Assembly: GCF_002563855.1 (NCBI RefSeq)
Contig: NZ_PDJQ01000001.1
Span: 1,240,001 to 1,304,000 of the forward strand
Direction: 5' to 3'
Origin: Tepidiforma thermophila
GTDB taxonomy: Bacteria > Chloroflexota > Dehalococcoidia > Tepidiformales > Tepidiformaceae
DNA length: 64,000 bases
Of the stretch, positions 1 to 64,000 are shown one piece after another (position 1 is the first letter of the stretch; each line of letters begins with the position of its first letter). Made by a program: the position numbers and the translations under genes. Under the pieces are notes generated by a model, which searched no databases, was not told the DNA's origin, and was given only the letters and a program-made list of their open reading frames with translations.

Positions 1-688
1 CCGCCTCCGCCGCCGAAAGCTCCCCGGCATCGAGCGCCCGCGCCAGCTCGCTCGCCACCGTGGAACCGTCCTCCCCCGGCGCCGGGGCGGCTTCGTCCAG
101 CGCCTCGAGGATGTAGTCAGCCGCCGCCTCAGCCCCCGCCGGCGCCGCCGGGTCCGAAAGCCCCTCGACCCGCGCCCGCATCACCGCCAGTGCCGCCGCG
201 TGAAATCCCTCCCAGCGCGCGGGCGGCAGCCCAAAGTGCTGGAGCGCCGTCATCGCCGCCAGCGGCCGCGCCAGCCCGCCCATCAGCTCGAACGGCCTGC
301 CCGGCTCCGCCCGCCCGAGGAGCTCCGCCACGATCGCGCGGATGTCCCGTTGCCGCCCGGCGATCGCCCGCGCCCCGAAAGCGCGGTTCACCACCCCGCG
401 CAGCCGGGCGTGGTCCGGGCCATCCTCATGCCCGAGGATCGGTGCATCGCCCAGCGGCATGGCAGCCCGGTGCGCTGCCACCCGCTCGCCCGCCGGCCCG
501 CCTTCATCGGCCGGGTCCGCCGAAAACGTCTCCGCATCGAGGAGCACCTGCTCGCACTCCGCGTACCGCGTCAGCACCCACGCTCCGAGATTCGCGCTCC
601 AGTGCACCGGCTCCGCCCGGCGAAGCCGCTCCAGCTCCGGGTACGGGTTCTCACCGTAGCCCGGCCGGTCCGGGCGAAAGAACACCAC
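1..688 (-). CDS. Cytochrome P450, N-terminal part (runs off the left edge)
   Basis: The reverse strand is open from position 688 to the window edge and encodes the first 229 or so residues of a soluble bacterial P450, a haem-thiolate monooxygenase. The early helix and sheet region reads like CYP families (WVLTRYAEC around residues 37-45). The helix C signature DHARLR lies at residues 92-97, where family members carry a haem-propionate contact. The I-helix, ExxR and haem-Cys motifs lie outside the window. Start chosen: GTG at 688, six bases after a TACACT hexamer, so the message is probably leaderless; a second GTG at 685 is the alternative. The substrate cannot be predicted. Confidence 0.85.
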   Translation of the reverse strand, partial: MVFFRPDRPGYGENPYPELERLRRAEPVHWSANLGAWVLTRYAECEQVLLDAETFSADPADEGGPAGERVAAHRAAMPLGDAPILGHEDGPDHARLRGVVNRAFGARAIAGRQRDIRAIVAELLGRAEPGRPFELMGGLARPLAAMTALQHFGLPPARWEGFHAAALAVMRARVEGLSDPAAPAGAEAAADYILEALDEAAPAPGEDGSTVASELARALDAGELSAAEA

Positions 689-694
689 CCGGAC

Positions 695-722
695 AGTGTA
701 AGCATGCCAAACAGTTGATCAA
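695..722 (-). promoter_or_regulatory. Promoter of the P450 gene, leaderless type
   Basis: Read on the minus strand, TTGATC (722-717) and TACACT (700-695) are separated by 16 bases, a reasonable -35/-10 pair. The GTG start follows the -10 by six bases, so transcription should begin at or next to the start codon. The rest of 723-943 shows no other gene. Confidence 0.5.
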
Positions 723-943
723 GCCAGAATTATCGGCCAGTCAATCGGTGACGGGCGGACCGGGTCGCTTTCCCGCGTCCGCCCGCCCGACCGGAGGCGG
801 GCCGGGTGCCCGCGCCGAGGCCCGCGCGGCCACGTCCCGCCACCACCCCTGGAGCGACGTTCCCTCCATATCCATGTACGCCGCCGCCCAAATCAGGGAT
901 TTCCGGATCCCGACCGCGGGCTTCGGGCCATACCGTAACACCG

Positions 944-1783
944 GTGGAAACGCGCAATCGCCCGCCGGGAACCCTCCAGCCGAATCCTGCCATCGGCCGC
1001 TTCCTCCGCCCGGCCTACCTCCTCCCCGCTGCTGTCGTCGCCGGCGCGTTCCTCCTTGCGCTCGCCGTCCAGCCCTCCCCCAGGCACTCCACCGCCGATG
1101 ACACCCCCAGGGTCGCGTCCGTCCCCTCGTCACCGACCGTCGCCGCCCCGTCGCCCACCTCGTCCCCATCGCCCGTCCCGCACTCCCCGTCCCCGTCGCC
1201 GTCGCCACCGGCTGCGCCCGAAGAAGCCGTCGCCGGCGCGCGCTCCACACCGTCAGCTACGCCCACCGTCGACCCTGCCCTGCTCGAGCAGCCCACCCGG
1301 TGCGGCACCCTCCGCGAAACCGCCGTCGCCCTCTCCGTCGAACAGGCCATCAGCGGCATCTCTGTCAGGGCCACCCGCGCAGCCGTCTACCCCATCGAGT
1401 ACTTCTCCTGCATCCTCGTCGCCGCCGGCGGCAGCGAATCACTCCAGCTCGCCAGCGCCATCCGCAAGCAGGAGACCGCCGGCATGACCCACGTCGTCCT
1501 CATCGACCTCTGGGTCGCAAACGGCTCCAAACTCTTCGGCCAGCTCAACTTCCGCACCGCGACCATCGCCGCCGCCGGCCAAACCTTCGCCGCCATCGCA
1601 ACCCTCGGCAGCCGCTCCGAACTGGTCATCGCCTCCGGCCAGGGGCGGAACGTCACCCTGGTCGCTGCCGTCCGCAACACCATCGGCGAATCCGTCGGCC
1701 CCGTGACCCTCGTCATCGATGCCCCCCTCGCCGCTGGCACCCCCATCGCCGGCAGGTACCAGCTCTTCCTCCCCACCCCCTGA
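944..1783 (+). CDS. Membrane-anchored protein with Pro/Ser linker and extracytoplasmic domain
   Basis: The 279-residue product has a short cytoplasmic tail and one hydrophobic segment (about residues 20-40). A Ser/Pro/Thr-rich linker of about 60 residues follows, then a C-terminal domain of about 170 residues that is predicted beta-rich and holds two Cys (TRCGT and FSCIL). This layout is typical of surface proteins held by an uncleaved signal anchor. I do not recognise the C-terminal domain. The GTG start at 944 was chosen because TACCGT (931-936) lies seven bases upstream as a leaderless -10 and the hydrophobic anchor then falls near the N-terminus. An upstream in-frame ATG at 806 would add a long low-complexity tail. 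Confidence 0.6.
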   Translation: METRNRPPGTLQPNPAIGRFLRPAYLLPAAVVAGAFLLALAVQPSPRHSTADDTPRVASVPSSPTVAAPSPTSSPSPVPHSPSPSPSPPAAPEEAVAGARSTPSATPTVDPALLEQPTRCGTLRETAVALSVEQAISGISVRATRAAVYPIEYFSCILVAAGGSESLQLASAIRKQETAGMTHVVLIDLWVANGSKLFGQLNFRTATIAAAGQTFAAIATLGSRSELVIASGQGRNVTLVAAVRNTIGESVGPVTLVIDAPLAAGTPIAGRYQLFLPTP

Positions 1784-1827
1784 GCCGCCGCTTTCCCGCA
1801 ACCGGTGCCGGCCCCATCCTTCCCATC

Positions 1828-2241
1828 ATGGCGACCTACGACGATATCTCCATTGGCGACTCCGCAACCTTTTCCAAAACCATCACCGAATCCGACGTCT
1901 ACCTCTTCGCGGGCATCACCGGCGACCTCAATCCCGCCCACGTCGATGCCGTCAGCGCCGGCCGCGGCATGTTCAAGCAGCGCATCGCGCACGGCATGCT
2001 CACCGGCTCGTTCATCTCCACCGTCCTCGCCATGCAGCTCCCCGGCCCGGGCACCATCTACGTCAGCCAGACCCTCAACTTCCGGGCGCCCGTCTTCTTC
2101 GGCGATACCCTCACGGCCCGCGTCGAAGCCATCGAAAAGCTCGAACAGCGCCGCTGGGTGAAGTTCAAGACCACCGTCACCAACCAGGACGGCAAAACCG
2201 TCGTCGAAGGCGAAGCCGTCGTTATCCCGCCTTCGGCCTGA
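1828..2241 (+). CDS. MaoC family dehydratase (R-specific enoyl-CoA hydratase-like)
   Basis: This 137-residue single hotdog domain belongs to the MaoC/PhaJ family, which adds water across trans-2-enoyl-CoA to give (R)-3-hydroxyacyl-CoA in the cytoplasm. The active-site signature GDLNPAH is at residues 32-38, supplying the Asp33/His38 pair, followed by the conserved AHGML turn. Length matches the short single-domain type. It could feed beta-oxidation or (R)-hydroxyacyl pools, fitting the acyl-CoA dehydrogenases and CoA-transferases elsewhere in the window. Its last 20 bases overlap the 3' end of the convergent STAS-like gene. Confidence 0.85.
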   Translation: MATYDDISIGDSATFSKTITESDVYLFAGITGDLNPAHVDAVSAGRGMFKQRIAHGMLTGSFISTVLAMQLPGPGTIYVSQTLNFRAPVFFGDTLTARVEAIEKLEQRRWVKFKTTVTNQDGKTVVEGEAVVIPPSA

Positions 2242-2668
2242 TCTCCTCCGCATCCGCACCTGTCGGCGCAGCCTTCGCAGCCGCAGCCCGCGAAGCCGCC
2301 TCCCGCCCGCGCTCCCGGAGCCGGCCCGCGAACCACCGGAGCGCCTCCTCCTCGGTCATCACCACCGCCGCCCGGTTGCGAAGCCCCGCATACCGCAGGA
2401 TGCGCCGCACCACCGGCTCCTGCGCAGGGCCGGCCACCACCGCCAGGCGCATCGGCCCCTCCATCCGGCTGGCAATCACCGCCCCGAGCACGAGCCACTG
2501 TCCCGGGCCCCGCTCCACGCCCCGCACATCGACGAGCAGGTCCGTAATCGCCCCGGCATCCGCCAGCGCGAATCCCTGCGAGGCAAGGCGCAGCGCCTCC
2601 GCCGTCGAGAGCCGCCCGCTCGCCTCGGCGTGCAGCCGTCCCTCCGGCGTCACCCGGATCGTGTACAT
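2222..2668 (-). CDS. Small STAS/SpoIIAA-like protein
   Basis: The product has about 148 residues. The pattern of an N-terminal strand pair (MYTIRV, then GRLHAEASGRL), alternating helices and a central LLVDVRGVE strand resembles SpoIIAA-like/STAS-fold proteins, which act as anti-sigma antagonists or as lipid- or ligand-binding modules. The canonical phosphorylatable Ser is not evident, so the regulatory role is unproven. The tail after about residue 120 is Arg/Ala-rich. Start chosen at ATG 2668 (MYTIRV); an ATG nine codons upstream is also possible. The gene is convergent with the MaoC hydratase. Confidence 0.55.
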   Translation of the reverse strand: MYTIRVTPEGRLHAEASGRLSTAEALRLASQGFALADAGAITDLLVDVRGVERGPGQWLVLGAVIASRMEGPMRLAVVAGPAQEPVVRRILRYAGLRNRAAVVMTEEEALRWFAGRLRERGREAASRAAAAKAAPTGADAEEIRPKAG

Positions 2669-2731
2669 GCGCGCAGCATGCCATAAACCGTCCACTCCTG
2701 CCCTCGGGGGACTCCCGCATGCGCTGCAGCG

Positions 2732-3811
2732 CTATCCCGCAGCCTCGAACCGCCGCGCCGGCAGCTCCCCGCTGCGGCGCACCTCGATGGCCGCCGCGCC
2801 GCCCACCGCCTCCCGCAGCCGTTCACGCACCCGCCCGATGCACGCCGGCGGCACCACCGGCACCACCGCGATACCTCCCTCGGTCGCCGTTACCGTGTCG
2901 TAGCCCCGGCAGAATCGCCGGACCAGCCACGCCAGCTCCCACCCATCGTCGCCCGGCACCGGCATCCACAGCCACGGCCGTTCGCCGCCTGGCCGCTCGG
3001 CGACCGGCAGGAGCGTGGCAGGGTCCCACGCACCGCCTGCCTGGCCCCGCGCCAGCCGCGCCAGCGCCGCCGTCACCTGTTGCGGCGTCGCCGGGACCGT
3101 CACCCAGCCCGCCGCGCCAAGCTCGAGCGCCCTCGCGACATCCGCACGGCAGCCGTGTGCCGCAAGCACCACCATCTTCCGCGCCGCCGGCCCGAGCGAG
3201 GCTGCCAGAGCCCGCGCCTGCCCTGCGGGCGTCGCCTCCACCAGCACCGCATCGGCCTCGCCCGGCGCCTCGCACAGCTCCAGCCCCATCGTCTCCGTCG
3301 CCGCCGCGAGCACCGCCGCCGCCCCGGCTTCGCGCACCCTCACCCAGGTCCGCATCCCCCGCAGCCGCGGGTGCGGCCACGCGCCGTACGCGCCATCGAG
3401 GTACCGCTCGCCCATCCCCCGCACCGTCCGCCCCGAGCGGGCCAGCCCCAGCAGCCACCGCGCGCAGGCCGTGCAGAGGAACAGCTCCCCGCGCACGGCC
3501 GGGCCGCTCGCCCACCGCACCGCATACGCCCGCTCTGCCGGTGACTCGCAGCAGGCCGCACATTGGTCATCGAACACCAGGTGGCGGCCGTTCGCACCGG
3601 GCTGGCCGAACAGGCGGCTCCCGCTACCGCCGCGCGCGTCGATGACGAGCCCTGCCAGCCACCTGGCACACCCCTCACACACCTCCACCCGCTCCTCCCG
3701 GTCCGGCTCCGTCGGCAGCCACCGCCGGTAGCGCCGCAGCGGACGCCAGGCCAGCTCCCAGCCGGCGCTCCCCTCCTCGCAGCAGCGGCACCAGTCCATC
3801 TCCACCATCAT
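2732..3811 (-). CDS. Tandem zinc-ribbon protein with degenerate receiver domain
   Basis: This 359-residue protein has no family I can name. Two similar N-terminal modules each carry paired CxxC knuckles (Cys8/11 with Cys45/48, and Cys84/87 with Cys113/116). The second knuckle in each is CxxCARW followed by a Leu/Gly helix, so the module looks duplicated and probably binds one zinc each. Residues about 150-255 follow a CheY-like alternation, but the phosphoacceptor position reads VE rather than D and the conserved Lys is absent, suggesting a pseudo-receiver. The C-terminal third is unassigned. Start could be M1 or M5. No strong ribosome site is visible. Confidence 0.6.
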   Translation of the reverse strand: MMVEMDWCRCCEEGSAGWELAWRPLRRYRRWLPTEPDREERVEVCEGCARWLAGLVIDARGGSGSRLFGQPGANGRHLVFDDQCAACCESPAERAYAVRWASGPAVRGELFLCTACARWLLGLARSGRTVRGMGERYLDGAYGAWPHPRLRGMRTWVRVREAGAAAVLAAATETMGLELCEAPGEADAVLVEATPAGQARALAASLGPAARKMVVLAAHGCRADVARALELGAAGWVTVPATPQQVTAALARLARGQAGGAWDPATLLPVAERPGGERPWLWMPVPGDDGWELAWLVRRFCRGYDTVTATEGGIAVVPVVPPACIGRVRERLREAVGGAAAIEVRRSGELPARRFEAAG

Positions 3812-3832
3812 CGGACGGCGCCGGGAGCGGGC

Positions 3833-4585
3833 TCAGCCCACCGCAACCTCGGCCGCGACCGCGAAATGGTCGCTCGGGTAGAGCGTCGGGTCCCATGGCG
3901 CCGGCGTCGTGCCGTGGAGCCACGCCCGGGTCGCGGTCACCCGGCCGCGCAGCCAGATGTAGTCGAGGCATGCGGGGTCCCCGTCCGTATCCATCCCTTC
4001 CGCCACGATCCCCGAGGGCCACGTCACCGCCGGCTCCGCCCCGTGCACCTCCCGGTACGCTGAACGGAAGCCGCCCGTCTCCATCGCCCGGTAGGCCGGC
4101 TCCCCCGGCGGCGCATTGAAATCGCCGACCAAAACCTCCGCGTCGGCCCGGGGCGCCGCGTCCAGCCACGCCAGCAGCCGCCCCGCCTGGGCTTCGCGTT
4201 CAGCCCCTGCATCCGGCGGGTGGTGCAGGTGTGTGTTCCCGAACCACAGGGCCAGCCCGCCCGGCAGCGCCACCAGCACCCGCTGCGCCGTCCGCCCGAA
4301 GCCCAGGTCAGCGACCTCGTGGGCCAGCACCTCGCCGCAGTCTGCGATGATTGCGTTCCCGAACCCGGGAAAGCGCGGACTTTCCGCAGCGAACTGCCGC
4401 GGGTGCCCGCCCAGTTCGGCCGCCAGCGCGTCGTCCTGGCGCTCGGTCCCGAACGCCACCTCCTGCAGACCGCACAGGTCCGGCGCGAGCTCCCGGAATG
4501 CCGCCAGCAGCAGCGGCTTCCGCTCAGCCCACCGGTCAGCGATGTTCCGCAGATTCCACGTCGCCACCCGGAGCCGGACAGCCAT
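3833..4585 (-). CDS. Endonuclease/exonuclease/phosphatase family protein
   Basis: The 250-residue product has the full set of EEP-superfamily metal-dependent phosphodiesterase motifs: ATWNLRN at the N-terminus, the metal-binding Glu in LQEV, GNTHLHH, VGDFNAPPGE (Asp-x-Asn) and a C-terminal SDH. Members include DNA nucleases, sphingomyelinases and inositol or nucleotide phosphatases, so the substrate is open. No signal peptide is seen, so it is likely cytoplasmic. The ATG start at 4585 overlaps the stop of the methylenetetrahydrofolate reductase gene by one base (TGATG), implying translational coupling and one operon. Confidence 0.85.
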   Translation of the reverse strand: MAVRLRVATWNLRNIADRWAERKPLLLAAFRELAPDLCGLQEVAFGTERQDDALAAELGGHPRQFAAESPRFPGFGNAIIADCGEVLAHEVADLGFGRTAQRVLVALPGGLALWFGNTHLHHPPDAGAEREAQAGRLLAWLDAAPRADAEVLVGDFNAPPGEPAYRAMETGGFRSAYREVHGAEPAVTWPSGIVAEGMDTDGDPACLDYIWLRGRVTATRAWLHGTTPAPWDPTLYPSDHFAVAAEVAVG

Positions 4586-5406
4586 CACCGCGCCCCGGCC
4601 GCTTCCAGCGCCGCCACAATCCGTTCGCCCATCTCCGGCGGGGGGTCCATCTCGAACGTCATAATCGCCACACCCTGCACCGCCGGCGACTCCACCAGCC
4701 GCGCCACCGTCTCCCGGAAATACGCCCACGCCGCCTCGGTGTCGCCCGCCGAAAGAATGTCCCGCAGCCGCCCCGGCAGCTCCAGCCCCAGCCGGTGCGC
4801 AATTCGCTCCCCCGCCTCCGCCGTCAGGAGGGGCATCGCCATCGCCACCGCGGCCACCCCTTCAGCCTCTGGCCGCACCGCAGCCAGCTCTGCCTCCAGC
4901 CCGCCCACATCGAAGGTCGGCTGCGTCTGCACGTACGTGGCGCCCGCCAGCAGCTTGGGCAGCAGGTTCCGCCGCGCCCGTGCGGGGTCGCGCGCGTACT
5001 GGTTCAGCGTCGCCCCGATGGTTACGCCCGGCATCGCTGCCCGCACCAGCCCGATCGCCTCCCGCACCGTCACCCCCGGCGCACCATTCGCGGCATGGTC
5101 CCCCGCCACGCAAAGCACCTGCTCGATGCCCCCGGCCCTGGCAGCCTCCGCCGCCGCCGTCACCTCTGCTGCCGACATCCCCCGCGCCGCCAGGTGCCAT
5201 ACCGGGTCGATCCCGGCTGCCCGCAGCTCGAGCGATGCCGCGAGGCTCGATTGCCGGTCCGGCCGCTGGATCACGTTCACTGCGTCGGCCGCATCACCCA
5301 GCAGCCGCGCCCGCCGCAGGAGCACCTTCGGCAGGTGACGCTGCGGCGGCGTGATCTCCAGCGCCACAGCGAACCGGCCCGCCGCCAGCCGTTCGAGGAA
5401 CCGCAT
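4585..5406 (-). CDS. Methylenetetrahydrofolate reductase family protein (MetF-like)
   Basis: This 273-residue TIM-barrel flavoprotein is of the MTHFR family, which reduces 5,10-methylene- to 5-methyl-tetrahydrofolate for methionine synthesis or one-carbon flow. Visible family features are the N-terminal ALEITPP strand with the catalytic-type Glu, the central VAGDHA segment of the FAD site, GATLNQY, and the TYVQTQPTFD strand. It sits 42 bases after an ABC permease gene and is coupled to the downstream nuclease-family gene. The family also contains divergent members used in other pathways, so the metF symbol is withheld. Confidence 0.8.
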   Translation of the reverse strand: MRFLERLAAGRFAVALEITPPQRHLPKVLLRRARLLGDAADAVNVIQRPDRQSSLAASLELRAAGIDPVWHLAARGMSAAEVTAAAEAARAGGIEQVLCVAGDHAANGAPGVTVREAIGLVRAAMPGVTIGATLNQYARDPARARRNLLPKLLAGATYVQTQPTFDVGGLEAELAAVRPEAEGVAAVAMAMPLLTAEAGERIAHRLGLELPGRLRDILSAGDTEAAWAYFRETVARLVESPAVQGVAIMTFEMDPPPEMGERIVAALEAAGAR

Positions 5407-5448
5407 GCCCAGAGGTTCCGATCCCCCCGCCGAAGCGTCCAGCCCGGC

Positions 5449-6459
5449 TCAGCTGAAGCTGCCGCGCGCGCCCCGCAGCCGCGGGTCCAGCAGGTCCCGC
5501 AGCGCATCGCCCAGCATGTTGAAACTGAATACCGCCAGCGCGATGAACAGCCCCGGCCACACCAGCTGGTCCGGCCGGATGCTCGCAATCTGCTGCGAAA
5601 TCTGCAGCATCTGCCCCCACGTCGGCTGGTCCGGGTTCACCACCCCGAAGCCAAGGAAGCTCAGCGCGGCCTCCGCCAGGATGATCGACCCGATCCCGAT
5701 CGTCGCCTGCACCATCAGCGGCCCGAAAATGTTCGGTATCACGTGCCGCACCATAATCCGCGCATCCGTCGCCCCCAGCACCCGTGCCGCCTCCAGGAAC
5801 TGCGCCGACCGCACCGAAATTACCGCCGACCGGATGACCCGCGACCCCGAGAACCCGCCGAGCAGGCCCAGCAGCACGATCAGCTTTCCGAACGTCGCCC
5901 CGCCCAGCATCGTCGTCGCCGCCAGCAACACCACCAGCACCGGCAGCGCCATCACTGCATCCACCAGGCGCTGCAGAATCGCATCGTACCGCCCGCCGAA
6001 ATAGCCCGAGGTCACCCCGACGAACAGCGCCAGCGCCGTCGAAATCAGGACTGCCCCAACGCCCACGTAAAACGCATTCCGCGCCCCGTACACGATCCGG
6101 CTGTAGTTGTCCCGGCCGAGCTGGTCTGTCCCGAACGGGTTCGAAAGCTTACCTGGCACGTTGCGGTCGCCGAACGTCGCCGACCTCTCCACCACCGTCG
6201 GGCACAGGAACGTGTCCTGCGGACCGAGACAGTACTTCTGCAGGCGTACGCCGGCCCGCGTGTCCGCCGGCTCATGCGTCGCGAACGCCCCGGGGAACGC
6301 CGCAAGCACCCCGAGAGCCAGGATAATGATGAGCGAAATAAAGCCGAGCGGCTTCGTCCGCATCAGCGTGCGGAAGAACCCGACCGTGCGCCCGAACGCC
6401 CCCGGGGCCGGTCGGCTCAGCGGCTCGGCAATCACCACCTGGGCAGCAGCATCAGCCAT
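5449..6459 (-). CDS. ABC transporter permease, OppC/DppC type
   Basis: The 336-residue integral membrane subunit belongs to a peptide/nickel-type ABC importer. One N-terminal membrane span is followed by a periplasmic loop of about 80 residues containing the FGTDQLGRD motif typical of the DppC family, then five spans. The EAA-like coupling loop EAARVLGATDARIMVRHVIPN contacts an ATPase subunit. The start lies eight bases after the DppB-like gene, so the two permeases are cotranscribed. No ATPase gene is in this operon. Confidence 0.92.
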   Translation of the reverse strand: MADAAAQVVIAEPLSRPAPGAFGRTVGFFRTLMRTKPLGFISLIIILALGVLAAFPGAFATHEPADTRAGVRLQKYCLGPQDTFLCPTVVERSATFGDRNVPGKLSNPFGTDQLGRDNYSRIVYGARNAFYVGVGAVLISTALALFVGVTSGYFGGRYDAILQRLVDAVMALPVLVVLLAATTMLGGATFGKLIVLLGLLGGFSGSRVIRSAVISVRSAQFLEAARVLGATDARIMVRHVIPNIFGPLMVQATIGIGSIILAEAALSFLGFGVVNPDQPTWGQMLQISQQIASIRPDQLVWPGLFIALAVFSFNMLGDALRDLLDPRLRGARGSFS

Positions 6460-6467
6460 GCGTCACC

Positions 6468-7415
6468 TCACCCCCGCGCCCGCGGATCGAGCAGTGAATA
6501 CGAAATGTCGACAGCCAGGTTGATCAGCACCACCGCAAGCGCGAACAGCAGCGTGATTCCCTGCACCAGCGGATAGTCCCGTTCGTACACACCCCGGATG
6601 AGCAGCCGCCCCACCCCGTTCATCGTGAACAGCGTTTCGAAAATCACCGTGCCGCCCACCAGCGTCGCCATCGTCAGGCCGATGACCGTAATCACCGGAA
6701 GCAGCACGTTCTTCAGCGCGTGCCGCATGATAATCACCCGCTCCCGCAGCCCTTTCGCCCACGCCGTGCGGATGTAGTCCTGCCGCAGCACGTCCAGCAT
6801 CATCGTCCGCGTATATCGCATCACCGAAGCCGCCGTCGCCAGCGACAGGATCAGCCCCGCAAGCGCGAACTGCTGGAAATTCTTCACCGGGTCCTCCCAT
6901 GGCGCCGCGTACTGCGTCGGTGGGATCCACTTGAACTGGATCGCCAGGAACGCGAGCACAAACGTCGCCACCACAAAGCCCGGCACCGAAAGCCCCAGCA
7001 CCGAGAACCCGCGCAGCACGTAGTCAATCCACGAGTCCTGCCGGATCGCAGAAATCACCCCGATCGGCACCCCGATCACCACCGCAAAGAACACCGCCAC
7101 CAGCGCCAGCTCGAGCGTCACCCCGACCTTCGGCATCACTTCCGAAAGCACCGGCTCGTAGCTGTACATCGAGGTGCCCCAGTCTCCCCGCAGCAGGTTC
7201 CCCACCCACTTCACGTACTCAAAGGCAATGTTGTTGTTCAGCCCGAGCTCCTCCTTCAGCTGCTCCGCTGCCTCCGGCGTGTACCCCTCGCCGAGCCGTG
7301 CCGCCACCGCCGCGTCCGGGTCCAGCCGCAGAATCCCGAAGATCAGGAACGACACGATCAGCAGCGTCGGGATCGACAGCACCAGCCGCCGCAGGATGAT
7401 CTTCTGCATCGCCAA
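6468..7415 (-). CDS. ABC transporter permease, OppB/DppB type
   Basis: This 315-residue permease has the DppB family layout: the first span starts at once (RRLVLSIPTLLIVSFLIF), a periplasmic loop with the GDWGTS motif follows, then five spans and the coupling loop RTAWAKGLRERVIIMRHALKN (EAA motif). It pairs with the DppC-like subunit encoded directly downstream and with the lipoprotein receptor encoded upstream. A strong hairpin lies between the receptor gene and this gene, a usual device for making more receptor than permease. Confidence 0.92.
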   Translation of the reverse strand: MAMQKIILRRLVLSIPTLLIVSFLIFGILRLDPDAAVAARLGEGYTPEAAEQLKEELGLNNNIAFEYVKWVGNLLRGDWGTSMYSYEPVLSEVMPKVGVTLELALVAVFFAVVIGVPIGVISAIRQDSWIDYVLRGFSVLGLSVPGFVVATFVLAFLAIQFKWIPPTQYAAPWEDPVKNFQQFALAGLILSLATAASVMRYTRTMMLDVLRQDYIRTAWAKGLRERVIIMRHALKNVLLPVITVIGLTMATLVGGTVIFETLFTMNGVGRLLIRGVYERDYPLVQGITLLFALAVVLINLAVDISYSLLDPRARG

Positions 7416-7426
7416 TCCCCCAAAGA

Positions 7427-7453
7427 GGCCCCGGGGAAGCGCTCCCCGGGGCC
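7427..7453 (-). terminator. Hairpin between receptor and permease genes (partial terminator or mRNA stabiliser)
   Basis: Eleven-base perfect arms (7427-7437 and 7443-7453) close a five-base loop. On the minus strand the stem is followed by only a short pyrimidine run (TCTTT), so readthrough into the permease genes is expected. Such hairpins after solute-binding-protein genes typically lower downstream expression or protect the receptor mRNA. Confidence 0.6.
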
Positions 7454-7483
7454 CCGAATCCTACCAGACCGTCTCCCCGGCGG

Positions 7484-9202
7484 TTACGCCTTGATCCACA
7501 CGTCCTCGGCGTCGTCGTAGCCGGCGAGGAACGGCGTCGCTACTGCGTTGCGCACCCTCTTGTTGTAGACCGTGAACATGATCCGCGAGCCGATCCACAC
7601 CGGCCCCGGCGCCGTCGCCAGCTTCCGCTGGATCTCGAACACGATCTGCTTCCGCTTCTCGTAGTCGAACTCCACGGACTGCTGATCCAGCAGCTTGTCG
7701 ATCTCCGGGTCCGCGAACTTCCCGTAGTTTCGCGAGCCCTTCGCCGGGTCGCTGTGGTGGTAGATGAGCAGCTGCGCATCCGGGTACGGCCCCGAGAGGA
7801 AGAGCGTCCCTGCCAGGTTGTACTCACCCGCGATCTGCCGCCGCAGCATCGTCGCAAAGTCCGTCCCGACATTGTCGATCGTCAGCCGGATGCCCACCTC
7901 CCGCAGGTTCGAGACGATCACGTCCGTCACCTGGTTCGCGTTGAACGCCGTCGCCGTCATGATCGTCTCTTCAAACCCGTCGGGGTAGCCGGCTGCGGCG
8001 AGCAGCGCCTTCGCCTCCTTGATCTCGTCCTCCCGCTTCCCGAAGCCGGGCAGCTTCGCCAGCTCAGCGTCCGGGAGCACCCAGCCCGCGGCCGCCGGCG
8101 TCATCGCCCCGCCGGCGACACCGCCGCCGGCGTACACGTTGTCGTACACCTGCTTCCGGTCCACCGCCCGCCAGAGCGCCTGCCGAACCCGCAGGTCCTT
8201 GTACCGCTCCTTCGTGTGGTTAATTAGCAGGCACTCGCGCGTCGGGTTCGGCGCCCGCGTGATGTAGAAGTTCTGGTCATTCTCGAACTGCCGTGCCAGG
8301 TCCGCGGGCAGGCCAACCGAATCCGCCTGGTTCGCCCGGATGGCGTTCACCAGCGCCTGGTTATCCGTCTGGTTCACCACCTCCGCACCGTCGAGCCAGG
8401 CCGTGTTCGGCTTCCAGTACCCATCCGCCCGCTTCTTCACCGCGATCCGCTGGCCCGCCTCGAACGCCGCAATCTCGTACGGCCCCGAACCGACCACATC
8501 CTCAGGCTTTGTGATCGCATCGTCCCCGCGGTCGGCAATCTCCTTCGGAATGACCAGGTCGTACTGGTCCGACATCGCGTTCAGCAGGTCCGCCTTCGGC
8601 GCCTTCAGCTTGAAGCGCACCGTCGTCGCATCGATCGCCTCGATGGAGTCCACAATCGCATAGTTGCCCGACCGCGGCGACTTCGCCCCGAGCGCCTTGA
8701 TCCGCTCGAACGACGCCTTCACATCCTCGGCCGTCACCTGCCGGCCGTTGACCGGCGGCTTGTTCTGCCACTTCGCCTCGGGCCGCAGCTTGAAGATCAG
8801 CGTCGTCCCCCCGTCCGCAATCTCCGGCTGCGCTGCCGCAAGGTCGGGCTCCGGCAGGAACGGCGCCACCTTCTGGAACCGCATCAGGAAGTTGCCGCAC
8901 CAGTGCCACAGGAACGACGACTCCCACGGCGTGTTCGTCCGGTGGATGTCGATGACCGAGCCAATCGGCCCGCCCAGCAGCCGGAGCGTTCCCCCGGCGA
9001 CCGGCTTCTCCGACGTGTCCTGCGTCGGCGCCGCCGGGGTCAGCTGCGTGCCGCCCCCGTTCCCGCCCTCATCGTCATCGTCATCGCCGCAGCCGGCAAT
9101 CGCCATCGTCGCCAGTCCCAGCGTCGCCGCCGACCCGCCAGCAATAACCCGCCGCCGGCTGACCCGCCGGCGGCGCCAGTAGCTGTCCCAGTAGGAGCTC
9201 AT
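7484..9202 (-). CDS. ABC transporter substrate-binding lipoprotein (family 5), Tat-exported
   Basis: The 572-residue product is an extracellular solute-binding protein of the oligopeptide/nickel class. The N-terminus has overlapping twin-arginine motifs (SRRRVIAGG), a hydrophobic stretch and the lipobox AIAGC, followed by an Asp/Glu/Gly-rich tether. It is therefore predicted to be folded first, exported by Tat and lipidated. Family 5 body features follow: WHWCGNFLMRF, LRPEAKWQN, and the VVGSGPYEI segment near residue 200. The ATG at 9202 was chosen over an upstream TTG because a GGGGACAAGGA ribosome site lies in front of it. The ligand is unknown; peptides, glycosides and others are possible. 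Confidence 0.92.
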   Translation of the reverse strand: MSSYWDSYWRRRRVSRRRVIAGGSAATLGLATMAIAGCGDDDDDEGGNGGGTQLTPAAPTQDTSEKPVAGGTLRLLGGPIGSVIDIHRTNTPWESSFLWHWCGNFLMRFQKVAPFLPEPDLAAAQPEIADGGTTLIFKLRPEAKWQNKPPVNGRQVTAEDVKASFERIKALGAKSPRSGNYAIVDSIEAIDATTVRFKLKAPKADLLNAMSDQYDLVIPKEIADRGDDAITKPEDVVGSGPYEIAAFEAGQRIAVKKRADGYWKPNTAWLDGAEVVNQTDNQALVNAIRANQADSVGLPADLARQFENDQNFYITRAPNPTRECLLINHTKERYKDLRVRQALWRAVDRKQVYDNVYAGGGVAGGAMTPAAAGWVLPDAELAKLPGFGKREDEIKEAKALLAAAGYPDGFEETIMTATAFNANQVTDVIVSNLREVGIRLTIDNVGTDFATMLRRQIAGEYNLAGTLFLSGPYPDAQLLIYHHSDPAKGSRNYGKFADPEIDKLLDQQSVEFDYEKRKQIVFEIQRKLATAPGPVWIGSRIMFTVYNKRVRNAVATPFLAGYDDAEDVWIKA

Positions 9203-9259
9203 GATCCTTGTCCCCTCGTGCAATTTTTCGGGCCTGTGTTCGAATACAGGAGCGCGCCT

Positions 9260-9288
9260 ATCGTGCCGATAGACGCGGCACCGGTCAA
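9260..9288 (-). promoter_or_regulatory. Promoter and putative operator of the ABC receptor operon
   Basis: On the minus strand TTGACC (9288-9283) and CACGAT (9265-9260) are 17 bases apart. An inverted repeat with arms GTGCCG/CGGCAC (9263-9268 and 9276-9281) fills the spacer, as expected for repressor control. A leader of about 50 bases precedes the ATG at 9202. Confidence 0.45.
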
Positions 9289-9327
9289 CCGTGCACAGGT
9301 CTTCACCCGTTATCTACGCCGCAGCCC

Positions 9328-10671
9328 CTACCCGCGGATGACACTCTCCCCCAGGATCGCCTCCCGCGCCTCCGCCACCACATAGAGCGAGCCCGTCACG
9401 CACACCAGGTCATCCGGGTTCGCATGCGCCAGCGCCGTCTCCAGCCCCGCCGCGACCGTCTCCTCTGCCACCGCCGCCGGCCCCAGGAAGCCGATCTGCT
9501 GGATCATCTCGTACGGGTCCAGCGACCGCGGGTTCCGGAAACCGACGCACACAATGAGCTCCGCCAGCTTCGCCAGCTCGAACCCCATCGCCCGCAGGTC
9601 CTTATCCCGCGTCACCCCAAGAACCAGGAAACACCGCTTCCAGGTGAAATACTCCCGCAGTGCCCGCGCCAGCGCCGCCGCGCTTTCGCCGTTGTGCGCG
9701 CCGTCCGCCACAATCAGCGGCTTCTGGCCCATCACCTCCAGCCGCCCCGGCACCCGCACCCGCGCCAGCCCTTCCGCAATCGCCCGGTCGTCGAGTTCGA
9801 ACCCGCGCGCCCGGATCGCGTCTGCGACCGCCACGGCTGTCATCGCATTCTCCGCCTGGTGCCGCCCGAGCATCGGCGTCCGCAGCTCCAGCATCTCCCC
9901 GCCTGGCCGCCGCACCCTCAGCCGCTGCCCCCACGGGTGCATCTCCGTGACCTCCACGTCGTAGAGCGCCCCCGCGTCCACCAGCTCCGCCCCCACCTCC
10001 GCGCACCGCTCGCGGATGACGTCGAGCACCGCTGGGTCCCGCTGCCTCGCCACCACCGCTGTTGTCCCGGGCTTGATGATCCCCGCCTTGTCCCGCGCAA
10101 TCTCGACCGTCGTGCTCCCCAGGATTTGCGTGTGCTCCAGCGAAATCGGCGTGATCACCGCCACGTCCGTCGCCTCGAACACGTTCGTCGCGTCGAACGT
10201 CCCGCCCAGCCCGACCTCCACCACCTGCCAGTCCACCGGCGGCAGCTGCGCCCGCACCAGCCAGAAAAACAGCGCGGTCAGCACCCCGAACGTCGACACG
10301 TCCCCGTGGACGCTCTCCCGCTCCGCCTCCACCGCCGGCAGGATCGCCGAAAGTCCCGCCGCGAACTCCTCCGGGCTCACCGGCTCCCCGCCGATCGCGA
10401 TCCGCTCGGTGAACGAATGCAGGTGCGGGCTCGTGTACAGCGCGGTTGAATACCCCGCCTCCCGCAGGATCCCCGCGACCATCGCCGAGGTCGTGCCCTT
10501 CCCCTTCGAGCCGGTGATATGCACCGTCGGGCGCCCGAGGTGCGGGTCGTTCAGCCGCGCAAGGAGCGACCGCATCGACGCCACGCTCATCGTCGGGTTC
10601 GCCGACGCCTGGTATCCTCGCTCCATATCGCTCAGCGAGAGCAGGTATCCGACCGCCTCCGGGTACTCCAT
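9328..10671 (-). CDS. folC: Bifunctional folylpolyglutamate synthase/dihydrofolate synthase
   Basis: The 447-residue Mur-ligase-family enzyme adds glutamate to dihydropteroate and to reduced folates using ATP. The ATP loop GSKGKGTT spans residues 54-60, preceded by the VHITG strand. Later family motifs include SPHLHSFTERI (residues about 84-94), a TFDATN strand, the SLEHTQILG segment and GAHN near the start of the C-terminal domain. Length is normal for FolC. The ATG at 10671 is six bases after TAGAAT (10683-10678), indicating its own leaderless promoter rather than cotranscription with the gene upstream, which starts with its own signal. Confidence 0.93.
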   Translation of the reverse strand: MEYPEAVGYLLSLSDMERGYQASANPTMSVASMRSLLARLNDPHLGRPTVHITGSKGKGTTSAMVAGILREAGYSTALYTSPHLHSFTERIAIGGEPVSPEEFAAGLSAILPAVEAERESVHGDVSTFGVLTALFFWLVRAQLPPVDWQVVEVGLGGTFDATNVFEATDVAVITPISLEHTQILGSTTVEIARDKAGIIKPGTTAVVARQRDPAVLDVIRERCAEVGAELVDAGALYDVEVTEMHPWGQRLRVRRPGGEMLELRTPMLGRHQAENAMTAVAVADAIRARGFELDDRAIAEGLARVRVPGRLEVMGQKPLIVADGAHNGESAAALARALREYFTWKRCFLVLGVTRDKDLRAMGFELAKLAELIVCVGFRNPRSLDPYEMIQQIGFLGPAAVAEETVAAGLETALAHANPDDLVCVTGSLYVVAEAREAILGESVIRG

Positions 10672-10694
10672 CCCCCGATTCTAGCTCGCGGCCG

Positions 10695-11174
10695 TCAGTC
10701 CGCGTCCTCGCCCTCGAAATCGACGATGTGCCGCGCCGCCTCAAACCCGCGCATCAATATCAGCCGCCGCGGCCGGATGCGGAACAGGATGCCCCGGTCG
10801 GTGAACACCGCCGCCATCTTGTTCTTCGACTCCAGCTCCTGCAGGAGCGGCGTATACATCTCAGACTCCCGCGCCACTTCCTCCGCGCGCCCCTCGATAA
10901 CCACACGGTTGAACGCCGTCCAGTCCGACCGGATCACCTCCCGGTTGTCGACCAGGAACGATACCTCCGGCGTCGCCCGGATATTCCGGGTGTGCTGCGG
11001 GCGCGTGCCGCTCCCGAACAGCACCTCCCCGTTCGGCCGCAGGTGAAACAGCACAAACGTCACGTACGGTGTGCCGTCCTCTGCATGGGTCGTCGCAAGC
11101 GTCCCGCCCAGCTGGTCCAGCCCCAGCCGGTATGCCTGCTCCAGGATCTCCTCGCGGGTCAGCTGCTCACTCAC
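10695..11174 (-). CDS. Pyridoxamine 5'-phosphate oxidase-like flavoprotein
   Basis: This 159-residue split beta-barrel protein of the PNPOx-like superfamily shows the typical run LATTHAEDGTPYVTFVLF, then the FGSGTRPQHTRNIRATPEVSF stretch in which small residues line an FMN or related cofactor site. Members include haem-degrading HugZ-like enzymes and F420- or FMN-binding proteins; the exact activity is not fixed by sequence. The GTG start at 11174 follows TAGAAT (11188-11183) by eight bases. It diverges from the anchored-protein gene starting at 11255. Confidence 0.75.
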   Translation of the reverse strand: MSEQLTREEILEQAYRLGLDQLGGTLATTHAEDGTPYVTFVLFHLRPNGEVLFGSGTRPQHTRNIRATPEVSFLVDNREVIRSDWTAFNRVVIEGRAEEVARESEMYTPLLQELESKNKMAAVFTDRGILFRIRPRRLILMRGFEAARHIVDFEGEDAD

Positions 11175-11182
11175 GGGCCCCG

Positions 11183-11246
11183 ATTCTACGGCCGCCTCGC
11201 CCTCGCCGCACCGTCGTTGAACCGAACCGCCAGCCCGCCGTACGGT
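11183..11246. promoter_or_regulatory. Back-to-back leaderless promoters
   Basis: Two -10-like hexamers face opposite ways: TAGAAT on the minus strand (11188-11183), eight bases before the GTG at 11174, and TACGGT on the plus strand (11241-11246), eight bases before the GTG at 11255. Neither gene has a Shine-Dalgarno sequence. No clear -35 element is visible for either. Confidence 0.4.
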
Positions 11247-11254
11247 TGTCGCTG

Positions 11255-11800
11255 GTGACTCCTTCAGAACCCGGGCGCCGCATCCTCCTCGAAACCCCAT
11301 CCCCCGACCGCCAGGGGCGGACCGGCTGCATCGCCGCCGGCGCCATCATCGGGGTCCTCGTCGGCCTGATGGTCGGCCTCTACGCCCTGCCGCCCATCCT
11401 CAAGAGCATCTACGGCGAAAAGAAGATCGCTGGCGGCGAGGTCTTCGAAGGCGACGGCCGCGTCATCGCCGTCGAGGCTGTCGGCATCGCCTCCGAGCCG
11501 CTTGGCGAACCCTCCCCCGGCATGCAGCGCGCCGATGTCGCCCTCCGCCTCCGCATCACCAGCAACAAAACCTGGGACGCCACCCTCGCCGACTGGACCC
11601 TCGAAGTCGCCGGCATCGAAAACTGGATTCCCGCCGCCTCCGCAACCACCGACGGCCAGCCCGGCTTCGCTCCCCCGCTCGGCAAAACCTCCACCGTCGA
11701 ACTCCGCTTCATCGTCGAACGTCCCGCCGGCGAAACCGCACCGCTGCGCCTCGAGGCGCTCCACCTCGCCAACCCGCGCGTCCGCTTCGCCCTCGAATGA
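11255..11800 (+). CDS. Single-span membrane protein, unknown function
   Basis: The 181-residue product has about 25 cytoplasmic residues and a Gly-rich membrane span (CIAAGAIIGVLVGLMVGLYALPPIL). The extracytoplasmic domain of about 130 residues is predicted beta-sandwich-like (strands such as VALRLRITSNKTW and TVELRFIVERP), similar in style to DUF4352-like surface domains, but I cannot assign a family. The GTG at 11255 was chosen from the leaderless TACGGT signal. The stop overlaps the start of the uracil glycosylase gene (ATGA), so the three genes 11255-13507 form an operon. Confidence 0.6.
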   Translation: MTPSEPGRRILLETPSPDRQGRTGCIAAGAIIGVLVGLMVGLYALPPILKSIYGEKKIAGGEVFEGDGRVIAVEAVGIASEPLGEPSPGMQRADVALRLRITSNKTWDATLADWTLEVAGIENWIPAASATTDGQPGFAPPLGKTSTVELRFIVERPAGETAPLRLEALHLANPRVRFALE

Positions 11801-12405
11801 CCGAACTCCCCTGCGGCTGCCCCGGTTCCCTTCCCCACCTCCTCCGTCCCGGCCTGCGGCTCGTCTTCATCGGCTACAACCCGGCCATCTACTCCGCGCG
11901 GGCCGGCCACTACTATGCCCGCCCGGGCAACCGCTTCTGGGTCCACCTCTCCGAGTCCGGCATCGCCGGCCGCCCGGTGCGCCCCGAAGACGACCGCCTC
12001 CTCCCCGAAGAGGCCGGCATCGGCTTCACCGACCTCTGCTGCCGCCCGACCGTCCGCGCCGAGCACCTCACCGCCGACGAGATCCGCGCCGGCGCCCTCC
12101 GCCTCCACCGCGAACTGCTCGAATTCCAGCCCGCCATCGCCTGCTTCAGCGGCCGCGGCATCTACCAGCACTTCGCCCGGCACGCGCTTGGCATCCCCGC
12201 CGCCGAGCTCGCCCGCCGGCCCTACGGCGAGCAGCCCGAGCGGATCGGCCGCACCATCCCCTGGGTCATCCCGAGTTCGAGCGGCCTCGCCTCCCGCTGG
12301 CATGCCCTCCGCCTCGAGTGGCTCCACCGGCTCCGCGAAGCCCTCCCGCCCCTCGAACCGCCCTCCTGCCCCACTTCCTCATTGGAAGCTCCCGCTTCAC
12401 CCTAA
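11797..12405 (+). CDS. mug: G/U mismatch-specific uracil-DNA glycosylase (Mug/TDG family)
   Basis: The 202-residue protein removes uracil or related lesions opposite guanine, starting base-excision repair. Motif 1, GYNPAIYSARAGHYYARPGNRFW (about residues 26-48), matches the Mug/TDG pattern GxNPG...ANRFW, and Asn28 is at the catalytic position. The C-terminal motif IPSSSGLAS corresponds to the wedge motif (PNPSGLSR in the family). The first family Gly is Tyr here. It overlaps the upstream membrane-protein gene by four bases and is followed after four bases by the YchF-like gene. Confidence 0.85.
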   Translation: MTELPCGCPGSLPHLLRPGLRLVFIGYNPAIYSARAGHYYARPGNRFWVHLSESGIAGRPVRPEDDRLLPEEAGIGFTDLCCRPTVRAEHLTADEIRAGALRLHRELLEFQPAIACFSGRGIYQHFARHALGIPAAELARRPYGEQPERIGRTIPWVIPSSSGLASRWHALRLEWLHRLREALPPLEPPSCPTSSLEAPASP

Positions 12406-12409
12406 GCCC

Positions 12410-13507
12410 ATGCAGCTCGGCATCATCGGCCTCGCCCGCTCCGGCAAGACCACCGTCTTCAACGCCGTTACCCGCGGCTCCGCCCAGGTCGGCGCCTACT
12501 CCTCCTCCACCCAGCCCAACATCGGCGTCGTCAACGTCCCCGACGAGCGCGTCGACGCCCTGGCCCGGCTCTATAAGCCGAAGAAGGTCACCTACGCGAC
12601 TATCCAGTACGTCGACTTCCCCGCCGCCGGCGAGTCCTTCGGCAAAGGCGAGGGCCCGGCGGGGAAGTTCATCAACGACCTCGCCCGAATGGACGCCTTT
12701 ATCCACGTCGTCCGCGCCTTCCGCGACGACTCTGTCCCCCATCCCGAGGGCTCGGTCGACCCCGACCGCGACATCCAGACGATGGACCTCGAACTCGCCT
12801 TCGCCGACCTCGCCATCATCGAGCGCCGCCTCCAGCGCCTCGAGACGGAAATCCGCTCCATGAAGGCCGGCGAACGCGAACGCCCCCTCCGCCTCAAGGC
12901 CCTCCTCGAGCGGCTCAAGGCCGGCCTCGAAAACGACATTCCCATCCGCGCCCAGGAGCTCTCCGACGACGACCGCCAGCTCCTCGAAGGCACCCAGTTC
13001 CTCACCGCCAAGCCGCTCCTCCTGCTCATCAACATCGGCGAGGAGGACCTCCCCCGCCGCGCCGAACTCGAAGCCGTCTACCGCGAGAAGTACGCCGGCC
13101 CCGGCCGCGACGTCGCCGTCATGGCCGGCAAGTTCGAAATGGACCTCAACGAACTCTCCGAGGAGGAAGCCGCCGAGTTCCGCGCCGCCGCCGGCGTCAC
13201 CGAAAGCGGCATGGCCAGCGCCATCCGCGCCAGCTACCGCCTCCTCGGCCTCATCTCCTTCCTCACCGCCGGCCCCGATGAGTGCCGCGCCTGGACCATC
13301 CCCGCCGGCGCAACCGCCCCCGAAGCCGCCGGCAAAATCCACAGCGACCTCCAGCGCGGCTTCATCCGCGCCGAAGTCATCCGCTGCGAAGACCTCCTCG
13401 CCGCCGGCAGCGAAGCCGAAGCCAAAAAGCGCGGCCTCCTCCGCACCGAAGGCAAGCAGTACGTCGTCCAGGACGGCGACGTCCTCCACATCCTCTTCAA
13501 CGTCTGA
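12410..13507 (+). CDS. YchF-like GTPase/ATPase of the OBG family with TGS domain
   Basis: The 365-residue translation-associated P-loop NTPase is of the YchF type. The Walker A loop is GLARSGKTT (residues 7-15), a variant of the usual GLPNVGKST. The specificity motif is NIGE (NxxE in place of NKxD), the hallmark that lets YchF bind ATP. A helical insertion follows the G domain and a C-terminal TGS-like domain (AWTIPAGATAPEAAGKIHSDLQRGFI) ends the protein with the typical HILFNV tail. It is distinct enough from canonical ychF that the symbol is withheld. It is the last gene of the operon. Confidence 0.85.
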   Translation: MQLGIIGLARSGKTTVFNAVTRGSAQVGAYSSSTQPNIGVVNVPDERVDALARLYKPKKVTYATIQYVDFPAAGESFGKGEGPAGKFINDLARMDAFIHVVRAFRDDSVPHPEGSVDPDRDIQTMDLELAFADLAIIERRLQRLETEIRSMKAGERERPLRLKALLERLKAGLENDIPIRAQELSDDDRQLLEGTQFLTAKPLLLLINIGEEDLPRRAELEAVYREKYAGPGRDVAVMAGKFEMDLNELSEEEAAEFRAAAGVTESGMASAIRASYRLLGLISFLTAGPDECRAWTIPAGATAPEAAGKIHSDLQRGFIRAEVIRCEDLLAAGSEAEAKKRGLLRTEGKQYVVQDGDVLHILFNV

Positions 13508-13534
13508 AGACGCACGCCAGCCGGCCGGCCCGCG

Positions 13535-14551
13535 CTACATCCCCGCCGCCTTCGGCGACATCTCCCGCATCGCCTGCAGCACCCGCGCCCGCCGCACCGC
13601 AGGGTCCGGGTCGAACGAAATGAACTGCAGGAACGCGGTATCGACCCCCGCCTCCAGGTACCGCTGTACGTGCGCGTTCCGCTCGTCGGCCGTGCCCGCC
13701 ACGAACAGGTCCTGCACCACCACGTCCGGCACCGCCGCCAGCGCAGCCTTCCGGTCGCCGCTGTCCCATGCCGTCCACATCGCCGAAAGCAGTGGCTCGC
13801 GCCCCAGCCAGCGGTGAAACTCCTTGTACACCGGCACGTTCAAATAGGCGTTCAGGTGCCGCCGCTGCAGCATCGCCACCTCCGGCGTCAGCGGGTCGAT
13901 GCACACCATCAGCCGCGCCGTAATCTCCACATCATCCGGGTTCCGCCCTGCCGCCTTCGCCGCCTCGCGAACCACCGCGACGCTCTTCTTGACGTCCTCT
14001 GCCGAAAGCCAGTTGATGATCGCCCCGTCGCCCACCTCCCCCGCCACCCGAAGCATCCCTTCCCGGAGCGCCGCGATATGAATCGGAATCGGCGGGCTCG
14101 GCGGCTTCGCCATCCGGAATCCGTCCACCCGGAACGTCTCCCCTTCGAACACCACCCGCTCGCCCGCAAATGCCTTCCGCAGGAAGAGCGCCATCTCCCG
14201 CACCCGCGTCGCCGGTTTGCGGAATTTCCCGCCGTTCCACAGCTCCACGATCGGCTGCGACCCCGACCCGATGCCCAGGTTGAATCGCCCCGGCGCTACC
14301 TCCGCCACCCCGGCCGCGGTCTCCGCCAGCGTCGCCGGTCCCCGCGTGTAGACGTTCGCAATCGCCGTCCCCAGCCGGAGATTCGTGTGCAGCCCGATGA
14401 CCGCCAGCGGCGTGAACGCGTCGATCGCATCAACCTCATACGACCATGCGTCGGTGTACCCGAGCCGCTCCGCCTCCTGGCACACCTCGGGGTGCTCCCG
14501 CAGCGACACCCCGTCCAGCGGGACCGACAGTGAAAGGCGCTTTGTTGCCAT
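13535..14551 (-). CDS. LLM-class flavin-dependent oxidoreductase (F420- or FMN-dependent)
   Basis: This 338-residue TIM-barrel protein of the luciferase-like monooxygenase superfamily has features of the F420-dependent subfamily: the SYEVDAIDAFTPL segment, LGTAIANVYTRGP, RFNLGIGSGS and the PIHIAALREGML strand. Such enzymes carry out hydride transfer or monooxygenation on varied substrates. The ATG at 14551 directly abuts the stop of the phosphotransferase gene (TAGATG), so the two are cotranscribed. Confidence 0.85.
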   Translation of the reverse strand: MATKRLSLSVPLDGVSLREHPEVCQEAERLGYTDAWSYEVDAIDAFTPLAVIGLHTNLRLGTAIANVYTRGPATLAETAAGVAEVAPGRFNLGIGSGSQPIVELWNGGKFRKPATRVREMALFLRKAFAGERVVFEGETFRVDGFRMAKPPSPPIPIHIAALREGMLRVAGEVGDGAIINWLSAEDVKKSVAVVREAAKAAGRNPDDVEITARLMVCIDPLTPEVAMLQRRHLNAYLNVPVYKEFHRWLGREPLLSAMWTAWDSGDRKAALAAVPDVVVQDLFVAGTADERNAHVQRYLEAGVDTAFLQFISFDPDPAVRRARVLQAMREMSPKAAGM

Positions 14552-15592
14552 CTAATCCGACTCCCCCATCAGTCGATGCATCCGCTCGATCAGGACCGGC
14601 ACATACCACTCGAAATCCGCGGCTCCCGGGTTCGAAGCCGTCCGTTCGAGGTAGTGCATGTACAGCCCCTCGAGGATGATCGCCATCTTGTATACCGCCA
14701 GGACGCTGTAGAAGCCGAAATGCTTCATCGAGCGCCCGCTCTTCGCCTCGTACCGCGCCGCCATCTCCTCCCGGCTCGGGAACCCCTCCAGCTCCGTCAG
14801 CGTCGACCGGTTGTTCAGCTGCCGCGTCCCCGGCGGGTCGCCCTGGTCGCCCCACGTCGAAAGCAGCCAGCCGAGGTCCGCCAGCGGGTCCCCGATCGTC
14901 GCCATCTCCCAGTCCAGGATCCCCAGCAGCCGCGGCTCGTCTGCCGCAAAGATGACGTTGTCCAGCTTGTAGTCCCCGTGCACCACCGAAACATCCGCCT
15001 CCGCCGGCAGCCGCGCCCGCAGCCACGCCGTCGCCTCGTCCAGCCCCGGCAGCTCCCGCGTCCGCGGCCGGGTCAGCTCCCACTGCTTCGCCCACCGCTC
15101 CACCTGCCGCGGCAGGTACGTCTCGCCCTTCCCCGTCAGCCCCGCGGCCTGCCAGTCGACCGCATGGAGCTCCACCAGCGCATCGACCAGCTCCTCCGCC
15201 ACCCTCCGCCGCCCCTCCGGCGTGTCGTACGCCGCCGGCACCTCCGACCGGATGACCACGCCATCCAGCCGCTCCATCAGGTAGAACGGCGCCCCGATGA
15301 CCGATGGGTCCTCGCACACCGCCACCGGCCGCGGCACCCGTGCCCGCCCGTGCAGCGCCGCGATGTACCGGTACTCCCGGATGACGTCGTGCGCCGTCGG
15401 CAGCAGCGGCCCCCGCGGCGGACGCCGCATCACCCATCGCTCGCTCCCGCGCTCAACATAAAACGTCTCGTTCGAAAACCCGGCAACGTGCTTCTCGACC
15501 GTAATCGGGCCCGGCTCGCCCGGCACGTGCTCGTTCACGAACCGTTCCAGTGCGGCGAGGTCGACCAGCTCACCCGGGGGCGTTTCGGCCAT
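14552..15592 (-). CDS. Aminoglycoside phosphotransferase/ACAD10-type kinase family protein
   Basis: The 346-residue kinase-fold protein has an N-lobe VEKHVAGFSNETFYV, the catalytic loop HGDYKLDN and the metal-binding ILDWEMATIGDPLADLGWLL. This set is typical of the ACAD10/11-associated phosphotransferase group found beside acyl-CoA dehydrogenases, which phosphorylate hydroxy-acids or hydroxyacyl-CoA, rather than of antibiotic-resistance enzymes. The ATG at 15592 has a GGAGGAG ribosome site. Cotranscribed with the downstream LLM oxidoreductase. Confidence 0.85.
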   Translation of the reverse strand: MAETPPGELVDLAALERFVNEHVPGEPGPITVEKHVAGFSNETFYVERGSERWVMRRPPRGPLLPTAHDVIREYRYIAALHGRARVPRPVAVCEDPSVIGAPFYLMERLDGVVIRSEVPAAYDTPEGRRRVAEELVDALVELHAVDWQAAGLTGKGETYLPRQVERWAKQWELTRPRTRELPGLDEATAWLRARLPAEADVSVVHGDYKLDNVIFAADEPRLLGILDWEMATIGDPLADLGWLLSTWGDQGDPPGTRQLNNRSTLTELEGFPSREEMAARYEAKSGRSMKHFGFYSVLAVYKMAIILEGLYMHYLERTASNPGAADFEWYVPVLIERMHRLMGESD

Positions 15593-15720
15593 CGCAACTC
15601 CTCCGCATCCTCGGAATGCCCCAGGGACCACACGTCGGCTTCGAGGGGGCTCGCTGAGTCTTGCCGGGCCCGCCCTCGCCGTCAACCACCCGCCTCTGCC
15701 GCTCCCGTACAATCCCTGCC

Positions 15721-16215
15721 ATGGACCTCTACCGCGGCACCATCTCGAAGCGCGACCGGCGCGCCTTCCTCCCGCAGCCCATCCCTGAAGAGTCCCTCCG
15801 GCGCATCCTCCAGGCCGGTCGCATGACGCCCTCCTCCAAGAACGCCGAACCGAACCGCTTCATCGTCGTCCGCTCGCCCGAAGGCAAACAGGCCCTCGCC
15901 GACCTCAGCCCCATGGCCCGCTGGCTCGCCGATGCCGCCGTCGTCATCGTCATCGCCCAGGTCAACGAACACCCCTTCGATGCCGGCCGCTGCGCCCAGA
16001 ACATGATGCTCGCCGCCTGGAACGACGGTATCGGCTCCTGCCCGGCCCACCTCCCCGAAGAGCGCGTCCGCGAACTCCTCGGCATCCCGCCCGAGGTCTT
16101 CATCAATCGCGTCATCGGCTTCGGTTACCTCGACCCCGAACGCTCCGGCCCGCCGCCGGCCGTCGCCCGCAAGCGCAAACCCCTCGAAGAGCTCGTCCAC
16201 GAAGAACGCTGGTAG
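15721..16215 (+). CDS. Nitroreductase family protein
   Basis: The short (164-residue) FMN-dependent nitroreductase-fold protein has the N-terminal phosphate-binding RDRRAFLPQPIPEESLRRIL and SSKNAEPNRF segments and a C-terminal half (GRCAQNMMLAAWNDGIGSC) typical of the family. It would reduce nitro compounds, quinones or flavins with NAD(P)H, acting as a homodimer. The ATG follows TACAAT (15708-15713) by seven bases: leaderless. It faces the tRNA gene. Confidence 0.85.
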   Translation: MDLYRGTISKRDRRAFLPQPIPEESLRRILQAGRMTPSSKNAEPNRFIVVRSPEGKQALADLSPMARWLADAAVVIVIAQVNEHPFDAGRCAQNMMLAAWNDGIGSCPAHLPEERVRELLGIPPEVFINRVIGFGYLDPERSGPPPAVARKRKPLEELVHEERW

Positions 16216-16243
16216 GCTGCTCCCGCCCGGCAGAAAACGAAGC

Positions 16244-16320
16244 TGGCGCCCTCGGCAGGACTCGAACCCACAACCTGCTGATCCGAAGTCAGCTGCTCTA
16301 TCCGATTGAGCTACGAGGGC
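16244..16320 (-). tRNA. tRNA-Arg (anticodon UCG), CCA encoded
   Basis: The minus strand folds into a full cloverleaf. The seven-pair acceptor stem is 16320-16314 with 16254-16248, the D stem is GCTC/GAGC, and the five-pair anticodon stem is GCTGA/TCAGC. The anticodon loop CTTCGGA gives anticodon UCG (reads CGA), and the T arm contains TTCGAGT. The discriminator base is G and the CCA end is encoded (16246-16244). No intron. It lies in the gap between a nitroreductase gene and the haemoglobin gene. Confidence 0.95.
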
Positions 16321-16406
16321 GCGCCGCACTCGCCGGTCACCCGGCCATCCTCATCTTACCCCCTCGCCCGGCCCCGCGCGCCCGCCGCCCGGCTATCATC
16401 AATCCT

Positions 16407-16838
16407 GTGAATCCCGCCGAATCCGCAGCTCCCGCACCCTACCACCAGCTCGGCGGCTACCAGGCCGTCTGGCGCATCGTCGAAGCCTTCTACCGTCGCG
16501 TCGAAACCGACGACATCCTCCGCCCCCTCTACCCCGAAAACCTCGAGCCCGGCAAACAGAAGCTCGCCTGGTTCTTCGAGCAGTGGCTCGGCGGCCCAAC
16601 CTCCTACAGCGACCGCTACGGCCACCCGCGCCTCCGCCGCCGGCACTTCCCCTTCGTCATCGACGAGCGCGCCGCCGGCCGCTGGCTCCGCCTCATGCGC
16701 GAAGCCTGGACCGAGGCCGGCGTCCCCCGCGAACTCCAGGACCCCATTTTCGAGCGCCTCGCCGTCCTCGCCCGTCACATGATCAACGCCCACGACGACG
16801 TCCCCCGCGAGCCGCTCGGCGACGTCTACCTCGACTGA
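16407..16838 (+). CDS. Truncated haemoglobin, group II (TrHbO-like)
   Basis: The 143-residue 2-over-2 globin shows the family start YHQLGGYQAVWRIVEAFYRRV, PLYPENLEPGKQKLAWFFEQWLGGP (CD-E region) and the proximal-His segment YGHPRLRRRHFPF, followed by a G helix WLRLMREAW with the Trp typical of groups II and III. It binds haem and O2 or NO in the cytoplasm, commonly for NO detoxification or oxygen handling. The GTG start follows TATCAT (16394-16399) by seven bases. Confidence 0.9.
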   Translation: MNPAESAAPAPYHQLGGYQAVWRIVEAFYRRVETDDILRPLYPENLEPGKQKLAWFFEQWLGGPTSYSDRYGHPRLRRRHFPFVIDERAAGRWLRLMREAWTEAGVPRELQDPIFERLAVLARHMINAHDDVPREPLGDVYLD

Positions 16839-16872
16839 CGCGCTCCGCCCCCGCCGGTAGAATCCGCCGGCG

Positions 16873-17955
16873 ATGGAAGCATCCCCCTCCCTTCCCCTCG
16901 ATGGCGTCCGCGTCCTCGAAATCGGCGGCGGCATCCCTGCAGCCTTCGCCGCCCGCTGGCTCGCCGGCTTCGGCGCCGACGTCGTCCGCGTCGAACCGGA
17001 TGCCGAATCCCTCTCGCCCGACGAAGCCGTCTACCTCCTCCCCGGCAAGCGCCGCGTCCGCGCCGCTCCAGCCGAACTCGCCGCGCTCGCCCGCTCCGCC
17101 GACATCATCATCGAGGACGGCCCGCCCGGCGCCCTCACCGCCCGCGGGCTCGACCCCGCCGCCCTCCGCGCCGAGCGCCCCGCCCTCGTCGTCGTCTCCA
17201 TCACCCCGTACGGCCAGGACGGCCCCTACGCGGCCTTCCCCGCCACGAACATCACCGCCTTCGCCATGGGCGGCATCATGTCCCTCACCGGGATGCACCA
17301 GCGCGAGCCCCTCGTCACCGGCGGCAGCCAGGCCCTCTACCTCGGCGGGCTCGATGCCGCCGGCGCCGCCGTCACGGCGTACCTCGGCGCCCTCGTCCAC
17401 GGCGAAGGCGACTGGGTCGATATCTCGCTCCAGGAATCCATGGCCGGCATGCTCGAGCTCTACGGCCCCCGCGGCGCCTACGAAGGCGCCGTCTCCATCC
17501 GCTCCGGCAATCACGTCCGTGCCGTCTGGGGCCTCTACCCCTGCGCCGACGGCTACGCCGGCGTCTGCGCCCTCGAACGCCAGGTCCCCGCCCTGTTCGC
17601 CCTCATCGGCGACCCCGAACTCGACGAGCCTCGCTTCCGCGACCCCCTCCAGCGCCCTAACCACGACGACGAACTCCAGGCGAAGCTCTACGCCTGGTTC
17701 GGCGAGCGCACAAAGGCCGAACTCCTCGAACTCGGCGCCCGCCACCGCGTCCCCATCGGCGCCGTCGTCACCCCGCTCGAACTGCTCGACAACCAGACCC
17801 TGCTGGAGCGCGGCTTCTTCGATTCCGTCGATGCCCCCGCCGGCCAGGCCCGCATCCCCGGCAGGCCCTTCCTCGGCCTCGGCTGGCGTCCCGGCGCCCT
17901 CGCCGAGCCCGTCCCCGCCGCCCACATCCTCGCCGAGTGGAGCCCGTCGCGATGA
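16873..17955 (+). CDS. CaiB/BaiF family class III CoA-transferase, first of a pair
   Basis: This 360-residue CoA-transferase moves CoA between carboxylic acids through an aspartyl-CoA intermediate; the likely catalytic Asp is in WVDISLQESM. The opening LDGVRVLEIGGGIPAAFAARWLAGFGADVVRVEP is the standard nucleotide-fold start, though the following segment is short and atypical (lacking the YNRGKRS-type stretch). The ATG follows TAGAAT (16858-16863) by nine bases. It overlaps the next CoA-transferase gene by four bases, suggesting a heteromeric enzyme. Confidence 0.88.
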   Translation: MEASPSLPLDGVRVLEIGGGIPAAFAARWLAGFGADVVRVEPDAESLSPDEAVYLLPGKRRVRAAPAELAALARSADIIIEDGPPGALTARGLDPAALRAERPALVVVSITPYGQDGPYAAFPATNITAFAMGGIMSLTGMHQREPLVTGGSQALYLGGLDAAGAAVTAYLGALVHGEGDWVDISLQESMAGMLELYGPRGAYEGAVSIRSGNHVRAVWGLYPCADGYAGVCALERQVPALFALIGDPELDEPRFRDPLQRPNHDDELQAKLYAWFGERTKAELLELGARHRVPIGAVVTPLELLDNQTLLERGFFDSVDAPAGQARIPGRPFLGLGWRPGALAEPVPAAHILAEWSPSR

Positions 17956-19172
17956 AGCGCCTCCCGCTCGAAGGCATCCGCGTCGCCGACCTCACCATGA
18001 TGTGGGCCGGCCCCTATGCCACCCGCATCCTCGCCGAAATGGGCGCCGAGGTCATCAAAATCGAATCCCCCCGCGCCTGGGATAACATCCGCACCCTCAT
18101 CCCCCTGCCCGGCGTCGAAGAACCCTGGAACGCCTCCTACTACTTCAACGACTACAACCGCGACAAGAAATCCCTCACCCTCGACCTCGCCCACCCCCTC
18201 GGCCGCGAAACGTTCCTCCGCCTTGTCCCCCACTGCGATGTCGTCATCGAAAACTACCGCGCCGACGTCCTCGAAAACCTCCGCCTCGGCTATGACGTCC
18301 TCCGCCAGGCCCGGCCCGACATCATCCTCGTCTCCATGGCCGGCTACGGAAAGACCGGCGCCGAACGCAGCCACGTCGGCTTCGGCCCAATCATCGAGCA
18401 AATGAGCGGCCTCGCCTCCATGACCGGCTACGGCGACGACGGCGTCCCTTTCAAAACCGGCATCTCCTACGGCGACCCCGTCGCCGGCAAGGCGGCTGCC
18501 GCAGCGGTCGCCCTCGCCCTCATCGCCCGCCGCCGCACCGGCCGCGGCGCCTGCATCGACCTCGCCCAGCGCGAAGTCCTCTCCTCCCTCATCGGCGAAG
18601 CCTTCGTCGCCGCATCTCTCCGCGGCGAACGGCCCGTCCACCGCGGCAACCGCGACCCTCGCTGGTTCGCCCAGGGTGTCTACCGCTGCGCCGGCGAAGA
18701 GCAATGGCTCGCCGTCACCTTCCGCACCCGCGGCGAGTGGGCGCGCGCCGCTGCCCTCCTCGGCATCGACCCCGCCCTCCCCGGCGGCCCGGGTGACCAC
18801 GACGTCATCGACGCCCGCATGAGCGCCGCCCTCGCCGCCCGCGACCCCCAAAAAACGTTCGAACTGCTCGCCGGCGCCGGCATCCCCGCCGGCCGCGTCC
18901 TCGACACCGTCACCATCCACGAAGACCCCCACCTCGCGGCGCGCCGCTTCTGGGTCGAACTCCCCCACCCTCGGATGCACCCCTGGAAGCAGCCGCGCAC
19001 CGCCTGGCGCCTGCGCGAGGCCGACCCCTGGCCGCGCCGCCACGCGCCGCTCTTCGGCGAACACAACGACGAAATCCTCCGCGGCCTTCTCGGCCTCTCC
19101 GCCGAACAGGTCGAAGAACTCCGCCGCGAGGGCGTCATCGGCGACGCCCCCGTCAATCCCGGCGTCGGCTGA
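17952..19172 (+). CDS. CaiB/BaiF family class III CoA-transferase, second of a pair
   Basis: The 406-residue class III CoA-transferase has the complete N-terminal signature (LEGIRVADLTMMWAGPYATR), the YNRDKKSLTLDL segment and the putative catalytic Asp in ACIDLAQREV. Translation starts at ATG 17952 inside the stop of the preceding paralogue (ATGA), so the two are made together and may form heterodimers, as in known two-subunit family III enzymes such as those acting on malate or benzylsuccinate. The acid substrate cannot be read from sequence. Confidence 0.9.
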   Translation: MKRLPLEGIRVADLTMMWAGPYATRILAEMGAEVIKIESPRAWDNIRTLIPLPGVEEPWNASYYFNDYNRDKKSLTLDLAHPLGRETFLRLVPHCDVVIENYRADVLENLRLGYDVLRQARPDIILVSMAGYGKTGAERSHVGFGPIIEQMSGLASMTGYGDDGVPFKTGISYGDPVAGKAAAAAVALALIARRRTGRGACIDLAQREVLSSLIGEAFVAASLRGERPVHRGNRDPRWFAQGVYRCAGEEQWLAVTFRTRGEWARAAALLGIDPALPGGPGDHDVIDARMSAALAARDPQKTFELLAGAGIPAGRVLDTVTIHEDPHLAARRFWVELPHPRMHPWKQPRTAWRLREADPWPRRHAPLFGEHNDEILRGLLGLSAEQVEELRREGVIGDAPVNPGVG

Positions 19173-20402
19173 CTACACCTCGACCCACAGCTCCTCGAGC
19201 CCGCGGAAGCCGGGCACCCGCTTCCACTTCAGCTCCTGCTGCGCCAGCCGCATTGTCGGGAACCGTTCGAGCAGCACCCGCACCCCGATCTGCGCCTCCA
19301 GCCGTGCCAGCGGCGCGCCGAGGCAGTACCGCCGCCCGCCGCCGAAGGCCACATGGTCGATGTCCTCGCGCGTAACGTCGAACTTGTGCGGGTCCTTGTG
19401 CAGCCGCGGGTCGTAGTTCGCGCCGCCCAGCGCCACCGTGATCGAGTCGCCCTTCTGCATCGGGCACCCCGCAATCACCCGATCGTCCGGCACAATCCGC
19501 CCGCTGAACGTCACCGGCCCCTCGTACCGCAGCATCTCCTCCACCGCATTCTCGATGAGCTCCGGCCGCTCCCGCAGCAGCTGCGCCTGGTCCGGGTGCC
19601 GGAGCAGGTTCTTCATCCCGTTCCCGAGCAGGTCGGTCGTCGTCACGTTCCCCGCCGCCAGCAGCAGCCCGATCATCGAGAGCACCTCCTCGTCATTGAG
19701 GAAGTCCCCGTTCTCCTCGGCCCGCAGCATCGCCGTGATCAGGTCGTCCCGCGGCTCGGCTCGCCGCTCTGCGATCACCCGCCGCAGGTACGCCTGCAGC
19801 TCCTCCCCTGCCCGCATCGCCCGCTGCCGCACCTCCTCGCTCGCGAACGGGTCAAACCCCGCCGCCACGCTGTCGTCCGTCCACCGCTTGAAGTCCGCCT
19901 GGTCCTTCGGGTCCACCCCCAGCATCTCGGCGATCACAATCGTCGGGTACGGCTGGCAGAACGCCGCCATCAGGTCGAACCGCTCCTGCCCCTCCACCCG
20001 GTCGCACAGCTCGTTCGCAATCTCCTCGATCCGCGGCCGCATCCGCTCGATCGCCCGCGGCGTGAACGCCTTCGATACCAGCCCCCGCAGCCGCGTGTGC
20101 GCCGGCGGGTCCTGGAACAGCATGCTCGGCTCCCGGTCCTCGCCCAGCAGCCGCTGCCGGAACATCGCGTTGAACGACTTCTCATTCGCCTTCCGCGGGT
20201 CCACCAGCAGGTCGCGGTCGTTCAAAATCGCGTGCACATCTTCGAACCGGGCCACAAGCCACCGGCCGAACTGCTCGTCCCAGATCACCCGGCCAGCTTC
20301 ACGCACCCGGTCCAGCAGGCTGAACGGGTCACGCTGGTACTCCGGGTTGAGCGGCGTCAGCTGGATCCCCAGCGGCACCTCGTTCGTTGCGGTCTCAGTC
20401 AT
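19173..20402 (-). CDS. Cytochrome P450
   Basis: This 409-residue soluble P450 is complete. Helix C carries DPPAHTRLRGLVSKAF, helix I carries LLAAGNVTTTD (oxygen-activation motif), the K-helix ExxR is in EEMLRYEGP, and the haem loop FGGGRRYCLG places the thiolate at Cys360. These features fit a CYP107/CYP125-like bacterial hydroxylase supplied by separate ferredoxin partners, none of which is nearby. The ATG at 20402 has a GGAGGG ribosome site; in-frame codons extending far upstream are non-coding. Diverges from the HAD phosphatase gene. Confidence 0.93.
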   Translation of the reverse strand: MTETATNEVPLGIQLTPLNPEYQRDPFSLLDRVREAGRVIWDEQFGRWLVARFEDVHAILNDRDLLVDPRKANEKSFNAMFRQRLLGEDREPSMLFQDPPAHTRLRGLVSKAFTPRAIERMRPRIEEIANELCDRVEGQERFDLMAAFCQPYPTIVIAEMLGVDPKDQADFKRWTDDSVAAGFDPFASEEVRQRAMRAGEELQAYLRRVIAERRAEPRDDLITAMLRAEENGDFLNDEEVLSMIGLLLAAGNVTTTDLLGNGMKNLLRHPDQAQLLRERPELIENAVEEMLRYEGPVTFSGRIVPDDRVIAGCPMQKGDSITVALGGANYDPRLHKDPHKFDVTREDIDHVAFGGGRRYCLGAPLARLEAQIGVRVLLERFPTMRLAQQELKWKRVPGFRGLEELWVEV

Positions 20403-20446
20403 GGCGCTGTCCCTCCATCCACTGCTTCGGCGCATGCTAACAAAAC

Positions 20447-20459
20447 CGAACTCCGTTCG
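20447..20459. repeat. Short inverted repeat in the P450/HAD divergent promoter region
   Basis: The arms CGAAC and GTTCG flank TCC. The repeat lies in the 141-base gap between the P450 start (20402) and the phosphatase start (20544), just upstream of a TAGCAT -10 candidate for the P450. A regulator site is possible but the repeat is short. Confidence 0.25.
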
Positions 20460-20543
20460 AAAGTGTTGGCGTTGCAACCGTGGCCAGCCCTCCGGCCGCA
20501 CACCCTTACCGCCCGCACGCCCGCGACGCCCTACACTCCAGCC

Positions 20544-21218
20544 GTGCCCCCGCTCCTCCTCTTCGATATCGACCTCACCCTCATCGCCACCAGCGGTGCC
20601 GGCAGGATGGCGCTCGACCGCGCCTTTGAACAGGTCATCGGCGTCGCCCGCGCGACCGACGGCGTCCGTTTCGACGGCCGCACCGACCGCGCCATCATCG
20701 CCGAAGTCCTCGAACGCCACGGCCACCCCGCCGTCCGCTTCACTGAGGTCCGCGACGCCTACCTCGTTCACCTCCCTGCCGCCCTCGCCGAACAGGGCGG
20801 ACAGGTCCTGCCCGGCGTCGAACCCCTCCTCGCAGCCCTCTGTCGCGAACTCCCCGGCATCGGCCTCGCCACCGGCAACCTCCGCGAAGGCGCCCGCCGC
20901 AAGCTCGGCCACTTCGGCCTCTGGCAGCACTTCGCCGCCGGCGGCTTCGGCGACGACCACGCCGACCGCAGCCGCATCGTCGCCGCCGCCATCGACGCGC
21001 TCGCCGCAGCCGTCGGCGTGCCTGCCGACCCGGCCAGCGCCTGCGTCATCGGCGATACCCCCCTCGACGTCGCGGCCGCCCTCGCCGTCGGCGCACGCCC
21101 CGTCGGCGTCGCAACCGGCCGCTATACCGAAGCCGATCTCCGCGCCGCCGGCGCCGAGCACGTCCTCCCCGGCTTCACCGACCTCGACCGCGCCCTCGCC
21201 GTCCTCCTCGGCGGTTGA
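20544..21218 (+). CDS. HAD-superfamily hydrolase (phosphoglycolate phosphatase-like)
   Basis: The 224-residue HAD phosphatase has motif I DIDLTLIATSG (second Asp as acid/base), motif II within LATGNLREG, and motifs III/IV with Lys in ARRKLGHFG and IGDTPLDVAAA. The cap is the alpha-helical type of the Gph/PGMB group. Motif I has DIDLT where DxDGT is usual, so Gly is replaced by Leu. GTG start at 20544 follows TACACT (20532-20537) by six bases, a leaderless arrangement. Confidence 0.85.
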   Translation: MPPLLLFDIDLTLIATSGAGRMALDRAFEQVIGVARATDGVRFDGRTDRAIIAEVLERHGHPAVRFTEVRDAYLVHLPAALAEQGGQVLPGVEPLLAALCRELPGIGLATGNLREGARRKLGHFGLWQHFAAGGFGDDHADRSRIVAAAIDALAAAVGVPADPASACVIGDTPLDVAAALAVGARPVGVATGRYTEADLRAAGAEHVLPGFTDLDRALAVLLGG

Positions 21219-21262
21219 CCCCGCCCTCGACACCCCGCTCCCGGCCCGCCCACAATCCCCGC

Positions 21263-22324
21263 ATGGCCCTCCGCCTCGGTCTGGTCGGCGCCGGCTTCAT
21301 CGCCGGCGTCTACGCCCACGCAGCGGCCCGCGTCCCCGCCGTCCAGCTCACCGCCGTCGCCTCGCCCCGCTCCGCCGCTGAGTTCGCCAGCCGCTGGGGC
21401 ATCCCCCACGCCTTCGACGACTGGCGCCGCCTGCTGGCCGAGGCGCCGATCGACGCCGTCGCTATCGCCGCCCCCAACGACCTTCACGCACCCGTCGCCA
21501 TCGCCGCCGCAGCTGCCGGGAAGCACGTCCTCTGCGAGAAACCGCTCGCCTGCGGCCTGCCCGCCGCCCGCGAGATGGTTGATGCCTGCGATCGCGCCGG
21601 CGTCCTCCTCGCCTGCGCTGAAAACCTCCTCTTCGCCCCCATGTACGAGCGCGCCGCCGCCCTCGTCCGCCGCGGCGAGCTCGGCGAGCCGTACCTCGTC
21701 CGCCAGGTCCAGGCCCACGCCGGGCCCTACGCCGACTGGTTCTGGCAGGTCGACCGCACCGGCGGCGGCGCGCTCATCGACATGGGCGCCCATGGCGTCG
21801 CCCTCGTCTCCCGCCTCCTTGGCGCCTGGCCCGAATCGGTCTCGGCCGTCCTCAGCCGCTTCCTCCACGCAGCCCGCACTCCGGCCGAAGACCACGCCCT
21901 CGTCCATCTCCGCTTCCCCGGCGGCGCCCTCGCCACCGTCGAGGCCTCCTGGGCTGCCCCCGGCGGCGCCGACCTCCTCGAAGTCGTCGGCCCGCGCGGG
22001 CGCCTCGTCGCCAACCTCGACCGCGGCCCCGCCATCGACCTCTACCGCGAACCCGGCCCTGGCCCTGGAGCCGGGCCCTCCGGCTGGCACCACGTCATGT
22101 ACGAGGAAGCCTGGCAGTTCGGCTTCCCCCAGGAGCTCGAGCACTTCGCCGATGCCGTCGCCGGCCGCGCCGCGCCGCGCTTCTCCGGCCGCGACGCACT
22201 CCGCGTCCTCGAAATCATCTGCGCCGCCTACGAATCCGCGCGGACCGGCTCCCCCGTCGTTCTCCCCTTCGAAAGCACCGCTCCCCGCGCCATCGACCAC
22301 TGGCTCGGCGCCCCCGCCACCTGA
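21263..22324 (+). CDS. Gfo/Idh/MocA family NAD(P)-dependent oxidoreductase
   Basis: The 353-residue dehydrogenase has an N-terminal Rossmann fold (LGLVGAGFIAG), the family EKPL motif in CEKPLACG and the C-terminal substrate domain with GGGALIDMGAHGV. Members oxidise or reduce sugars, inositols and related polyols, usually with NAD(H) or NADP(H); the substrate is unknown. The ATG at 21263 follows CACAAT (21251-21256) by six bases. Confidence 0.9.
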   Translation: MALRLGLVGAGFIAGVYAHAAARVPAVQLTAVASPRSAAEFASRWGIPHAFDDWRRLLAEAPIDAVAIAAPNDLHAPVAIAAAAAGKHVLCEKPLACGLPAAREMVDACDRAGVLLACAENLLFAPMYERAAALVRRGELGEPYLVRQVQAHAGPYADWFWQVDRTGGGALIDMGAHGVALVSRLLGAWPESVSAVLSRFLHAARTPAEDHALVHLRFPGGALATVEASWAAPGGADLLEVVGPRGRLVANLDRGPAIDLYREPGPGPGAGPSGWHHVMYEEAWQFGFPQELEHFADAVAGRAAPRFSGRDALRVLEIICAAYESARTGSPVVLPFESTAPRAIDHWLGAPAT

Positions 22325-22357
22325 CGGCATCCGCCCGCTCCCGTACCCTGTCCACGC

Positions 22358-23035
22358 ATGAGCCGGCTCGCCGCACTGTTCGCGACCCCCGCACGCCAGG
22401 CGCTCGCCTGGACGACCCTCGGCATCCTCGGCGTCATCTTCGCCGCCATCGGCGCATGGCTCCTCATCCGCAGCGGCGACGCCCCGCCCGCCGCGCCGGG
22501 CGTCAGCTTCACCCCGACGCCGACCACCGCAGGCTCCCCCTCGCCTACCACCACGCCGACGCCCACGCCCTCCCCGACCCCCACCCCGGCAACACCGACA
22601 CCGACCGCCACCGCCACCCCGCGCCCCACCGTTGTCTCCGGCTCCGGCGGCTCCACCGGCGGCCAGTCCGGTTCGGCCCCTGTCCCCACCCCGACCCCAA
22701 CCCCCGAACCGGCCGCAGCCCGCCCCTACTGTCCGCCCGGCGCCCTCGGTCCCGGCACCCTCCCCACGGCCCGCGTCGCCGGGGCGCTCACCCGCGGCGG
22801 CGTCCCCGTCCCGGCCGGCACCCTCGAAGTCTTCGTCACCTTCGACGGCGTCCCCGGCCCGTCCCGCCTCAACGTCGACGGCGGTTTCGGCATCGACTTC
22901 TACACCGGCGGCGAATCCTGCGCCAACCGCGTCGGCGCCGTTATCGGCGTCCTCGTCGATGGCCGCTACTTCCCGTCTCCCTACACCATCGGCGCCCAGC
23001 CGGAACTCGTCGTCATCAACGTCGAACTCCCCTGA
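22358..23035 (+). CDS. Membrane-anchored protein with PT-rich stalk
   Basis: The 225-residue product begins with a membrane span (TTLGILGVIFAAIGAWLLI). A Pro-Thr-rich stalk of about 70 residues follows, of the kind often O-glycosylated or wall-spanning, then a C-terminal domain of about 100 residues with two Cys that may form a disulphide (PYCPPG and ESCANR). The domain pattern (GALTRGGVPVPAGTLEVFV ... GGFGIDFYTG) suggests a small beta-sandwich of carboxypeptidase-regulatory type. Start ATG follows TACCCT (22344-22349) by eight bases. Confidence 0.6.
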   Translation: MSRLAALFATPARQALAWTTLGILGVIFAAIGAWLLIRSGDAPPAAPGVSFTPTPTTAGSPSPTTTPTPTPSPTPTPATPTPTATATPRPTVVSGSGGSTGGQSGSAPVPTPTPTPEPAAARPYCPPGALGPGTLPTARVAGALTRGGVPVPAGTLEVFVTFDGVPGPSRLNVDGGFGIDFYTGGESCANRVGAVIGVLVDGRYFPSPYTIGAQPELVVINVELP

Positions 23036-23075
23036 ACCGCCCCCGCCCGTGCCAATCACCGCGCTGCAGGCCTGC

Positions 23076-23148
23076 TATACTCCCGCAATCGTTCGGGACT
23101 GGCGAATCGCCGGCCGCTCGCACAGCTCACCCCGAGGAGGCCCCTGCC
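23076..23148 (+). promoter_or_regulatory. Leadered promoter and 5' UTR of the second LLM gene
   Basis: TATACT at 23076-23081 is a good -10, but unlike most genes here the start lies 67 bases later. The leader contains a GGCG/CGCC hairpin and ends with GAGGAGG, a strong ribosome site ten bases before the ATG at 23149. No good -35 is visible. Confidence 0.4.
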
Positions 23149-24423
23149 ATGAAGTTCCACTGGTTCCATCTGATGCCCTGGCCCTACCTGCCGGACGACT
23201 TCCAGCAGAAGCACCGCTCCGTCTGGGTCGACGTCGACTACAGCCTCTTCGACGAGGAAAAGGCCAACCACGTCTACCACGAATACCTCGACGAACTCGA
23301 ATTCGCCGAAAAGGTCGGCTTCGACGGCATCTGCGTCAACGAGCACCACTCCAACGCCTACGGCCTGATGCCCAGCCCGAACATCATGGCGGCCACCCTC
23401 ACCCGCCGCACCAACCGCGCCGCCATCGTCGTCATGGGCAACTCGATAGCCCTCTACAACCCGCCCCTCCGCGTCGCCGAAGAGTTCGCCATGCTCGATA
23501 TCCTCTCCGGCGGCCGCCTCGTCGCCGGCTTCCCCGTCGGCACCAGCATGGATACCAACTTCGCCTACGGCGTCCCCGGTGCCCAGCTCCGCGAGCGCTA
23601 CTACGAGGCGCACGACCTCATCATGCAGGCGTGGCACAACGAGGGCGTCAGCCACTTCAACGGCAAATACACCCAGATCCGCTACATGAACCCATGGCCG
23701 CGCCCGCTCCAGAAGCCGAACCCGCCCATCTGGATCCCCGGCGGCGGCTCCATCGAAACCTGGGAGTGGTGCGCCGATATGGGCTACCTCTACTCCTACC
23801 TCTCCTACTCCGGCTACAAGCGCGCCCAGACCATCATGGACGGCTTCTGGGCCCGCATGCGCGACAAGGGCGTCGAGCCCAACCCCTACCACGCCGGCTT
23901 CGCCCAGGTCGTCTGCGTCGCCGATAACGCCGCCGAGGCCAAGGAGCTCTACTGGCCCCATATCGACTACTTCTACAACCGCTGCCTCCACGTCTTCCCT
24001 GGCTTCGCCGATGCCCCCGGCTACCGCACCCTCCGCACCGTCAAGGCCGGCATCAAATCCCAGTTCGAACAGGCCCAGCAGAACGCCAAGGCCCGCCTCA
24101 GCTGGGAAGGCCTCGTCGAGCAGGGCTATGTCATCGCCGGCGGCCCCGACTACGTCACCGAAAAACTCAACGAACTCGCCGAGAACCTCCGCGTCGGCCA
24201 CCTCATGCTCCTCCTCCAGATGGGCTCCATGCCCCGCGACGTCGCCATCTACAACACCCAGATGTTCGCCGAGAAGGTCATGCCCAACCTCCGCGACAAG
24301 TTCAACGAGTTCGAAGACCGCTGGTACCCGAAGCCGCTCCCGCCCGAGCGCCGCGCCGTCCCGAAGGACGAACCGGTCCGCCCGCTCCGCTCACCCTTCG
24401 CTGCCGGCGTCGGCGGCGCCTGA
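23149..24423 (+). CDS. LLM-class flavin-dependent monooxygenase
   Basis: This 424-residue luciferase-like TIM barrel begins MKFHWFHLMPWPYLP and has the family segments GFDGICVNEHHSN, the ALYNPPLRVAEEFAMLD stretch, SGGRLVAGFPVG and IWIPGGGS. It resembles bacterial luciferase-alpha-like oxygenases using FMNH2 delivered by a separate flavin reductase. Relative to the shorter LLM at 13535 it has an extended C-terminus of about 60 residues. A hairpin terminator follows. Confidence 0.88.
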   Translation: MKFHWFHLMPWPYLPDDFQQKHRSVWVDVDYSLFDEEKANHVYHEYLDELEFAEKVGFDGICVNEHHSNAYGLMPSPNIMAATLTRRTNRAAIVVMGNSIALYNPPLRVAEEFAMLDILSGGRLVAGFPVGTSMDTNFAYGVPGAQLRERYYEAHDLIMQAWHNEGVSHFNGKYTQIRYMNPWPRPLQKPNPPIWIPGGGSIETWEWCADMGYLYSYLSYSGYKRAQTIMDGFWARMRDKGVEPNPYHAGFAQVVCVADNAAEAKELYWPHIDYFYNRCLHVFPGFADAPGYRTLRTVKAGIKSQFEQAQQNAKARLSWEGLVEQGYVIAGGPDYVTEKLNELAENLRVGHLMLLLQMGSMPRDVAIYNTQMFAEKVMPNLRDKFNEFEDRWYPKPLPPERRAVPKDEPVRPLRSPFAAGVGGA

Positions 24424-24471
24424 GTCCCCTTCCCGGCAGCCCGGCGCATCCCGGCGCAACCCTCACCGCCA

Positions 24472-24499
24472 CCGGCCCGCGGCAGACCGCCCGGGCCGG
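24472..24499 (+). terminator. Terminator-like hairpin after the LLM gene
   Basis: Eight-base arms (24472-24479, 24492-24499) enclose 12 bases and are followed by TTCTCT. A weak U-tract makes this a moderate intrinsic terminator candidate 49 bases past the stop. Confidence 0.45.
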
Positions 24500-24572
24500 T
24501 TCTCTGCGTCGTGCCGCCGCGCCCCTAACGGGCTCCGATCGGCTCGGAGGGAAAGATTTCCTGCCTGGGGTA

Positions 24573-24601
24573 TTGATACTTCATCTCACTGATGGTACAG
24601 T
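24573..24601 (+). promoter_or_regulatory. Orphan plus-strand promoter
   Basis: TTGATA (24573-24578) and TACAGT (24596-24601) are exactly 17 bases apart, one of the best promoter matches in the window. The -10 sits in a perfect palindrome GGTACAGTACC (24594-24604). Larger arms GGGGTA and TACCCC frame the whole element. No plus-strand gene follows; the next gene is on the opposite strand and ends at 24689. Confidence 0.5.
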
Positions 24602-24607
24602 ACCCCT

Positions 24608-24668
24608 GCCGAACCCCTCGGCGTGGCTGGGGCCCCGGCCGGTGTTCCTCCTTCCGCCGGCCGGGGCC
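24608..24668 (+). ncRNA. Candidate small RNA ending in a 12-pair hairpin
   Basis: Starting near 24608 from the orphan promoter, a transcript of about 60-75 bases would end at a hairpin with 12-base perfect arms (24631-24642 and 24657-24668) and a 14-base loop. The downstream tract GTTCCATTCC is only weakly U-rich. The same hairpin lies 20 bases after the minus-strand hotdog gene and may instead serve as its terminator. The region 24424-24688 holds no protein gene. Confidence 0.3.
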
Positions 24669-24688
24669 GTTCCATTCCTGCCGAAACG

Positions 24689-25585
24689 TCAGCTCTGCTG
24701 CAGCTCCGGGTACAGGCTGCTCGACGCCTTCATGAATCGCAGCAGCATCCGCATCTCTGCCACCCTCCGGCCCGCGGCATCATCCAGCCCCGTCTCGAAC
24801 CACAGATACTCCGTCTTCGGGCTCTGCCCAACGGCGATCACCTCGCCCGTGCACGTGTACGTCTCCCCCACCAGCGCCGGCCCGTTCACATTCCGGACCT
24901 CGATCGCCCCGAAGAGCCCCACCGCCCCGAATCCGCTCCGCACCTGTGCCACGCTCTTCGCGTACAGCATCTGCACCAGCGGCGCCATCAAGACCGGCGG
25001 CGCGCCCCACGGCAACCCCTCGCCCCGGTACCAGTCCATCGGCTCCGTCGTCACAGCCAGCCGCCGCTCCTGCTCCGCCGGGTCGCAACGAACTTCCACC
25101 GGCGCGAACCGGTGCCCCTTCTGCACACCGGCCAGGATGCGCAGCTCCCCCGGCTCGAACCGCTCCAGCGGCCGCGCCTGCAGCGCCGTCGGAACCCCCG
25201 GGTCGCCGACCGACGCCGTGCCCTGCGCCACCTGCATCCCGTCGTCGCGCACCACCCACGCCTCCACCTGCGCATCCGCCGCACCGGCCGGCGGCTCCTG
25301 GATGAACGCCCGCACCGGCTCCCGGTCGGTCGTCGCATTCAGGAAGTAGAGCGATAGCGTCCCGCGCTCGAACCACCGCCTCCCCCAGGCCTCGCGCAGC
25401 AGCGGCGGAAACAGCTCCATGTGGATCGACCCCGCCACCGTCCCGCCGCGGAACCCCAGCCGCGTCGCGGTCGCATCGTCGTGAATCGACCCCTTCGCCT
25501 CCCGCGAGGTGTTGACCGGCTGCCGCAGCGGCCCGGCCAGCACCCCGTCCTCCCTCGTGACCGTGAACTCCTCGCGAATCGTCAT
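24689..25585 (-). CDS. Hotdog-fold (MaoC/thioesterase-like) protein
   Basis: The 298-residue protein probably contains two hotdog-like halves. The first half has HDDATATRLGFRGGTVAGSIHMELFPPLL, which resembles the HG-rich central helix of MaoC or FAS1-type dehydratases. The second has NGPALVGETYTCTGEVIAVGQSPKTEYLWFE, a typical second-domain strand run. The canonical catalytic D-x4-H is not clear, so activity on acyl-CoA is only inferred. A GGAGG ribosome site precedes the ATG at 25585. Confidence 0.55.
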   Translation of the reverse strand: MTIREEFTVTREDGVLAGPLRQPVNTSREAKGSIHDDATATRLGFRGGTVAGSIHMELFPPLLREAWGRRWFERGTLSLYFLNATTDREPVRAFIQEPPAGAADAQVEAWVVRDDGMQVAQGTASVGDPGVPTALQARPLERFEPGELRILAGVQKGHRFAPVEVRCDPAEQERRLAVTTEPMDWYRGEGLPWGAPPVLMAPLVQMLYAKSVAQVRSGFGAVGLFGAIEVRNVNGPALVGETYTCTGEVIAVGQSPKTEYLWFETGLDDAAGRRVAEMRMLLRFMKASSSLYPELQQS

Positions 25586-25650
25586 CGCGCGCCTCCGAAA
25601 GCTGGATGCGCGCAGCCTACGCCGTCCGAACCGCGTTCGCCAGCGAACCC

Positions 25651-26658
25651 TCAGCCGCCGATGTGCGACATCTCCACCTTCGGCAGGCCCGCCGTCGCCT
25701 CCGTACGCTCCTCCGAATACCGGTCGCTCCGCCCGCGCCAGGTCGACGCCACGAACGCCTCCACCTCAGCATCGCTCGCCCCCGAGCGGAGCAGTCCGCG
25801 CAGGTCGTGCCCCTTCGCGCCGAACAGGCAGGTGTACAGCTGGCCCTCCGGCGAAAGCCGCAGCCGCGTGCAGTCGCCGCAGAACGGCTGCGAAATCGAC
25901 GTAATCACGCCAATCTCGCCCGCCCCGTCCACGTACCGCCACCGTTGTGCCACCTCGCCCCGGTAGTTCGCCTCCGCCGGCTCCAGCGGAAACTCCCGGC
26001 TGATCATCTCCACGATCTCCCGCCCCGTCACCACGTGGTCCAGCCGCCAGCCGTTGGTTGTCCCCACGTCCATGAACTCGATGAACCGGACGATGATGCC
26101 CGTCCCCCGGAAGTACCGCGCCAGGTCGACCACCGTGTGGTCGTTCACCCCGCGCTTCACCACCGCATTCACCTTGATCGGCCACAGGCCGGCCTCGCGC
26201 GCCGCTGCAATCCCGTCCAGCACCGTCGCTACCCCGACCCCGGCATCGTTCATCGCCCGGAACACCGCGTCGTCCAGCGAGTCGAGCGACACCGTCACCC
26301 GCTGCAGCCCGGCTGCCGCCAGCCGCTTCGCCTGCGCCCGCAGCAGGCTCCCGTTCGTCGTCAGCGTCAGGTCCCGCACCCCGGGGATGGCCCGGATCGC
26401 CGCGATCAGCCGGTCGAGGTCCCGCCGCACCAGCGGTTCGCCGCCCGTGATGCGCACCTTCTCCACGCCCAGCCCCACGAGAATCCGCGTCACCCGCGTG
26501 ATCTCCTCGTAGGTCAGCAGCTCATCCCGCTCCAGGAACTGGTAATCCGGCCCGAACACCTCCCGTGGCATGCAGTACACGCAGCGGAAGTTGCACCGGT
26601 CCGTCACCGAAATCCGCAGGTCGCGCAGGGGCCGGTCGAAACGGTCCGTGACAGCCAT
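25651..26658 (-). CDS. moaA: GTP 3',8-cyclase, molybdenum cofactor biosynthesis
   Basis: This 335-residue radical SAM enzyme converts GTP to 3',8-cyclo-GTP, the first step of molybdopterin synthesis. The N-terminal cluster motif is CxxxCxxC at Cys22, Cys26 and Cys29. The second 4Fe-4S site uses Cys260, Cys263 and Cys277, in the MoaA-specific CGDCTRLRLSPEG region. The chain ends in the conserved Gly-Gly tail (SHIGG). Start ATG 26658 follows TACGCT (26672-26667) by eight bases. No other moa gene is nearby. Confidence 0.95.
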   Translation of the reverse strand: MAVTDRFDRPLRDLRISVTDRCNFRCVYCMPREVFGPDYQFLERDELLTYEEITRVTRILVGLGVEKVRITGGEPLVRRDLDRLIAAIRAIPGVRDLTLTTNGSLLRAQAKRLAAAGLQRVTVSLDSLDDAVFRAMNDAGVGVATVLDGIAAAREAGLWPIKVNAVVKRGVNDHTVVDLARYFRGTGIIVRFIEFMDVGTTNGWRLDHVVTGREIVEMISREFPLEPAEANYRGEVAQRWRYVDGAGEIGVITSISQPFCGDCTRLRLSPEGQLYTCLFGAKGHDLRGLLRSGASDAEVEAFVASTWRGRSDRYSEERTEATAGLPKVEMSHIGG

Positions 26659-26710
26659 CGCCCGCTAGCGTAGCGCACCCGGCCCCGTCGTGCTCAACCG
26701 GGCATAACGC

Positions 26711-27211
26711 TTAGCTCTGCGTTGCCGCCGTCGAACCCTGCGCCGTGCCCTCGCTCCCCGCTCCCGCGTCGGTGTATTTCAGCAGTGCCTCATCGTACTT
26801 CCTGATCCGCTCCGCCAGCTGCTCCCGCATGCTCGCCATCTTCGCCATCTTCTGGTCGATGAGCTGAATCTGGTGGAGCGTCACCTCCCGTGCCCGGCGA
26901 AGCTTCTCCGCCTTCTCGGCCGCATCCGCATCCGCCCGCCAGCCCGCCCGGATCTGCAGCCGGACATCCTCCGCGTCCAGCATCTCCTTGATCTCGGCCA
27001 GCGAAAAGCCCAGCAGCTCCTTCAGCTGCCGAATCCGCTCGATCCGCTCCATGTCCTCCGGCGAATACAGCCGGAACCCGCCTTCCATCCGGGTCGGCGG
27101 CGCCAGCAGCCCCTTCTCTTCGTAGTACCGCAGCGTGCGCTGCGTCAGCTTCGCACGCTCCGCGGCCTCGCCAATCTGGAGAAACCGTTCCTGGCCGGTC
27201 GTATCAGTCAT
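26711..27211 (-). CDS. MerR family transcriptional regulator
   Basis: The 166-residue regulator opens with a winged helix (LQIGEAAERAKLTQRTLRYYEEKGLLAPPTR then GGFRLYSPEDMERI), followed by a long coiled coil (about residues 75-140) for dimerisation. No metal-binding Cys cluster is present, so an organic ligand or acyl-CoA sensor is more likely than a metal sensor. Its own promoter contains a perfect dyad resembling LiuR-type MerR operators, suggesting autoregulation and a link to acyl-CoA or branched-chain catabolism. Confidence 0.88.
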   Translation of the reverse strand: MTDTTGQERFLQIGEAAERAKLTQRTLRYYEEKGLLAPPTRMEGGFRLYSPEDMERIERIRQLKELLGFSLAEIKEMLDAEDVRLQIRAGWRADADAAEKAEKLRRAREVTLHQIQLIDQKMAKMASMREQLAERIRKYDEALLKYTDAGAGSEGTAQGSTAATQS

Positions 27212-27221
27212 GACCCTCCCC

Positions 27222-27249
27222 AGTCTAACAACATTGACGCGAACGTCAA
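27222..27249 (-). promoter_or_regulatory. Promoter and operator of the MerR gene
   Basis: On the minus strand TTGACG (27249-27244) and TAGACT (27227-27222) are 16 bases apart. A perfect inverted repeat, TTGACG-4-CGTCAA (27234-27249), covers the -35. The element overlaps the stop codon of the upstream DUF4838 gene (27246). The dyad matches the known TTGACGT-type site of MerR-family regulators such as LiuR. Confidence 0.6.
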
Positions 27250-29105
27250 CGTACGGGATCGCCCCGCCCCGCGGCCATCGCCCGCACCCGGTCGGTATGC
27301 CACCGCGCGCCGCGCAGCATCGGCTCCGCGAGCGCGCTCCACGCCGACCCTCCGTGCGCATGGTACCAGTCTCCAAGCGCACGGAGATGAACATCCGCCA
27401 TCCCAAGGTGCGCCTGCGCTTCCGCAGCCTGCCCCTGCATCACGGCATCCCACGCAATCACCCGCTCCGCAAGGTGCATGCCGGCGGCCACCGTCGGCGC
27501 CAGCTCCTCCACCGCCTCGAGCCCCGCCCCGTCGACCGCAATCGGCAGCGCCTGCGCCGCCGCCGCAAACTCCTCCAGCGCCCGTGCTGCCCGGCCGGCC
27601 AGCCCCCGGAGCTCCTCGGCCGGCCGGTCGTTGTAGTCGAGCACGTCGCCGCGACCCATCGGCTCCAGCCCGCCCCGGTCCAGCAGCTGCCGGCAGGCCG
27701 CATCCAGCCGTCGGTACGCCTCCGCAAACACCGCCGCTTGCTCGCCAAAGTTCGCCCGGCAGAACGACGCCAGCGCCTCCGCTGCGTCCCCTCCGCCGTC
27801 CCATGCGCACCGCGCGAACCACCACGCGTGCCACGTCGGTCCCCACCACGGCCGTGGCGAAACCGCCAGGTCCAGCAGTCCGCCGAGTCCCAGCTCGCGG
27901 TATGCCGCAGCATCCCGCGGCAGCACCTCCAGGTGCGGCGGAGCCATCCACTTGAACAGGATCCCATCGCTGTAGTACTCGAAGGCACGCACCCGCTCCG
28001 GCCCGCCGAACCACGCAATGAGCCCCCGCAGCTCCTGCAGGTGCTGGCGGTTCCGCAAGCAGGCTTCGTCATCGAGCGCGTGCGCATAACACCGGTTCCG
28101 CGGCGCCCAGAGCGCATCCACGTTCGCGCGCGGCTCCACCCGCGTCGGCGGCGCAATCGTGTCGTGGTACGCCAGGTGCGCAATCCGCGCCCCGGGCGCC
28201 GCCTCCTCGGCCGCCTCTGCCACCAGGTTCGTCGCCAGGAGCGCCTGGTCGGAAGGCGTCAGCTCCGCGCAGCCCGCGCACGCGCACCAGCCGCCACCCC
28301 GCAGGTCGTCCGCCCACAGGTGGTAGATGTCGCACCCCGCGAACCGCGCGAAAAACCGCCGCGCCCCCTCCTGCAGCGCCCGCCGCGCCCCCGCGTTCGA
28401 AACGCACAGGTTGAACTCCCGCGACCGCCGGCCGTCCCGCTCCGGGAACCACTCCGGGTGCTCCTCAAACGCCTCCCGCGGCACCAGGGTCGAAAGGTGG
28501 TGCCCTCCGAATTCCAGCCGCAGTCCCAGCCGCCGTGCCTCTGCCCGGACCGCCTCCCCCTCCCGGTCCCACAGCGCGAACAATCGCCCCGTGCGTCCGC
28601 CGCCCGGCCGGTCCCACGGGCTCGGCGGCGTATCGTGCAGGAACACGGTGTTCAGCCCATTTCGGCTTGCGAACGCGAACCACTCCCGCCACTGCTCGTG
28701 GAGCCCATCGCACCCCAGCACCAGGCCCCGCTCCCGGAACGCCGGCCGGAACTCGTGCCGCCCCTCGCGAACCTCTCCCCCTGGTGGCCCCGCAACCTCA
28801 CGCCCCGGGCAGGGCGTCAGCAGCCCAAGCTCCCGCCGCAGCCACGCGGCCCCGTCGAGCAGGTCCCGCAGCGTCCCGGCCGCCACGACCAGCCGCTCCG
28901 GCCCGGCCTCAACCGTGAACCCCGGCGACCCGGCCTCCCGCTCCAGCCGGAACACGATGGCGCCGTCGCGCTCCCCGGGCGCCGGGGGCACCCCCGTTTC
29001 CGCTGCCGGATGCCCCGACCGGAACTCCACAGCTGCGAGGGCTGCCGGCTCGCCGCCCTCGGCCTCAACCCGCCATGTGCGCACCGTCGCCGCCGCAACG
29101 CTCAT
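27246..29105 (-). CDS. DUF4838 family protein (alpha-glucuronidase-like N-domain)
   Basis: The 619-residue protein has an N-terminal domain (residues about 50-110; AGTLRDLLDGAAWLRREL) like the non-catalytic alpha/beta domain that precedes GH20/GH67 barrels. A TIM-barrel-like DUF4838 region follows (WREWFAFASRNGLNTVFLHD, then the HPEWFP, IYHLWADDL and IAHLAYHDT strands). A helical C-terminal domain completes it. No signal peptide is seen. Relatives are found in carbohydrate clusters, but no enzyme activity is established to my knowledge. Start chosen at 29105, about ten bases after GGAG; 29114 is possible. Confidence 0.75.
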   Translation of the reverse strand: MSVAAATVRTWRVEAEGGEPAALAAVEFRSGHPAAETGVPPAPGERDGAIVFRLEREAGSPGFTVEAGPERLVVAAGTLRDLLDGAAWLRRELGLLTPCPGREVAGPPGGEVREGRHEFRPAFRERGLVLGCDGLHEQWREWFAFASRNGLNTVFLHDTPPSPWDRPGGGRTGRLFALWDREGEAVRAEARRLGLRLEFGGHHLSTLVPREAFEEHPEWFPERDGRRSREFNLCVSNAGARRALQEGARRFFARFAGCDIYHLWADDLRGGGWCACAGCAELTPSDQALLATNLVAEAAEEAAPGARIAHLAYHDTIAPPTRVEPRANVDALWAPRNRCYAHALDDEACLRNRQHLQELRGLIAWFGGPERVRAFEYYSDGILFKWMAPPHLEVLPRDAAAYRELGLGGLLDLAVSPRPWWGPTWHAWWFARCAWDGGGDAAEALASFCRANFGEQAAVFAEAYRRLDAACRQLLDRGGLEPMGRGDVLDYNDRPAEELRGLAGRAARALEEFAAAAQALPIAVDGAGLEAVEELAPTVAAGMHLAERVIAWDAVMQGQAAEAQAHLGMADVHLRALGDWYHAHGGSAWSALAEPMLRGARWHTDRVRAMAAGRGDPVR

Positions 29106-29157
29106 GCCCGGCATTCTCCGCGCTGGAGGTCCCGAGCACCAGTTCTGCCAGCCCCGC

Positions 29158-29754
29158 CTACGATGCCTGCTCCTGCACCCGGGCGGCCAGCTCCTCCACC
29201 ACCTGCCGCACAAACGCCCGCTGCGCCGGCAGCAGCTCCACAAACTGCAGCCGCAGCAGCACCTCCCCGCCCTGCTCCTCCGCACCCACCACCGCACACA
29301 GCAGCTCGCTGCTGAACGCCCCCGCCCACACCCGCACCTGCACCTGCCGCCCCCCGGGCCGGCTCGGCACCCGCACCGCCATACCGCCCATCGAAATGTC
29401 CACCATCCGCCCATCCTGCCGCGAACTCCCCAGCACCGACCGCACCTCAACCCGGTACTCCGCCCGGTAGCGAGGGTATTGCCTCCGGTACACCGGCTGC
29501 CACGGCCCCAGCGAACGGAACGCCACCGCCCGCTCCGTGTGTCCGATGTACGCCGCCCGCTGCGTCATTCGGCGCGTACCGTCCAGTGCCACGAGCACGT
29601 ACTCCGCATCCGGGTCCCACGCAGGCATCGCGCCGTCGATACGCACGGCCAGCCCGCCCTCGCGCACGGCCGCCACCTCGCCCGCCCACTGCGCCGGCTG
29701 GGTCGACCGCAGCACCACCGTCACCGGCGTACCCGGCACCGGAAACTGCGCCAT
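29158..29754 (-). CDS. PilZ domain protein (c-di-GMP effector)
   Basis: The 198-residue protein has an N-terminal YcgR-like beta domain (residues 1-85) and a C-terminal PilZ domain. The cyclic-di-GMP signature is intact: RxxxR at Arg91-Arg95 (RQYPR) and DxSxxG at 119-124 (DISMGG). It should bind c-di-GMP and relay it to motility, surface or enzyme targets, none of which is encoded nearby. The ATG at 29754 gives the usual YcgR-type start; an upstream extension lacks support. Confidence 0.9.
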   Translation of the reverse strand: MAQFPVPGTPVTVVLRSTQPAQWAGEVAAVREGGLAVRIDGAMPAWDPDAEYVLVALDGTRRMTQRAAYIGHTERAVAFRSLGPWQPVYRRQYPRYRAEYRVEVRSVLGSSRQDGRMVDISMGGMAVRVPSRPGGRQVQVRVWAGAFSSELLCAVVGAEEQGGEVLLRLQFVELLPAQRAFVRQVVEELAARVQEQAS

Positions 29755-29824
29755 AGCACCCCGGTTATCGGCAACAATTCGCCTTCTCCACACCGTTATT
29801 CAACGGCTGGAGTACGATCGCCCC

Positions 29825-30391
29825 ATGCCGGTGCCCGTGCTCGAACCGATGCAGCCAGCCGACATCCCCGATGTCATCGCCGTCGAACGCGCTGCCTATA
29901 CCGCCGGCTGGCCCACCACCGCCTTCGAGCGCGAACTGACCGCCAACGCCATGGCCCGCTACCTCGTCGTCCGCGCGGACAGTGCCCCCGCCTCCCCGCT
30001 CGTCGCCTTTGGCGGCCTCTGGCTCATGGTCGACCAGGCCCACATCGTCACCGTCGCGGTGCGGCCCGAACTCCAGCGCCGCGGTTACGGCCGACTCGTC
30101 CTCCACGGCCTCATCGAACTCGCCAACGCGGCCGGCATGGACTCCGTCACGCTCGAAGTCCGCGTCTCGAACGACGCCGCCCGCGCCCTCTACCGCCGCT
30201 ACGGCTTCTACGAAGTCGGGGTCCGCAAGCGCTACTATGCCGATAACCGCGAAGACGCCATCATCATGACCACCGAGGCGCTCGCCTCGCCCGCCTACCA
30301 GCAGCGCCTCGAACGCCTCCGCGCCGAGCTCGCGGCCCGCTTCCCCGGCGGCTTCATCTCCCGCCACCTCGAGGCCGTCCGCACCGCCTGA
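29825..30391 (+). CDS. GNAT family N-acetyltransferase (RimI-like)
   Basis: The 188-residue protein has a GNAT fold with the acetyl-CoA pyrophosphate loop VRPELQRRGYGRLVL (R/Q-x-x-G-x-G/A) and the following LEVRVSNDAARALYRRYGF segment, which is very like RimI and its relatives acting on ribosomal-protein or peptide N-termini. A 25-residue C-terminal extension is unusual for RimI, so rimI is not assigned. ATG start six bases after TACGAT (29813-29818). Confidence 0.88.
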   Translation: MPVPVLEPMQPADIPDVIAVERAAYTAGWPTTAFERELTANAMARYLVVRADSAPASPLVAFGGLWLMVDQAHIVTVAVRPELQRRGYGRLVLHGLIELANAAGMDSVTLEVRVSNDAARALYRRYGFYEVGVRKRYYADNREDAIIMTTEALASPAYQQRLERLRAELAARFPGGFISRHLEAVRTA

Positions 30392-30421
30392 CGCCGCCAG
30401 TACGCCCCCGGAGCCCGCCCT

Positions 30422-30976
30422 GTGACAACCATCTACTACACCGCCGTCAGCCTCGACGGCTTCATCGCCGACCAGCACAACTCGCTCGACTGGCTCTTCC
30501 AGTTCAACCTTGCTGAGCCGCCCGACTGGCCCGCGTTCATCGAACGCATCGGCGCCCTCGCCATGGGCGCCACCACCTGGAGCTGGCTGCTCGACCACGA
30601 GCTCCTGCCGCCCGGCGGCGACCCCAAGCCCTGGCCTTACGTCCAGCCGGCCTGGGTCTTCACCCACCGCGCCTGGCCGGCCCCCGCCGGCGCCGAAATC
30701 CGCTTTGTACAGGGCGACGTCCGCCCGGTCTACGCCGAAATGGCCCGCGCTGCCGGCGGCCGCGATATCTGGCTCGTCGGCGGCGGCGACCTCGTCGGCC
30801 AATTCTGGGACGCCGGCCTCCTCGATGAAATCATCGTCGATGTCGCCCCCGTCACCCTCGGTTCCGGCGCACCGCTCCTCCCCCGCCGCGTCACCGCTCC
30901 GCCCCTCCGCCTCGCAGGCGTCCGCGAACACGCCGCCGGCTTCGTCCAGCTCCGCTACACCGTCGAACGCGCCTAG
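30422..30976 (+). CDS. Dihydrofolate reductase/RibD C-terminal-like protein
   Basis: The 184-residue protein is of the DHFR-like superfamily closest to the RibD C-terminal reductase domain: IYYTAVSLDGFIAD at the N-terminus, MGATTWSWLL, and the NADPH-binding IWLVGGGDLVGQFWDAGLLDEI. The function is probably NADPH-dependent reduction, but stand-alone family members are mostly uncharacterised. The GTG start has GGAG eight bases upstream, and the gene follows the acetyltransferase by 30 bases, likely cotranscribed. Confidence 0.85.
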   Translation: MTTIYYTAVSLDGFIADQHNSLDWLFQFNLAEPPDWPAFIERIGALAMGATTWSWLLDHELLPPGGDPKPWPYVQPAWVFTHRAWPAPAGAEIRFVQGDVRPVYAEMARAAGGRDIWLVGGGDLVGQFWDAGLLDEIIVDVAPVTLGSGAPLLPRRVTAPPLRLAGVREHAAGFVQLRYTVERA

Positions 30977-31004
30977 CACTCCCCTGCCGCGGGAAGCCCG
31001 TGCC

Positions 31005-31343
31005 TCAGCCCGCCGCCGCGTCCAGCTCCCGCACCAGCTCCTGCAGCACCCGTTCCGCCCGCTCCAGCCGCGCGAGGATGCCCCACGGCCCGTGGATGTT
31101 CAGGGTCATGTTCTCCGCCTGCCCGCGCACGCCCGGCAGCCGGCCCCGCTTGCCCGCCGCTTCCTCGTACCGCCGCAGCTCGGGCGAACCCTCGCCATAA
31201 ATCGCCGTCAGGATCTCCACCGTGCGGTCGTCCCAGAGGTCGTAATCGAACGGATTCGGCCCGCTCCCCCGCAGCCGCCCGATCTTCTCGATCTGCCGCT
31301 GGATCCGTTCCTTCGCCCGCGCCGGGTTCGCCACACTCGTCAT
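31005..31343 (-). CDS. Conserved small soluble protein, unknown function
   Basis: This 112-residue helical protein has no recognised domain: a basic N-terminal helix (ARAKERIQRQIEKIG), a central DYDLWDDRTVEIL segment and a C-terminal amphipathic helix. The ATG at 31343 follows TACACT (31356-31351) by seven bases, a clear leaderless start that supports it being a real gene. It is convergent with the RibD-like gene. Confidence 0.55.
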   Translation of the reverse strand: MTSVANPARAKERIQRQIEKIGRLRGSGPNPFDYDLWDDRTVEILTAIYGEGSPELRRYEEAAGKRGRLPGVRGQAENMTLNIHGPWGILARLERAERVLQELVRELDAAAG

Positions 31344-31382
31344 AGCCGCGAGTGTACCCCCTCCCGCGTCACCGGCAACCGC

Positions 31383-31802
31383 TCAGGCAGCCTGCTGCGC
31401 GCCCTGCAGCTCAAACGCCAGGTCGCCCAGCCGCACCAGCGCCACCAGCACCTCTGCCCTGCCCCCCGGCGCCAGCCGCAGCGCGCCCTCGAGCGCCTCC
31501 GCCAGCCGCGCTTCCGCCTCGCCCCCGTAGAAGGCGCCCGGCCGCACCACCCCAAGGCTTGCGCTCGCGAACACGCGCCCCCCGCCGTCGCGGCAGGCCA
31601 GGGCAACCGCCACGTGGTCCACCCCGAACGGCCGCCGCATCGTTGCCATCTCCTCCCGCGCCCACGCCGCCACCCGCACCGCGAGGTCCGTGCTGTCTTC
31701 CAGCCGCTCGACCGTCCACGTCCGCTCCGAAACGCCGACTCCCTCGCGGATCAGCTGCGCCACCCGCCGGCGTGTTCCCCAGCGTCGCCATCGTCCCAGC
31801 AT
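31383..31802 (-). CDS. Hypothetical protein
   Basis: The product of about 139 residues has a basic N-terminus (RWRRWGTRRRVAQLI) and a mixed alpha/beta body with DHVAVALACRDGGGRVFASASLG. It resembles no family I can name. The start is uncertain (ATG 31802, GTG just upstream, or an internal GTG). It lies upstream of the 112-residue gene on the same strand but is separated from it by that gene's promoter. Confidence 0.4.
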   Translation of the reverse strand: MLGRWRRWGTRRRVAQLIREGVGVSERTWTVERLEDSTDLAVRVAAWAREEMATMRRPFGVDHVAVALACRDGGGRVFASASLGVVRPGAFYGGEAEARLAEALEGALRLAPGGRAEVLVALVRLGDLAFELQGAQQAA

Positions 31803-31909
31803 CACCCATATCGTCGGCAACCCCGCCTCCCTGCCGCCCCGCCCGGCGCAACCTGTCACATCTCCGTCACTCGCCAGCCCCTCCCGCGCCCCCTACAATC
31901 ACAAACGCC

Positions 31910-32359
31910 GTGGACAACGATTTCAGCGTTGACCTGGACGACATCATCGCGACCATCCGGTCGCACGACGTCGTAATCGCCCGCTTCGTCACCGTCCACC
32001 GTCGGCTCCTGTTCGACTTCCGCGCCACCTCCTCCGAGCCCCCGCTCGTCTGCGCGGTCGACCCCCTCCCCTCCATCGAGGCCCGCTACCGTCACCTCCG
32101 TGAATTGCGCCCCGGCCTCGGTGCTCCGCCACGGCTCGTGACCGTCTTCTGGCCCCGCTACGTCGCCTCCCTCGCCGGCACCGCAGCCTGGCAGGCAGTC
32201 CGCGACCGCCTCATCACAGCCGGCCACCCCGGCGCGGTCGCCCGCGCCGAGGCCGCGCTCGCGGAACTCATCGCCCTCGAGCGCGACGCCCAGCGCGAAG
32301 CCATCCTCGGCGGGCGCGCTTTCCGCACCATCTGGAGCGCCTCCCCTTCGCCCCGCTGA
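31910..32359 (+). CDS. Hypothetical soluble protein upstream of a zincin
   Basis: The product has 149 residues. The first half is predicted beta-strand rich (DDIIATIRSHDVVIARFVTVHRRLLFDFR) and the second half alpha-helical with many Ala/Arg. No known motif. GTG start at 31910, ten bases after TACAAT (31894-31899). Its stop overlaps the ATG of the zincin gene (TGATG), so the two are translationally coupled and probably act together. Confidence 0.55.
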   Translation: MDNDFSVDLDDIIATIRSHDVVIARFVTVHRRLLFDFRATSSEPPLVCAVDPLPSIEARYRHLRELRPGLGAPPRLVTVFWPRYVASLAGTAAWQAVRDRLITAGHPGAVARAEAALAELIALERDAQREAILGGRAFRTIWSASPSPR

Positions 32360-32733
32360 TGCGCGTCGACCGTAAAACCTTCCGCCGTCTCGTCCGCGAG
32401 GCCGTCGCCTCGCTGCCCCCGGAGCTCCTCGCCCGCGTCCACAACGTCGATATCGTCATCGAATCCCGCCCAACCGCCCGCGACCGCAAGCTCGCCGGCA
32501 TCGGCCCCAACGACCTCCTCCTCGGCCTCTACCACGGCATCCCGCTCACCCACCGCGGCGAGAACTACAACCTTGTCGCCCCCGACAAAATCTCCATCTA
32601 CCACGAGCACATCGAGGCCATCTGCAACTCCGAAGACGAGGTCCGCGAGCAGGTCCGGAAAACCGTCCTGCACGAGCTCGGCCATTATTTCGGCATCGAT
32701 GACGACCGCCTCGAAGAGCTCGGCATGGGCTGA
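32359..32733 (+). CDS. Minimal zinc metallopeptidase (zincin family)
   Basis: The 124-residue protein is of the PF06262-type metallopeptidase family, cytoplasmic and among the smallest zincins. The zinc motif HELGHYFGID covers residues 105-114 (His105, Glu106, His109). The N-terminal helix and DIVIESRPTA strand fit the family. Substrate unknown. It is coupled to the preceding 149-residue gene; the promoter of the LCP gene follows. Confidence 0.88.
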   Translation: MRVDRKTFRRLVREAVASLPPELLARVHNVDIVIESRPTARDRKLAGIGPNDLLLGLYHGIPLTHRGENYNLVAPDKISIYHEHIEAICNSEDEVREQVRKTVLHELGHYFGIDDDRLEELGMG

Positions 32734-32774
32734 CCGCCCCGTTGCCCCACGGCAAGGTTCCGCAAACCCGCCGA

Positions 32775-32804
32775 TTGACCCTCCCCGCAACCCGCGCGTA
32801 GCTT
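32775..32804 (+). promoter_or_regulatory. Promoter of the LCP gene, leaderless
   Basis: TTGACC (32775-32780) and TAGCTT (32799-32804) are 18 bases apart, and the GTG at 32812 follows the -10 by seven bases. An in-frame TTG at 32803 would lie inside the -10 itself and is excluded. Confidence 0.6.
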
Positions 32805-32811
32805 GGACCGT

Positions 32812-34245
32812 GTGACAGGTCGCGTCGAGCGCTCACCCTACCCGCCCGCGCGCGCCGTCGCCCGGCCCACTCGAGCGGCGCGCCCCCTCCTCTCCCCCTC
32901 CCAGCGCTTCCTTTTTGTTCTCGCCCTCCTCACCTTCGCCTTCGCCTCCTTCTACTCGAGCCTCGCCCTCCTCGCCCGGGTCACCCCCGCGCTCTTCCCC
33001 GGCCGCTCCCTCACCGAACTCGGCATCATCCGGCCCCTCGCCAGCCTCAATACCCCGATCGTCGCCATCACCGACCCCGGCAAAGACAGCGTCCTCCGCA
33101 AGCGCATCAACCTCCTCGTCCTCGGCGTCGACAAGCGCCCCGGGTTCCAGTTCGACGATAACCCCAACAGCGGCTACCTCACCGACACCATCATGGTCGC
33201 CACCATCGACCCCGTCGCCAAAACCGCCGCCGTCCTCAGCTTCCCCCGCGACCTCTGGATCGACGTCTCCAACCCGAAAGCCCCCGAGAGCCAGCGCCGC
33301 ATCAACCAGTCCTTCGGCGACGGCGTCCGCGCCACCGGCACCATCCGCGGAGGCGTCGAAGAGCTGAAAGCCGACCTCAAGCTCAACTTCGGCATCGAAA
33401 TCGACCACTACGTCATCCTCGATTTCGAAGGCGTCGAACTCCTCGTCGATGCCCTCGGCGGCGTCGACGTCGATATCCCCCCCGACCTCGCTGTCCCCGC
33501 CTGGTTCTACAGCAACGACGATATCCACGGCGTCTGGGTCGAATTCCCGCCCGGCCTCAACCACCTCGACGGCTACCACGCCGTCGCCTTCGGCCGCCAC
33601 CGCGAGTACGACTCCGACCTCAAACGCGTCAAGCGCCAGCAGCTCGTCCTCCAGGCTGCCCTCAACAAGGCCTTCCAGCTCGATATCCTGCGTGACCCCG
33701 CCGGGCTCTGGAACGCCTACGCCTCAACCGTCAAGACCGATATCCCCTACGCCAAATTCCCCGGCTACCTCGACCTCCTCCGATCCACCGACGGCCGCCT
33801 CAAAACCTACTCCCTCGGCGACCCGGTGAACGACGTCCCCACCGTCACCGGGTTCACCACCGCCGCCGGCGCAGCCGTCCTTGCCTGGAACCCCGAAAAC
33901 GTCCAGTACTGGCTCAACCAGGTCTTCACCAAGCCCGCCTACAGCGACAGCAACGTCGAAATCCAGAACGGCTACGGTCCCGATGGCGCCGCCCGAGCCG
34001 CCGCCCTCGGCCGCTACCTCGCGTACGTCAAAGGGCTCCCCACCGTCTACTACGGCCCCGATGCCCCGCAGCAGCCGCACACGACCATCACGCTCTACCA
34101 CCTCGAACGGCGCGTCCTCGCCGAGGACATCGCCAAATGGCTCGGCATCCCCGCCTCAGAAATCGTCGTCGTCCCCACCGACGACACCGCCCTCCCCGAC
34201 GTCGTCATCACCATCGGACGCGACTTCAAAGTCCCCGGTACCTGA
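32812..34245 (+). CDS. LytR-CpsA-Psr family glycopolymer transferase with LytR_C domain
   Basis: The 477-residue LCP enzyme attaches undecaprenyl-linked glycopolymers to peptidoglycan or other surface acceptors outside the cell. A basic cytoplasmic tail precedes one membrane span (about residues 34-58). The LCP domain follows: INLLVLGVDKRPG, SGYLTDTIMVATIDP, VLSFPRDLWIDV with the conserved Arg, and FGRHREYDSDLKRVKRQQ with the second Arg pair. A LytR_C domain (about residues 380-477; NVEIQNGYGPDGAARAAA) ends it. Both Arg clusters needed for pyrophosphate binding are present. Confidence 0.93.
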   Translation: MTGRVERSPYPPARAVARPTRAARPLLSPSQRFLFVLALLTFAFASFYSSLALLARVTPALFPGRSLTELGIIRPLASLNTPIVAITDPGKDSVLRKRINLLVLGVDKRPGFQFDDNPNSGYLTDTIMVATIDPVAKTAAVLSFPRDLWIDVSNPKAPESQRRINQSFGDGVRATGTIRGGVEELKADLKLNFGIEIDHYVILDFEGVELLVDALGGVDVDIPPDLAVPAWFYSNDDIHGVWVEFPPGLNHLDGYHAVAFGRHREYDSDLKRVKRQQLVLQAALNKAFQLDILRDPAGLWNAYASTVKTDIPYAKFPGYLDLLRSTDGRLKTYSLGDPVNDVPTVTGFTTAAGAAVLAWNPENVQYWLNQVFTKPAYSDSNVEIQNGYGPDGAARAAALGRYLAYVKGLPTVYYGPDAPQQPHTTITLYHLERRVLAEDIAKWLGIPASEIVVVPTDDTALPDVVITIGRDFKVPGT

Positions 34246-34265
34246 GACGGCTAAGCAGCGCCCGC

Positions 34266-35447
34266 CTACTCCGCCGCCCGCGGCGGCTCGAACGCCCCAT
34301 CGAGCGCCCTCCGCGCCAGCTGTTCCAGCGCACGGTCCTCCAGCGGCGGATTATGCAATGGCGCCCGCACATCCCGGAAATACCGCTCCAGCGGCCGGGA
34401 CCGCTGCAGGCTGACTCCCCCCACCACCCGCATCGCCAGCTCCACCGCCTCGATGCTAGCGTTCAGCGTCTCCACCTTCGCCACCGCCACCCGGTCGATG
34501 GGCGGCATCCCTTCTGATGTCTGCCCCGTCCATGCCCGTTCGGCATCGGTCATCAGCGCACGGCTCCGCTGGAGCAGCAGATCCATCCGCGCCACCTTGC
34601 TCCGCACCCCGGGCAGCTCCCGGATCGGCCGCAGGCCGTTCGGCGTCCGCTCCCGCGCGAACCCGACCGCGTAGTCCCGCGCCGCCGACGCCACCCCGAT
34701 CGTCACGGCGCACAGCCCCAGCGCGAACCACGCCAGGCCCGCCCCCGCCCGCGGGTCCGGCGAACCCGCCTCCCGCTCGTTCAGCAGCCGGTCCGCCGGG
34801 AGCCGGACCCCCTCCAGCACCACGTCATGGCTGCCCGTCGCCCGCATCCCCAGCGCATCCCACGTCTCAACAATGCGCAGCCCCGGCTCGCCCCGGCAGA
34901 CGAGAAAGTTCCCAATCCGCGGCCAGTCGCCGCTGCGGCCGTCCTCAATCCGCGCCAGCACGATGAAGTGGTGCAGCACCGGCGCCAGCGTGGTAAACGT
35001 CTTCCGCCCCTCCAGCACCCAGCCGTCGCCCTCGCGCCGCGCCACCGTCTCCGGCACCCCGCCGCCCGACGGACTCCCAAGCCCCTCCTCCGTCGCGACC
35101 GTGTTCACCAGCTCCCCCCGCTGCACCGCCCCTTCGCACAGGTGCGCGAACCACCGCTCCGGGTAGCTCGGCGCCTCCCGCTCCTGCCCGAACGTCTTCA
35201 GGTGCATCATGAACGCCAGCGCCGTCGAACCGTCTCCCCGCGCCAGCTCCTCCAGCACCCCCAGGTAGACGGCCAGCGGCGCCTCCGCGCCGCCGTACCG
35301 CTGCGGCACCGTCAGCCCGTAGAACCCCGCCTCCCGCAGCTCCGCAAAATTCTCGAACGGGAACGAGCCTTCCCGGTCGTGCACGGGTGCACGCTCCGCG
35401 AATCGCTCCGCGAGCGCGCGCGCCCGTCCCACCCAGTCAACCCTCAT
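34266..35447 (-). CDS. Acyl-CoA dehydrogenase family flavoprotein
   Basis: This 393-residue protein has the acyl-CoA dehydrogenase fold: N-terminal helical domain (GFYGLTVPQRYGGAEA), the mid beta domain (GWVLEGRKTFTTLAPVLHHFIVLAR) and a C-terminal helical domain (MRVVGGVSLQRSRPLERYFRDVRAPLHNPP). The catalytic Glu region of fatty-acid enzymes is not obvious, and the pattern is closer to the DszC/HpaH-like flavin-dependent oxygenase branch. Substrate open. The ATG at 35447 follows TAGACT (35460-35455) by seven bases. Separate unit from the MMPL gene behind it. Confidence 0.85.
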   Translation of the reverse strand: MRVDWVGRARALAERFAERAPVHDREGSFPFENFAELREAGFYGLTVPQRYGGAEAPLAVYLGVLEELARGDGSTALAFMMHLKTFGQEREAPSYPERWFAHLCEGAVQRGELVNTVATEEGLGSPSGGGVPETVARREGDGWVLEGRKTFTTLAPVLHHFIVLARIEDGRSGDWPRIGNFLVCRGEPGLRIVETWDALGMRATGSHDVVLEGVRLPADRLLNEREAGSPDPRAGAGLAWFALGLCAVTIGVASAARDYAVGFARERTPNGLRPIRELPGVRSKVARMDLLLQRSRALMTDAERAWTGQTSEGMPPIDRVAVAKVETLNASIEAVELAMRVVGGVSLQRSRPLERYFRDVRAPLHNPPLEDRALEQLARRALDGAFEPPRAAE

Positions 35448-35483
35448 ACCGGGCAGTCTACCCGGTTCACCCGGCCGCAGCCG

Positions 35484-37667
35484 TTAGCGGCCGCCTGCCG
35501 GCGCCCCGGCAATCTCGCCCTCGGATGGCGGAGGACCCTCCACGTGCAGGTTCGGGAGCAGCCGATCGAGCCACTGCGGCATCCACCAGTTCCACCGGCC
35601 CAGCAGCTCCATCGTCGAAGGCACCAGCAGGATGCGCACGATCGTGGCGTCCACGAAAATCGCGGTCGCCAGCCCGATGCCGAACTCCTTGATCACCCGT
35701 TCCGGCCCCAGCACGAACGCGAGGAACACCGTCACCATGATCGCCGCCGCCGCGGTAATCACCCGTGCCGTCGCCGTCAGCCCGTTCGCAACCGCCAGCC
35801 CGGTATCACCCGTCTTCAGGTACTCCTCACGAATCCGGCTGATGAGGAACACCTCGTAGTCCATCGAAAGCCCGAACAGGATCGCAAACATCATCATCGG
35901 CAGGAACACCTCCACCGGTCCCGTGCCGACCCCGATCAGCTCGCCGCCCCAGCCCCACTGGAACACCGCCACCACCACGCCGTACGCCGCCCCGATCGAC
36001 AGCAGATTCATGATCGCCGCCTTGAGAGCCACCACCACCGACCGGAACATCGCCGTCAGCAGGATGAAGCTCAGCCCGATCACCCCGATGAACAGGTACG
36101 GCATCCGCTGCGAAATCCGGTCACTCGCGTCGATCTGGCCGGCCGTCACCCCGGTTACGTAGAACCGATCCCCATTCGCCTCGGCCCGCCGCAGCACGTC
36201 GGTCCGCAGCCGGTGCACCAGCTCGGTCGTCGCGTGGTCCTGCGGCTTCGTCGTCGGGATGACGGTGATAACCGCCGTGTCCCCCTCCGGGTTCAGCACC
36301 GGCTCGGTCACGCTCGCCACCCCAGGCGTCGCCCGGAGCAGCTCCACCGCCTGCTGCAGCCCGCCGTTCCCGTTCCGCGCGTCTGCCACCACCAGCAGCG
36401 GCCCATTCGTGCCCGGGCCGAACCCCTTCGCAATCAGGTCATACGCCTTCCGCGAATGCGAACTCGGCGAGCGGTTCCCGGCATCCGTGAACCCCAGCTG
36501 CATATCCAGGATCGGCAGCGAAAGCACCACCAGCAGCCCGCCCGCTATCAGCGCAAACGGCCACGGCCGCGCCTGGATCGACCGGCTCAGCCGGTACCAC
36601 GGGCTTCGCGGGTCCACCCCCTCCGACTGGTGCAGGAACGGCACCCGCAGCCGATCCACGCGCGTTCCAAAGACCGCCAGCAGCGCCGGCGTCAGGGAGA
36701 GAGCAATCGCCACCGCCACCAGCACCACCACCGCGCCCGCAGTGGCCAGCGTCGCCACGAACGGCAGCCCCACAACGAACAGCCCGAAAAACGCAATCGC
36801 CACCACAATGCCCGCAAACATCACCGCGCGGCCCGAGGTCGTCACCGCCTCCACCACGGCCTCCTCCACCCGCTTCCCCGCGTGGATCGCTTCCCGGAAC
36901 CGCGTGACAACCAGCAGCGAGTAGTCGATGCCGACACCAATGCCGATCATCGCCGCGAACTGCGACGAGAAGCTCGGGAAGCCGACCCACCGGGCCGCGA
37001 TCGTAATCAGCGCAAGCCCGGTGCCGAGCCCGAAGAGCGCCGCCCCGATCGGCACGCCCATCGCCACCACTGACCCGAAGGCGATCAGCAGGATAAAGAC
37101 CGCCGCAATCAGCCCGTAAATCTCCGAGCCGAACTCCGCCTGCTCGTTGAACTGGATGACCCGGCCTCCCGGCTCTACCGTGAAGCCCGGCCGCGCAGCC
37201 TCTTCCGTCAGCCGAATCAGCTGTACCGCCGTCTCGTGCGGCACCTTGTCCGCATCGAACGTGAACCGCACCACCGCACGGGCAATCGTCCCGTCCGGCG
37301 AAATGTAGCCCGGACGCTCGAACGGCGACTCAATCGCCGCAACGTCCGGGACTTCAGCCTGGATGCGGGCCAGCACCTCCTCAATTTGCGGCCGTGCACC
37401 GTCGATGCCCGTCGGCACCTCGAAGACGATGTCCGCCTCGCCGCCCGCCTGCGCCGGGAACCGCTCCTTCAGCAGATCGGTTGCCCGCTGCGATTCCGAG
37501 CCCGGCAGCGTGAACTCCGTCTGGAACTCGCCGCCGAAACTCCGCGCCGCCGCGCCGCCGGCCACGAGGATTGCCAGCCACGCCGCCAGCACCAGCAACT
37601 TCCGCCGGTGGACAAACCGCGCCCATCGCTCCATCACGGTCACGTCACGTGCTCCCTGTTCAGCCAT
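35484..37667 (-). CDS. MMPL family RND transporter
   Basis: The 727-residue inner-membrane exporter of the MmpL/HpnN group has twelve predicted spans with two large extracytoplasmic domains, after spans 1 and 7. The first span follows a basic start (ARFVHRRKLLVLAAWLAILV). The family motif GIGVGIDYSLLVVTRFREA with the proton-relay Asp is in the first bundle, and FGLSMDYEVFLISRIREEY is its equivalent in the second. Likely exports lipids or hydrophobic compounds using the proton gradient. The ATG at 37667 has AGGAG at a good distance. It diverges from a TetR regulator, the usual control pairing. Confidence 0.92.
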   Translation of the reverse strand: MAEQGARDVTVMERWARFVHRRKLLVLAAWLAILVAGGAAARSFGGEFQTEFTLPGSESQRATDLLKERFPAQAGGEADIVFEVPTGIDGARPQIEEVLARIQAEVPDVAAIESPFERPGYISPDGTIARAVVRFTFDADKVPHETAVQLIRLTEEAARPGFTVEPGGRVIQFNEQAEFGSEIYGLIAAVFILLIAFGSVVAMGVPIGAALFGLGTGLALITIAARWVGFPSFSSQFAAMIGIGVGIDYSLLVVTRFREAIHAGKRVEEAVVEAVTTSGRAVMFAGIVVAIAFFGLFVVGLPFVATLATAGAVVVLVAVAIALSLTPALLAVFGTRVDRLRVPFLHQSEGVDPRSPWYRLSRSIQARPWPFALIAGGLLVVLSLPILDMQLGFTDAGNRSPSSHSRKAYDLIAKGFGPGTNGPLLVVADARNGNGGLQQAVELLRATPGVASVTEPVLNPEGDTAVITVIPTTKPQDHATTELVHRLRTDVLRRAEANGDRFYVTGVTAGQIDASDRISQRMPYLFIGVIGLSFILLTAMFRSVVVALKAAIMNLLSIGAAYGVVVAVFQWGWGGELIGVGTGPVEVFLPMMMFAILFGLSMDYEVFLISRIREEYLKTGDTGLAVANGLTATARVITAAAAIMVTVFLAFVLGPERVIKEFGIGLATAIFVDATIVRILLVPSTMELLGRWNWWMPQWLDRLLPNLHVEGPPPSEGEIAGAPAGGR

Positions 37668-37726
37668 CGTGCAAACTCCTGTCGCCGTGCCCGCCGCTAC
37701 CCCGCGGGACACAAACCAGTGTGAAG

Positions 37727-37742
37727 CGGAACTCCGGTTCCG
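37727..37742. promoter_or_regulatory. Putative TetR operator between the exporter and its regulator
   Basis: A perfect inverted repeat, CGGAAC-TCCG-GTTCCG, lies near the centre of the 110-base divergent region. A TATCTT -10 candidate for the tetR gene follows at 37761-37766. The position suits repression of both genes. Confidence 0.5.
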
Positions 37743-37777
37743 ATCAACACCAAATTCCTGTATCTTCGTTATCGAAC

Positions 37778-38413
37778 ATGGCAGCACCAGCACCCCGTTC
37801 CGAACGCGCCGACGCCCGCATCAACCGCGAGCGGATCATTGAAGCCGCGCGAAACCTCTTCCTCGAACACGGCACCGCCGTCGAAATGCGCAACCTCGCC
37901 GAGCGCGCCGGCGTCGGCATCGGCACCATCTACCGCAACTTCCCCGCCAAGTCCGACCTCGTCGCCGCCGTCGCCGCCAGCGTCCTCGATGAAACCGACG
38001 CCGAGCTCGAGGCCGTCTTCGCCATCGACGACCCGGTCGAGCTGGTTCGCCGCCACATTGCCACCCTCCTCCGCACCTTCTCCACCACTGCCCCCCTTGC
38101 GATGGAGATGATGTCGGCCCCCACCTTCGAGACCATGCGCGGCCGCGTCCTCGCCTGGCTCACCGACCCGCGCCTCGATGCCGCCATTGAGCGCGGTATC
38201 CGCCGCGGCTGCTTCCGTGCCGACCTCGATGTGGCCACAACCCGCCTCTTCATCGCCGGCGCCGCCGACCCGCTCGTCGTCATGGCCGCCTGCCCTCCCC
38301 TCGTCCCTTCCCGCCTCGAGGTCGAGCTCGCCGACCTCGTCCTCCGCGCAATCCTCGCCCCCGGCCAGCCGCTCCCGGCCGACCTCGCGCCCGCAGGCCA
38401 GAAAGGGACTTAA
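37778..38413 (+). CDS. TetR family transcriptional regulator
   Basis: The 211-residue regulator has an N-terminal TetR helix-turn-helix (RIIEAARNLFLEHGTAVEMRNLAERAGVGIGTIYRNFPAKSDL) and an all-helical ligand and dimerisation domain. Encoded head to head with the MMPL exporter, it most likely represses that gene and itself until bound by an exported compound. The effector cannot be predicted. Confidence 0.93.
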   Translation: MAAPAPRSERADARINRERIIEAARNLFLEHGTAVEMRNLAERAGVGIGTIYRNFPAKSDLVAAVAASVLDETDAELEAVFAIDDPVELVRRHIATLLRTFSTTAPLAMEMMSAPTFETMRGRVLAWLTDPRLDAAIERGIRRGCFRADLDVATTRLFIAGAADPLVVMAACPPLVPSRLEVELADLVLRAILAPGQPLPADLAPAGQKGT

Positions 38414-38435
38414 CCGGCCCCCTATCCGCCGGCGC

Positions 38436-38500
38436 TATAATCCGGCCAATCACCCCGGGGCATCCTCCACCCCCGTGCCCCGGCCCCCCGGAGTCGGCCC
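38436..38500 (+). promoter_or_regulatory. Promoter and structured leader of the moxR operon
   Basis: TATAAT at 38436-38441 is a consensus -10. The leader of about 53 bases holds a strong hairpin, CCGGGGCA (38455-38462) with TGCCCCGG (38476-38483), ending 17 bases before the GTG start; GGAG lies between hairpin and start. This differs from the leaderless starts common in the window and may allow RNA-level control. Confidence 0.5.
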
Positions 38501-39451
38501 GTGGAAGACCCAAGGATTGTCGCCGAGCGGATCATCGCCAACGTCGAAAAGGTCATCGTTGGCAAAACCCGCGAAATCCGCCTCGCCGTCACCGCACTCA
38601 TTTGCGGCGGCCACATGCTCATCGAAGACGTCCCCGGCGTCGGCAAAACCATGCTCGCCCGCGCTATCGCCGTCTCCACCGGCTGCACCTTCCGCCGCAT
38701 CCAGTTCACTCCCGACCTCCTCCCCTCCGACGTCACCGGCGTCTCCATCTACAACCAGAAAACCGGCGACTTCGAATTCCGCCCCGGCCCCATCCTCGCC
38801 CAGGTCGTCCTCGCCGACGAAGTTAACCGCGCCACCCCCAAGACCCAGTCCGCCCTCCTCGAAGCCATGGAAGAGCGGCAGGTCACCGTCGATGGCATCA
38901 CCTACCGCATGCCGCAGCCCTTCATGGTCCTCGCCACCCAGAACCCCATCGAATACGAAGGCACCTTCCCCCTCCCCGAGGCACAGCTCGACCGCTTCCT
39001 CATCCGCATGTTCCTCGGCTACCCCTCCCCCACCGACGAGGTCCTCGTCCTCGATAACCAGCAGACCCGCCACCCCATCGAAGCCCTCCAGCAGGTCACC
39101 GACGCCAACGAAATCCTCCAGCTCCAGCGTGCCGTCCGCGAAATCTACGTCGACCCGCTCATCAAGCAGTACATCGTCCAGCTCGCCAACGCCACCCGCG
39201 AGCACGAAGCCGTCTACCTCGGCGCCAGCCCCCGCGGCTCCCTCGCTCTCTTCCGCACCGCGCAGGCCAAGGCCCTTCTCGAAGGCCGCGATTTCGTCAT
39301 CCCCGATGACGTCAAAGACCTCGCCGTCTTCACCCTCGCCCACCGCGTCATTGTCAGCCCCGGCGCCAAGGTCAAGGGCGTCACCCAGGCCGACGTCATC
39401 GCCCAGTGCCTCCAGCGCGTCCCCGTCCCCGGGGCCCGCGCCCGCGCCTGA
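38501..39451 (+). CDS. MoxR family AAA+ ATPase
   Basis: The 316-residue AAA+ chaperone-like ATPase has Walker [10 protein letters not shown] (residues 42-50), Walker [11 protein letters not shown], sensor 1 in [12 protein letters not shown], and arginine-finger and sensor 2 regions in the C-terminal lid. MoxR proteins remodel or insert cofactors into partner proteins, usually ones with von Willebrand A-like folds encoded next door, here the DUF58 protein. Start is GTG 38501 behind CCGGAG. Confidence 0.93.
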
Positions 39452-39457
39452 CCCGCC

Positions 39458-40708
39458 ATGCGGCGCCCCCTCGCTGCCGTCCTCGCCCCCGAACGCCGGA
39501 CGCTCTCCCTCGTCCTCGCCATCCTGCTCGTCTGCGTTTTCGTCGCCTTCGCCACCGGCTTCTGGCTCCTCTTCCGCCTCGTCTACATCATCGCCATCGC
39601 CCTCCCCCTCGCCTGGCTCTTCACCTGGTGGAACACCCGGGGCCTCCAGGCCAACGTCGACCGGCGCACCTCCCGCGCCCAGGTCGGCCAGGAAGCCCTC
39701 GAGGTCATCGAGGTCCGCAACACCACCTTCCTCCCGAAGATCTGGCTCGAAGTCGAAGACCCCTCCGGTCTCCCCGGCCATCGCTCGCGTCGCATCCTCA
39801 ATATCCCGCCCCGCCGCTCCCGCAACTGGCTCGTCACGACGCCGCTCCTGCGCCGCGGCCTCTACGAATGGGGCCCCCTCACCGTCACCGCCGTCGACCC
39901 CTTCGGCATCTTCCGCCGAACCCGCACCTTCGGCGAAGCCCAGCAGATCCTCGTCTACCCGCCCGTGGTCGACCTCCCCCACTTCCAGGCCCCGCCGGCC
40001 AACCTCCCCGGCGAAGGCCGCTTCCGCCGCCGCACCCACTACATCACCCCCAACGCCGCCGGCGTCCGCGAATACGCCCCCGGCGACGCCTTCAACCGCA
40101 TCCACTGGCGCTCCACCGCCCGCACCGGCGAGCTCATGGTCAAAACCTTCGAACTCGACCCCGCCTCCGATATCTGGGTCATCCTCGACCTCGAACGCCG
40201 CGTCCACGTCGGGTCCGGCGACGACTCCACCGAAGAGTACGCCGTCCGCATCGCAGCCAGCGTCGCCCGCCACTACATCATCGCTAACCGCCCTGCCGGC
40301 CTCCTCCAGTTCGGCCGCGACCTCCGCATCCTCGAGCCCGAGCGCGGCCAAAACCAGCTCACCCGCATCCTCGAAACCCTCGCCACCGCCAGCGCCGTCG
40401 GCGATGCCCCCCTCGGCGCCCTCCTCCTCGAAGAACAGCGTCGCTTCGGCCGCCACACCACCCTCGTCATCGTCACCGCCGCAACCGATGACCACTGGCT
40501 CACCGCCATCCAGTCGCTGACCCAGCGCGGCGTCCGCGCTGCCGTCGTCCTCATCGACCCCTCCACCTTCGGCAGCGACCGCTCACCCCTCCTCCTCTAC
40601 GGGCAGCTCACCGCGTCCGATATCCTTACCTACGTCGTCCGCCGCGGCGACGACCTCTCCCTCGCGCTCGGCCCCGCCGGCGCAGGAGGTGGCGCATGGC
40701 AGGCCTGA
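39458..40708 (+). CDS. DUF58 domain membrane protein
   Basis: The 416-residue protein has two N-terminal membrane spans (about residues 16-60). A DUF58 domain then carries the signature GVREYAPGDAFNRIHWRSTARTGELMVKTFE. The C-terminal region has a degenerate von Willebrand A fold (WVILDLERR, LVIVTAATD). It is the standard partner of MoxR and transglutaminase-domain proteins in three-gene operons, whose role (assembly or maturation at the membrane) is not settled. Overlaps the next gene by 13 bases. Confidence 0.9.
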   Translation: MRRPLAAVLAPERRTLSLVLAILLVCVFVAFATGFWLLFRLVYIIAIALPLAWLFTWWNTRGLQANVDRRTSRAQVGQEALEVIEVRNTTFLPKIWLEVEDPSGLPGHRSRRILNIPPRRSRNWLVTTPLLRRGLYEWGPLTVTAVDPFGIFRRTRTFGEAQQILVYPPVVDLPHFQAPPANLPGEGRFRRRTHYITPNAAGVREYAPGDAFNRIHWRSTARTGELMVKTFELDPASDIWVILDLERRVHVGSGDDSTEEYAVRIAASVARHYIIANRPAGLLQFGRDLRILEPERGQNQLTRILETLATASAVGDAPLGALLLEEQRRFGRHTTLVIVTAATDDHWLTAIQSLTQRGVRAAVVLIDPSTFGSDRSPLLLYGQLTASDILTYVVRRGDDLSLALGPAGAGGGAWQA

Positions 40709-42981
40709 ACCCCTCCATCGAGCGGACCCCGGTCCGCACGGTCGGCTCGGTCGCGCTCAACCTCCCCCGCATCGTCATGAGCTGGGAGGACTGGCTCACC
40801 TTCGCCGTCGCCGTCATCACCTTCGTCGCCATCGCCCACTCCCTCGAACAGGCCAACTGGGTGGAGGGCATGCCCCCCTTCATCCCCACCGTCCTCCTCG
40901 GCCTCGCCATCGGCATGCTCTCCGCCCGGGCACGTCTCCATGCGCTCGCCATCCACCCCGTCGGCCTCGCCCTCGGCGCCGCCGTCGTCGTCCTCGTCGC
41001 CCAAACCTACGCCGATGGCCCCACCCTCGCCGACCGCCTCGCCGACTTCCGCGTCCGCATGGTCGAATGGTTCCACGTCGTCCGGGCCGGCGATATCAGC
41101 AACGACAACCTCCCCTTCGTCACCCTCGTCCAGGCCCTTGCCTGGCTCGCCGCCTACGCCGCCGCCTGGTGCCTCTTCCGCTGGCATAACGCCTGGCTCG
41201 CCCTCCTGCCCGGCGGTTTCATCCTCCTCACCAACATCTCCTTCCTCGATGGCCAGCCCACCGGCGACTTCGTCGTCTTCCTCTTCGGCGCCATCGTTCT
41301 CCTCTCCCGCGTCCACCTCCAGAAGCACCTCGCCCGCTGGCGCGCCGAGGGCATCGACTACCCCGAATTCATCTCCGTCAGCCTCATCCAGCTCACCGTT
41401 GTCGTCGCCGCTGCCCTCGTCGTCATCGCCTGGCAGCTCCCGCTCGGGAACCAGGCCCGCGCCGCCCAGTCCGCCTTCGAAACCCTCACACGGCCGTTCA
41501 CCTCCCAGTCCGACCACCTCCTCCGCCTCTTCCACAACATCGACTCGCGCCGCGGCACGAACCTCCACACCTTCGGCAACACCCTCCCCATCCAGGGCGA
41601 CGTCACCCTCGGAACCCGCCGCCTCTTCGAAGTCAACGCCGCCGAGCCCGGCCTCCTTCGCGCCACCAGCTACGAGGTCTACACCGGCGCCGGCTGGAAG
41701 GCCGGCCCGCGTGACTCCTCCCGTGTCGATGCCCGCGAACTCGCCGTCGACGCCCAGTCCGCAACCTACCAGGCCCGCACCGTCGCCATCCTCCGCGTCA
41801 AACTCCTCTCGTCCGAAAGCACCATCCTCACCCCCGGCGTCCCCCTCGCCGCCAATGTCGATACCCGCATCGATGCCGCCCCCGGCCAGGCCGGCGATAT
41901 TGAACGGATGCGCAGCCGTCGCGCCCTCGGGGCCGATGATACCTACAACAGCTTCGGCTCCATCTCCCGGGCGACCGCCGAGCAGCTCAACGCCGCCGGC
42001 ACCGCCTACCCCCAGTGGGTCACCGACCGCTACCTCCAGCTTCCGAACGACCTCCCCCAGTCAGTCCGCGACGAGGCACGCCGCATCATCGCCGAAGCCG
42101 GCGCGACGACCCCCTACCAGCAGGCCAAGGCCATCGAAGCCTACCTCCGCACCTTCCCCTATGACCTGGCCGTCCCGGCCCCGCCGCCGGGGCGCGACGC
42201 CGTCGAATTCCTCCTCTTCGACCTGAAACGCGGCTACTTCGACTACCAGGCCAGCGCCATGTGCGTCATGCTCCGGACCGTCGGCATCCCCTGCCGCGTC
42301 GCCGTCGGCTACGTCCTCACCCCCGGCACCGGCGAAGAAACCCTCTACACCGTCCGCAAGAGCGACGCCTACTCCTGGGTCGAAGTCTTCTTCCCCTCCT
42401 ACGGCTGGGTCGAATTCAATCCCACCTCCGACCGCCCCGAGGGCGGCGCCGGCGGCCTCAGCCAGCCCCTGGTCCCATCCGACCCCTTCGTCGAACCCTC
42501 CCTCGAAGACCTCTTCGGCCCCGACCTCGTCGACCCGACCGGCGGCGCCAATCCCGTCCAGGAAGCCCTCGCCGAAGACCCCATCCTCAACGACAGGTTT
42601 AACTGGATCCTCCTCATCCCCGTCCTCGCCCTGCTCGCCGTCCTCGCCGCTGGCGCCGTCGGCCTCCGCCTCGCCTGGAACTGGGGCCTCTCCGGGCTCG
42701 ACCAGCGCGCCCGCCTCTGGGCGCACACCCAGCGCCTCGCCGCCTGGGCCGGCCTCGGCGCCCGGGAGGCCGAAACCCCCCGCGAATGGTCCCGCCGCCT
42801 CGGCCGGGCCATCCAGCGCGAAGAGCCCGCCGAGCGCCTCAGCCAGGCCTACGAAGAATCCCGCTACGCCCGCCCCGGGCAGCAGCGCATCGCCGATGAC
42901 GAGGCTGCCGCCTCCTACCGCTCCCTCCGCAGTGCGCTCCTCGGCCGGCTCTTCGGCCGCAAAAACCGGCAGGCCCAATGA
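40696..42981 (+). CDS. TgpA-like membrane protein with a catalytically degenerate transglutaminase domain
   Basis: This 761-residue protein has about six N-terminal spans, an extracytoplasmic transglutaminase-fold region (about residues 380-600), one C-terminal span near 635-655 and a cytoplasmic DUF4129-like tail (RLSQAYEESRYARPGQ). Aligned with the family patterns FCEHYAS, DAHAW and DPT, the expected catalytic Cys, His and Asp are Phe515, Tyr559 and Asn575, so the triad is absent while the surrounding fold residues remain. A structural or binding role is likely. An AGGAGG ribosome site lies within the end of the DUF58 gene. Confidence 0.85.
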   Translation: MAGLNPSIERTPVRTVGSVALNLPRIVMSWEDWLTFAVAVITFVAIAHSLEQANWVEGMPPFIPTVLLGLAIGMLSARARLHALAIHPVGLALGAAVVVLVAQTYADGPTLADRLADFRVRMVEWFHVVRAGDISNDNLPFVTLVQALAWLAAYAAAWCLFRWHNAWLALLPGGFILLTNISFLDGQPTGDFVVFLFGAIVLLSRVHLQKHLARWRAEGIDYPEFISVSLIQLTVVVAAALVVIAWQLPLGNQARAAQSAFETLTRPFTSQSDHLLRLFHNIDSRRGTNLHTFGNTLPIQGDVTLGTRRLFEVNAAEPGLLRATSYEVYTGAGWKAGPRDSSRVDARELAVDAQSATYQARTVAILRVKLLSSESTILTPGVPLAANVDTRIDAAPGQAGDIERMRSRRALGADDTYNSFGSISRATAEQLNAAGTAYPQWVTDRYLQLPNDLPQSVRDEARRIIAEAGATTPYQQAKAIEAYLRTFPYDLAVPAPPPGRDAVEFLLFDLKRGYFDYQASAMCVMLRTVGIPCRVAVGYVLTPGTGEETLYTVRKSDAYSWVEVFFPSYGWVEFNPTSDRPEGGAGGLSQPLVPSDPFVEPSLEDLFGPDLVDPTGGANPVQEALAEDPILNDRFNWILLIPVLALLAVLAAGAVGLRLAWNWGLSGLDQRARLWAHTQRLAAWAGLGAREAETPREWSRRLGRAIQREEPAERLSQAYEESRYARPGQQRIADDEAAASYRSLRSALLGRLFGRKNRQAQ

Positions 42982-43526
42982 CCGTCCGCGCTCCCGCAAT
43001 CACTGCCAGCCTCCCGGCCGCTGTCATCGAAACCGACCTCGGCTGGGCAGGCATCGCGCTCGCCCCCGGCGGCATCCGCCACGCCACCCTCTTCCACCCC
43101 ACCCGCGATGCCGCCCTGGGCGAACTACGCGCCTTCGGCGGCCGCGAAGCCGACTCCGACGCCCTCCGCCAGGCCTGCGCCCGTCTTCTTGACTATGCAC
43201 GCGGCGACCTCGCCGCCCTCGCAGCCTTTCCCGTCGACCTGCCCCCGGAGCTCCCCATCGCCTCCCGGCGCGTCCTGCTCGCCCTCCGCGATATTCCCCC
43301 CGGCGAAACCCGGAGCTACGCGTGGCTCGCCGCCCGGGCCGGACTCGGGTCCGGGGCAGCCCGCGCCGCCGGCGCCATCATCGGCGCCAACCCCGCGCCC
43401 CTCTGGCTCCCCTGCCACCGCATCGTCGCCGCCGACGGCACCCTCCACGGCTTCGCCGGCGGCCTTGCCCTCAAGCGCCGCCTCCTCGAACACGAAGGCG
43501 CCCTCCCCCGCTCCCTCCTCCCCTGA
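42978..43526 (+). CDS. ogt: Methylated-DNA--protein-cysteine S-methyltransferase
   Basis: The 182-residue suicide enzyme removes O6-alkylguanine damage. The alkyl acceptor is Cys146 in LPCHRIVAADG, followed by the conserved GFAGGLALKRRLLEHEG. The recognition helix region SYAWLAARAGLGSGAARAAGAIIGANP is intact and the N-terminal ribonuclease-like domain is normal for length. It starts four bases inside the stop of the transglutaminase-domain gene (ATGA), an odd operon companion with no obvious functional link. Confidence 0.93.
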   Translation: MTVRAPAITASLPAAVIETDLGWAGIALAPGGIRHATLFHPTRDAALGELRAFGGREADSDALRQACARLLDYARGDLAALAAFPVDLPPELPIASRRVLLALRDIPPGETRSYAWLAARAGLGSGAARAAGAIIGANPAPLWLPCHRIVAADGTLHGFAGGLALKRRLLEHEGALPRSLLP

Positions 43527-43574
43527 CAGCCGCGTCCTCCCGTCAATCCTCCGCGTAGGGGCTGCGCTTCCGCC

Positions 43575-44828
43575 TCACCGCAGCCGCGTCACCGGCCGCA
43601 ACGACAGCACAGCCGCCATGCCGACCGCAATACACAAGGCGGTGCTCGTCACCAGCGTCGGCCGCGCGCCCCACAGGCTCGCCTGGATACCCGCCTGCAG
43701 GTACCCCACCGGCACGCTCGCCGTAAACGCCAGGCCGTACATGCTCATCACCCGGCCCATCATCGCCCGGTCCGCATGCTCCTGCAGGAGCGCAACGGCG
43801 AAGTTGATGAAAATCGCCGGACCGGCGATACCGGCCGCGAACAGGAACACCATCGCCGTCCCGGTGTTCGGCGCCAGCCCGTAACCAAGGGTGAAGAGCG
43901 GGCCGCCCACAAGCGAGCCCGCCAGCAGCAGCCCCCGCCGGGGCACCCGCGCCACGCTCAGCAGCAACGACCCCGCGACAATGCCCGCGCCGAACGACCC
44001 CCACAGCAGCCCCACCCACCGGTCCGGCGCGCCGAACTCCTCCCCAACCATCAGCACGACTGTCACCGCAAACGGCCCCATGATCAGCACCCCCGGCACC
44101 GTTCCGAGCGCAAGGATTCCCCGCAGCGTCGGCTCCCGCAGCACGTACCGCACGCCCGCAGCCAGGTCCGCGCGCACGCTCCGCCCCGTCGGAACCGGCC
44201 GGTCGGTCGCAATCCGCCAGAAGAGCAGCGCCGCCAGCCCGAGCAGCCCCACCTCAGCCGCAAATGCGACGGGCAGCCCGGCCCCGTCTGCCAGCAGCCC
44301 GCCCGCCGCCGGCCCGGCGAACTGCAGCGTCGCCATAAACGCCAGCGTCCCGAAAATCGCCCCGTTCTGGATCTGCTCCTGGTCGAGAATCTGCGGCATC
44401 ATCGCCTGCCGCGCCGGGTTCGTGAACGCGCCCGCCGAACCCACAATCGCCGCCAGGATGAACACCGGCCAGGCCCACCGGACATCCGCGCCCGCCAGCA
44501 CCACGTAGACCAGCGACACCGCCGCCGCAACCAGGTAGGTCCGGATCAGCACCCGCCGGCGCTCCACCCGGTCCGCCACCACCCCGCCCAGCAGCGCGAA
44601 GACCGCCCCCGGCAGCGTCTGGCAGATGAGCGCCGCCGCGATCGCCAGCGGCAGCCGCTCCGAGTCCACCCGGTCGCGGATGAACAGCGGCACCGTCACC
44701 GCCTGGATGCCCACCCCTGAGCCCGCCGCCACCGATGCCAGCCACCACGCCCGGTACTGCGGCACGCTGAACGGATTCCGCGAGACCGGCCGCGCGGCCT
44801 GGCCCCCCGTCGCTGCCTCCTGCGCCAT
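43575..44828 (-). CDS. MFS transporter (enterobactin/macrolide exporter-like)
   Basis: The 417-residue major facilitator of the MFS_3 type has twelve spans, the loop 2-3 motif GGVVADRVERRRVLI and the segment NPARQAMMPQILDQEQIQNGAIF typical of this export group. Predicted to expel a small molecule by proton antiport. The start at ATG 44828 follows TAGACT by eight bases with a -35 and a palindrome upstream, so it is regulated independently of the glgB operon that ends just behind it. Confidence 0.9.
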   Translation of the reverse strand: MAQEAATGGQAARPVSRNPFSVPQYRAWWLASVAAGSGVGIQAVTVPLFIRDRVDSERLPLAIAAALICQTLPGAVFALLGGVVADRVERRRVLIRTYLVAAAVSLVYVVLAGADVRWAWPVFILAAIVGSAGAFTNPARQAMMPQILDQEQIQNGAIFGTLAFMATLQFAGPAAGGLLADGAGLPVAFAAEVGLLGLAALLFWRIATDRPVPTGRSVRADLAAGVRYVLREPTLRGILALGTVPGVLIMGPFAVTVVLMVGEEFGAPDRWVGLLWGSFGAGIVAGSLLLSVARVPRRGLLLAGSLVGGPLFTLGYGLAPNTGTAMVFLFAAGIAGPAIFINFAVALLQEHADRAMMGRVMSMYGLAFTASVPVGYLQAGIQASLWGARPTLVTSTALCIAVGMAAVLSLRPVTRLR

Positions 44829-44836
44829 GGCGCGGC

Positions 44837-44873
44837 AGTCTACGGCCAGGCTCATTGGGTTGCAATTTGCAAC
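44837..44873 (-). promoter_or_regulatory. Promoter and palindromic operator of the MFS gene
   Basis: On the minus strand TTGCAA (44865-44860) and TAGACT (44842-44837) are 17 bases apart, and the start codon is eight bases further. The -35 is embedded in a perfect 15-base palindrome GTTGCAA-T-TTGCAAC (44859-44873), an arrangement expected for a repressor. No regulator gene adjoins. Confidence 0.65.
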
Positions 44874-44887
44874 GCTTCGGCCCGTCC

Positions 44888-46783
44888 CTATCCCTCTTCG
44901 TGCGCGAACACCACCGCGCCCAGCGGCGGCAGCACAATGTGCAGCGACCACGGCCTCCCGTGCGCCGGCATCGCCTCCGCCTCGACACCCCCGAGGTTCC
45001 CCATCCCGCTCCCCCAGTACTCCGTCGCGTCCGTATTCAGCACCTCCCGCCACGTCCCCCCATGCGGCACCCCGATCACGTGGCTCACCCGCGGCACCGG
45101 CGTGAAGTTTAGCGCCACCGCAACCTCCCGCTTCCCGTCCGGCGAACGCCGCAAATACGCCAGCGTGCTTTCGTCCGCATTGTCACATTCGATCCACTCG
45201 AACCCCGCCGGGTCGTGGTCCGTCGCGTGCAGCGCCGGGTACTCCCGGTACAGCCGGTTCAGGTCAGCCACCAGCCGCGCCAGCCCCTCATGCCGGTCGA
45301 AGCCCGCCAGCCACCAGTCCAGCTCCCGGTCGTGGTTCCACTCCGCCCACTGCCCGAACTCCTGCCCCATGAACAGCAGCTTCTTCCCCGGCAGCGTCCA
45401 CTGGTACGCGAACAGCAGCCGCAAATTCGCGAACTTCTGCCAGTCGTCCCCCGGCATCTTCGCCAGCAGCGACCCCTTCCCGTGCACCACCTCGTCGTGC
45501 GAAAGCGCGAGCACGAAGTTCTCCGTGAACCCGTACAGCGCCCGGAAGGTCAGCAGGTTGTGGTGGTACTTCCGGTGCACCGGGTCCTTCCGGAAGTAGA
45601 GCAGCGTGTCGTGCATCCACCCCATGTCCCACTTGAAGCCGAACCCCAGCCCGCCCATCCACGTCGGCCGCGAAACCATCGGCCACGCCGTCGATTCCTC
45701 CGCCACCGTCTGCGTGCCCGGCGCCAGCAGGTAGACCGTCTCGTTCAGCTTCCGCAGGAACCGGATCGCGTCCAGGTCCTCCCGCCCCCCGAACACGTTC
45801 GGCTCCCACTCTCCCGGCTTCCGCGAATAATCTAGGTAGAGCATTGAAGCCACCGCATCTACCCGCAGCCCGTCCGCATGGTACACGTCCAGCCAGAACA
45901 TCGCGCTGCTCAGCAAAAACGAGCGCACCTCGTGCCGCCCGTAGTTGAACACGAGACTCCCCCAGTCTGGGTGGTAGCCCCGCCGCGGGTCCGCGTGTTC
46001 GTACAGGTGCGTCCCGTCGAACCGCGCCAGCGCGAACGCATCATCCGGGAAGTGCGACGGCACCCAGTCCAGGATCACCCCCACGCCCGCCTGGTGGAGC
46101 GTGTCGACCAGGTACATCAGATCCTGCGGCGACCCCCACCGGCTGCTCGGCGCGAAAAACCCCGTCACCTGGTAGCCCCACGACCCGTAGAACGGGTGCT
46201 CCATCACCGGCATCAGCTCCACATGCGTAAAGCCGTGCCGGACCGCGTGCTCCGCCAGCAGCGGCGCAAGCTCCCGGTACCCCAGCATCGCCCCGTCCGG
46301 ACCGCGCCGCCACGACCCCAGGTGGACCTCGTAGATCGCGATCGGCCGGTCGTGCCGGTTCACCTCGCCGCGCCGGGCCATCCAGTCCGCGTCGCCCCAG
46401 GCGTACTCGAGCCCGGCCACCACCGACGCCGTCGCCGGCGGAAGCTCCGCCTGGAACGCAAACGGGTCCGCCTTCCACAGCACTTCGCCCGTCTCCCGGT
46501 TCCGGATGACGTACTTATACCGGTCGCCCGCCTTCGCGCCGGGCACTACGCCCTCCCACACACCCGAAGGACCCAGGCAGCGCAGCTCGTTCGCCGCCGG
46601 GTCCCACCCGTTGAAATCCCCCGCGACCGCCACCTCGCCGGCGTTCGGCGCCCACACGGCAAACCGCACACCGCCTGCCACCGGGTGAGCGCCCATCAGC
46701 CGGTACAGCCCGGCGTGGTTCCCCTCGTTGAACAGGTGCAGGTCCAGGTCCCCGAACGCCGAATCCCTCTCACGCTTGCTCAC
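44888..46783 (-). CDS. glgB: 1,4-alpha-glucan branching enzyme
   Basis: The 631-residue GH13 enzyme makes alpha-1,6 branches in glycogen. A CBM48 domain at the N-terminus ([25 protein letters not shown]) precedes the barrel. Barrel motifs are DWVPSHFP, the nucleophile Asp in [12 protein letters not shown], acid Glu in [10 protein letters not shown] and LSHDEVVHG. The C-terminal beta domain is complete. The GTG start overlaps the stop of the trehalose synthase/maltokinase gene (GTGA), with AGGAGGG upstream, so the two are coupled. Confidence 0.96.
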
Positions 46784-49700
46784 AGTCCCTCCTGTGCCGC
46801 CGAAAGCAGCAGCCCGCGGAGCGGAATCTCCGCCCAGCCCGGGCGATGGTCGAGTTCGTACGCCAGCTCGTAGAACGCCTTGTCCAGCACAAACGTATCC
46901 AGCAGGAACCGCTGCTCCTCAGGGCTCCCGCCCGGCAGCCCGCTCGCCCGCGCCACCGCGAGGTACCCCTCGAGGTACGCCCGCGCCGTCCACAGGTACC
47001 AGCCCAGCGCCCACCGCTCGAGGTCCGTCCCGGTGCCCGCCGCATGCCCCTCGACAACCTGCCGCAGCGCCGCCCTGCTCGCGTAATGGAACGACCGCAC
47101 CATCCCCGCCACATCCCGCAGCGGCGAACGCCGCAGCCGCCGCTCCCCCAGCGACCGCGCCGGTTCGCCCTCGAAATCGATGAACACCGGCTCCCGTCCT
47201 GCCACCAGCACCTGCCCGAGGTGCAGGTCGCCGTGCACCCGGATGCGCAGCCCCTCCAGCTTCCGCGTGCCCACCTGCTGCAGCCGCGCGACGAACGCGT
47301 CCTCCTTCTCCAGCACCAGCCCCGCCAGCTCGACCGCCTCCGCGGGCAGCGAAGGCAGGCACCGCCGCAGCGCCCTGAGCGCCCGGCGCGCCTGCACCCG
47401 CAGCCCCTGCGCCAGCGCCCGCTGGTAGAACGGCGTGTACCGCTCAGGTACGAAGTCCGGGTGGTCAATCCCCGCCAGTGCTGCGTGCAGCTCGGCTGTC
47501 CGCCGGCCCAGCGTCTCCGCAAACTCCAGCCACGGCCCGGCATACGCCGCCAGCTCGGCCGGTTCCGGCCCGCAGGTCAGCGGGTGCTCGCTCTCGGCCA
47601 CCCGCGGCGGCTCCAGCCGCGCTGCCGCCACTTCCTCCAGCATCCGCTCCAGCTGCTCCGTCGCGAACGTCCACCCGTCGTACTGGTGCGGCACGGCCGC
47701 CTCAAGCACGCCGACGACCGCCGGCCGCTCGCCTCCTCGCACGTACTCCACCCGCCCGGCCAGCTTCGGCACCATCGAGGCTGCCCGCGTCTTCGCCAGC
47801 AGCTCCCCCAGCTCCACCTGCGGATGCGTCCCCGCCTCGATCCGCCGGATCGCCTTGAACACGAACTGCCCCGGGAAATGCACCGACGTGTTGCTCTGCT
47901 CCGCCCGGCTCACCGCCGGTGTCCCCTCGACCCCGTTGAACCGCACCCCGGGCTCCGGCACAAACACCAGCGCCCCGGCCTCGCCGGCCAGCCGCGACCG
48001 GCTCCGGAACAGCCCCGGGAGCGCCGCGCATACCTCCGGCAGCGCCAGTCCGTCGACCAGCACCCAGCGCTCTCCGCCCGCCGAGACCACCGTCGCCAGC
48101 ACCGCCCAGCTCGCCGCCGCCTCCACCGCAGGCCGACGCTCCTCCGGCGCCGCCGAGAGCAGCAGCCCGAACCGGTCCGGCTCCCCCTGCTCGTACTCCA
48201 CCTGCACCACCGCAAACACCGTCGCCGGCACCCCCCGGGCCCGCAGCGGCACCCGGTCCACCACCCGCACCCGCCGCGGCCGGCGCGTCAGCCCGCCGAA
48301 CCACCGCCGCGCCGGGACGTACTCCGCGAGCACCCCATCCAGCGCATCCCGCCGGCCGTCGAACAGCTCCTCCGGGCTCACCCCCACCCGCAGCTCCGGC
48401 AGCGTCGGCTCAGGCCGCCCGTCCGGCCCCGGTGTCGCCAGCTCGAACCAGAAAAACGAGTGCGGCCCGAGCGACAGGAAGTACGGCTCGCTCCCAACCC
48501 GCGGGAACCGCACGTGCCCGAACAGCTCCACCGGCTCCGCACCCGCGTACGCCCCCAGCGAGAGGTGCGCCGCCTGCGCAAACCGCGAAAGATTCGCCAC
48601 CACCAGCACCCGCTCCCCCTCGTACTCCCGCACAAACGCCAGCACCCGGTGGTTGTCGCACTCCACGAACTGCAGACTCCCCCGTGCAAACGCTGGGTGC
48701 CGGCGCCGCAGCCCAATGAGCCGCCGCATCCACCACAGCAGCGACGACGGGTTCGCTTGCTGCGCATCCACATTCACCGACTCGTAGTGGTACTCCGGGT
48801 CGATAATCACCGGCAGGTACAGCTTCTGCGGGTTCGCCCGCGAAAACCCCGCGTTCCGGTCCGCGCTCCACTGCATCGGCGTCCGCACGCTGTCCCGGTC
48901 GCCGAGGTAAATGTTGTCCCCCATCCCGATCTCGTCGCCGTAGTAAATGACCGGCGTCCCCTTGAGCGAAAACAGCAGCGCGTTCAGCAGCTCGATCAGC
49001 CGCCGGTTGTTCGCCAGCAGGGGCGCCAGCCGCCGCCGGATCCCGAGGTTCACCCGCGCACGGTCCTCCGCCGCGTACACCCGGTACATGTAGTCCCGCT
49101 CCTCGTCCGTCACCATCTCCAGCGTCAGCTCGTCGTGGTTCCGCAAAAAGAGTGCCCACTGGCACGTCTCCGGGATCGGCGGCGTCTGCTCCAGGATCTC
49201 CGTGGTCGGGAACCGGTCCTCCATCCGCACCGACATGAACAGCCGCGGCATCAGCGGGAAGTGGAACGCCATATGGCACTCATCGCCGTCCCCGAAGTAC
49301 GCCACCGCATCCTCCGGCCACTGGTTCGCCTCGGCCAGCAGCATCCGTCCGGGGAACTTCGCGTCCACATGCGCCCGCAGCTCCTTCAGGAATGCGTGCG
49401 TCTGGGGCAGGTTCTCGCAGCTCGTCCCCTCCGCCTCGAAGAGGTACGGCACCGCGTCCAGCCGGAAGCCATCCACCCCCAGCTCGAGCCAGAAGTCGGC
49501 CACCTCAAAAATCTCCTGCCGCACCCGGGGGTTCTCGAAATTCAAATCCGGCTGGTGCGAATAGAACCGGTGCCAGTAGTACTGCCCGGCCACCGGGTCC
49601 CACGTCCAGTTCGAGCGCTCGAAATCCTTAAAGATGATCCGCGCGTCCGCGTACTCCGTCGCCGTGTCGCTCCAGACGTAGTAGTTCCGGTAGACGCTCC

Positions 49701-50106
49701 CCTTCGGTGCCCGCCGCGCCCGCTGGAACCACGGGTGCTGGTCGCTCGTGTGGTTGATCACCAGCTCCGTAATCACCCGCAGCCCCCGCGCATGCGCCTC
49801 CCGCAAGAACACCTTGAAGTCGCGCAGCGTCCCGTACGCCGGGTGAATCTTCCGGTAGTCGGCGATGTCGTACCCGTCGTCCCGCAGCGGCGACTCGTAG
49901 AACGGCAGGAGCCAGATCGCCGTCACCCCCAGCTCCTGCAGGTAGTCCAGCTTCTGCGTCAGCCCGGGGAAATCGCCGATGCCGTCGCCGTTCCCGTCGT
50001 GGAACGCCCGCACGTGCAGCTCATAGATCACCGCGTCCTTGTACCAGAGCGGGTCCCCGGTCAGGGCCGCCGTCACTGCAGTCCGTGCGCTCGCAGGCCG
50101 GGTCAT
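46780..50106 (-). CDS. treS: Trehalose synthase fused to maltokinase (TreS-Pep2)
   Basis: This 1108-residue bifunctional protein couples two activities. Residues about 18-560 are a GH13 trehalose synthase (maltose/trehalose interconversion) with [20 protein letters not shown], nucleophile Asp in [11 protein letters not shown], Glu in AEANQWPED and Asp in [10 protein letters not shown]. Residues about 590-1105 are a maltokinase that makes maltose-1-phosphate, with [18 protein letters not shown], the kinase loop [11 protein letters not shown] and the metal-binding [10 protein letters not shown]. With GlgB downstream this supplies the GlgE-type glucan route, though glgE is not in the window. A GGTGGAGG ribosome site precedes the ATG. 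Confidence 0.95.
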
Positions 50107-50199
50107 CGCACCTCCACCGATAGCAAAAAACGCGCAACCGTCGTTTCAGTTTCCCCCGGCCGCCCCCATCGGACCAATCCGGCCCGCTACACTCCACCG

Positions 50200-50349
50200 G
50201 TGCTCACCCGCATCGACCACCTCGTCCTCCCCGTAGCCGGCCTCGACGCTGCCGCTGCCGCCTTCGAGCGCCTCGGCCTCGTCCTCACCCCGCGCACCGC
50301 GCACGCCGGCCTCGCCATGCAGCTCCTCGAGTACATCGCCCGCCCCTGA
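50200..50349 (+). pseudogene. Truncated VOC/glyoxalase-like gene remnant
   Basis: A GTG-started reading frame of 49 residues begins like a glyoxalase_3-type VOC domain (RIDHLVLPVAGLDAAAAAFERLGLVLTPR), then loses similarity and stops after LLEYIARP. A whole VOC domain needs about 110 or more residues, and no continuation is visible in other frames. The promoter-like TACACT (50188-50193) six bases before the GTG is still intact, so a short peptide may still be made. Confidence 0.5.
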
Positions 50350-50391
50350 CCCCGCCCCGCAACCCTCCCTCCCCGGAACTGCCCCCGTACG

Positions 50392-50414
50392 GGTTTTCCC
50401 CTAAGGCGAAAACC
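50392..50414. promoter_or_regulatory. 23-base dyad upstream of a small orphan gene
   Basis: GGTTTTC and GAAAACC form seven-base outer arms with an inner CCT-A-AGG core and one mismatched pair (50399/50407): ten of eleven pairs match. The loop would be one base, so it is a DNA operator rather than an RNA hairpin. It overlaps a possible TTTTCC -35 that lies 17 bases before AATAGA. Confidence 0.5.
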
Positions 50415-50458
50415 TGAATAGAGCATCTGCGCTGCCGCGCAGCTGCGGGGGCTTCTCG

Positions 50459-50818
50459 ATGGACACGCGACCGGTCTCGGGCCTCCTCGGCGCCGCTGCC
50501 TACCGTCCGTTCCTCCCGGGCAACGGCAGCGCACTCGTGCGCCACCCGCCATCGGCCGCCGCCGAGCCCGTCGATGTCGTCGAACTCTCCCCGGAAGCCC
50601 GCGACCTCGCCCGCCAGTTCGCCCAGCCCTTCCCCCGCGACGCCTACTGGGACCAGGTCCGCTACGACCCGCCCCACACCGACGACCCCGACTTCCCCTG
50701 GGAGGTCGCCCACCAGGAGTGGATGCAGATCGTCGACCGCGTCTTCAGGCGGGACGATCCCGGCGGCCGGCCCGGTCAGCCCGGCGAAGGCCCATCCTCC
50801 TCCTCACCCCGCACCTGA
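50459..50818 (+). CDS. Small hypothetical protein
   Basis: The 119-residue product is probably soluble. A low-complexity N-terminus leads into VDVVELSPEARDLARQFA, a short helix pattern often seen in flagellum-related small proteins such as FlgM, but the rest does not match. An acidic, aromatic middle (YWDQVRYDPPHTDDPDFPWEVAHQEW) and a disordered tail follow. No clear ribosome site; an upstream hairpin GCTGC/GCAGC lies in the leader. The gene is convergent with, and overlaps by 15 bases, the SDR gene. Confidence 0.5.
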   Translation: MDTRPVSGLLGAAAYRPFLPGNGSALVRHPPSAAAEPVDVVELSPEARDLARQFAQPFPRDAYWDQVRYDPPHTDDPDFPWEVAHQEWMQIVDRVFRRDDPGGRPGQPGEGPSSSSPRT

Positions 50819-51604
50819 CCCGGCCGCGCCGACGAACGAGAACAGCTCCGGGTACTTCTTCAGGCTCGCGCCGCCGTCGATGTACAGCGTCTGACCCGTC
50901 ATCAGCGACGACGCATCAGAAGCCAGGTAGAGCGCCAGCCCGGCAACGTCCTCCGGCTCGCCTGCGCGCCCCAGCGCCGTCTCCGCGATGAACGCCGCCT
51001 CCAGCCCCGGCACCGCGGTCATCGGCGCCGTCGCCGGCGTGTGGATTAGCCCTGGCCCAATCGCATTCACCCGGATTCCGTGCCGGCCCAGCTCCAGCGC
51101 GGCCACCTTCGTCAGCATGGCCACCCCCGCCTTCGCCGCGCAGTAGGCCGCAAACCCCTCCGCCGGCTGGATGGCGTTCAGGCTCGCGATGTTGATGATG
51201 CTCCCGCCCTTCCCCTGCGCCATCATCCGCGCCGCTTCGTGCTTGATGCACAGGAACGTCCCCGTCAGCGAAATCCCCACCACCCGGTCCCACTCCTCCA
51301 GCGGGTACGCCTGGATCGGCGCAAACCCGCCGACCCCCGCGTTGTTCACGGCAATATCCAGCCGCCCGAACCGCCGGACCGCCTGCCCCACCATCCGCTC
51401 GACTGCAGCCTCGTCTCGCACGTCCACCTCCGCCCCGTCCACCTGGTTGTGCCCCAGCTCCCCGATCAGCCGGCCGATCCCCGCTGCGTCCACGTCGCCC
51501 ACTATCACCCGCGCCCCTTCCCGCACGAACGCCTCGACGATCGCCTTCCCGATGCCCGAGGCGCCGCCCGTCACGATCGCCACCTTGCCATCCAGCGCGC
51601 CCAT
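50804..51604 (-). CDS. Short-chain dehydrogenase/reductase
   Basis: The 266-residue classical SDR has the nucleotide loop TGGASGIG, NNAGVGG after LDIAV, and the catalytic Ser-Tyr-Lys set in IASLNAIQ and YCAAK. The C-terminal GQTLYIDGG motif is normal. An Asp after the second strand (VGDVD) suggests NAD preference. The ATG at 51604 follows GGAGG by eight bases. It begins 27 bases after a terminator hairpin, so it needs its own promoter or readthrough. Confidence 0.92.
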   Translation of the reverse strand: MGALDGKVAIVTGGASGIGKAIVEAFVREGARVIVGDVDAAGIGRLIGELGHNQVDGAEVDVRDEAAVERMVGQAVRRFGRLDIAVNNAGVGGFAPIQAYPLEEWDRVVGISLTGTFLCIKHEAARMMAQGKGGSIINIASLNAIQPAEGFAAYCAAKAGVAMLTKVAALELGRHGIRVNAIGPGLIHTPATAPMTAVPGLEAAFIAETALGRAGEPEDVAGLALYLASDASSLMTGQTLYIDGGASLKKYPELFSFVGAAGSGAG

Positions 51605-51630
51605 CGCTCGAACCTCCGTCGCCAAACAAA

Positions 51631-51656
51631 AAGCCCCGGCTGCGCCGCCGGGGCTT
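51631..51656 (-). terminator. Intrinsic terminator of the dienelactone hydrolase gene
   Basis: Ten-base perfect arms (51631-51640 and 51647-51656) with a six-base loop are followed on the minus strand by TTTTTGTTTG continuing the stem. It lies 17 bases after the stop at 51674 and is the best rho-independent terminator in the window. Confidence 0.85.
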
Positions 51657-51673
51657 CCAGCGTCCGCCGGGAT

Positions 51674-52342
51674 TTACAGGTACTTCCGGAACCAGGCCAG
51701 CGTCTTCTCCCACGCATCCTTCGCAGCAGCCGGGTTGTACTGCGGCTCCGGTTGCTCGTCGTTGAAGAACGCGTGCTGCGTCCCCGGGTACGTAATGAAC
51801 TCGTGCGGGATGTTCCGCTTCTCCAGCTCCGCCTTGTAGGTCGGGATGTTCGGGTTCACGAAGTCGTCGTGCTCCGCCCAGATCCCCAGCACCGGTGCCG
51901 TCAGGTTGTCCCAGTTGTACTTCACAGCCGGGTGCCCGCCGTAAAAGTCGACGCACGCCCCCACATCCCCATCGCTGTTGCACGCCGCGAACAGGCTCAG
52001 CGCCCCGCCCATGCAGAAGCCCACCGTCCCCACCGGGCCGCCCGTCATCTCCTTCAGGTACGCCACCGCCCCCTTCAGGTCCGCCTCCGCCCGCTGGATG
52101 TTCAGCGCCATCAGCAGCTTCCCCGCCTCGTCCGGCTCCTTGGTCACCACCCCGTGGTACAGGTCCGGCGCCAGCGCAACGAAACCCTCCGCCGCGAACC
52201 GGTCCGCGATCCCCTTGATGTTGTCGTTCAGCCCCCACCACTCCTGGATCACGACCACGCCCTTGCCCGAACCGGATGCCGGCTTCGCAAGGTACCCACT
52301 GCAGGTCCCGCCGTTCGCCGGGAACGTCACCATCTCACCCAT
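51674..52342 (-). CDS. Dienelactone hydrolase family protein
   Basis: The 222-residue alpha/beta hydrolase has the family triad Cys110 (GFCMGG), Asp160 (AEHDD) and His190 (TQHAFF), with Glu34 in VIQEWWGLN that positions the Cys in true dienelactone hydrolases. In chlorocatechol degradation such enzymes open dienelactone to maleylacetate, but many relatives have other esterase roles, and no aromatic pathway is nearby. Strong AAAGGAG ribosome site before the ATG at 52342. Confidence 0.92.
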   Translation of the reverse strand: MGEMVTFPANGGTCSGYLAKPASGSGKGVVVIQEWWGLNDNIKGIADRFAAEGFVALAPDLYHGVVTKEPDEAGKLLMALNIQRAEADLKGAVAYLKEMTGGPVGTVGFCMGGALSLFAACNSDGDVGACVDFYGGHPAVKYNWDNLTAPVLGIWAEHDDFVNPNIPTYKAELEKRNIPHEFITYPGTQHAFFNDEQPEPQYNPAAAKDAWEKTLAWFRKYL

Positions 52343-52394
52343 GGTCCTCACTCCTTTCCCCCGTGAGTCCGGGGTCAAACTTCGCGCCGATAGC

Positions 52395-53552
52395 CTACCC
52401 TGTCCGTGTTCGCGCGTCAGCCTCCTCCAGCGCCAGCGCAATCTCCTCGCGCACCCACGGGTCATCCTCCGCCGTGAGCCGCCACGTCAGCAGTTCCTGC
52501 ACGTCCGCACCGGTCCGCGCCGCCAGCCGCCCGAGCGCCCACGCGGCATGGCCCCGCACCACCGCCGACCCGTCCTCCAGCGCCCTCGCCAGTACCGGCG
52601 CCTCCTCCGCCGACCCCACATTGCCCAGCGCGATGCACGCGTTCCGCGCCATCCCCTCCCGCTTCGCCCGCATCAGCGCCGTCCCCCGGTAGGCCGCCTC
52701 GAATTCCGCCTGGTCCATCTCCACGAACGCCCGCAGCTCCGGCCACGCCCGCTCGGCCGACGCCGCCTGCAGCTCCGGGTCCGCCTCCCAGCGGCTCGCC
52801 CCAACCGGGCACGCATCAAGGCAGTCGTCGCAGCCGAACACCCGCGCTCCGATCGCCGCCCGCAAGTCCCGCGGGACCACCCCTCGGTGCTCAATCGTCA
52901 GGTAGCTGATGCACCGCCGCGCATCCACCACCCCGCCGTCCGGCGCAATCGCCTGCGTCGGACACGCAACAATGCACCGCCGGCAGCTCCCGCAGCTCTT
53001 CCGCAGCGGCGGGTCCGGCTCCAGCTCCAGCGTCGTCGCGATGACCCCCAGCAGCACCCACGGCCCGAACCCCGGCGCCAGCAGCATCGTCGACTTCCCC
53101 AGCCAGCCAAGCCCTGCCGCCGCCGCATACGGCCGCTCGAGCAGCGGGCCGTAGTCCACGGTCGCCCGCGCCTCCGCCCCGAACTCCTCCCGGAGCCGGC
53201 GCACCGCCTTCCGCAGCCGCCCCTCGAACACGCGGTGGTAGTCCCGCCCCCGCGCGTACCGCGCCACGAGCCCCCGCGCCCGGCCGTCCGCCGGCCGCGG
53301 CGGGTCCGGCGCGTGCGCCGGCAGCGCAACCACCACCAGGCTCCTCGCGCCCGCCAGGAACCGCCCCGGGTCGGTCGCCCGTTCAACCCAGTCGGCGTCC
53401 ATCCACCGCATCTCCCCGAACAGGCCCTCCGCCAGGGCCCGCTCCGCCGCGGCCCGCGCCCCGCCCGCCGGCGCAGCCCGCGCCACCCCCGCCAGCGGGA
53501 ACCCAGCCTCCCGGCAGACCGCCAGCACCCGGCGCTTCAGCTCCCCATTCAT
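52395..53552 (-). CDS. queG: Epoxyqueuosine reductase with HEAT-like C-terminus
   Basis: The 385-residue cobalamin- and Fe-S-dependent enzyme carries out the last step of queuosine tRNA modification. It has an N-terminal DUF1730-type region (SLVVVALPAHAP, ARGRDYHRVFEGRL), two ferredoxin-like 4Fe-4S motifs (CGSCRRCIVACPTQAI and CDDCLDACPVGA) and a C-terminal HEAT-repeat segment (about residues 290-375) seen in many QueG proteins. ATG 53552 follows CAGAAT by nine bases, perhaps leaderless. It diverges from an Fe-S type regulator. Confidence 0.92.
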   Translation of the reverse strand: MNGELKRRVLAVCREAGFPLAGVARAAPAGGARAAAERALAEGLFGEMRWMDADWVERATDPGRFLAGARSLVVVALPAHAPDPPRPADGRARGLVARYARGRDYHRVFEGRLRKAVRRLREEFGAEARATVDYGPLLERPYAAAAGLGWLGKSTMLLAPGFGPWVLLGVIATTLELEPDPPLRKSCGSCRRCIVACPTQAIAPDGGVVDARRCISYLTIEHRGVVPRDLRAAIGARVFGCDDCLDACPVGASRWEADPELQAASAERAWPELRAFVEMDQAEFEAAYRGTALMRAKREGMARNACIALGNVGSAEEAPVLARALEDGSAVVRGHAAWALGRLAARTGADVQELLTWRLTAEDDPWVREEIALALEEADARTRTG

Positions 53553-53600
53553 CGCTGCACCATTCTGGCAGTCCGCCGAACCCTGCGCCGGTGCCGAATT

Positions 53601-53631
53601 CTTTCGCATACAATGAAAATTATTGTGAAAG
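53601..53631. promoter_or_regulatory. AT-rich imperfect dyad in the queG/regulator intergenic region
   Basis: The arms CTTTCGCATACAAT and ATTGTGAAAG form an imperfect 31-base dyad, with ACAAT/ATTGT strongest, in the only AT-rich patch of the 246-base gap 53553-53798. It sits upstream of queG and about 170 bases before the divergent regulator. The rest of the gap is GC-rich with a small CGCGAT/ATCGCG palindrome and TTGACA near 53784; no gene is seen there. Confidence 0.4.
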
Positions 53632-53798
53632 TCTTCGCTATCGCCTCGCGATGATCGCGGAAGCGTCGAGGCGCGTATCTTTGCCGCCAGCCTGCGACGA
53701 GCGGCGCGCCGTCGCTGCGCGGGCGACCAGCCCCGGTCCGGCGCGGACGTCCCGCCTCACCGCCTGGACGCCGTCGCCGGTTTGACAATACGAGCACC

Positions 53799-54443
53799 AT
53801 GTCTGAGCACTCCTGCCTCGACCTCCTCGACCCAACCCGCCGGGCCATCCTCGTCGCCCTCAAGCGCCTCCACGCCGCTACCGTGGAGGAGATCGCCGTC
53901 CACTGCTTCCTCTCCGTCGGCGCCGCTCGCCAGCACCTCCAGACCCTCGCAGCCCAGGGCCTCGTCAGCCACGAGCCCGAGCGCCGCGGCCCCGGCCGGC
54001 CGCGCCACCGCTACCTTCTCACCCCCCGCGCTGAGGCCCTCTTCCCGAAGCTCCACCAGCAGGCCCTCATCAACCTGCTCGAGGCCCTCGCCGCGGAACC
54101 CGCGGAGGTCCGCGAACGTGTCCTCGAGCGCCTGGAAGCCAGCACTATCGAAACCTACCGCGCCGCGTTCGAGCGCGAATCCCGCGGGTCCCCCCTCCGC
54201 GGCGTCGTCGCCGTGTTTGAGCAGGCCGGCTATATGCCCGAGGTCGACGAGCGCGCCGGCGAAACCCGGCTGGTCCTCCACCACTGCCCGGTCGCCGCGG
54301 CTGCCGCCGTCGACCCGCTCCTCTGCGAAGCCGAGCAAAACTGCCTCGCCGCCGCCCTCAAAGAGACGCCCCTCCGCCGCGTCGCCTGGCGCCCCGCGGG
54401 CGACCCCGTCTGCATCTACCTCCTCGAACCTGGCGACGGCTGA
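53799..54443 (+). CDS. SufR-like helix-turn-helix regulator with conserved cysteines
   Basis: The 214-residue winged-helix protein has an N-terminal DNA-binding domain (TVEEIAVHCFLSVGAARQHLQTLAAQGLV, then GPGRPRHRYLLTPRAEALFPKLH) of the SufR/DeoR-like type. The C-terminal half carries Cys163, Cys176, Cys182 and Cys205, with the HHCP, LLCEAE and DPVCIYLL contexts that in SufR hold an Fe-S cluster. No suf genes adjoin. The divergent neighbour is queG, itself an Fe-S enzyme, so an Fe-S or oxidative signal is a plausible input. Confidence 0.85.
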   Translation: MSEHSCLDLLDPTRRAILVALKRLHAATVEEIAVHCFLSVGAARQHLQTLAAQGLVSHEPERRGPGRPRHRYLLTPRAEALFPKLHQQALINLLEALAAEPAEVRERVLERLEASTIETYRAAFERESRGSPLRGVVAVFEQAGYMPEVDERAGETRLVLHHCPVAAAAAVDPLLCEAEQNCLAAALKETPLRRVAWRPAGDPVCIYLLEPGDG

Positions 54444-54502
54444 CCCCGGGCCGGCCCCTGCCCCCGGCACGGGACCGGCCCGCACTCTGCGCGCGCAGCG
54501 CC

Positions 54503-55723
54503 TCAGGCCACGCCGAAGTCCCAGCTCGCTCCGTCGTGGTACACCTTCAGCACGTTCTTCGCGATCAATATCCGGTGCACCTCATCCGGCCCGTCCGCGA
54601 TCCGCAGCGTCCGCGCCCCCGTGTACATCCCGGCCAGCGGCGTGTCGCCGCTCACGCCCATCGCCCCGTGCACCTGGATCGCCCGGTCCACCACCCGTTC
54701 ATGCGCCGCCGGCACGTACACCTTCAGCGCCGAGATCAGCGTCCGCGCGTCCTGCCCCGTGTCGATGACCTCCGCCGTGTGGATGGTCATCAGCCGCGCC
54801 GTCACGATGTCGATGTACGAGTCCGCAATGAACCCCTGGATGAACTGCTTCGTCTCCAGCTTTCCCCCGCGGACCTCGCGCTCTATCGACCGCCGCACCA
54901 TCAGGTCGAACGCCCGCCACATCTGCCCCACGCTGTTCATGCAGTGGAACACCCGCCCGGCGCCCAGCCGATCCTGCGCCGCCTGGTGGCCGCTGCCCGT
55001 CCGCCCAAGCTGGTTCGTCACCGGCACCCGCACGTTCCGGTACTCCACCTCGCAGTGGTTCGACTCAATCCCCCAGACCTTAATCTTCCGCACAATCCGG
55101 AAGCCCGGCGTGTCCGTCGGCACGATGATCTGGGTCATCTTCTCCTTCTGGCCGCCCTGCCCGTCCGGCTCCTCCGTCCGGCACATCACGATCGCAAAGG
55201 CCGCCCCGTCCGCACCGGTCGTGAACCACTTCCGGCCGTTGATGACCCACTCGTCGCCGTCGCGCACCGCCCGCGTCTGGATGGCGTACGGGTCCGAACC
55301 CGGCGCGTCCGGCTCCGTCATCGAGAAGCACGACCGGATTTCGCCCCGGATGAGCGGCTCCAGCCACTTCTTCTTCTGCTCCTCCGTCCCGTACTTCAGC
55401 AGGATGGTCTGGTTCCCCGAATCCGGGGCCACCACGCCGAACAGCGGGTTCGAATACGGGCTCCACGCCAGGATCTCGTTCATGTAGGCGTGCTTCATGA
55501 ACCCGATCCCCATCCCGCCGTACTCCTTCGGCAGGTGCGGCGCCCACAGCCCGGCCGCCTTCACATGCTCCTGGATCTCATGCCGCAGCCGCTGCGTCTC
55601 CGGGTTCCGGTAGTCCCCCAGCCGGTCCTCGTTCGGGATGATGTACCGGTTGACGATGTTCGCCGTCGCCTCCCGGATCCGGTTCGTCTCCGGGTCCAGC
55701 GTCGGCACGGGTGAAACCTGCAT
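54503..55723 (-). CDS. Acyl-CoA dehydrogenase family protein (ACAD10/11-like)
   Basis: The 406-residue flavoprotein has the N-terminal helical domain (HVKAAGLWAPHLPKEYGGMG), the FAD-contact strands CFSMTEPDAPGSDP and WVINGRKWFTTGADGA, and the C-terminal AIQVHGAMGVSGDTPLAGMY and RIADGPDEVH. The last is typical of the ACAD10/11 branch that handles 4-hydroxyacyl-CoA or long-chain substrates. Fits the ACAD10-type phosphotransferase at 14552. The ATG at 55723 has GAGGAG upstream. Confidence 0.92.
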   Translation of the reverse strand: MQVSPVPTLDPETNRIREATANIVNRYIIPNEDRLGDYRNPETQRLRHEIQEHVKAAGLWAPHLPKEYGGMGIGFMKHAYMNEILAWSPYSNPLFGVVAPDSGNQTILLKYGTEEQKKKWLEPLIRGEIRSCFSMTEPDAPGSDPYAIQTRAVRDGDEWVINGRKWFTTGADGAAFAIVMCRTEEPDGQGGQKEKMTQIIVPTDTPGFRIVRKIKVWGIESNHCEVEYRNVRVPVTNQLGRTGSGHQAAQDRLGAGRVFHCMNSVGQMWRAFDLMVRRSIEREVRGGKLETKQFIQGFIADSYIDIVTARLMTIHTAEVIDTGQDARTLISALKVYVPAAHERVVDRAIQVHGAMGVSGDTPLAGMYTGARTLRIADGPDEVHRILIAKNVLKVYHDGASWDFGVA

Positions 55724-55831
55724 GCCTGCACTCCTCGTTCAATGCGATGCGCGCAGTCTACCCCGCCCGCCGGCACATGCGTGGTGCGAACGGTCCCGGT
55801 GCAGGCCCCGGATGGCCCCCCGGCGGGGCAG

Positions 55832-56293
55832 CTAGGTGATGGGCCAGCGCGCGCTCGCCTCGTAGGCGTGCGCAATCGTGTGGTGAATCCAGATCTGCGC
55901 CACCAGTTCCGCCTTCTCCATCTCGTAGCCGCCCAGCTTCACCACCTTCGCAAGGTCCGCCTCGTCAAGCGTCTCCACGAACTTCGCCGATGCCTCGTGG
56001 CCGTCGAGGATCGCCTGGATAATCTCCTCGCGGCTCTTGTCCTTCAGCCCGGCAATCGCCGCGGCGTTGTTCTGCGCGATCCGCTCCGCACCGATGCCCG
56101 AAAGCACCCCCGCATCCAGCAGCGGGTACAGCCCGGCCGCCCCGCCCGCTACCGCTGCAATGTGCCGGAAGGCGTCGCCGCTCGTCCACTGGTGCCCGAG
56201 CTGGTAGTCCCAGTCCTTCGTCCGCTCAGCCGCAGCGGCAGCCCGCCGACCGGCGAACCGGATCCCGTCCGCAAGTTCCTGCTTCGAAATCAT
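55832..56293 (-). CDS. DinB-like four-helix protein
   Basis: The 153-residue all-helical protein resembles the DinB/maleylpyruvate isomerase-like superfamily (WTSGDAFRHIAAVAGG at helix 2 and ELVAQIWIHHTIAHAYEA at helix 4). Those positions carry His residues that bind a divalent metal in the family, and His53, His139/140 and His143 could serve here. The family includes thiol-dependent transferases; the substrate is unknown. A GAAGGGGG ribosome site precedes the ATG. Confidence 0.6.
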   Translation of the reverse strand: MISKQELADGIRFAGRRAAAAAERTKDWDYQLGHQWTSGDAFRHIAAVAGGAAGLYPLLDAGVLSGIGAERIAQNNAAAIAGLKDKSREEIIQAILDGHEASAKFVETLDEADLAKVVKLGGYEMEKAELVAQIWIHHTIAHAYEASARWPIT

Positions 56294-56352
56294 GCGCTTC
56301 CCCCTTCAATGTTCGCGTGCGCGCGCCGGCGAGCCCGCCGTGCGCCGGCAGC

Positions 56353-57195
56353 TTACGCGAACTCTTCGTCTTCGTCGCTCTCGACGTCCACGTCCGGGGT
56401 CGTCTCGAGGTCCTCGCCGGTCTCGCTCCAGCCGTTCTCCACCTCGTCCTCGATCTCCTCCTCTTCCTCGTAGCCCCACTCCTCCTCTTCCTCGCGCCGA
56501 AGCAGCCCGCGCCGCGTATACGGCCGGATGTCCGAAATGCGCGACTGCGGGAAGCTCACCTTGTCGATCATCGACGGGTGCTTGAACGTCTCCCGCAGGA
56601 TGACCTTCGGGTGCTCGCCCGTGCTCACCATCGCCGCGCTGTACCGGTTCCCGGCCTTCATCATCCGCGCCAGGCGCAGTCCAATCCGCGGTTCGATCAT
56701 CCCCACGTACTCGCCGCGCACGGTCAGCACGTTCACCGCGTTCCCCTGCACCTCCAGCTGCACGATGTCGCCCGCATCCAGCACCGCGGCCACCTTCGGG
56801 TCAACCGCCTGCAGCGAAGCGACCGCCGCACTCCCCGTCTCTTCGACGAACAGCCGCGTGTCAACGTGCGTCGGCGGCGCATCCACCGGCCGGTCCCGCA
56901 GCGCGGCCAGCCGGTCGATGTTCCGCTTCGCGATGAGGTTAGTGGGATCGAGGTCCAGCGCCTTCTGGTATGCATCCAGCGCATCCTGCACCTGTCCCAG
57001 CTCGCTTAGCGCCTTCCCCAGGCGGTTGTACCCCTCCGCCTCGTTCGGGAAGAGCCGGATGTACTCGCGGTTGACCTGCACGGCCTCCTGCCATCGGCCG
57101 TTCACCGCCAGCTTCACCGCCTGGTCCGTCAGCTGCTTCTTCAGCTTCGCCCGTGCCTCGGGCGTCATCTCGTCGTGGGTCGTCTCGTTCGTCAT
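56353..57195 (-). CDS. TPR protein with acidic C-terminal tail
   Basis: The 280-residue protein has two tetratricopeptide repeats (about residues 25-95; WQEAVQVNREYIRLFPNEAEGYNRLGKAL and the following VQDALDAYQKALDLDP). A beta-rich region follows (residues about 115-205; DIVQLEVQGNAVNVLTVRGEYVGMIEPRIG) suggesting a small barrel. The tail of about 55 residues is mostly Glu/Asp and is likely disordered. Such architecture is common in Chloroflexota as uncharacterised proteins. Probably a scaffold or RNA/protein-binding factor; not resolved. Confidence 0.75.
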   Translation of the reverse strand: MTNETTHDEMTPEARAKLKKQLTDQAVKLAVNGRWQEAVQVNREYIRLFPNEAEGYNRLGKALSELGQVQDALDAYQKALDLDPTNLIAKRNIDRLAALRDRPVDAPPTHVDTRLFVEETGSAAVASLQAVDPKVAAVLDAGDIVQLEVQGNAVNVLTVRGEYVGMIEPRIGLRLARMMKAGNRYSAAMVSTGEHPKVILRETFKHPSMIDKVSFPQSRISDIRPYTRRGLLRREEEEEWGYEEEEEIEDEVENGWSETGEDLETTPDVDVESDEDEEFA

Positions 57196-57298
57196 CTTCC
57201 GTCGCTTTCTACCCGCCCGGCGAAGCGGAAAGGATACGGCCGCGCGCCCCCACGGGCAAACCCCCGCGCCATGCTCCCGCCCGGCGTACGATCACAAT

Positions 57299-57883
57299 AT
57301 GCCCGCCCCGCCGATCGATGCCCCGGCCCTCGAATCCCGCATGCGCGCCGCCTGGCAGGCTGCCGCCTCCCGCTTCCGGGCCTACCATCTCATCCTGCCC
57401 GGGTCGCCCGCCTTCGTCTGTAAGACCGATGCCTGCGAGGCCGCCTGCTGCCGCGTCTTCTCCGTCGCCATGCACGACCGCGACGTCGACCACTTCGCCC
57501 GCACCACCGGCCTCCAGCCGGTCCAGTTCCTCGAACTCGAAGAAGGCCAGCCGGTACGCCTCCCGCTCGCCCAGCCCTACCTCCTCGCCCGCGACGAAGG
57601 CCGCTGCCGTTTCCTGCAGCCCGCGCACCACTGCGGCGTCTATGAGGCGCGCCCCACCGCCTGCCGCCTCTATCCCCACTTCGTCGTCTACTGGAACGTC
57701 GAAACGGAGCGCCCCGTCTACCAGTCGCTGCCGCCCCTCGAAGCCGCTGCAGCCTCCGGTCCGGTTGTGCCCCTCCTCCTCGGCCACGACGATTGCCCCG
57801 GGTTCACCGGCCCGCCGCTCGCCCCGGCCGACTGGCTCCACCTCCTCCGCGAAACCGACCACCTCCAGCGGAATCTTGCCTGA
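57299..57883 (+). CDS. YkgJ-type CxxxCxxCC metal/Fe-S cluster protein
   Basis: The 194-residue protein is of the YkgJ/UPF0153 family. The Cys cluster CKTDACEAACC begins near residue 42, and the second cluster includes GRCRF, HCGVYEARPTACRLYP. These Cys are thought to bind zinc or an Fe-S cluster; a member acts as flagellin lysine methylase, others are unassigned. The ATG at 57299 lies six bases after TACGAT (57287-57292), an almost textbook leaderless start. Confidence 0.85.
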   Translation: MPAPPIDAPALESRMRAAWQAAASRFRAYHLILPGSPAFVCKTDACEAACCRVFSVAMHDRDVDHFARTTGLQPVQFLELEEGQPVRLPLAQPYLLARDEGRCRFLQPAHHCGVYEARPTACRLYPHFVVYWNVETERPVYQSLPPLEAAAASGPVVPLLLGHDDCPGFTGPPLAPADWLHLLRETDHLQRNLA

Positions 57884-57941
57884 CGGCGGCCCTGTCCCGC
57901 GCAGCCCCGGCGCTCTACGCTGGATGCACCCTGTTCCGCGT

Positions 57942-58868
57942 ATGACCACCCGCCACATCCTCACGCTGGCCCTCCTCTCCGTCGTCTGGGGCGCCTCCTT
58001 CCTGTTCATCAAGGTCCAGCTGGACGCCGGCCTCGACCCGCTCGGCGTCGCCAGCGTCCGGACTCTCCTCGGCGCTGCCGCGCTCGCCCCGTTCGCGGCC
58101 GCTGCCGTGCGCCGGGCGCGGCCCGCCCCGCGCGATGCCGTCCTCCTCGCCGCCCTCGGCGTCACCAACTTCGCCGTCCCCTGGACGCTCATCGCCCTCG
58201 CCGAGCACCACATTTCGAGCGGTATGGCCTCGATCGCGAACTCCACTGCGCCGCTCTGGGCTGCCGTCCTCGCCGTCGCCTTCCTCCGCGAGGAACGCGT
58301 CAACCGTACGAAGGGTGTCGGTCTCGTGCTCGGCTTCTCCGGCATCGTCATCCTGGCCGGCCCGGCATCCCTCGTGCACCTCTCCAGCGATGCCGCCGGC
58401 GTGGCTCTCGTCCTCGCCTCCACCCTCAGCTACGCCGCGTCCGCTATCGCCATCCGCCGCGCCCTCGGCCACCTCTCGCCGGCAGTCATCGCCTTCGGCC
58501 AGGTCGCCGCCGCGGCAGCCGCCCTTTTCCCCGCAGCAGCAGCGACGGGCGCCTTCGCCGGCGTCGACTGGTCCCCTCATGTCGTCGCCTCGGCCGCGAC
58601 CCTCGGCATCCTTGGTTCCGGCCTCGCCGTGGTCGCCTACATGGGCCTCATTCAGCAGATCGGCGCCGTTCGCTCGGTCCTCGTGACCTACCTCATCCCG
58701 CCATGGGGTGTCCTCTTCGGCTGGGCCTTCCTCAGCGAGGCCATCAGCTGGAACCTCCTCGCCGGACTCGGCGTCATCCTCGCCGGCGTACTCCTTGTCC
58801 AGGGCGTCCTCCGCCTGCCAGGCGCCCGCCCGCCCGAGTCCGCCGGCTCCGCTGCGCTCGGCAAGTAG
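57942..58868 (+). CDS. EamA/DMT family transporter
   Basis: The 308-residue inner-membrane protein has ten predicted spans in two EamA repeats, each beginning with the WGASFLFIK or SYAASAIAIRRAL type pattern. Members move amino acids, nucleosides or other metabolites, often outward; the substrate is unknown. TACGCT (57916-57921) predicts a transcript starting around 57928, after the in-frame ATG at 57924, so ATG 57942 was preferred. Confidence 0.88.
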   Translation: MTTRHILTLALLSVVWGASFLFIKVQLDAGLDPLGVASVRTLLGAAALAPFAAAAVRRARPAPRDAVLLAALGVTNFAVPWTLIALAEHHISSGMASIANSTAPLWAAVLAVAFLREERVNRTKGVGLVLGFSGIVILAGPASLVHLSSDAAGVALVLASTLSYAASAIAIRRALGHLSPAVIAFGQVAAAAAALFPAAAATGAFAGVDWSPHVVASAATLGILGSGLAVVAYMGLIQQIGAVRSVLVTYLIPPWGVLFGWAFLSEAISWNLLAGLGVILAGVLLVQGVLRLPGARPPESAGSAALGK

Positions 58869-58897
58869 CCCTCGCCCGTACCTGCTAAGCTCCCGCC

Positions 58898-60085
58898 ATG
58901 GCAACTGCCAGCCTCCCGCCGGTCCGCCCCGCCATCCGCGCCCTCGCCGACCGGCTCATCGCCGACCGGCGCCACCTCCATCAGCACCCCGAATGCTCCT
59001 GGCAGGAGCACGAAACCCAGCGCTACCTCCTCCGCCGCCTCGCCGAAATCGGCCTCGCCGATGTCCGCCCCATCGCCCGGACCGGCGCCACCGCCCTCGT
59101 GCAGGGCGGCCGCCCCGGTCCCTGCGTCCTTTGGCGCGCCGACATCGATGCCCTCCCCGTCCCCGAAAAAACCGGCCTCCCCTTCGCCTCGCAAAACGAC
59201 GGCGTTATGCACGCCTGCGGCCACGATGCCCACATGGCCATCGCCCTCGCCCTCGCCGCCTGGGCCCAGGCCGAACGCCACCGACTGCCCGGCGCCATCC
59301 GCTTCGTCTTCCAGCCCGCAGAAGAGGCCTCCGGTGGTGCCGCCGCCTGCATCGCCGATGGCGTCCTCGAAAACCCCCGCGTCGCGGTCGCCCTCGGCCT
59401 GCATATCAGCGCCGATATCCCCATCGGCGCCATCAACCTCGCCCCCGGCCCCTTCTTCGCTGCCCCGACGGCCATACGCATCGAAATCACCGGCCGCGGC
59501 GGCCACGCTGCAGCCCCTCACCAGTCCGTCGACGCCGTCGTCGTCGCCGCCCACGCCGTGACCGCCCTCCAGACCGTCGTCAGCCGCTCACTCCCCCCGT
59601 CCGAGCAGGCGGTCCTCACCATCGGCAAAATCCAGGCCGGCTTCCGCGGCAACGTCATCGCCGAATCCGCCGTCATGACCGGCACCATCCGCACCTACAG
59701 CACCTCGGTCCGCGACCTCATGATCCGCCGCACCGAAGAGATCCTCGCCGGCGTCTGCGCCGCCTTCGGCGCAACCTTCACCCTCACTCACGAAACCTCC
59801 TGTCCGCCCCTCGTCAACGACCCCGTCGTCACCGCCGACGTCCTCGAGCTCGCCCGCGGCTACTTCGGCCCCGACCGCATCATCGGCGTTCCGACCATGG
59901 GCGCCGAAGACATGTCCGTCTTCCTCGAAGCCCGGCCCGGCTGCTACTTCTGGCTCGGTGCCCGCAACGAAGCCAGGGGCATCGCCGGCCGCCACCACGA
60001 CCCCGGCTTCGTCATCGACGAAGACGCCCTGCCGCTCGGCGCAGAATTTGCCGCCCGCATCATCGAGCACTTCCTCGCGCGCTAG
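58898..60085 (+). CDS. M20 family amidohydrolase (N-acyl amino acid/hippurate hydrolase-like)
   Basis: The 395-residue zinc amidohydrolase has HQHPECSWQEHET at the N-terminus, the metal ligands in MHACGHDAHMA, the catalytic Glu pair in QPAEEASGGAAA, and the HISADIPIGAI and MGAEDMSVFLE segments; an insertion dimerisation domain carries GRGGHAAAPHQ. It removes acyl groups from N-acyl amino acids or similar compounds. ATG start six bases after TAAGCT (58886-58891). Its last four bases overlap the convergent LOG gene. Confidence 0.92.
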   Translation: MATASLPPVRPAIRALADRLIADRRHLHQHPECSWQEHETQRYLLRRLAEIGLADVRPIARTGATALVQGGRPGPCVLWRADIDALPVPEKTGLPFASQNDGVMHACGHDAHMAIALALAAWAQAERHRLPGAIRFVFQPAEEASGGAAACIADGVLENPRVAVALGLHISADIPIGAINLAPGPFFAAPTAIRIEITGRGGHAAAPHQSVDAVVVAAHAVTALQTVVSRSLPPSEQAVLTIGKIQAGFRGNVIAESAVMTGTIRTYSTSVRDLMIRRTEEILAGVCAAFGATFTLTHETSCPPLVNDPVVTADVLELARGYFGPDRIIGVPTMGAEDMSVFLEARPGCYFWLGARNEARGIAGRHHDPGFVIDEDALPLGAEFAARIIEHFLAR

Positions 60086-60663
60086 CCGCCCAGCTCCGCC
60101 AGCAGCCGCGCGATCGCCGTCCGCACGTCCGCCTCGAACGAAACGAGCCCCCGGTTCGCGCGCGAGAGCAGGCCGTCCTCGCAGGCCCGGTCGAGGAACT
60201 GCCGCAGCCCGTCGTAGTACCCGCCCACGTTCGCGAATACCAGCGGCCCCGCATGCAGCCCCAGCTGCCGCCAGGTCACCATCTCGAACGCCTCGTCAAG
60301 GGTCCCGTACGCCCCCGGCAGCACCAGGAAGCCCTGCGCCAGCCCTGCCATCAGCGCCTTCCGCTCGGCCATCGTCTCCACCACATGCAGCTCCGTCAGC
60401 CCCGTATGGGCCAGCTCCAGGTCCACCAGCTGCCGCGGGATAACCCCGATAACCCGCCCGCCGGCCACCAGGCACGCGTCCGCCAGCGCCCCCATCAGCC
60501 CCACCGACGCCCCGCCGTAGACGATCGTGACGCCCCGCCGGGCCAGCTCCCGTCCCGCCTCCCGCGCTGCCTCGAGGTGCTGCCGGCGCTGCCCTGCGCT
60601 CGAACCGCAGAACACCGCCACCGCCGGCGCGGGCTCGCTACTCAGCGACCCACCGGTCGACAT
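60082..60663 (-). CDS. LOG family protein (nucleotide 5'-monophosphate phosphoribohydrolase-like)
   Basis: This 193-residue Rossmann-like protein of the TIGR00730 family cleaves nucleoside monophosphates such as AMP or N6-modified AMP to base and ribose phosphate. Family features are VFCGSSAG, YGGASVGLMG, ERKALM and the active-site loop, which reads PGAYGTLDE where PGGxGTxxE is standard, a Gly to Ala change. The only good start, ATG 60663, lies 26 bases inside the ndk gene, so it is the last gene of the tsaE operon. Confidence 0.88.
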   Translation of the reverse strand: MSTGGSLSSEPAPAVAVFCGSSAGQRRQHLEAAREAGRELARRGVTIVYGGASVGLMGALADACLVAGGRVIGVIPRQLVDLELAHTGLTELHVVETMAERKALMAGLAQGFLVLPGAYGTLDEAFEMVTWRQLGLHAGPLVFANVGGYYDGLRQFLDRACEDGLLSRANRGLVSFEADVRTAIARLLAELGG

Positions 60664-61096
60664 CCCGGTCCCAGCTCAGCAGCTCGTCCGGTGCAAAGAA
60701 CAGCGCCAGTTCCCGCGTCGCGCTCTCCGGGCCGTCGCTCGCGTGCACCAGGTTCCGCCCCTTGTCCAGCCCGAAGTCTGCGCGCACCGTGCCCGACGCC
60801 GCCTCCACCGGGTTCGTCGCCCCGATGGTCGCCCGCACGACCTTGATCGCGTCCTGTCCCTCCCACGCAATCGCGATGACCGGCGCGCTCGTAATGAACT
60901 CCACCAGCCCCGGGAAGAACGGCTTCCCGACATGCTCCGCGTAATGCCGCTCAGCAAGCTCCCGGGTAACCCGCAGCAGCTTCATCCCCACAATTTTCAG
61001 CCCGCGCCGCTCCAGCCGCGCGATAATCTCTCCCGCCAGCCCCCGCTGCATCGCGTCCGGCTTGATCAGGAACAGCGTTCGCTCCGTGGTTTCCAA
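60638..61096 (-). CDS. ndk: Nucleoside-diphosphate kinase
   Basis: The 152-residue enzyme transfers phosphate from ATP to other nucleoside diphosphates through a phosphohistidine. The catalytic His118 is in NLVHASDGPESA, with Lys12 in IKPD and the GATNPVEAASGTVRADFG loop. The start was set at TTG 61096, since AAGGAGG lies six bases upstream and the length then matches the family; no ATG or GTG fits. The upstream gene is tsaB, 11 bases away. Confidence 0.93.
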   Translation of the reverse strand: METTERTLFLIKPDAMQRGLAGEIIARLERRGLKIVGMKLLRVTRELAERHYAEHVGKPFFPGLVEFITSAPVIAIAWEGQDAIKVVRATIGATNPVEAASGTVRADFGLDKGRNLVHASDGPESATRELALFFAPDELLSWDRDVDRWVAE

Positions 61097-61107
61097 CAGG
61101 GCCCTCC

Positions 61108-61710
61108 TTACCCGGCCGTTCGCTGCCGCCGGGAGATGGTGATCGCAGGTTCGCGCAGGTAGAACGGTTCCGCACCCGTCGCAAGTTCGCCCCGCCGGGC
61201 GGCCGGCGCCAGCCGCTCCAGCATGGCAGCCACCCGTTCGCGCGGGCCAACCTCCAGGCCGCCCAGCGCGCCGGCTCCTTCGCCTGCAAGCCGGTCGCCC
61301 CCAGGCAGCGCCGCCACAAGGGCAATCTCTCCCGCCGGCTCCCGTCCCGCCCAGCGCTGGACGCCCCACTCCCCCCGGCCTGCCGGGTGAATCGCCGTCA
61401 CCGCCCCGTCCCCGCCGGCGGCCAGCGCAATCGCTTCGAACGTCCGGACCCCATAGAGCGGCGCGCCCGTCGCCAGCGCAAGGCCCTGCGCCGTGGCGAT
61501 GCCCACGCGCAGCCCCGCGTACGAGCCCGGGCCCGTCACGACCAGGATCGCTGCCGGCCGCTCGCCGCCCAGCAGCCGTTCGATGGCCGCCAGCAGCCCC
61601 GTCGTATGGCTCCGCTCCTCCTCGGCCACAACGATCTCCCGCTGGCCGACGCGGTCGACCCCCACGGCAAACCGGTCCGATGCTGAATCAATGGCCAGGA
61701 TGGTGCTCAC
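61108..61710 (-). CDS. tsaB: tRNA threonylcarbamoyladenosine biosynthesis protein TsaB
   Basis: This 200-residue ASKHA-fold protein partners with TsaD and TsaE to make the t6A base in ANN-decoding tRNAs. It has ILAIDSASDRFAVGV, HTTGLLAAIE, GPGSYAGLRVGIATAQGLAL and YGVRTFEAIA in the usual order. The GTG start overlaps the tsaE stop by four bases (GTGA). The neighbouring t6A gene tsaE confirms the role; tsaD is not in the window. Confidence 0.94.
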   Translation of the reverse strand: MSTILAIDSASDRFAVGVDRVGQREIVVAEEERSHTTGLLAAIERLLGGERPAAILVVTGPGSYAGLRVGIATAQGLALATGAPLYGVRTFEAIALAAGGDGAVTAIHPAGRGEWGVQRWAGREPAGEIALVAALPGGDRLAGEGAGALGGLEVGPRERVAAMLERLAPAARRGELATGAEPFYLREPAITISRRQRTAG

Positions 61711-62183
61711 GCTGCCTTCAGCGCCTCCACCAGTTCACGGCCCCGCGCACCCCGGGCGATGAAGCGAAGCCGCCGCGTCCGCGGCCCCTGCTCGCCCGGG
61801 CGGAGTTCAACCACCAGCCCGTCCCCGGGCAGCAGCTCCGCCCCACGCTCCGGCCACTCAATCACCAGCACGCCCTTCTCCGCGTAGTCCCATAACCCCA
61901 GCTCGTCCAGCTCCTCCACGTCCTCGATCCGGTACAGGTCGACGTGGTAGAGCACCTCACGTCCCGCATACTCGTTCATCAGCACGAACGACGGGCTGTT
62001 CACCTGCCCGCGGCAGCCGAGCCCCCGGCCGATGCCCTGCGTCAGGCACGTCTTCCCGCTGCCGAGGTCCCCGCTGAGCAGCACAACGTCCCCGCGCCGC
62101 AGGTGGCGCCCCAGCCGCTCCCCCAGCGCCCGCGTCTCCTCCTCGCTCGAAGAAGCCAGTTCGATTGCCACCTCTTCTGCCAT
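61707..62183 (-). CDS. tsaE: tRNA threonylcarbamoyladenosine biosynthesis ATPase TsaE
   Basis: The 158-residue P-loop ATPase has Walker A GDLGSGKT (residues 38-45), SPSFVLMNEY in the switch region, HVDLYRIEDVEELDELGL and VIEWPERG. TsaE binds and resets the TsaB-TsaD complex during t6A synthesis. It leads the operon tsaE-tsaB-ndk-LOG. The ATG lies six bases after TATACT (62195-62190), the clearest leaderless start in the window. Confidence 0.95.
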   Translation of the reverse strand: MAEEVAIELASSSEEETRALGERLGRHLRRGDVVLLSGDLGSGKTCLTQGIGRGLGCRGQVNSPSFVLMNEYAGREVLYHVDLYRIEDVEELDELGLWDYAEKGVLVIEWPERGAELLPGDGLVVELRPGEQGPRTRRLRFIARGARGRELVEALKAA

Positions 62184-62277
62184 GAGGCCAGTATAGGCCC
62201 CCGTTCGCTAACGCCCTAAGCCCGCCTTCGCTGCCATCAGCACCGCCATCCGCAATTGCGCAACCTTATGCGGCTGA

Positions 62278-62306
62278 TTGACCACTAGGTAGCCGCTGGC
62301 TACCTT
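62278..62306 (+). promoter_or_regulatory. Promoter with embedded operator upstream of the XRE regulator
   Basis: TTGACC (62278-62283) and TACCTT (62301-62306) are 17 bases apart. A perfect repeat AGGTAGCC-GCT-GGCTACCT (62287-62305) fills the spacer and the -10, the classic site for a Cro/CI-type repressor. The leader to the ATG at 62378 is about 65 bases and has GGAG near 62361. Confidence 0.7.
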
Positions 62307-62377
62307 GTCCCTGCAAACGCCTCGGCCACAGCCCACGGCGCCCCTATTCCACCGTCCCTACACGGAGTCCTGCACGC

Positions 62378-62761
62378 ATGATGAGAACGTCCTCCGAAAC
62401 CGGTAAGCCCCCTGTCTCCGCGAGCCTCGGGAGCCGCATCCGGGCAGCCCGCCGCGATGCCGGGATGAGCCAGGGCCAGCTCGCCCAGGCGCTCAACACC
62501 ACCCAGAGCGCCATCAGCCTCTACGAAGCAGGCCAGCGCTCTGTCGGCATCGACATGCTCCTCAACGTCGCCCGCATCCTCAATCGCCCCCTCCACTACT
62601 TCCTCGGCGAAGAGGGCGAGATGCTCTACGTCAAGGACAGCGAAATCGCCCAGCTCATCCAGGAACTGGAGCGCCACCCCGAAGACCTGCCCGAACTCCT
62701 CCAGTACTGGAACTTCCTCCGCTGGCGCCGCATGTCCGCCAACGGCTCCGGCCGCCACTGA
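62378..62761 (+). CDS. XRE (Cro/CI-type) transcriptional regulator
   Basis: The 127-residue protein has one helix-turn-helix domain (about residues 18-72; LGSRIRAARRDAGMSQGQLAQALNTTQSAISLYEAG). A short helical tail follows with no sensor domain. It likely binds as a dimer to the perfect dyad in its own promoter and represses itself. Other targets are unknown; the flavin reductase gene downstream is a candidate. Confidence 0.9.
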   Translation: MMRTSSETGKPPVSASLGSRIRAARRDAGMSQGQLAQALNTTQSAISLYEAGQRSVGIDMLLNVARILNRPLHYFLGEEGEMLYVKDSEIAQLIQELERHPEDLPELLQYWNFLRWRRMSANGSGRH

Positions 62762-62852
62762 CCGACAGCCGGCTCACAACACCGCTGCGACAGCCGGGCC
62801 CCTGCCCGGCTGTTTCGCCGTCCGGCCCAGTACCCTCACCGGAGGCCAACCC

Positions 62853-63545
62853 ATGCGCCGCCTCTGCGACCCCGCCGATGCCCGCCGTCTCCTCAACCCC
62901 GGCCCCGTCGGCATCATCACCACCGCCTGGCGCGGCTATACCAACGCCGCCCCCATCGCCTGGATGACGCCGCTCTCCATCGACCCGCCCCGCCTCGGCG
63001 TCGTCGTCGCCCCCGAACGCCACACCGCCGCCATGATCCGCTTCAGCGGCGCCTTCGCCATCAACATCCCCGGCCCGTCCCTCCTCAAGCACACCGCCTT
63101 CCTCGGCTCCCTCACCGGCCTCGAAACCAACAAGCTCGAAGCCGCCGGCCTCGAGACCTTCGCCCCGCTCGTCATCGACGCGCCACTCATCCGCGACTGC
63201 CTCGCCTGGATCGAATGCCTCGTCCAGGACGCGATCAAGACCGGCGACCACACCCTCTTCGTCGCCGAGCCGGTCAAAGTCCAGGCCGACGACGAAGCCT
63301 ACGCCGGCCACTGGCTCCTCGCCTCCCGCGAGAAAAGCCCCCTCGTGTTCATCGGCGGCAACCGGTACGCCGTCATCGGTGACCCCCTCGAGGCCGTCAT
63401 CCACGTCGATGAACACGGCGCACTCATCGCCGAAACCCCCGAGGAGCGCGAAGCCCGCCTCGAGCGCGAAGCCCGGGAGGCCGAGCTCCGGCGCCTCGAA
63501 GGCGAGGAAGGCTACCGCCAGCGGCTCCAGGCAGAATCCGGGTGA
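62853..63545 (+). CDS. Flavin reductase family protein
   Basis: The 230-residue FMN-binding split-barrel protein of the flavin reductase-like family shows GPVGIITTAWRGYTNAAPIAWMTPLSIDPPRLGV and FAINIPGPSLL, with a Glu/Arg-rich C-terminal helix of about 50 residues. It may supply reduced flavin to the LLM or other monooxygenases of the genome. The ATG has GGAGG upstream (62840-62844). Confidence 0.88.
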   Translation: MRRLCDPADARRLLNPGPVGIITTAWRGYTNAAPIAWMTPLSIDPPRLGVVVAPERHTAAMIRFSGAFAINIPGPSLLKHTAFLGSLTGLETNKLEAAGLETFAPLVIDAPLIRDCLAWIECLVQDAIKTGDHTLFVAEPVKVQADDEAYAGHWLLASREKSPLVFIGGNRYAVIGDPLEAVIHVDEHGALIAETPEEREARLEREAREAELRRLEGEEGYRQRLQAESG

Positions 63546-63564
63546 GCCGTGCCCCGCAACAGCG

Positions 63565-63596
63565 ACGCGAGGCCGGCCGCATGCGACCGGCCTCGC
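63565..63596. terminator. Bidirectional terminator-like hairpin
   Basis: Eleven-base perfect arms (63565-63575, 63586-63596) with a ten-base loop lie between the convergent flavin reductase and citrate synthase genes. Neither side has a U-tract, so it may block readthrough or stabilise mRNA ends. Confidence 0.5.
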
Positions 63597-63618
63597 GGGC
63601 TGCTCGAAGTCTCCGGAG

Positions 63619-64000
63619 CTACCGCTGCTCGAGCGGCACGTACGGCCGCGGGTCCGCGCCCTCGTAGAGCGCGTTCGGCCGCACCAGCCGGTTGTCCGCA
63701 TACTGCTCCAGCAGGTGCGCCGTCCACCCCGCAATCCGCGACATCGCGAAGATCGGCGTGTACAGGTCGCTCGGGATGCCCAGCATCTTGTAAACCGACG
63801 CGCTGAAAAAGTCGACGTTCGGGTAGAGCGGCTTTCCCTCCAGCTTCTTCGCCAGGTAGTCCCGCAGCTTCAGCGAAAGGTCGAAGTACTTCCGGTCCGG
63901 CGATGTCGCCGCCAGCTTGTGCCCCAGCTGCTCGAGGATGATCGCCCGCGGGTCGGTCGTCTTGTACACGCGGTGCCCGATGCCCATCACCCGCTCGCCG
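63619..64000 (-). CDS. Citrate synthase family protein, C-terminal part (runs off the right edge)
   Basis: The reverse strand is open from 64000 to the stop at 63619 and gives the last 126 or so residues of a citrate or 2-methylcitrate synthase. Key residues are the active-site His in GIGHRVYK and the catalytic Asp in VDFFSASVYKMLGIP, followed by the family end SRIAGWTAHLLEQ and RPYVPLEQR. The N-terminal part, which would settle citrate versus methylcitrate specificity, is outside the window. Confidence 0.93.
   Translation of the reverse strand, partial: GERVMGIGHRVYKTTDPRAIILEQLGHKLAATSPDRKYFDLSLKLRDYLAKKLEGKPLYPNVDFFSASVYKMLGIPSDLYTPIFAMSRIAGWTAHLLEQYADNRLVRPNALYEGADPRPYVPLEQR

Follow-up and report, generated by a model that had tools for sequence, protein, structure and literature searches.

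The moxR-DUF58-tgpA Locus of Tepidiforma

The window, that is, the entire 64,000-nucleotide stretch of the Tepidiforma thermophila genome that was analyzed, carries on its plus strand a moxR gene and a DUF58 gene, followed by a gene for a TgpA-like protein with a transglutaminase (TGc) domain and by an ogt-like gene (Table 1). The end of the DUF58 gene and the start of the transglutaminase gene share 13 bases, and the start of the ogt-like gene overlaps the transglutaminase stop codon (ATGA). The TgpA-like protein is laid out as a set of N-terminal helices, an extracytoplasmic TGc domain, a C-terminal helix (residues 641-663), and a DUF4129-like tail; in the AlphaFold2 model, helices are predicted at residues 30-247 and 641-663, corresponding to the membrane layout of TgpA-type proteins.

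Table 1. Features of the locus, with positions counted from the first letter of the window
Feature	Position	Strand	Basis
moxR, AAA+ ATPase (AAA_3 + AAA_lid_2)	38501..39451	+	Pfam, 219 bits
DUF58 protein gene	39458..40708	+	Pfam, 74.7 bits
TgpA-like pseudo-transglutaminase gene, 761 residues	40696..42981	+	Pfam, AlphaFold2 model, fold match to TgpA
Gly421 codon	41956..41958	+	59/59 in clade A; mostly Ser/Ala/Val in relatives
Transglut_core domain, residues 468-576	42097..42423	+	PF01841, 82.5 bits
Phe515 codon (TTC), catalytic Cys position	42238..42240	+	Alignment; start of catalytic helix in model
Tyr559 codon (TAC), catalytic His position	42370..42372	+	Alignment to TgpA
Asn575 codon (AAT), catalytic Asp/Glu position	42418..42420	+	Alignment to TgpA
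DUF4129-like C-terminal tail, residues 674-737	42715..42906	+	22.6 bits
ogt-like O6-alkylguanine-DNA methyltransferase gene	42978..43526	+	Pfam/NCBIfam

A search of the protein against all of Pfam-A with hmmscan (E ≤ 10) returned only PF01841, DUF4129, and a weak match to DUF3754. The PF01841 score is far above the curated cut-off of 23 bits and places the domain within the Transglut_core superfamily. The DUF4129 match falls just under its cut-off (24.8 bits), which the orthologues L036 and L038 exceed; TgpA_N (PF11992; cut-off 30 bits) gives no match in the window protein and scores of 28.1 and 23.6 bits in the orthologues L041 and L036, respectively.

All Three Catalytic Positions Are Replaced

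Both phmmer and profile alignments place Phe515, Tyr559, and Asn575 opposite the Cys, His, and Asp of Pseudomonas aeruginosa TgpA (PDB: 6g49), and the protein thus lacks the Cys-His-Asp/Glu triad of a catalytic transglutaminase. The first-pass annotation of this DNA had claimed that all three catalytic positions are replaced, and this is borne out by the codons and by the alignment to 6g49; its description of the third residue as the family Asp is right as to the position (575) but not quite as to the residue, which is Asp or Glu and in Chloroflexota relatives normally Glu (40/46 outgroup rows and 42/45 rows of group B, defined below).

The domain nevertheless keeps its fold, at least as modeled. 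An ectodomain-only AlphaFold2 model was poorer (pLDDT 57), and the full-length model was used instead; in it, the transglutaminase core has pLDDT values mostly of 82-94, with some loops lower, and Phe515 opens the catalytic helix, Tyr559 lies in a core strand, and Asn575 sits just past the next strand. The model matches the TgpA periplasmic domain with Z = 22.9 over 256 residues at 24% identity, well above the next families (TG3, Z = 8.3; factor XIII, Z about 8), in keeping with a papain-like transglutaminase fold.

The Triad Is Missing Throughout a Class-Deep Clade

We surveyed 393 genomes of the class Dehalococcoidia and 400 of the phylum Chloroflexota, retrieved 120 regions in addition to the loci returned by searches, recorded the triad residues of 150 different TgpA-type proteins, and built a tree of these 150 sequences over 696 columns from which the three triad columns had been excluded. 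The window protein belongs to a clade of 59 rows (clade A) that spans about 13 Dehalococcoidia family codes and has an SH-aLRT support of 100 in the 150-sequence tree and of 100/100 in a slower, reduced tree of 70 rows. Cys is absent from position 515, and His from position 559, in every member of clade A (59/59 rows). Position 515 is Phe in 50 of the 59 rows, position 559 is aromatic in 55 (Tyr in 38, Trp in 10, Phe in 7), and position 575 is Asn or Ser in 54 (46 and 8, respectively), such that the typical site reads F-[YWF]-[NS]. One genus (code g38; L153 and L154), whose long branch lies close to the base of the clade, carries a Tyr-Tyr-Asp variant of the dead site. Judged from these sequences, clade A is an old branch across the class, and its loss of the triad is ancient.

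The first-pass annotation had proposed a comparison with PF01841 and with Chloroflexota orthologues, and named orthologues retaining the triad, as a sign of a sequencing artefact, among the findings that would overturn its reading. The comparison gave both a clear domain match and replacements recurring across the families of clade A, and no triad-bearing orthologue was found in that clade. Because the replacements recur in many independent genomes, including every Tepidiforma relative, neither chance nor sequencing error accounts for them.

Over Dehalococcoidia as a whole, the site states are diverse (CHE, SHE, AHN, ALN, FYN, FWN, FFN, FFS, FYS, YYD, AFS, PYS, PLS, SLA, SES, and VMA); in the other Chloroflexota classes, Cys-His-Glu is found in nearly every TgpA-type protein read. 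The remaining Dehalococcoidia, 45 rows that we call group B, are monophyletic in the quick tree, though not strictly so in the slower one, and comprise 19 CHE, 23 SHE, 2 AHN, and 1 ALN proteins. The Phe codons of clade A (TTC/TTT) are one step from those of Cys (TGC/TGT), as are the AGC/AGT codons used for 21 of the 23 group B serines. The Cys/non-Cys state requires 10 changes over the whole tree, a count that gives no direction but implies that the site has been altered more than once.

No Alternative Cys Is Conserved

Active-site migration is known among papain-like enzymes (PMC10318531), and the window protein has one Cys on the catalytic helix (Cys523) and another just past it (Cys533), so we considered whether the domain might be catalytic through a shifted or different nucleophile, such as another Cys, or a Ser or Asp near the pocket. 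Cys523 and Cys533 are, however, each present in only 6 of the 59 clade A rows, and 53 of the 59 ectodomains are free of Cys altogether; the idea of an alternative Cys nucleophile was rejected on these grounds, Cys523 being an unlikely candidate. As no other Cys is conserved in clade A, no hidden triad is apparent there, and a triad elsewhere in the domain, the other finding that the first-pass annotation had held capable of refuting it, was sought within the clade and not found. Nor has any polar residue become newly fixed in the TGc core: Gly421 is the sole clade-A-specific fixed residue besides the triad positions. Catalysis by a relocated nucleophile is therefore, in our estimation, very unlikely.

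The Triad-Less Domain Remains Under Constraint

Ten fold residues of the domain (D501, L526, R527, P532, G538, W561, G570, W571, F574, and P576) are invariant in all 59 clade A rows, in agreement with the earlier remark that the flanking fold residues are well kept. Across four Tepidiforma pairs, the TGc domain has a dN/dS of 0.07-0.18, the lowest of all parts of the protein in each pair, and values in the other genera compared range from 0.05 to 0.34. At equal divergence of the N-terminal (membrane) part, TGc identity is 0.47 in clade A versus 0.51-0.55 in group B and the outgroup, meaning either that the loss of catalysis relaxed the domain slightly or that the membrane part is more constrained in clade A. 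The replaced columns, those now holding aromatic residues and Asn, vary less than the median, yet do not rank among the most conserved; this fits side chains that pack a filled pocket better than a new and strict function.

These data also bear on whether the gene is simply in decay, its domain function gone and its sequence drifting. The triad positions do vary inside the clade (FYN, FWN, FFS, PYS, VMA, SLA), and compared with its relatives the TGc domain shows mild relaxation, but the class-deep age of the clade, its open reading frames, the low TGc dN/dS, the retained operon, and the invariant fold residues all speak against drift, which we consider highly improbable. In the T. flava record (L042; NZ_CP115149.1), frameshifts strike moxR, DUF58, tgpA, ogt, and an MMPL gene alike; with the neighboring genes equally broken, they were rejected as evidence of gene decay and look like indel errors of the assembly.

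Operon Partners, Paralogues, and the Cell Wall

The order moxR, DUF58, transglutaminase on one strand is found in the window and in 41 of 41 sufficiently long clade A loci. The MoxR P-loop (G-x-G-K-[TS]) for nucleotide binding is retained in nearly all loci, and the view that the MoxR and DUF58 partners of the window are intact is upheld by their Pfam matches (Table 1). The DUF58 protein has D-[LM]-x-x-x in place of the DxSxS motif of a MIDAS metal site, as in nearly all Chloroflexota loci surveyed. Since DxSxS is absent from clade A, group B, and the outgroup alike, its absence characterizes the subfamily as such and is no part of the catalytic loss; co-degeneration of the DUF58 MIDAS is ruled out, the motif being equally missing beside Cys-His-Glu proteins. 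The transglutaminase gene is followed by an ogt-like gene in numerous loci of clade A and in several of group B, making a conserved MoxR-DUF58-TgpA-Ogt string for which there is no obvious reason.

Many pseudoenzymes act as competitors or regulators of an active relative, and further PF01841 domains are indeed present in 8 of 29 clade A genomes. In the other 21, including the Tepidiforma genome of the window (2.74 Mb, a single contig, 98.6% complete), the pseudo-transglutaminase is the sole PF01841 domain, which argues against a competitor of an active paralogue and makes a non-catalytic regulator of a second transglutaminase in the same cell unlikely.

A role at the cell wall has been proposed for TgpA (PMC3507681), and peptidoglycan genes have been lost in Dehalococcoidales and SAR202 (PMC10608941), so that catalysis might have been lost along with its envelope substrate, peptidoglycan. 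Most of group B lacks MurG, which agrees with the published cell-wall gene loss, but all 35 clade A genomes tested have it, that of the window included. The catalytic loss is accordingly no consequence of peptidoglycan loss, which was rejected as its cause for the pseudo-transglutaminase clade; moreover, lineages without MurG retain His-Glu, together with Cys or Ser. We regard loss of the substrate as an extremely unlikely explanation.

The 23 SHE relatives of group B, with Ser for Cys and with His and Glu kept, sit in genomes without a full MurG (their loci include L058, L062, L065, L075, L076, L080, L082, L158-L166, L172, L178, and L188-L190). The association of Ser-for-Cys with missing MurG comprises only two independent contrasts, too few to test for a statistical link.

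A Candidate Binding or Assembly Module

That catalysis has been lost in clade A is strongly supported: the triad is absent from all 59 rows, no alternative Cys is conserved, and the fold is under purifying selection. Within this branch, the function of the protein probably lies in neither cleavage nor cross-linking. The reading that we favor, and consider reasonably likely, is that a MoxR-DUF58 machine uses the pseudo-transglutaminase as a module for binding or assembly outside the cytoplasm. Of the earlier proposal of a scaffold or binding module instead of an enzyme, the loss of enzymatic function thus stands on firm ground, while the binding role is one that we infer and that is consistent with the conservation of the domain and the gene order.

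Sequence and fold show that, in the ancestor of one large Dehalococcoidia branch, the Cys-His-Glu site gave way to Phe, an aromatic residue, and Asn, with the fold retained. In the favored scheme, the TGc domain would most likely be a fixed platform for binding or assembly on the extracytoplasmic side of the membrane. The membrane helices and the cytosolic DUF4129-like tail would connect this platform to DUF58 and to the ATPase MoxR, a coupling suggested by the preservation of both ectodomain and gene order and by reports of MoxR proteins acting as chaperones (e.g., PMC3893208 and PMC9976466). By analogy with MoxR chaperones elsewhere, and given the gene order, the complex may be loaded, released, or remodeled by MoxR at the expense of ATP. 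If cells of this branch need binding or assembly rather than cross-linking, catalysis could have been lost for that reason.

More tentatively, the same may hold for MoxR-DUF58-TgpA systems at large: the task conserved in the TgpA ectodomain could be non-catalytic, that of a trans-envelope receptor or assembly platform for the MoxR chaperone, with the chemistry an optional addition that was dismantled repeatedly in Dehalococcoidia, completely in one class-deep clade and, on several occasions, through replacement of Cys by Ser. We regard this wider reading as possible rather than likely. A class-wide loss of the active site with retention of the system does suggest that at least one large lineage can dispense with catalysis, and clade A offers a clear-cut case for testing whether it is binding or chemistry that has been conserved.

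Comparison with Known Systems

The closest counterpart is TgpA itself (PA2873; PDB: 6g49/6g4h), with which the Tepidiforma protein shares the fold, the membrane architecture, the extracytoplasmic TGc domain, and the place as last of three genes (PA2875-PA2874-PA2873 in the TgpA transcription unit). TgpA is essential in P. aeruginosa and has transglutaminase activity in vitro (PMC3507681), and it retains Cys-His-Asp where the Tepidiforma protein has Phe-Tyr-Asn; the passages of that paper examined contain no test of a need for the Cys in the essential function, a question that clade A sharpens. Clusters of the MoxR proper (MRP) group likewise combine MoxR and DUF58, some of them with a transglutaminase-like gene, as in the PFNA cluster (PMC12067865); in the Tepidiforma cluster, by comparison, the transglutaminase-like component is predicted to be catalytically dead.

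RloB is also a membrane-anchored, periplasm-facing protein with a catalytically dead transglutaminase domain, and RloB-type mutant phenotypes are known (PMC12239564); the hm2192 product carries the same annotation (PMC12096838). The RloB-type operon, however, contains a retropepsin-like protease and an ATP-grasp protein, whereas the Tepidiforma neighbors are MoxR, DUF58, and Ogt, and with no Pfam model for the RloB-type 7TM inactive transglutaminase matched, assignment to that type is ruled out. The inactive transglutaminase domains of polymorphic toxins have similarly lost C, H, and D and have been proposed to act as anchors through peptide binding (PMC3482391), but they are N-terminal modules of RHS toxins, an architecture unlike that of the Tepidiforma protein. 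Erythrocyte protein 4.2 (EPB42), which is among the fold matches of the Tepidiforma model, has an inactive transglutaminase fold in a membrane-associated complex (PMC10318531), although it is eukaryotic, lies on the cytosolic face of the membrane, and belongs to an unrelated context.

Inactive bacterial transglutaminase domains are thus already known, in RloB (PMC12239564) and in the toxin anchors (PMC3482391). In the literature searched, no paper combines "Dehalococcoidia" and "transglutaminase"; as far as these searches reach, what is new is an inactive form within the MoxR-DUF58-TgpA system, its extent as a class-wide clade, and the related site losses beside it.
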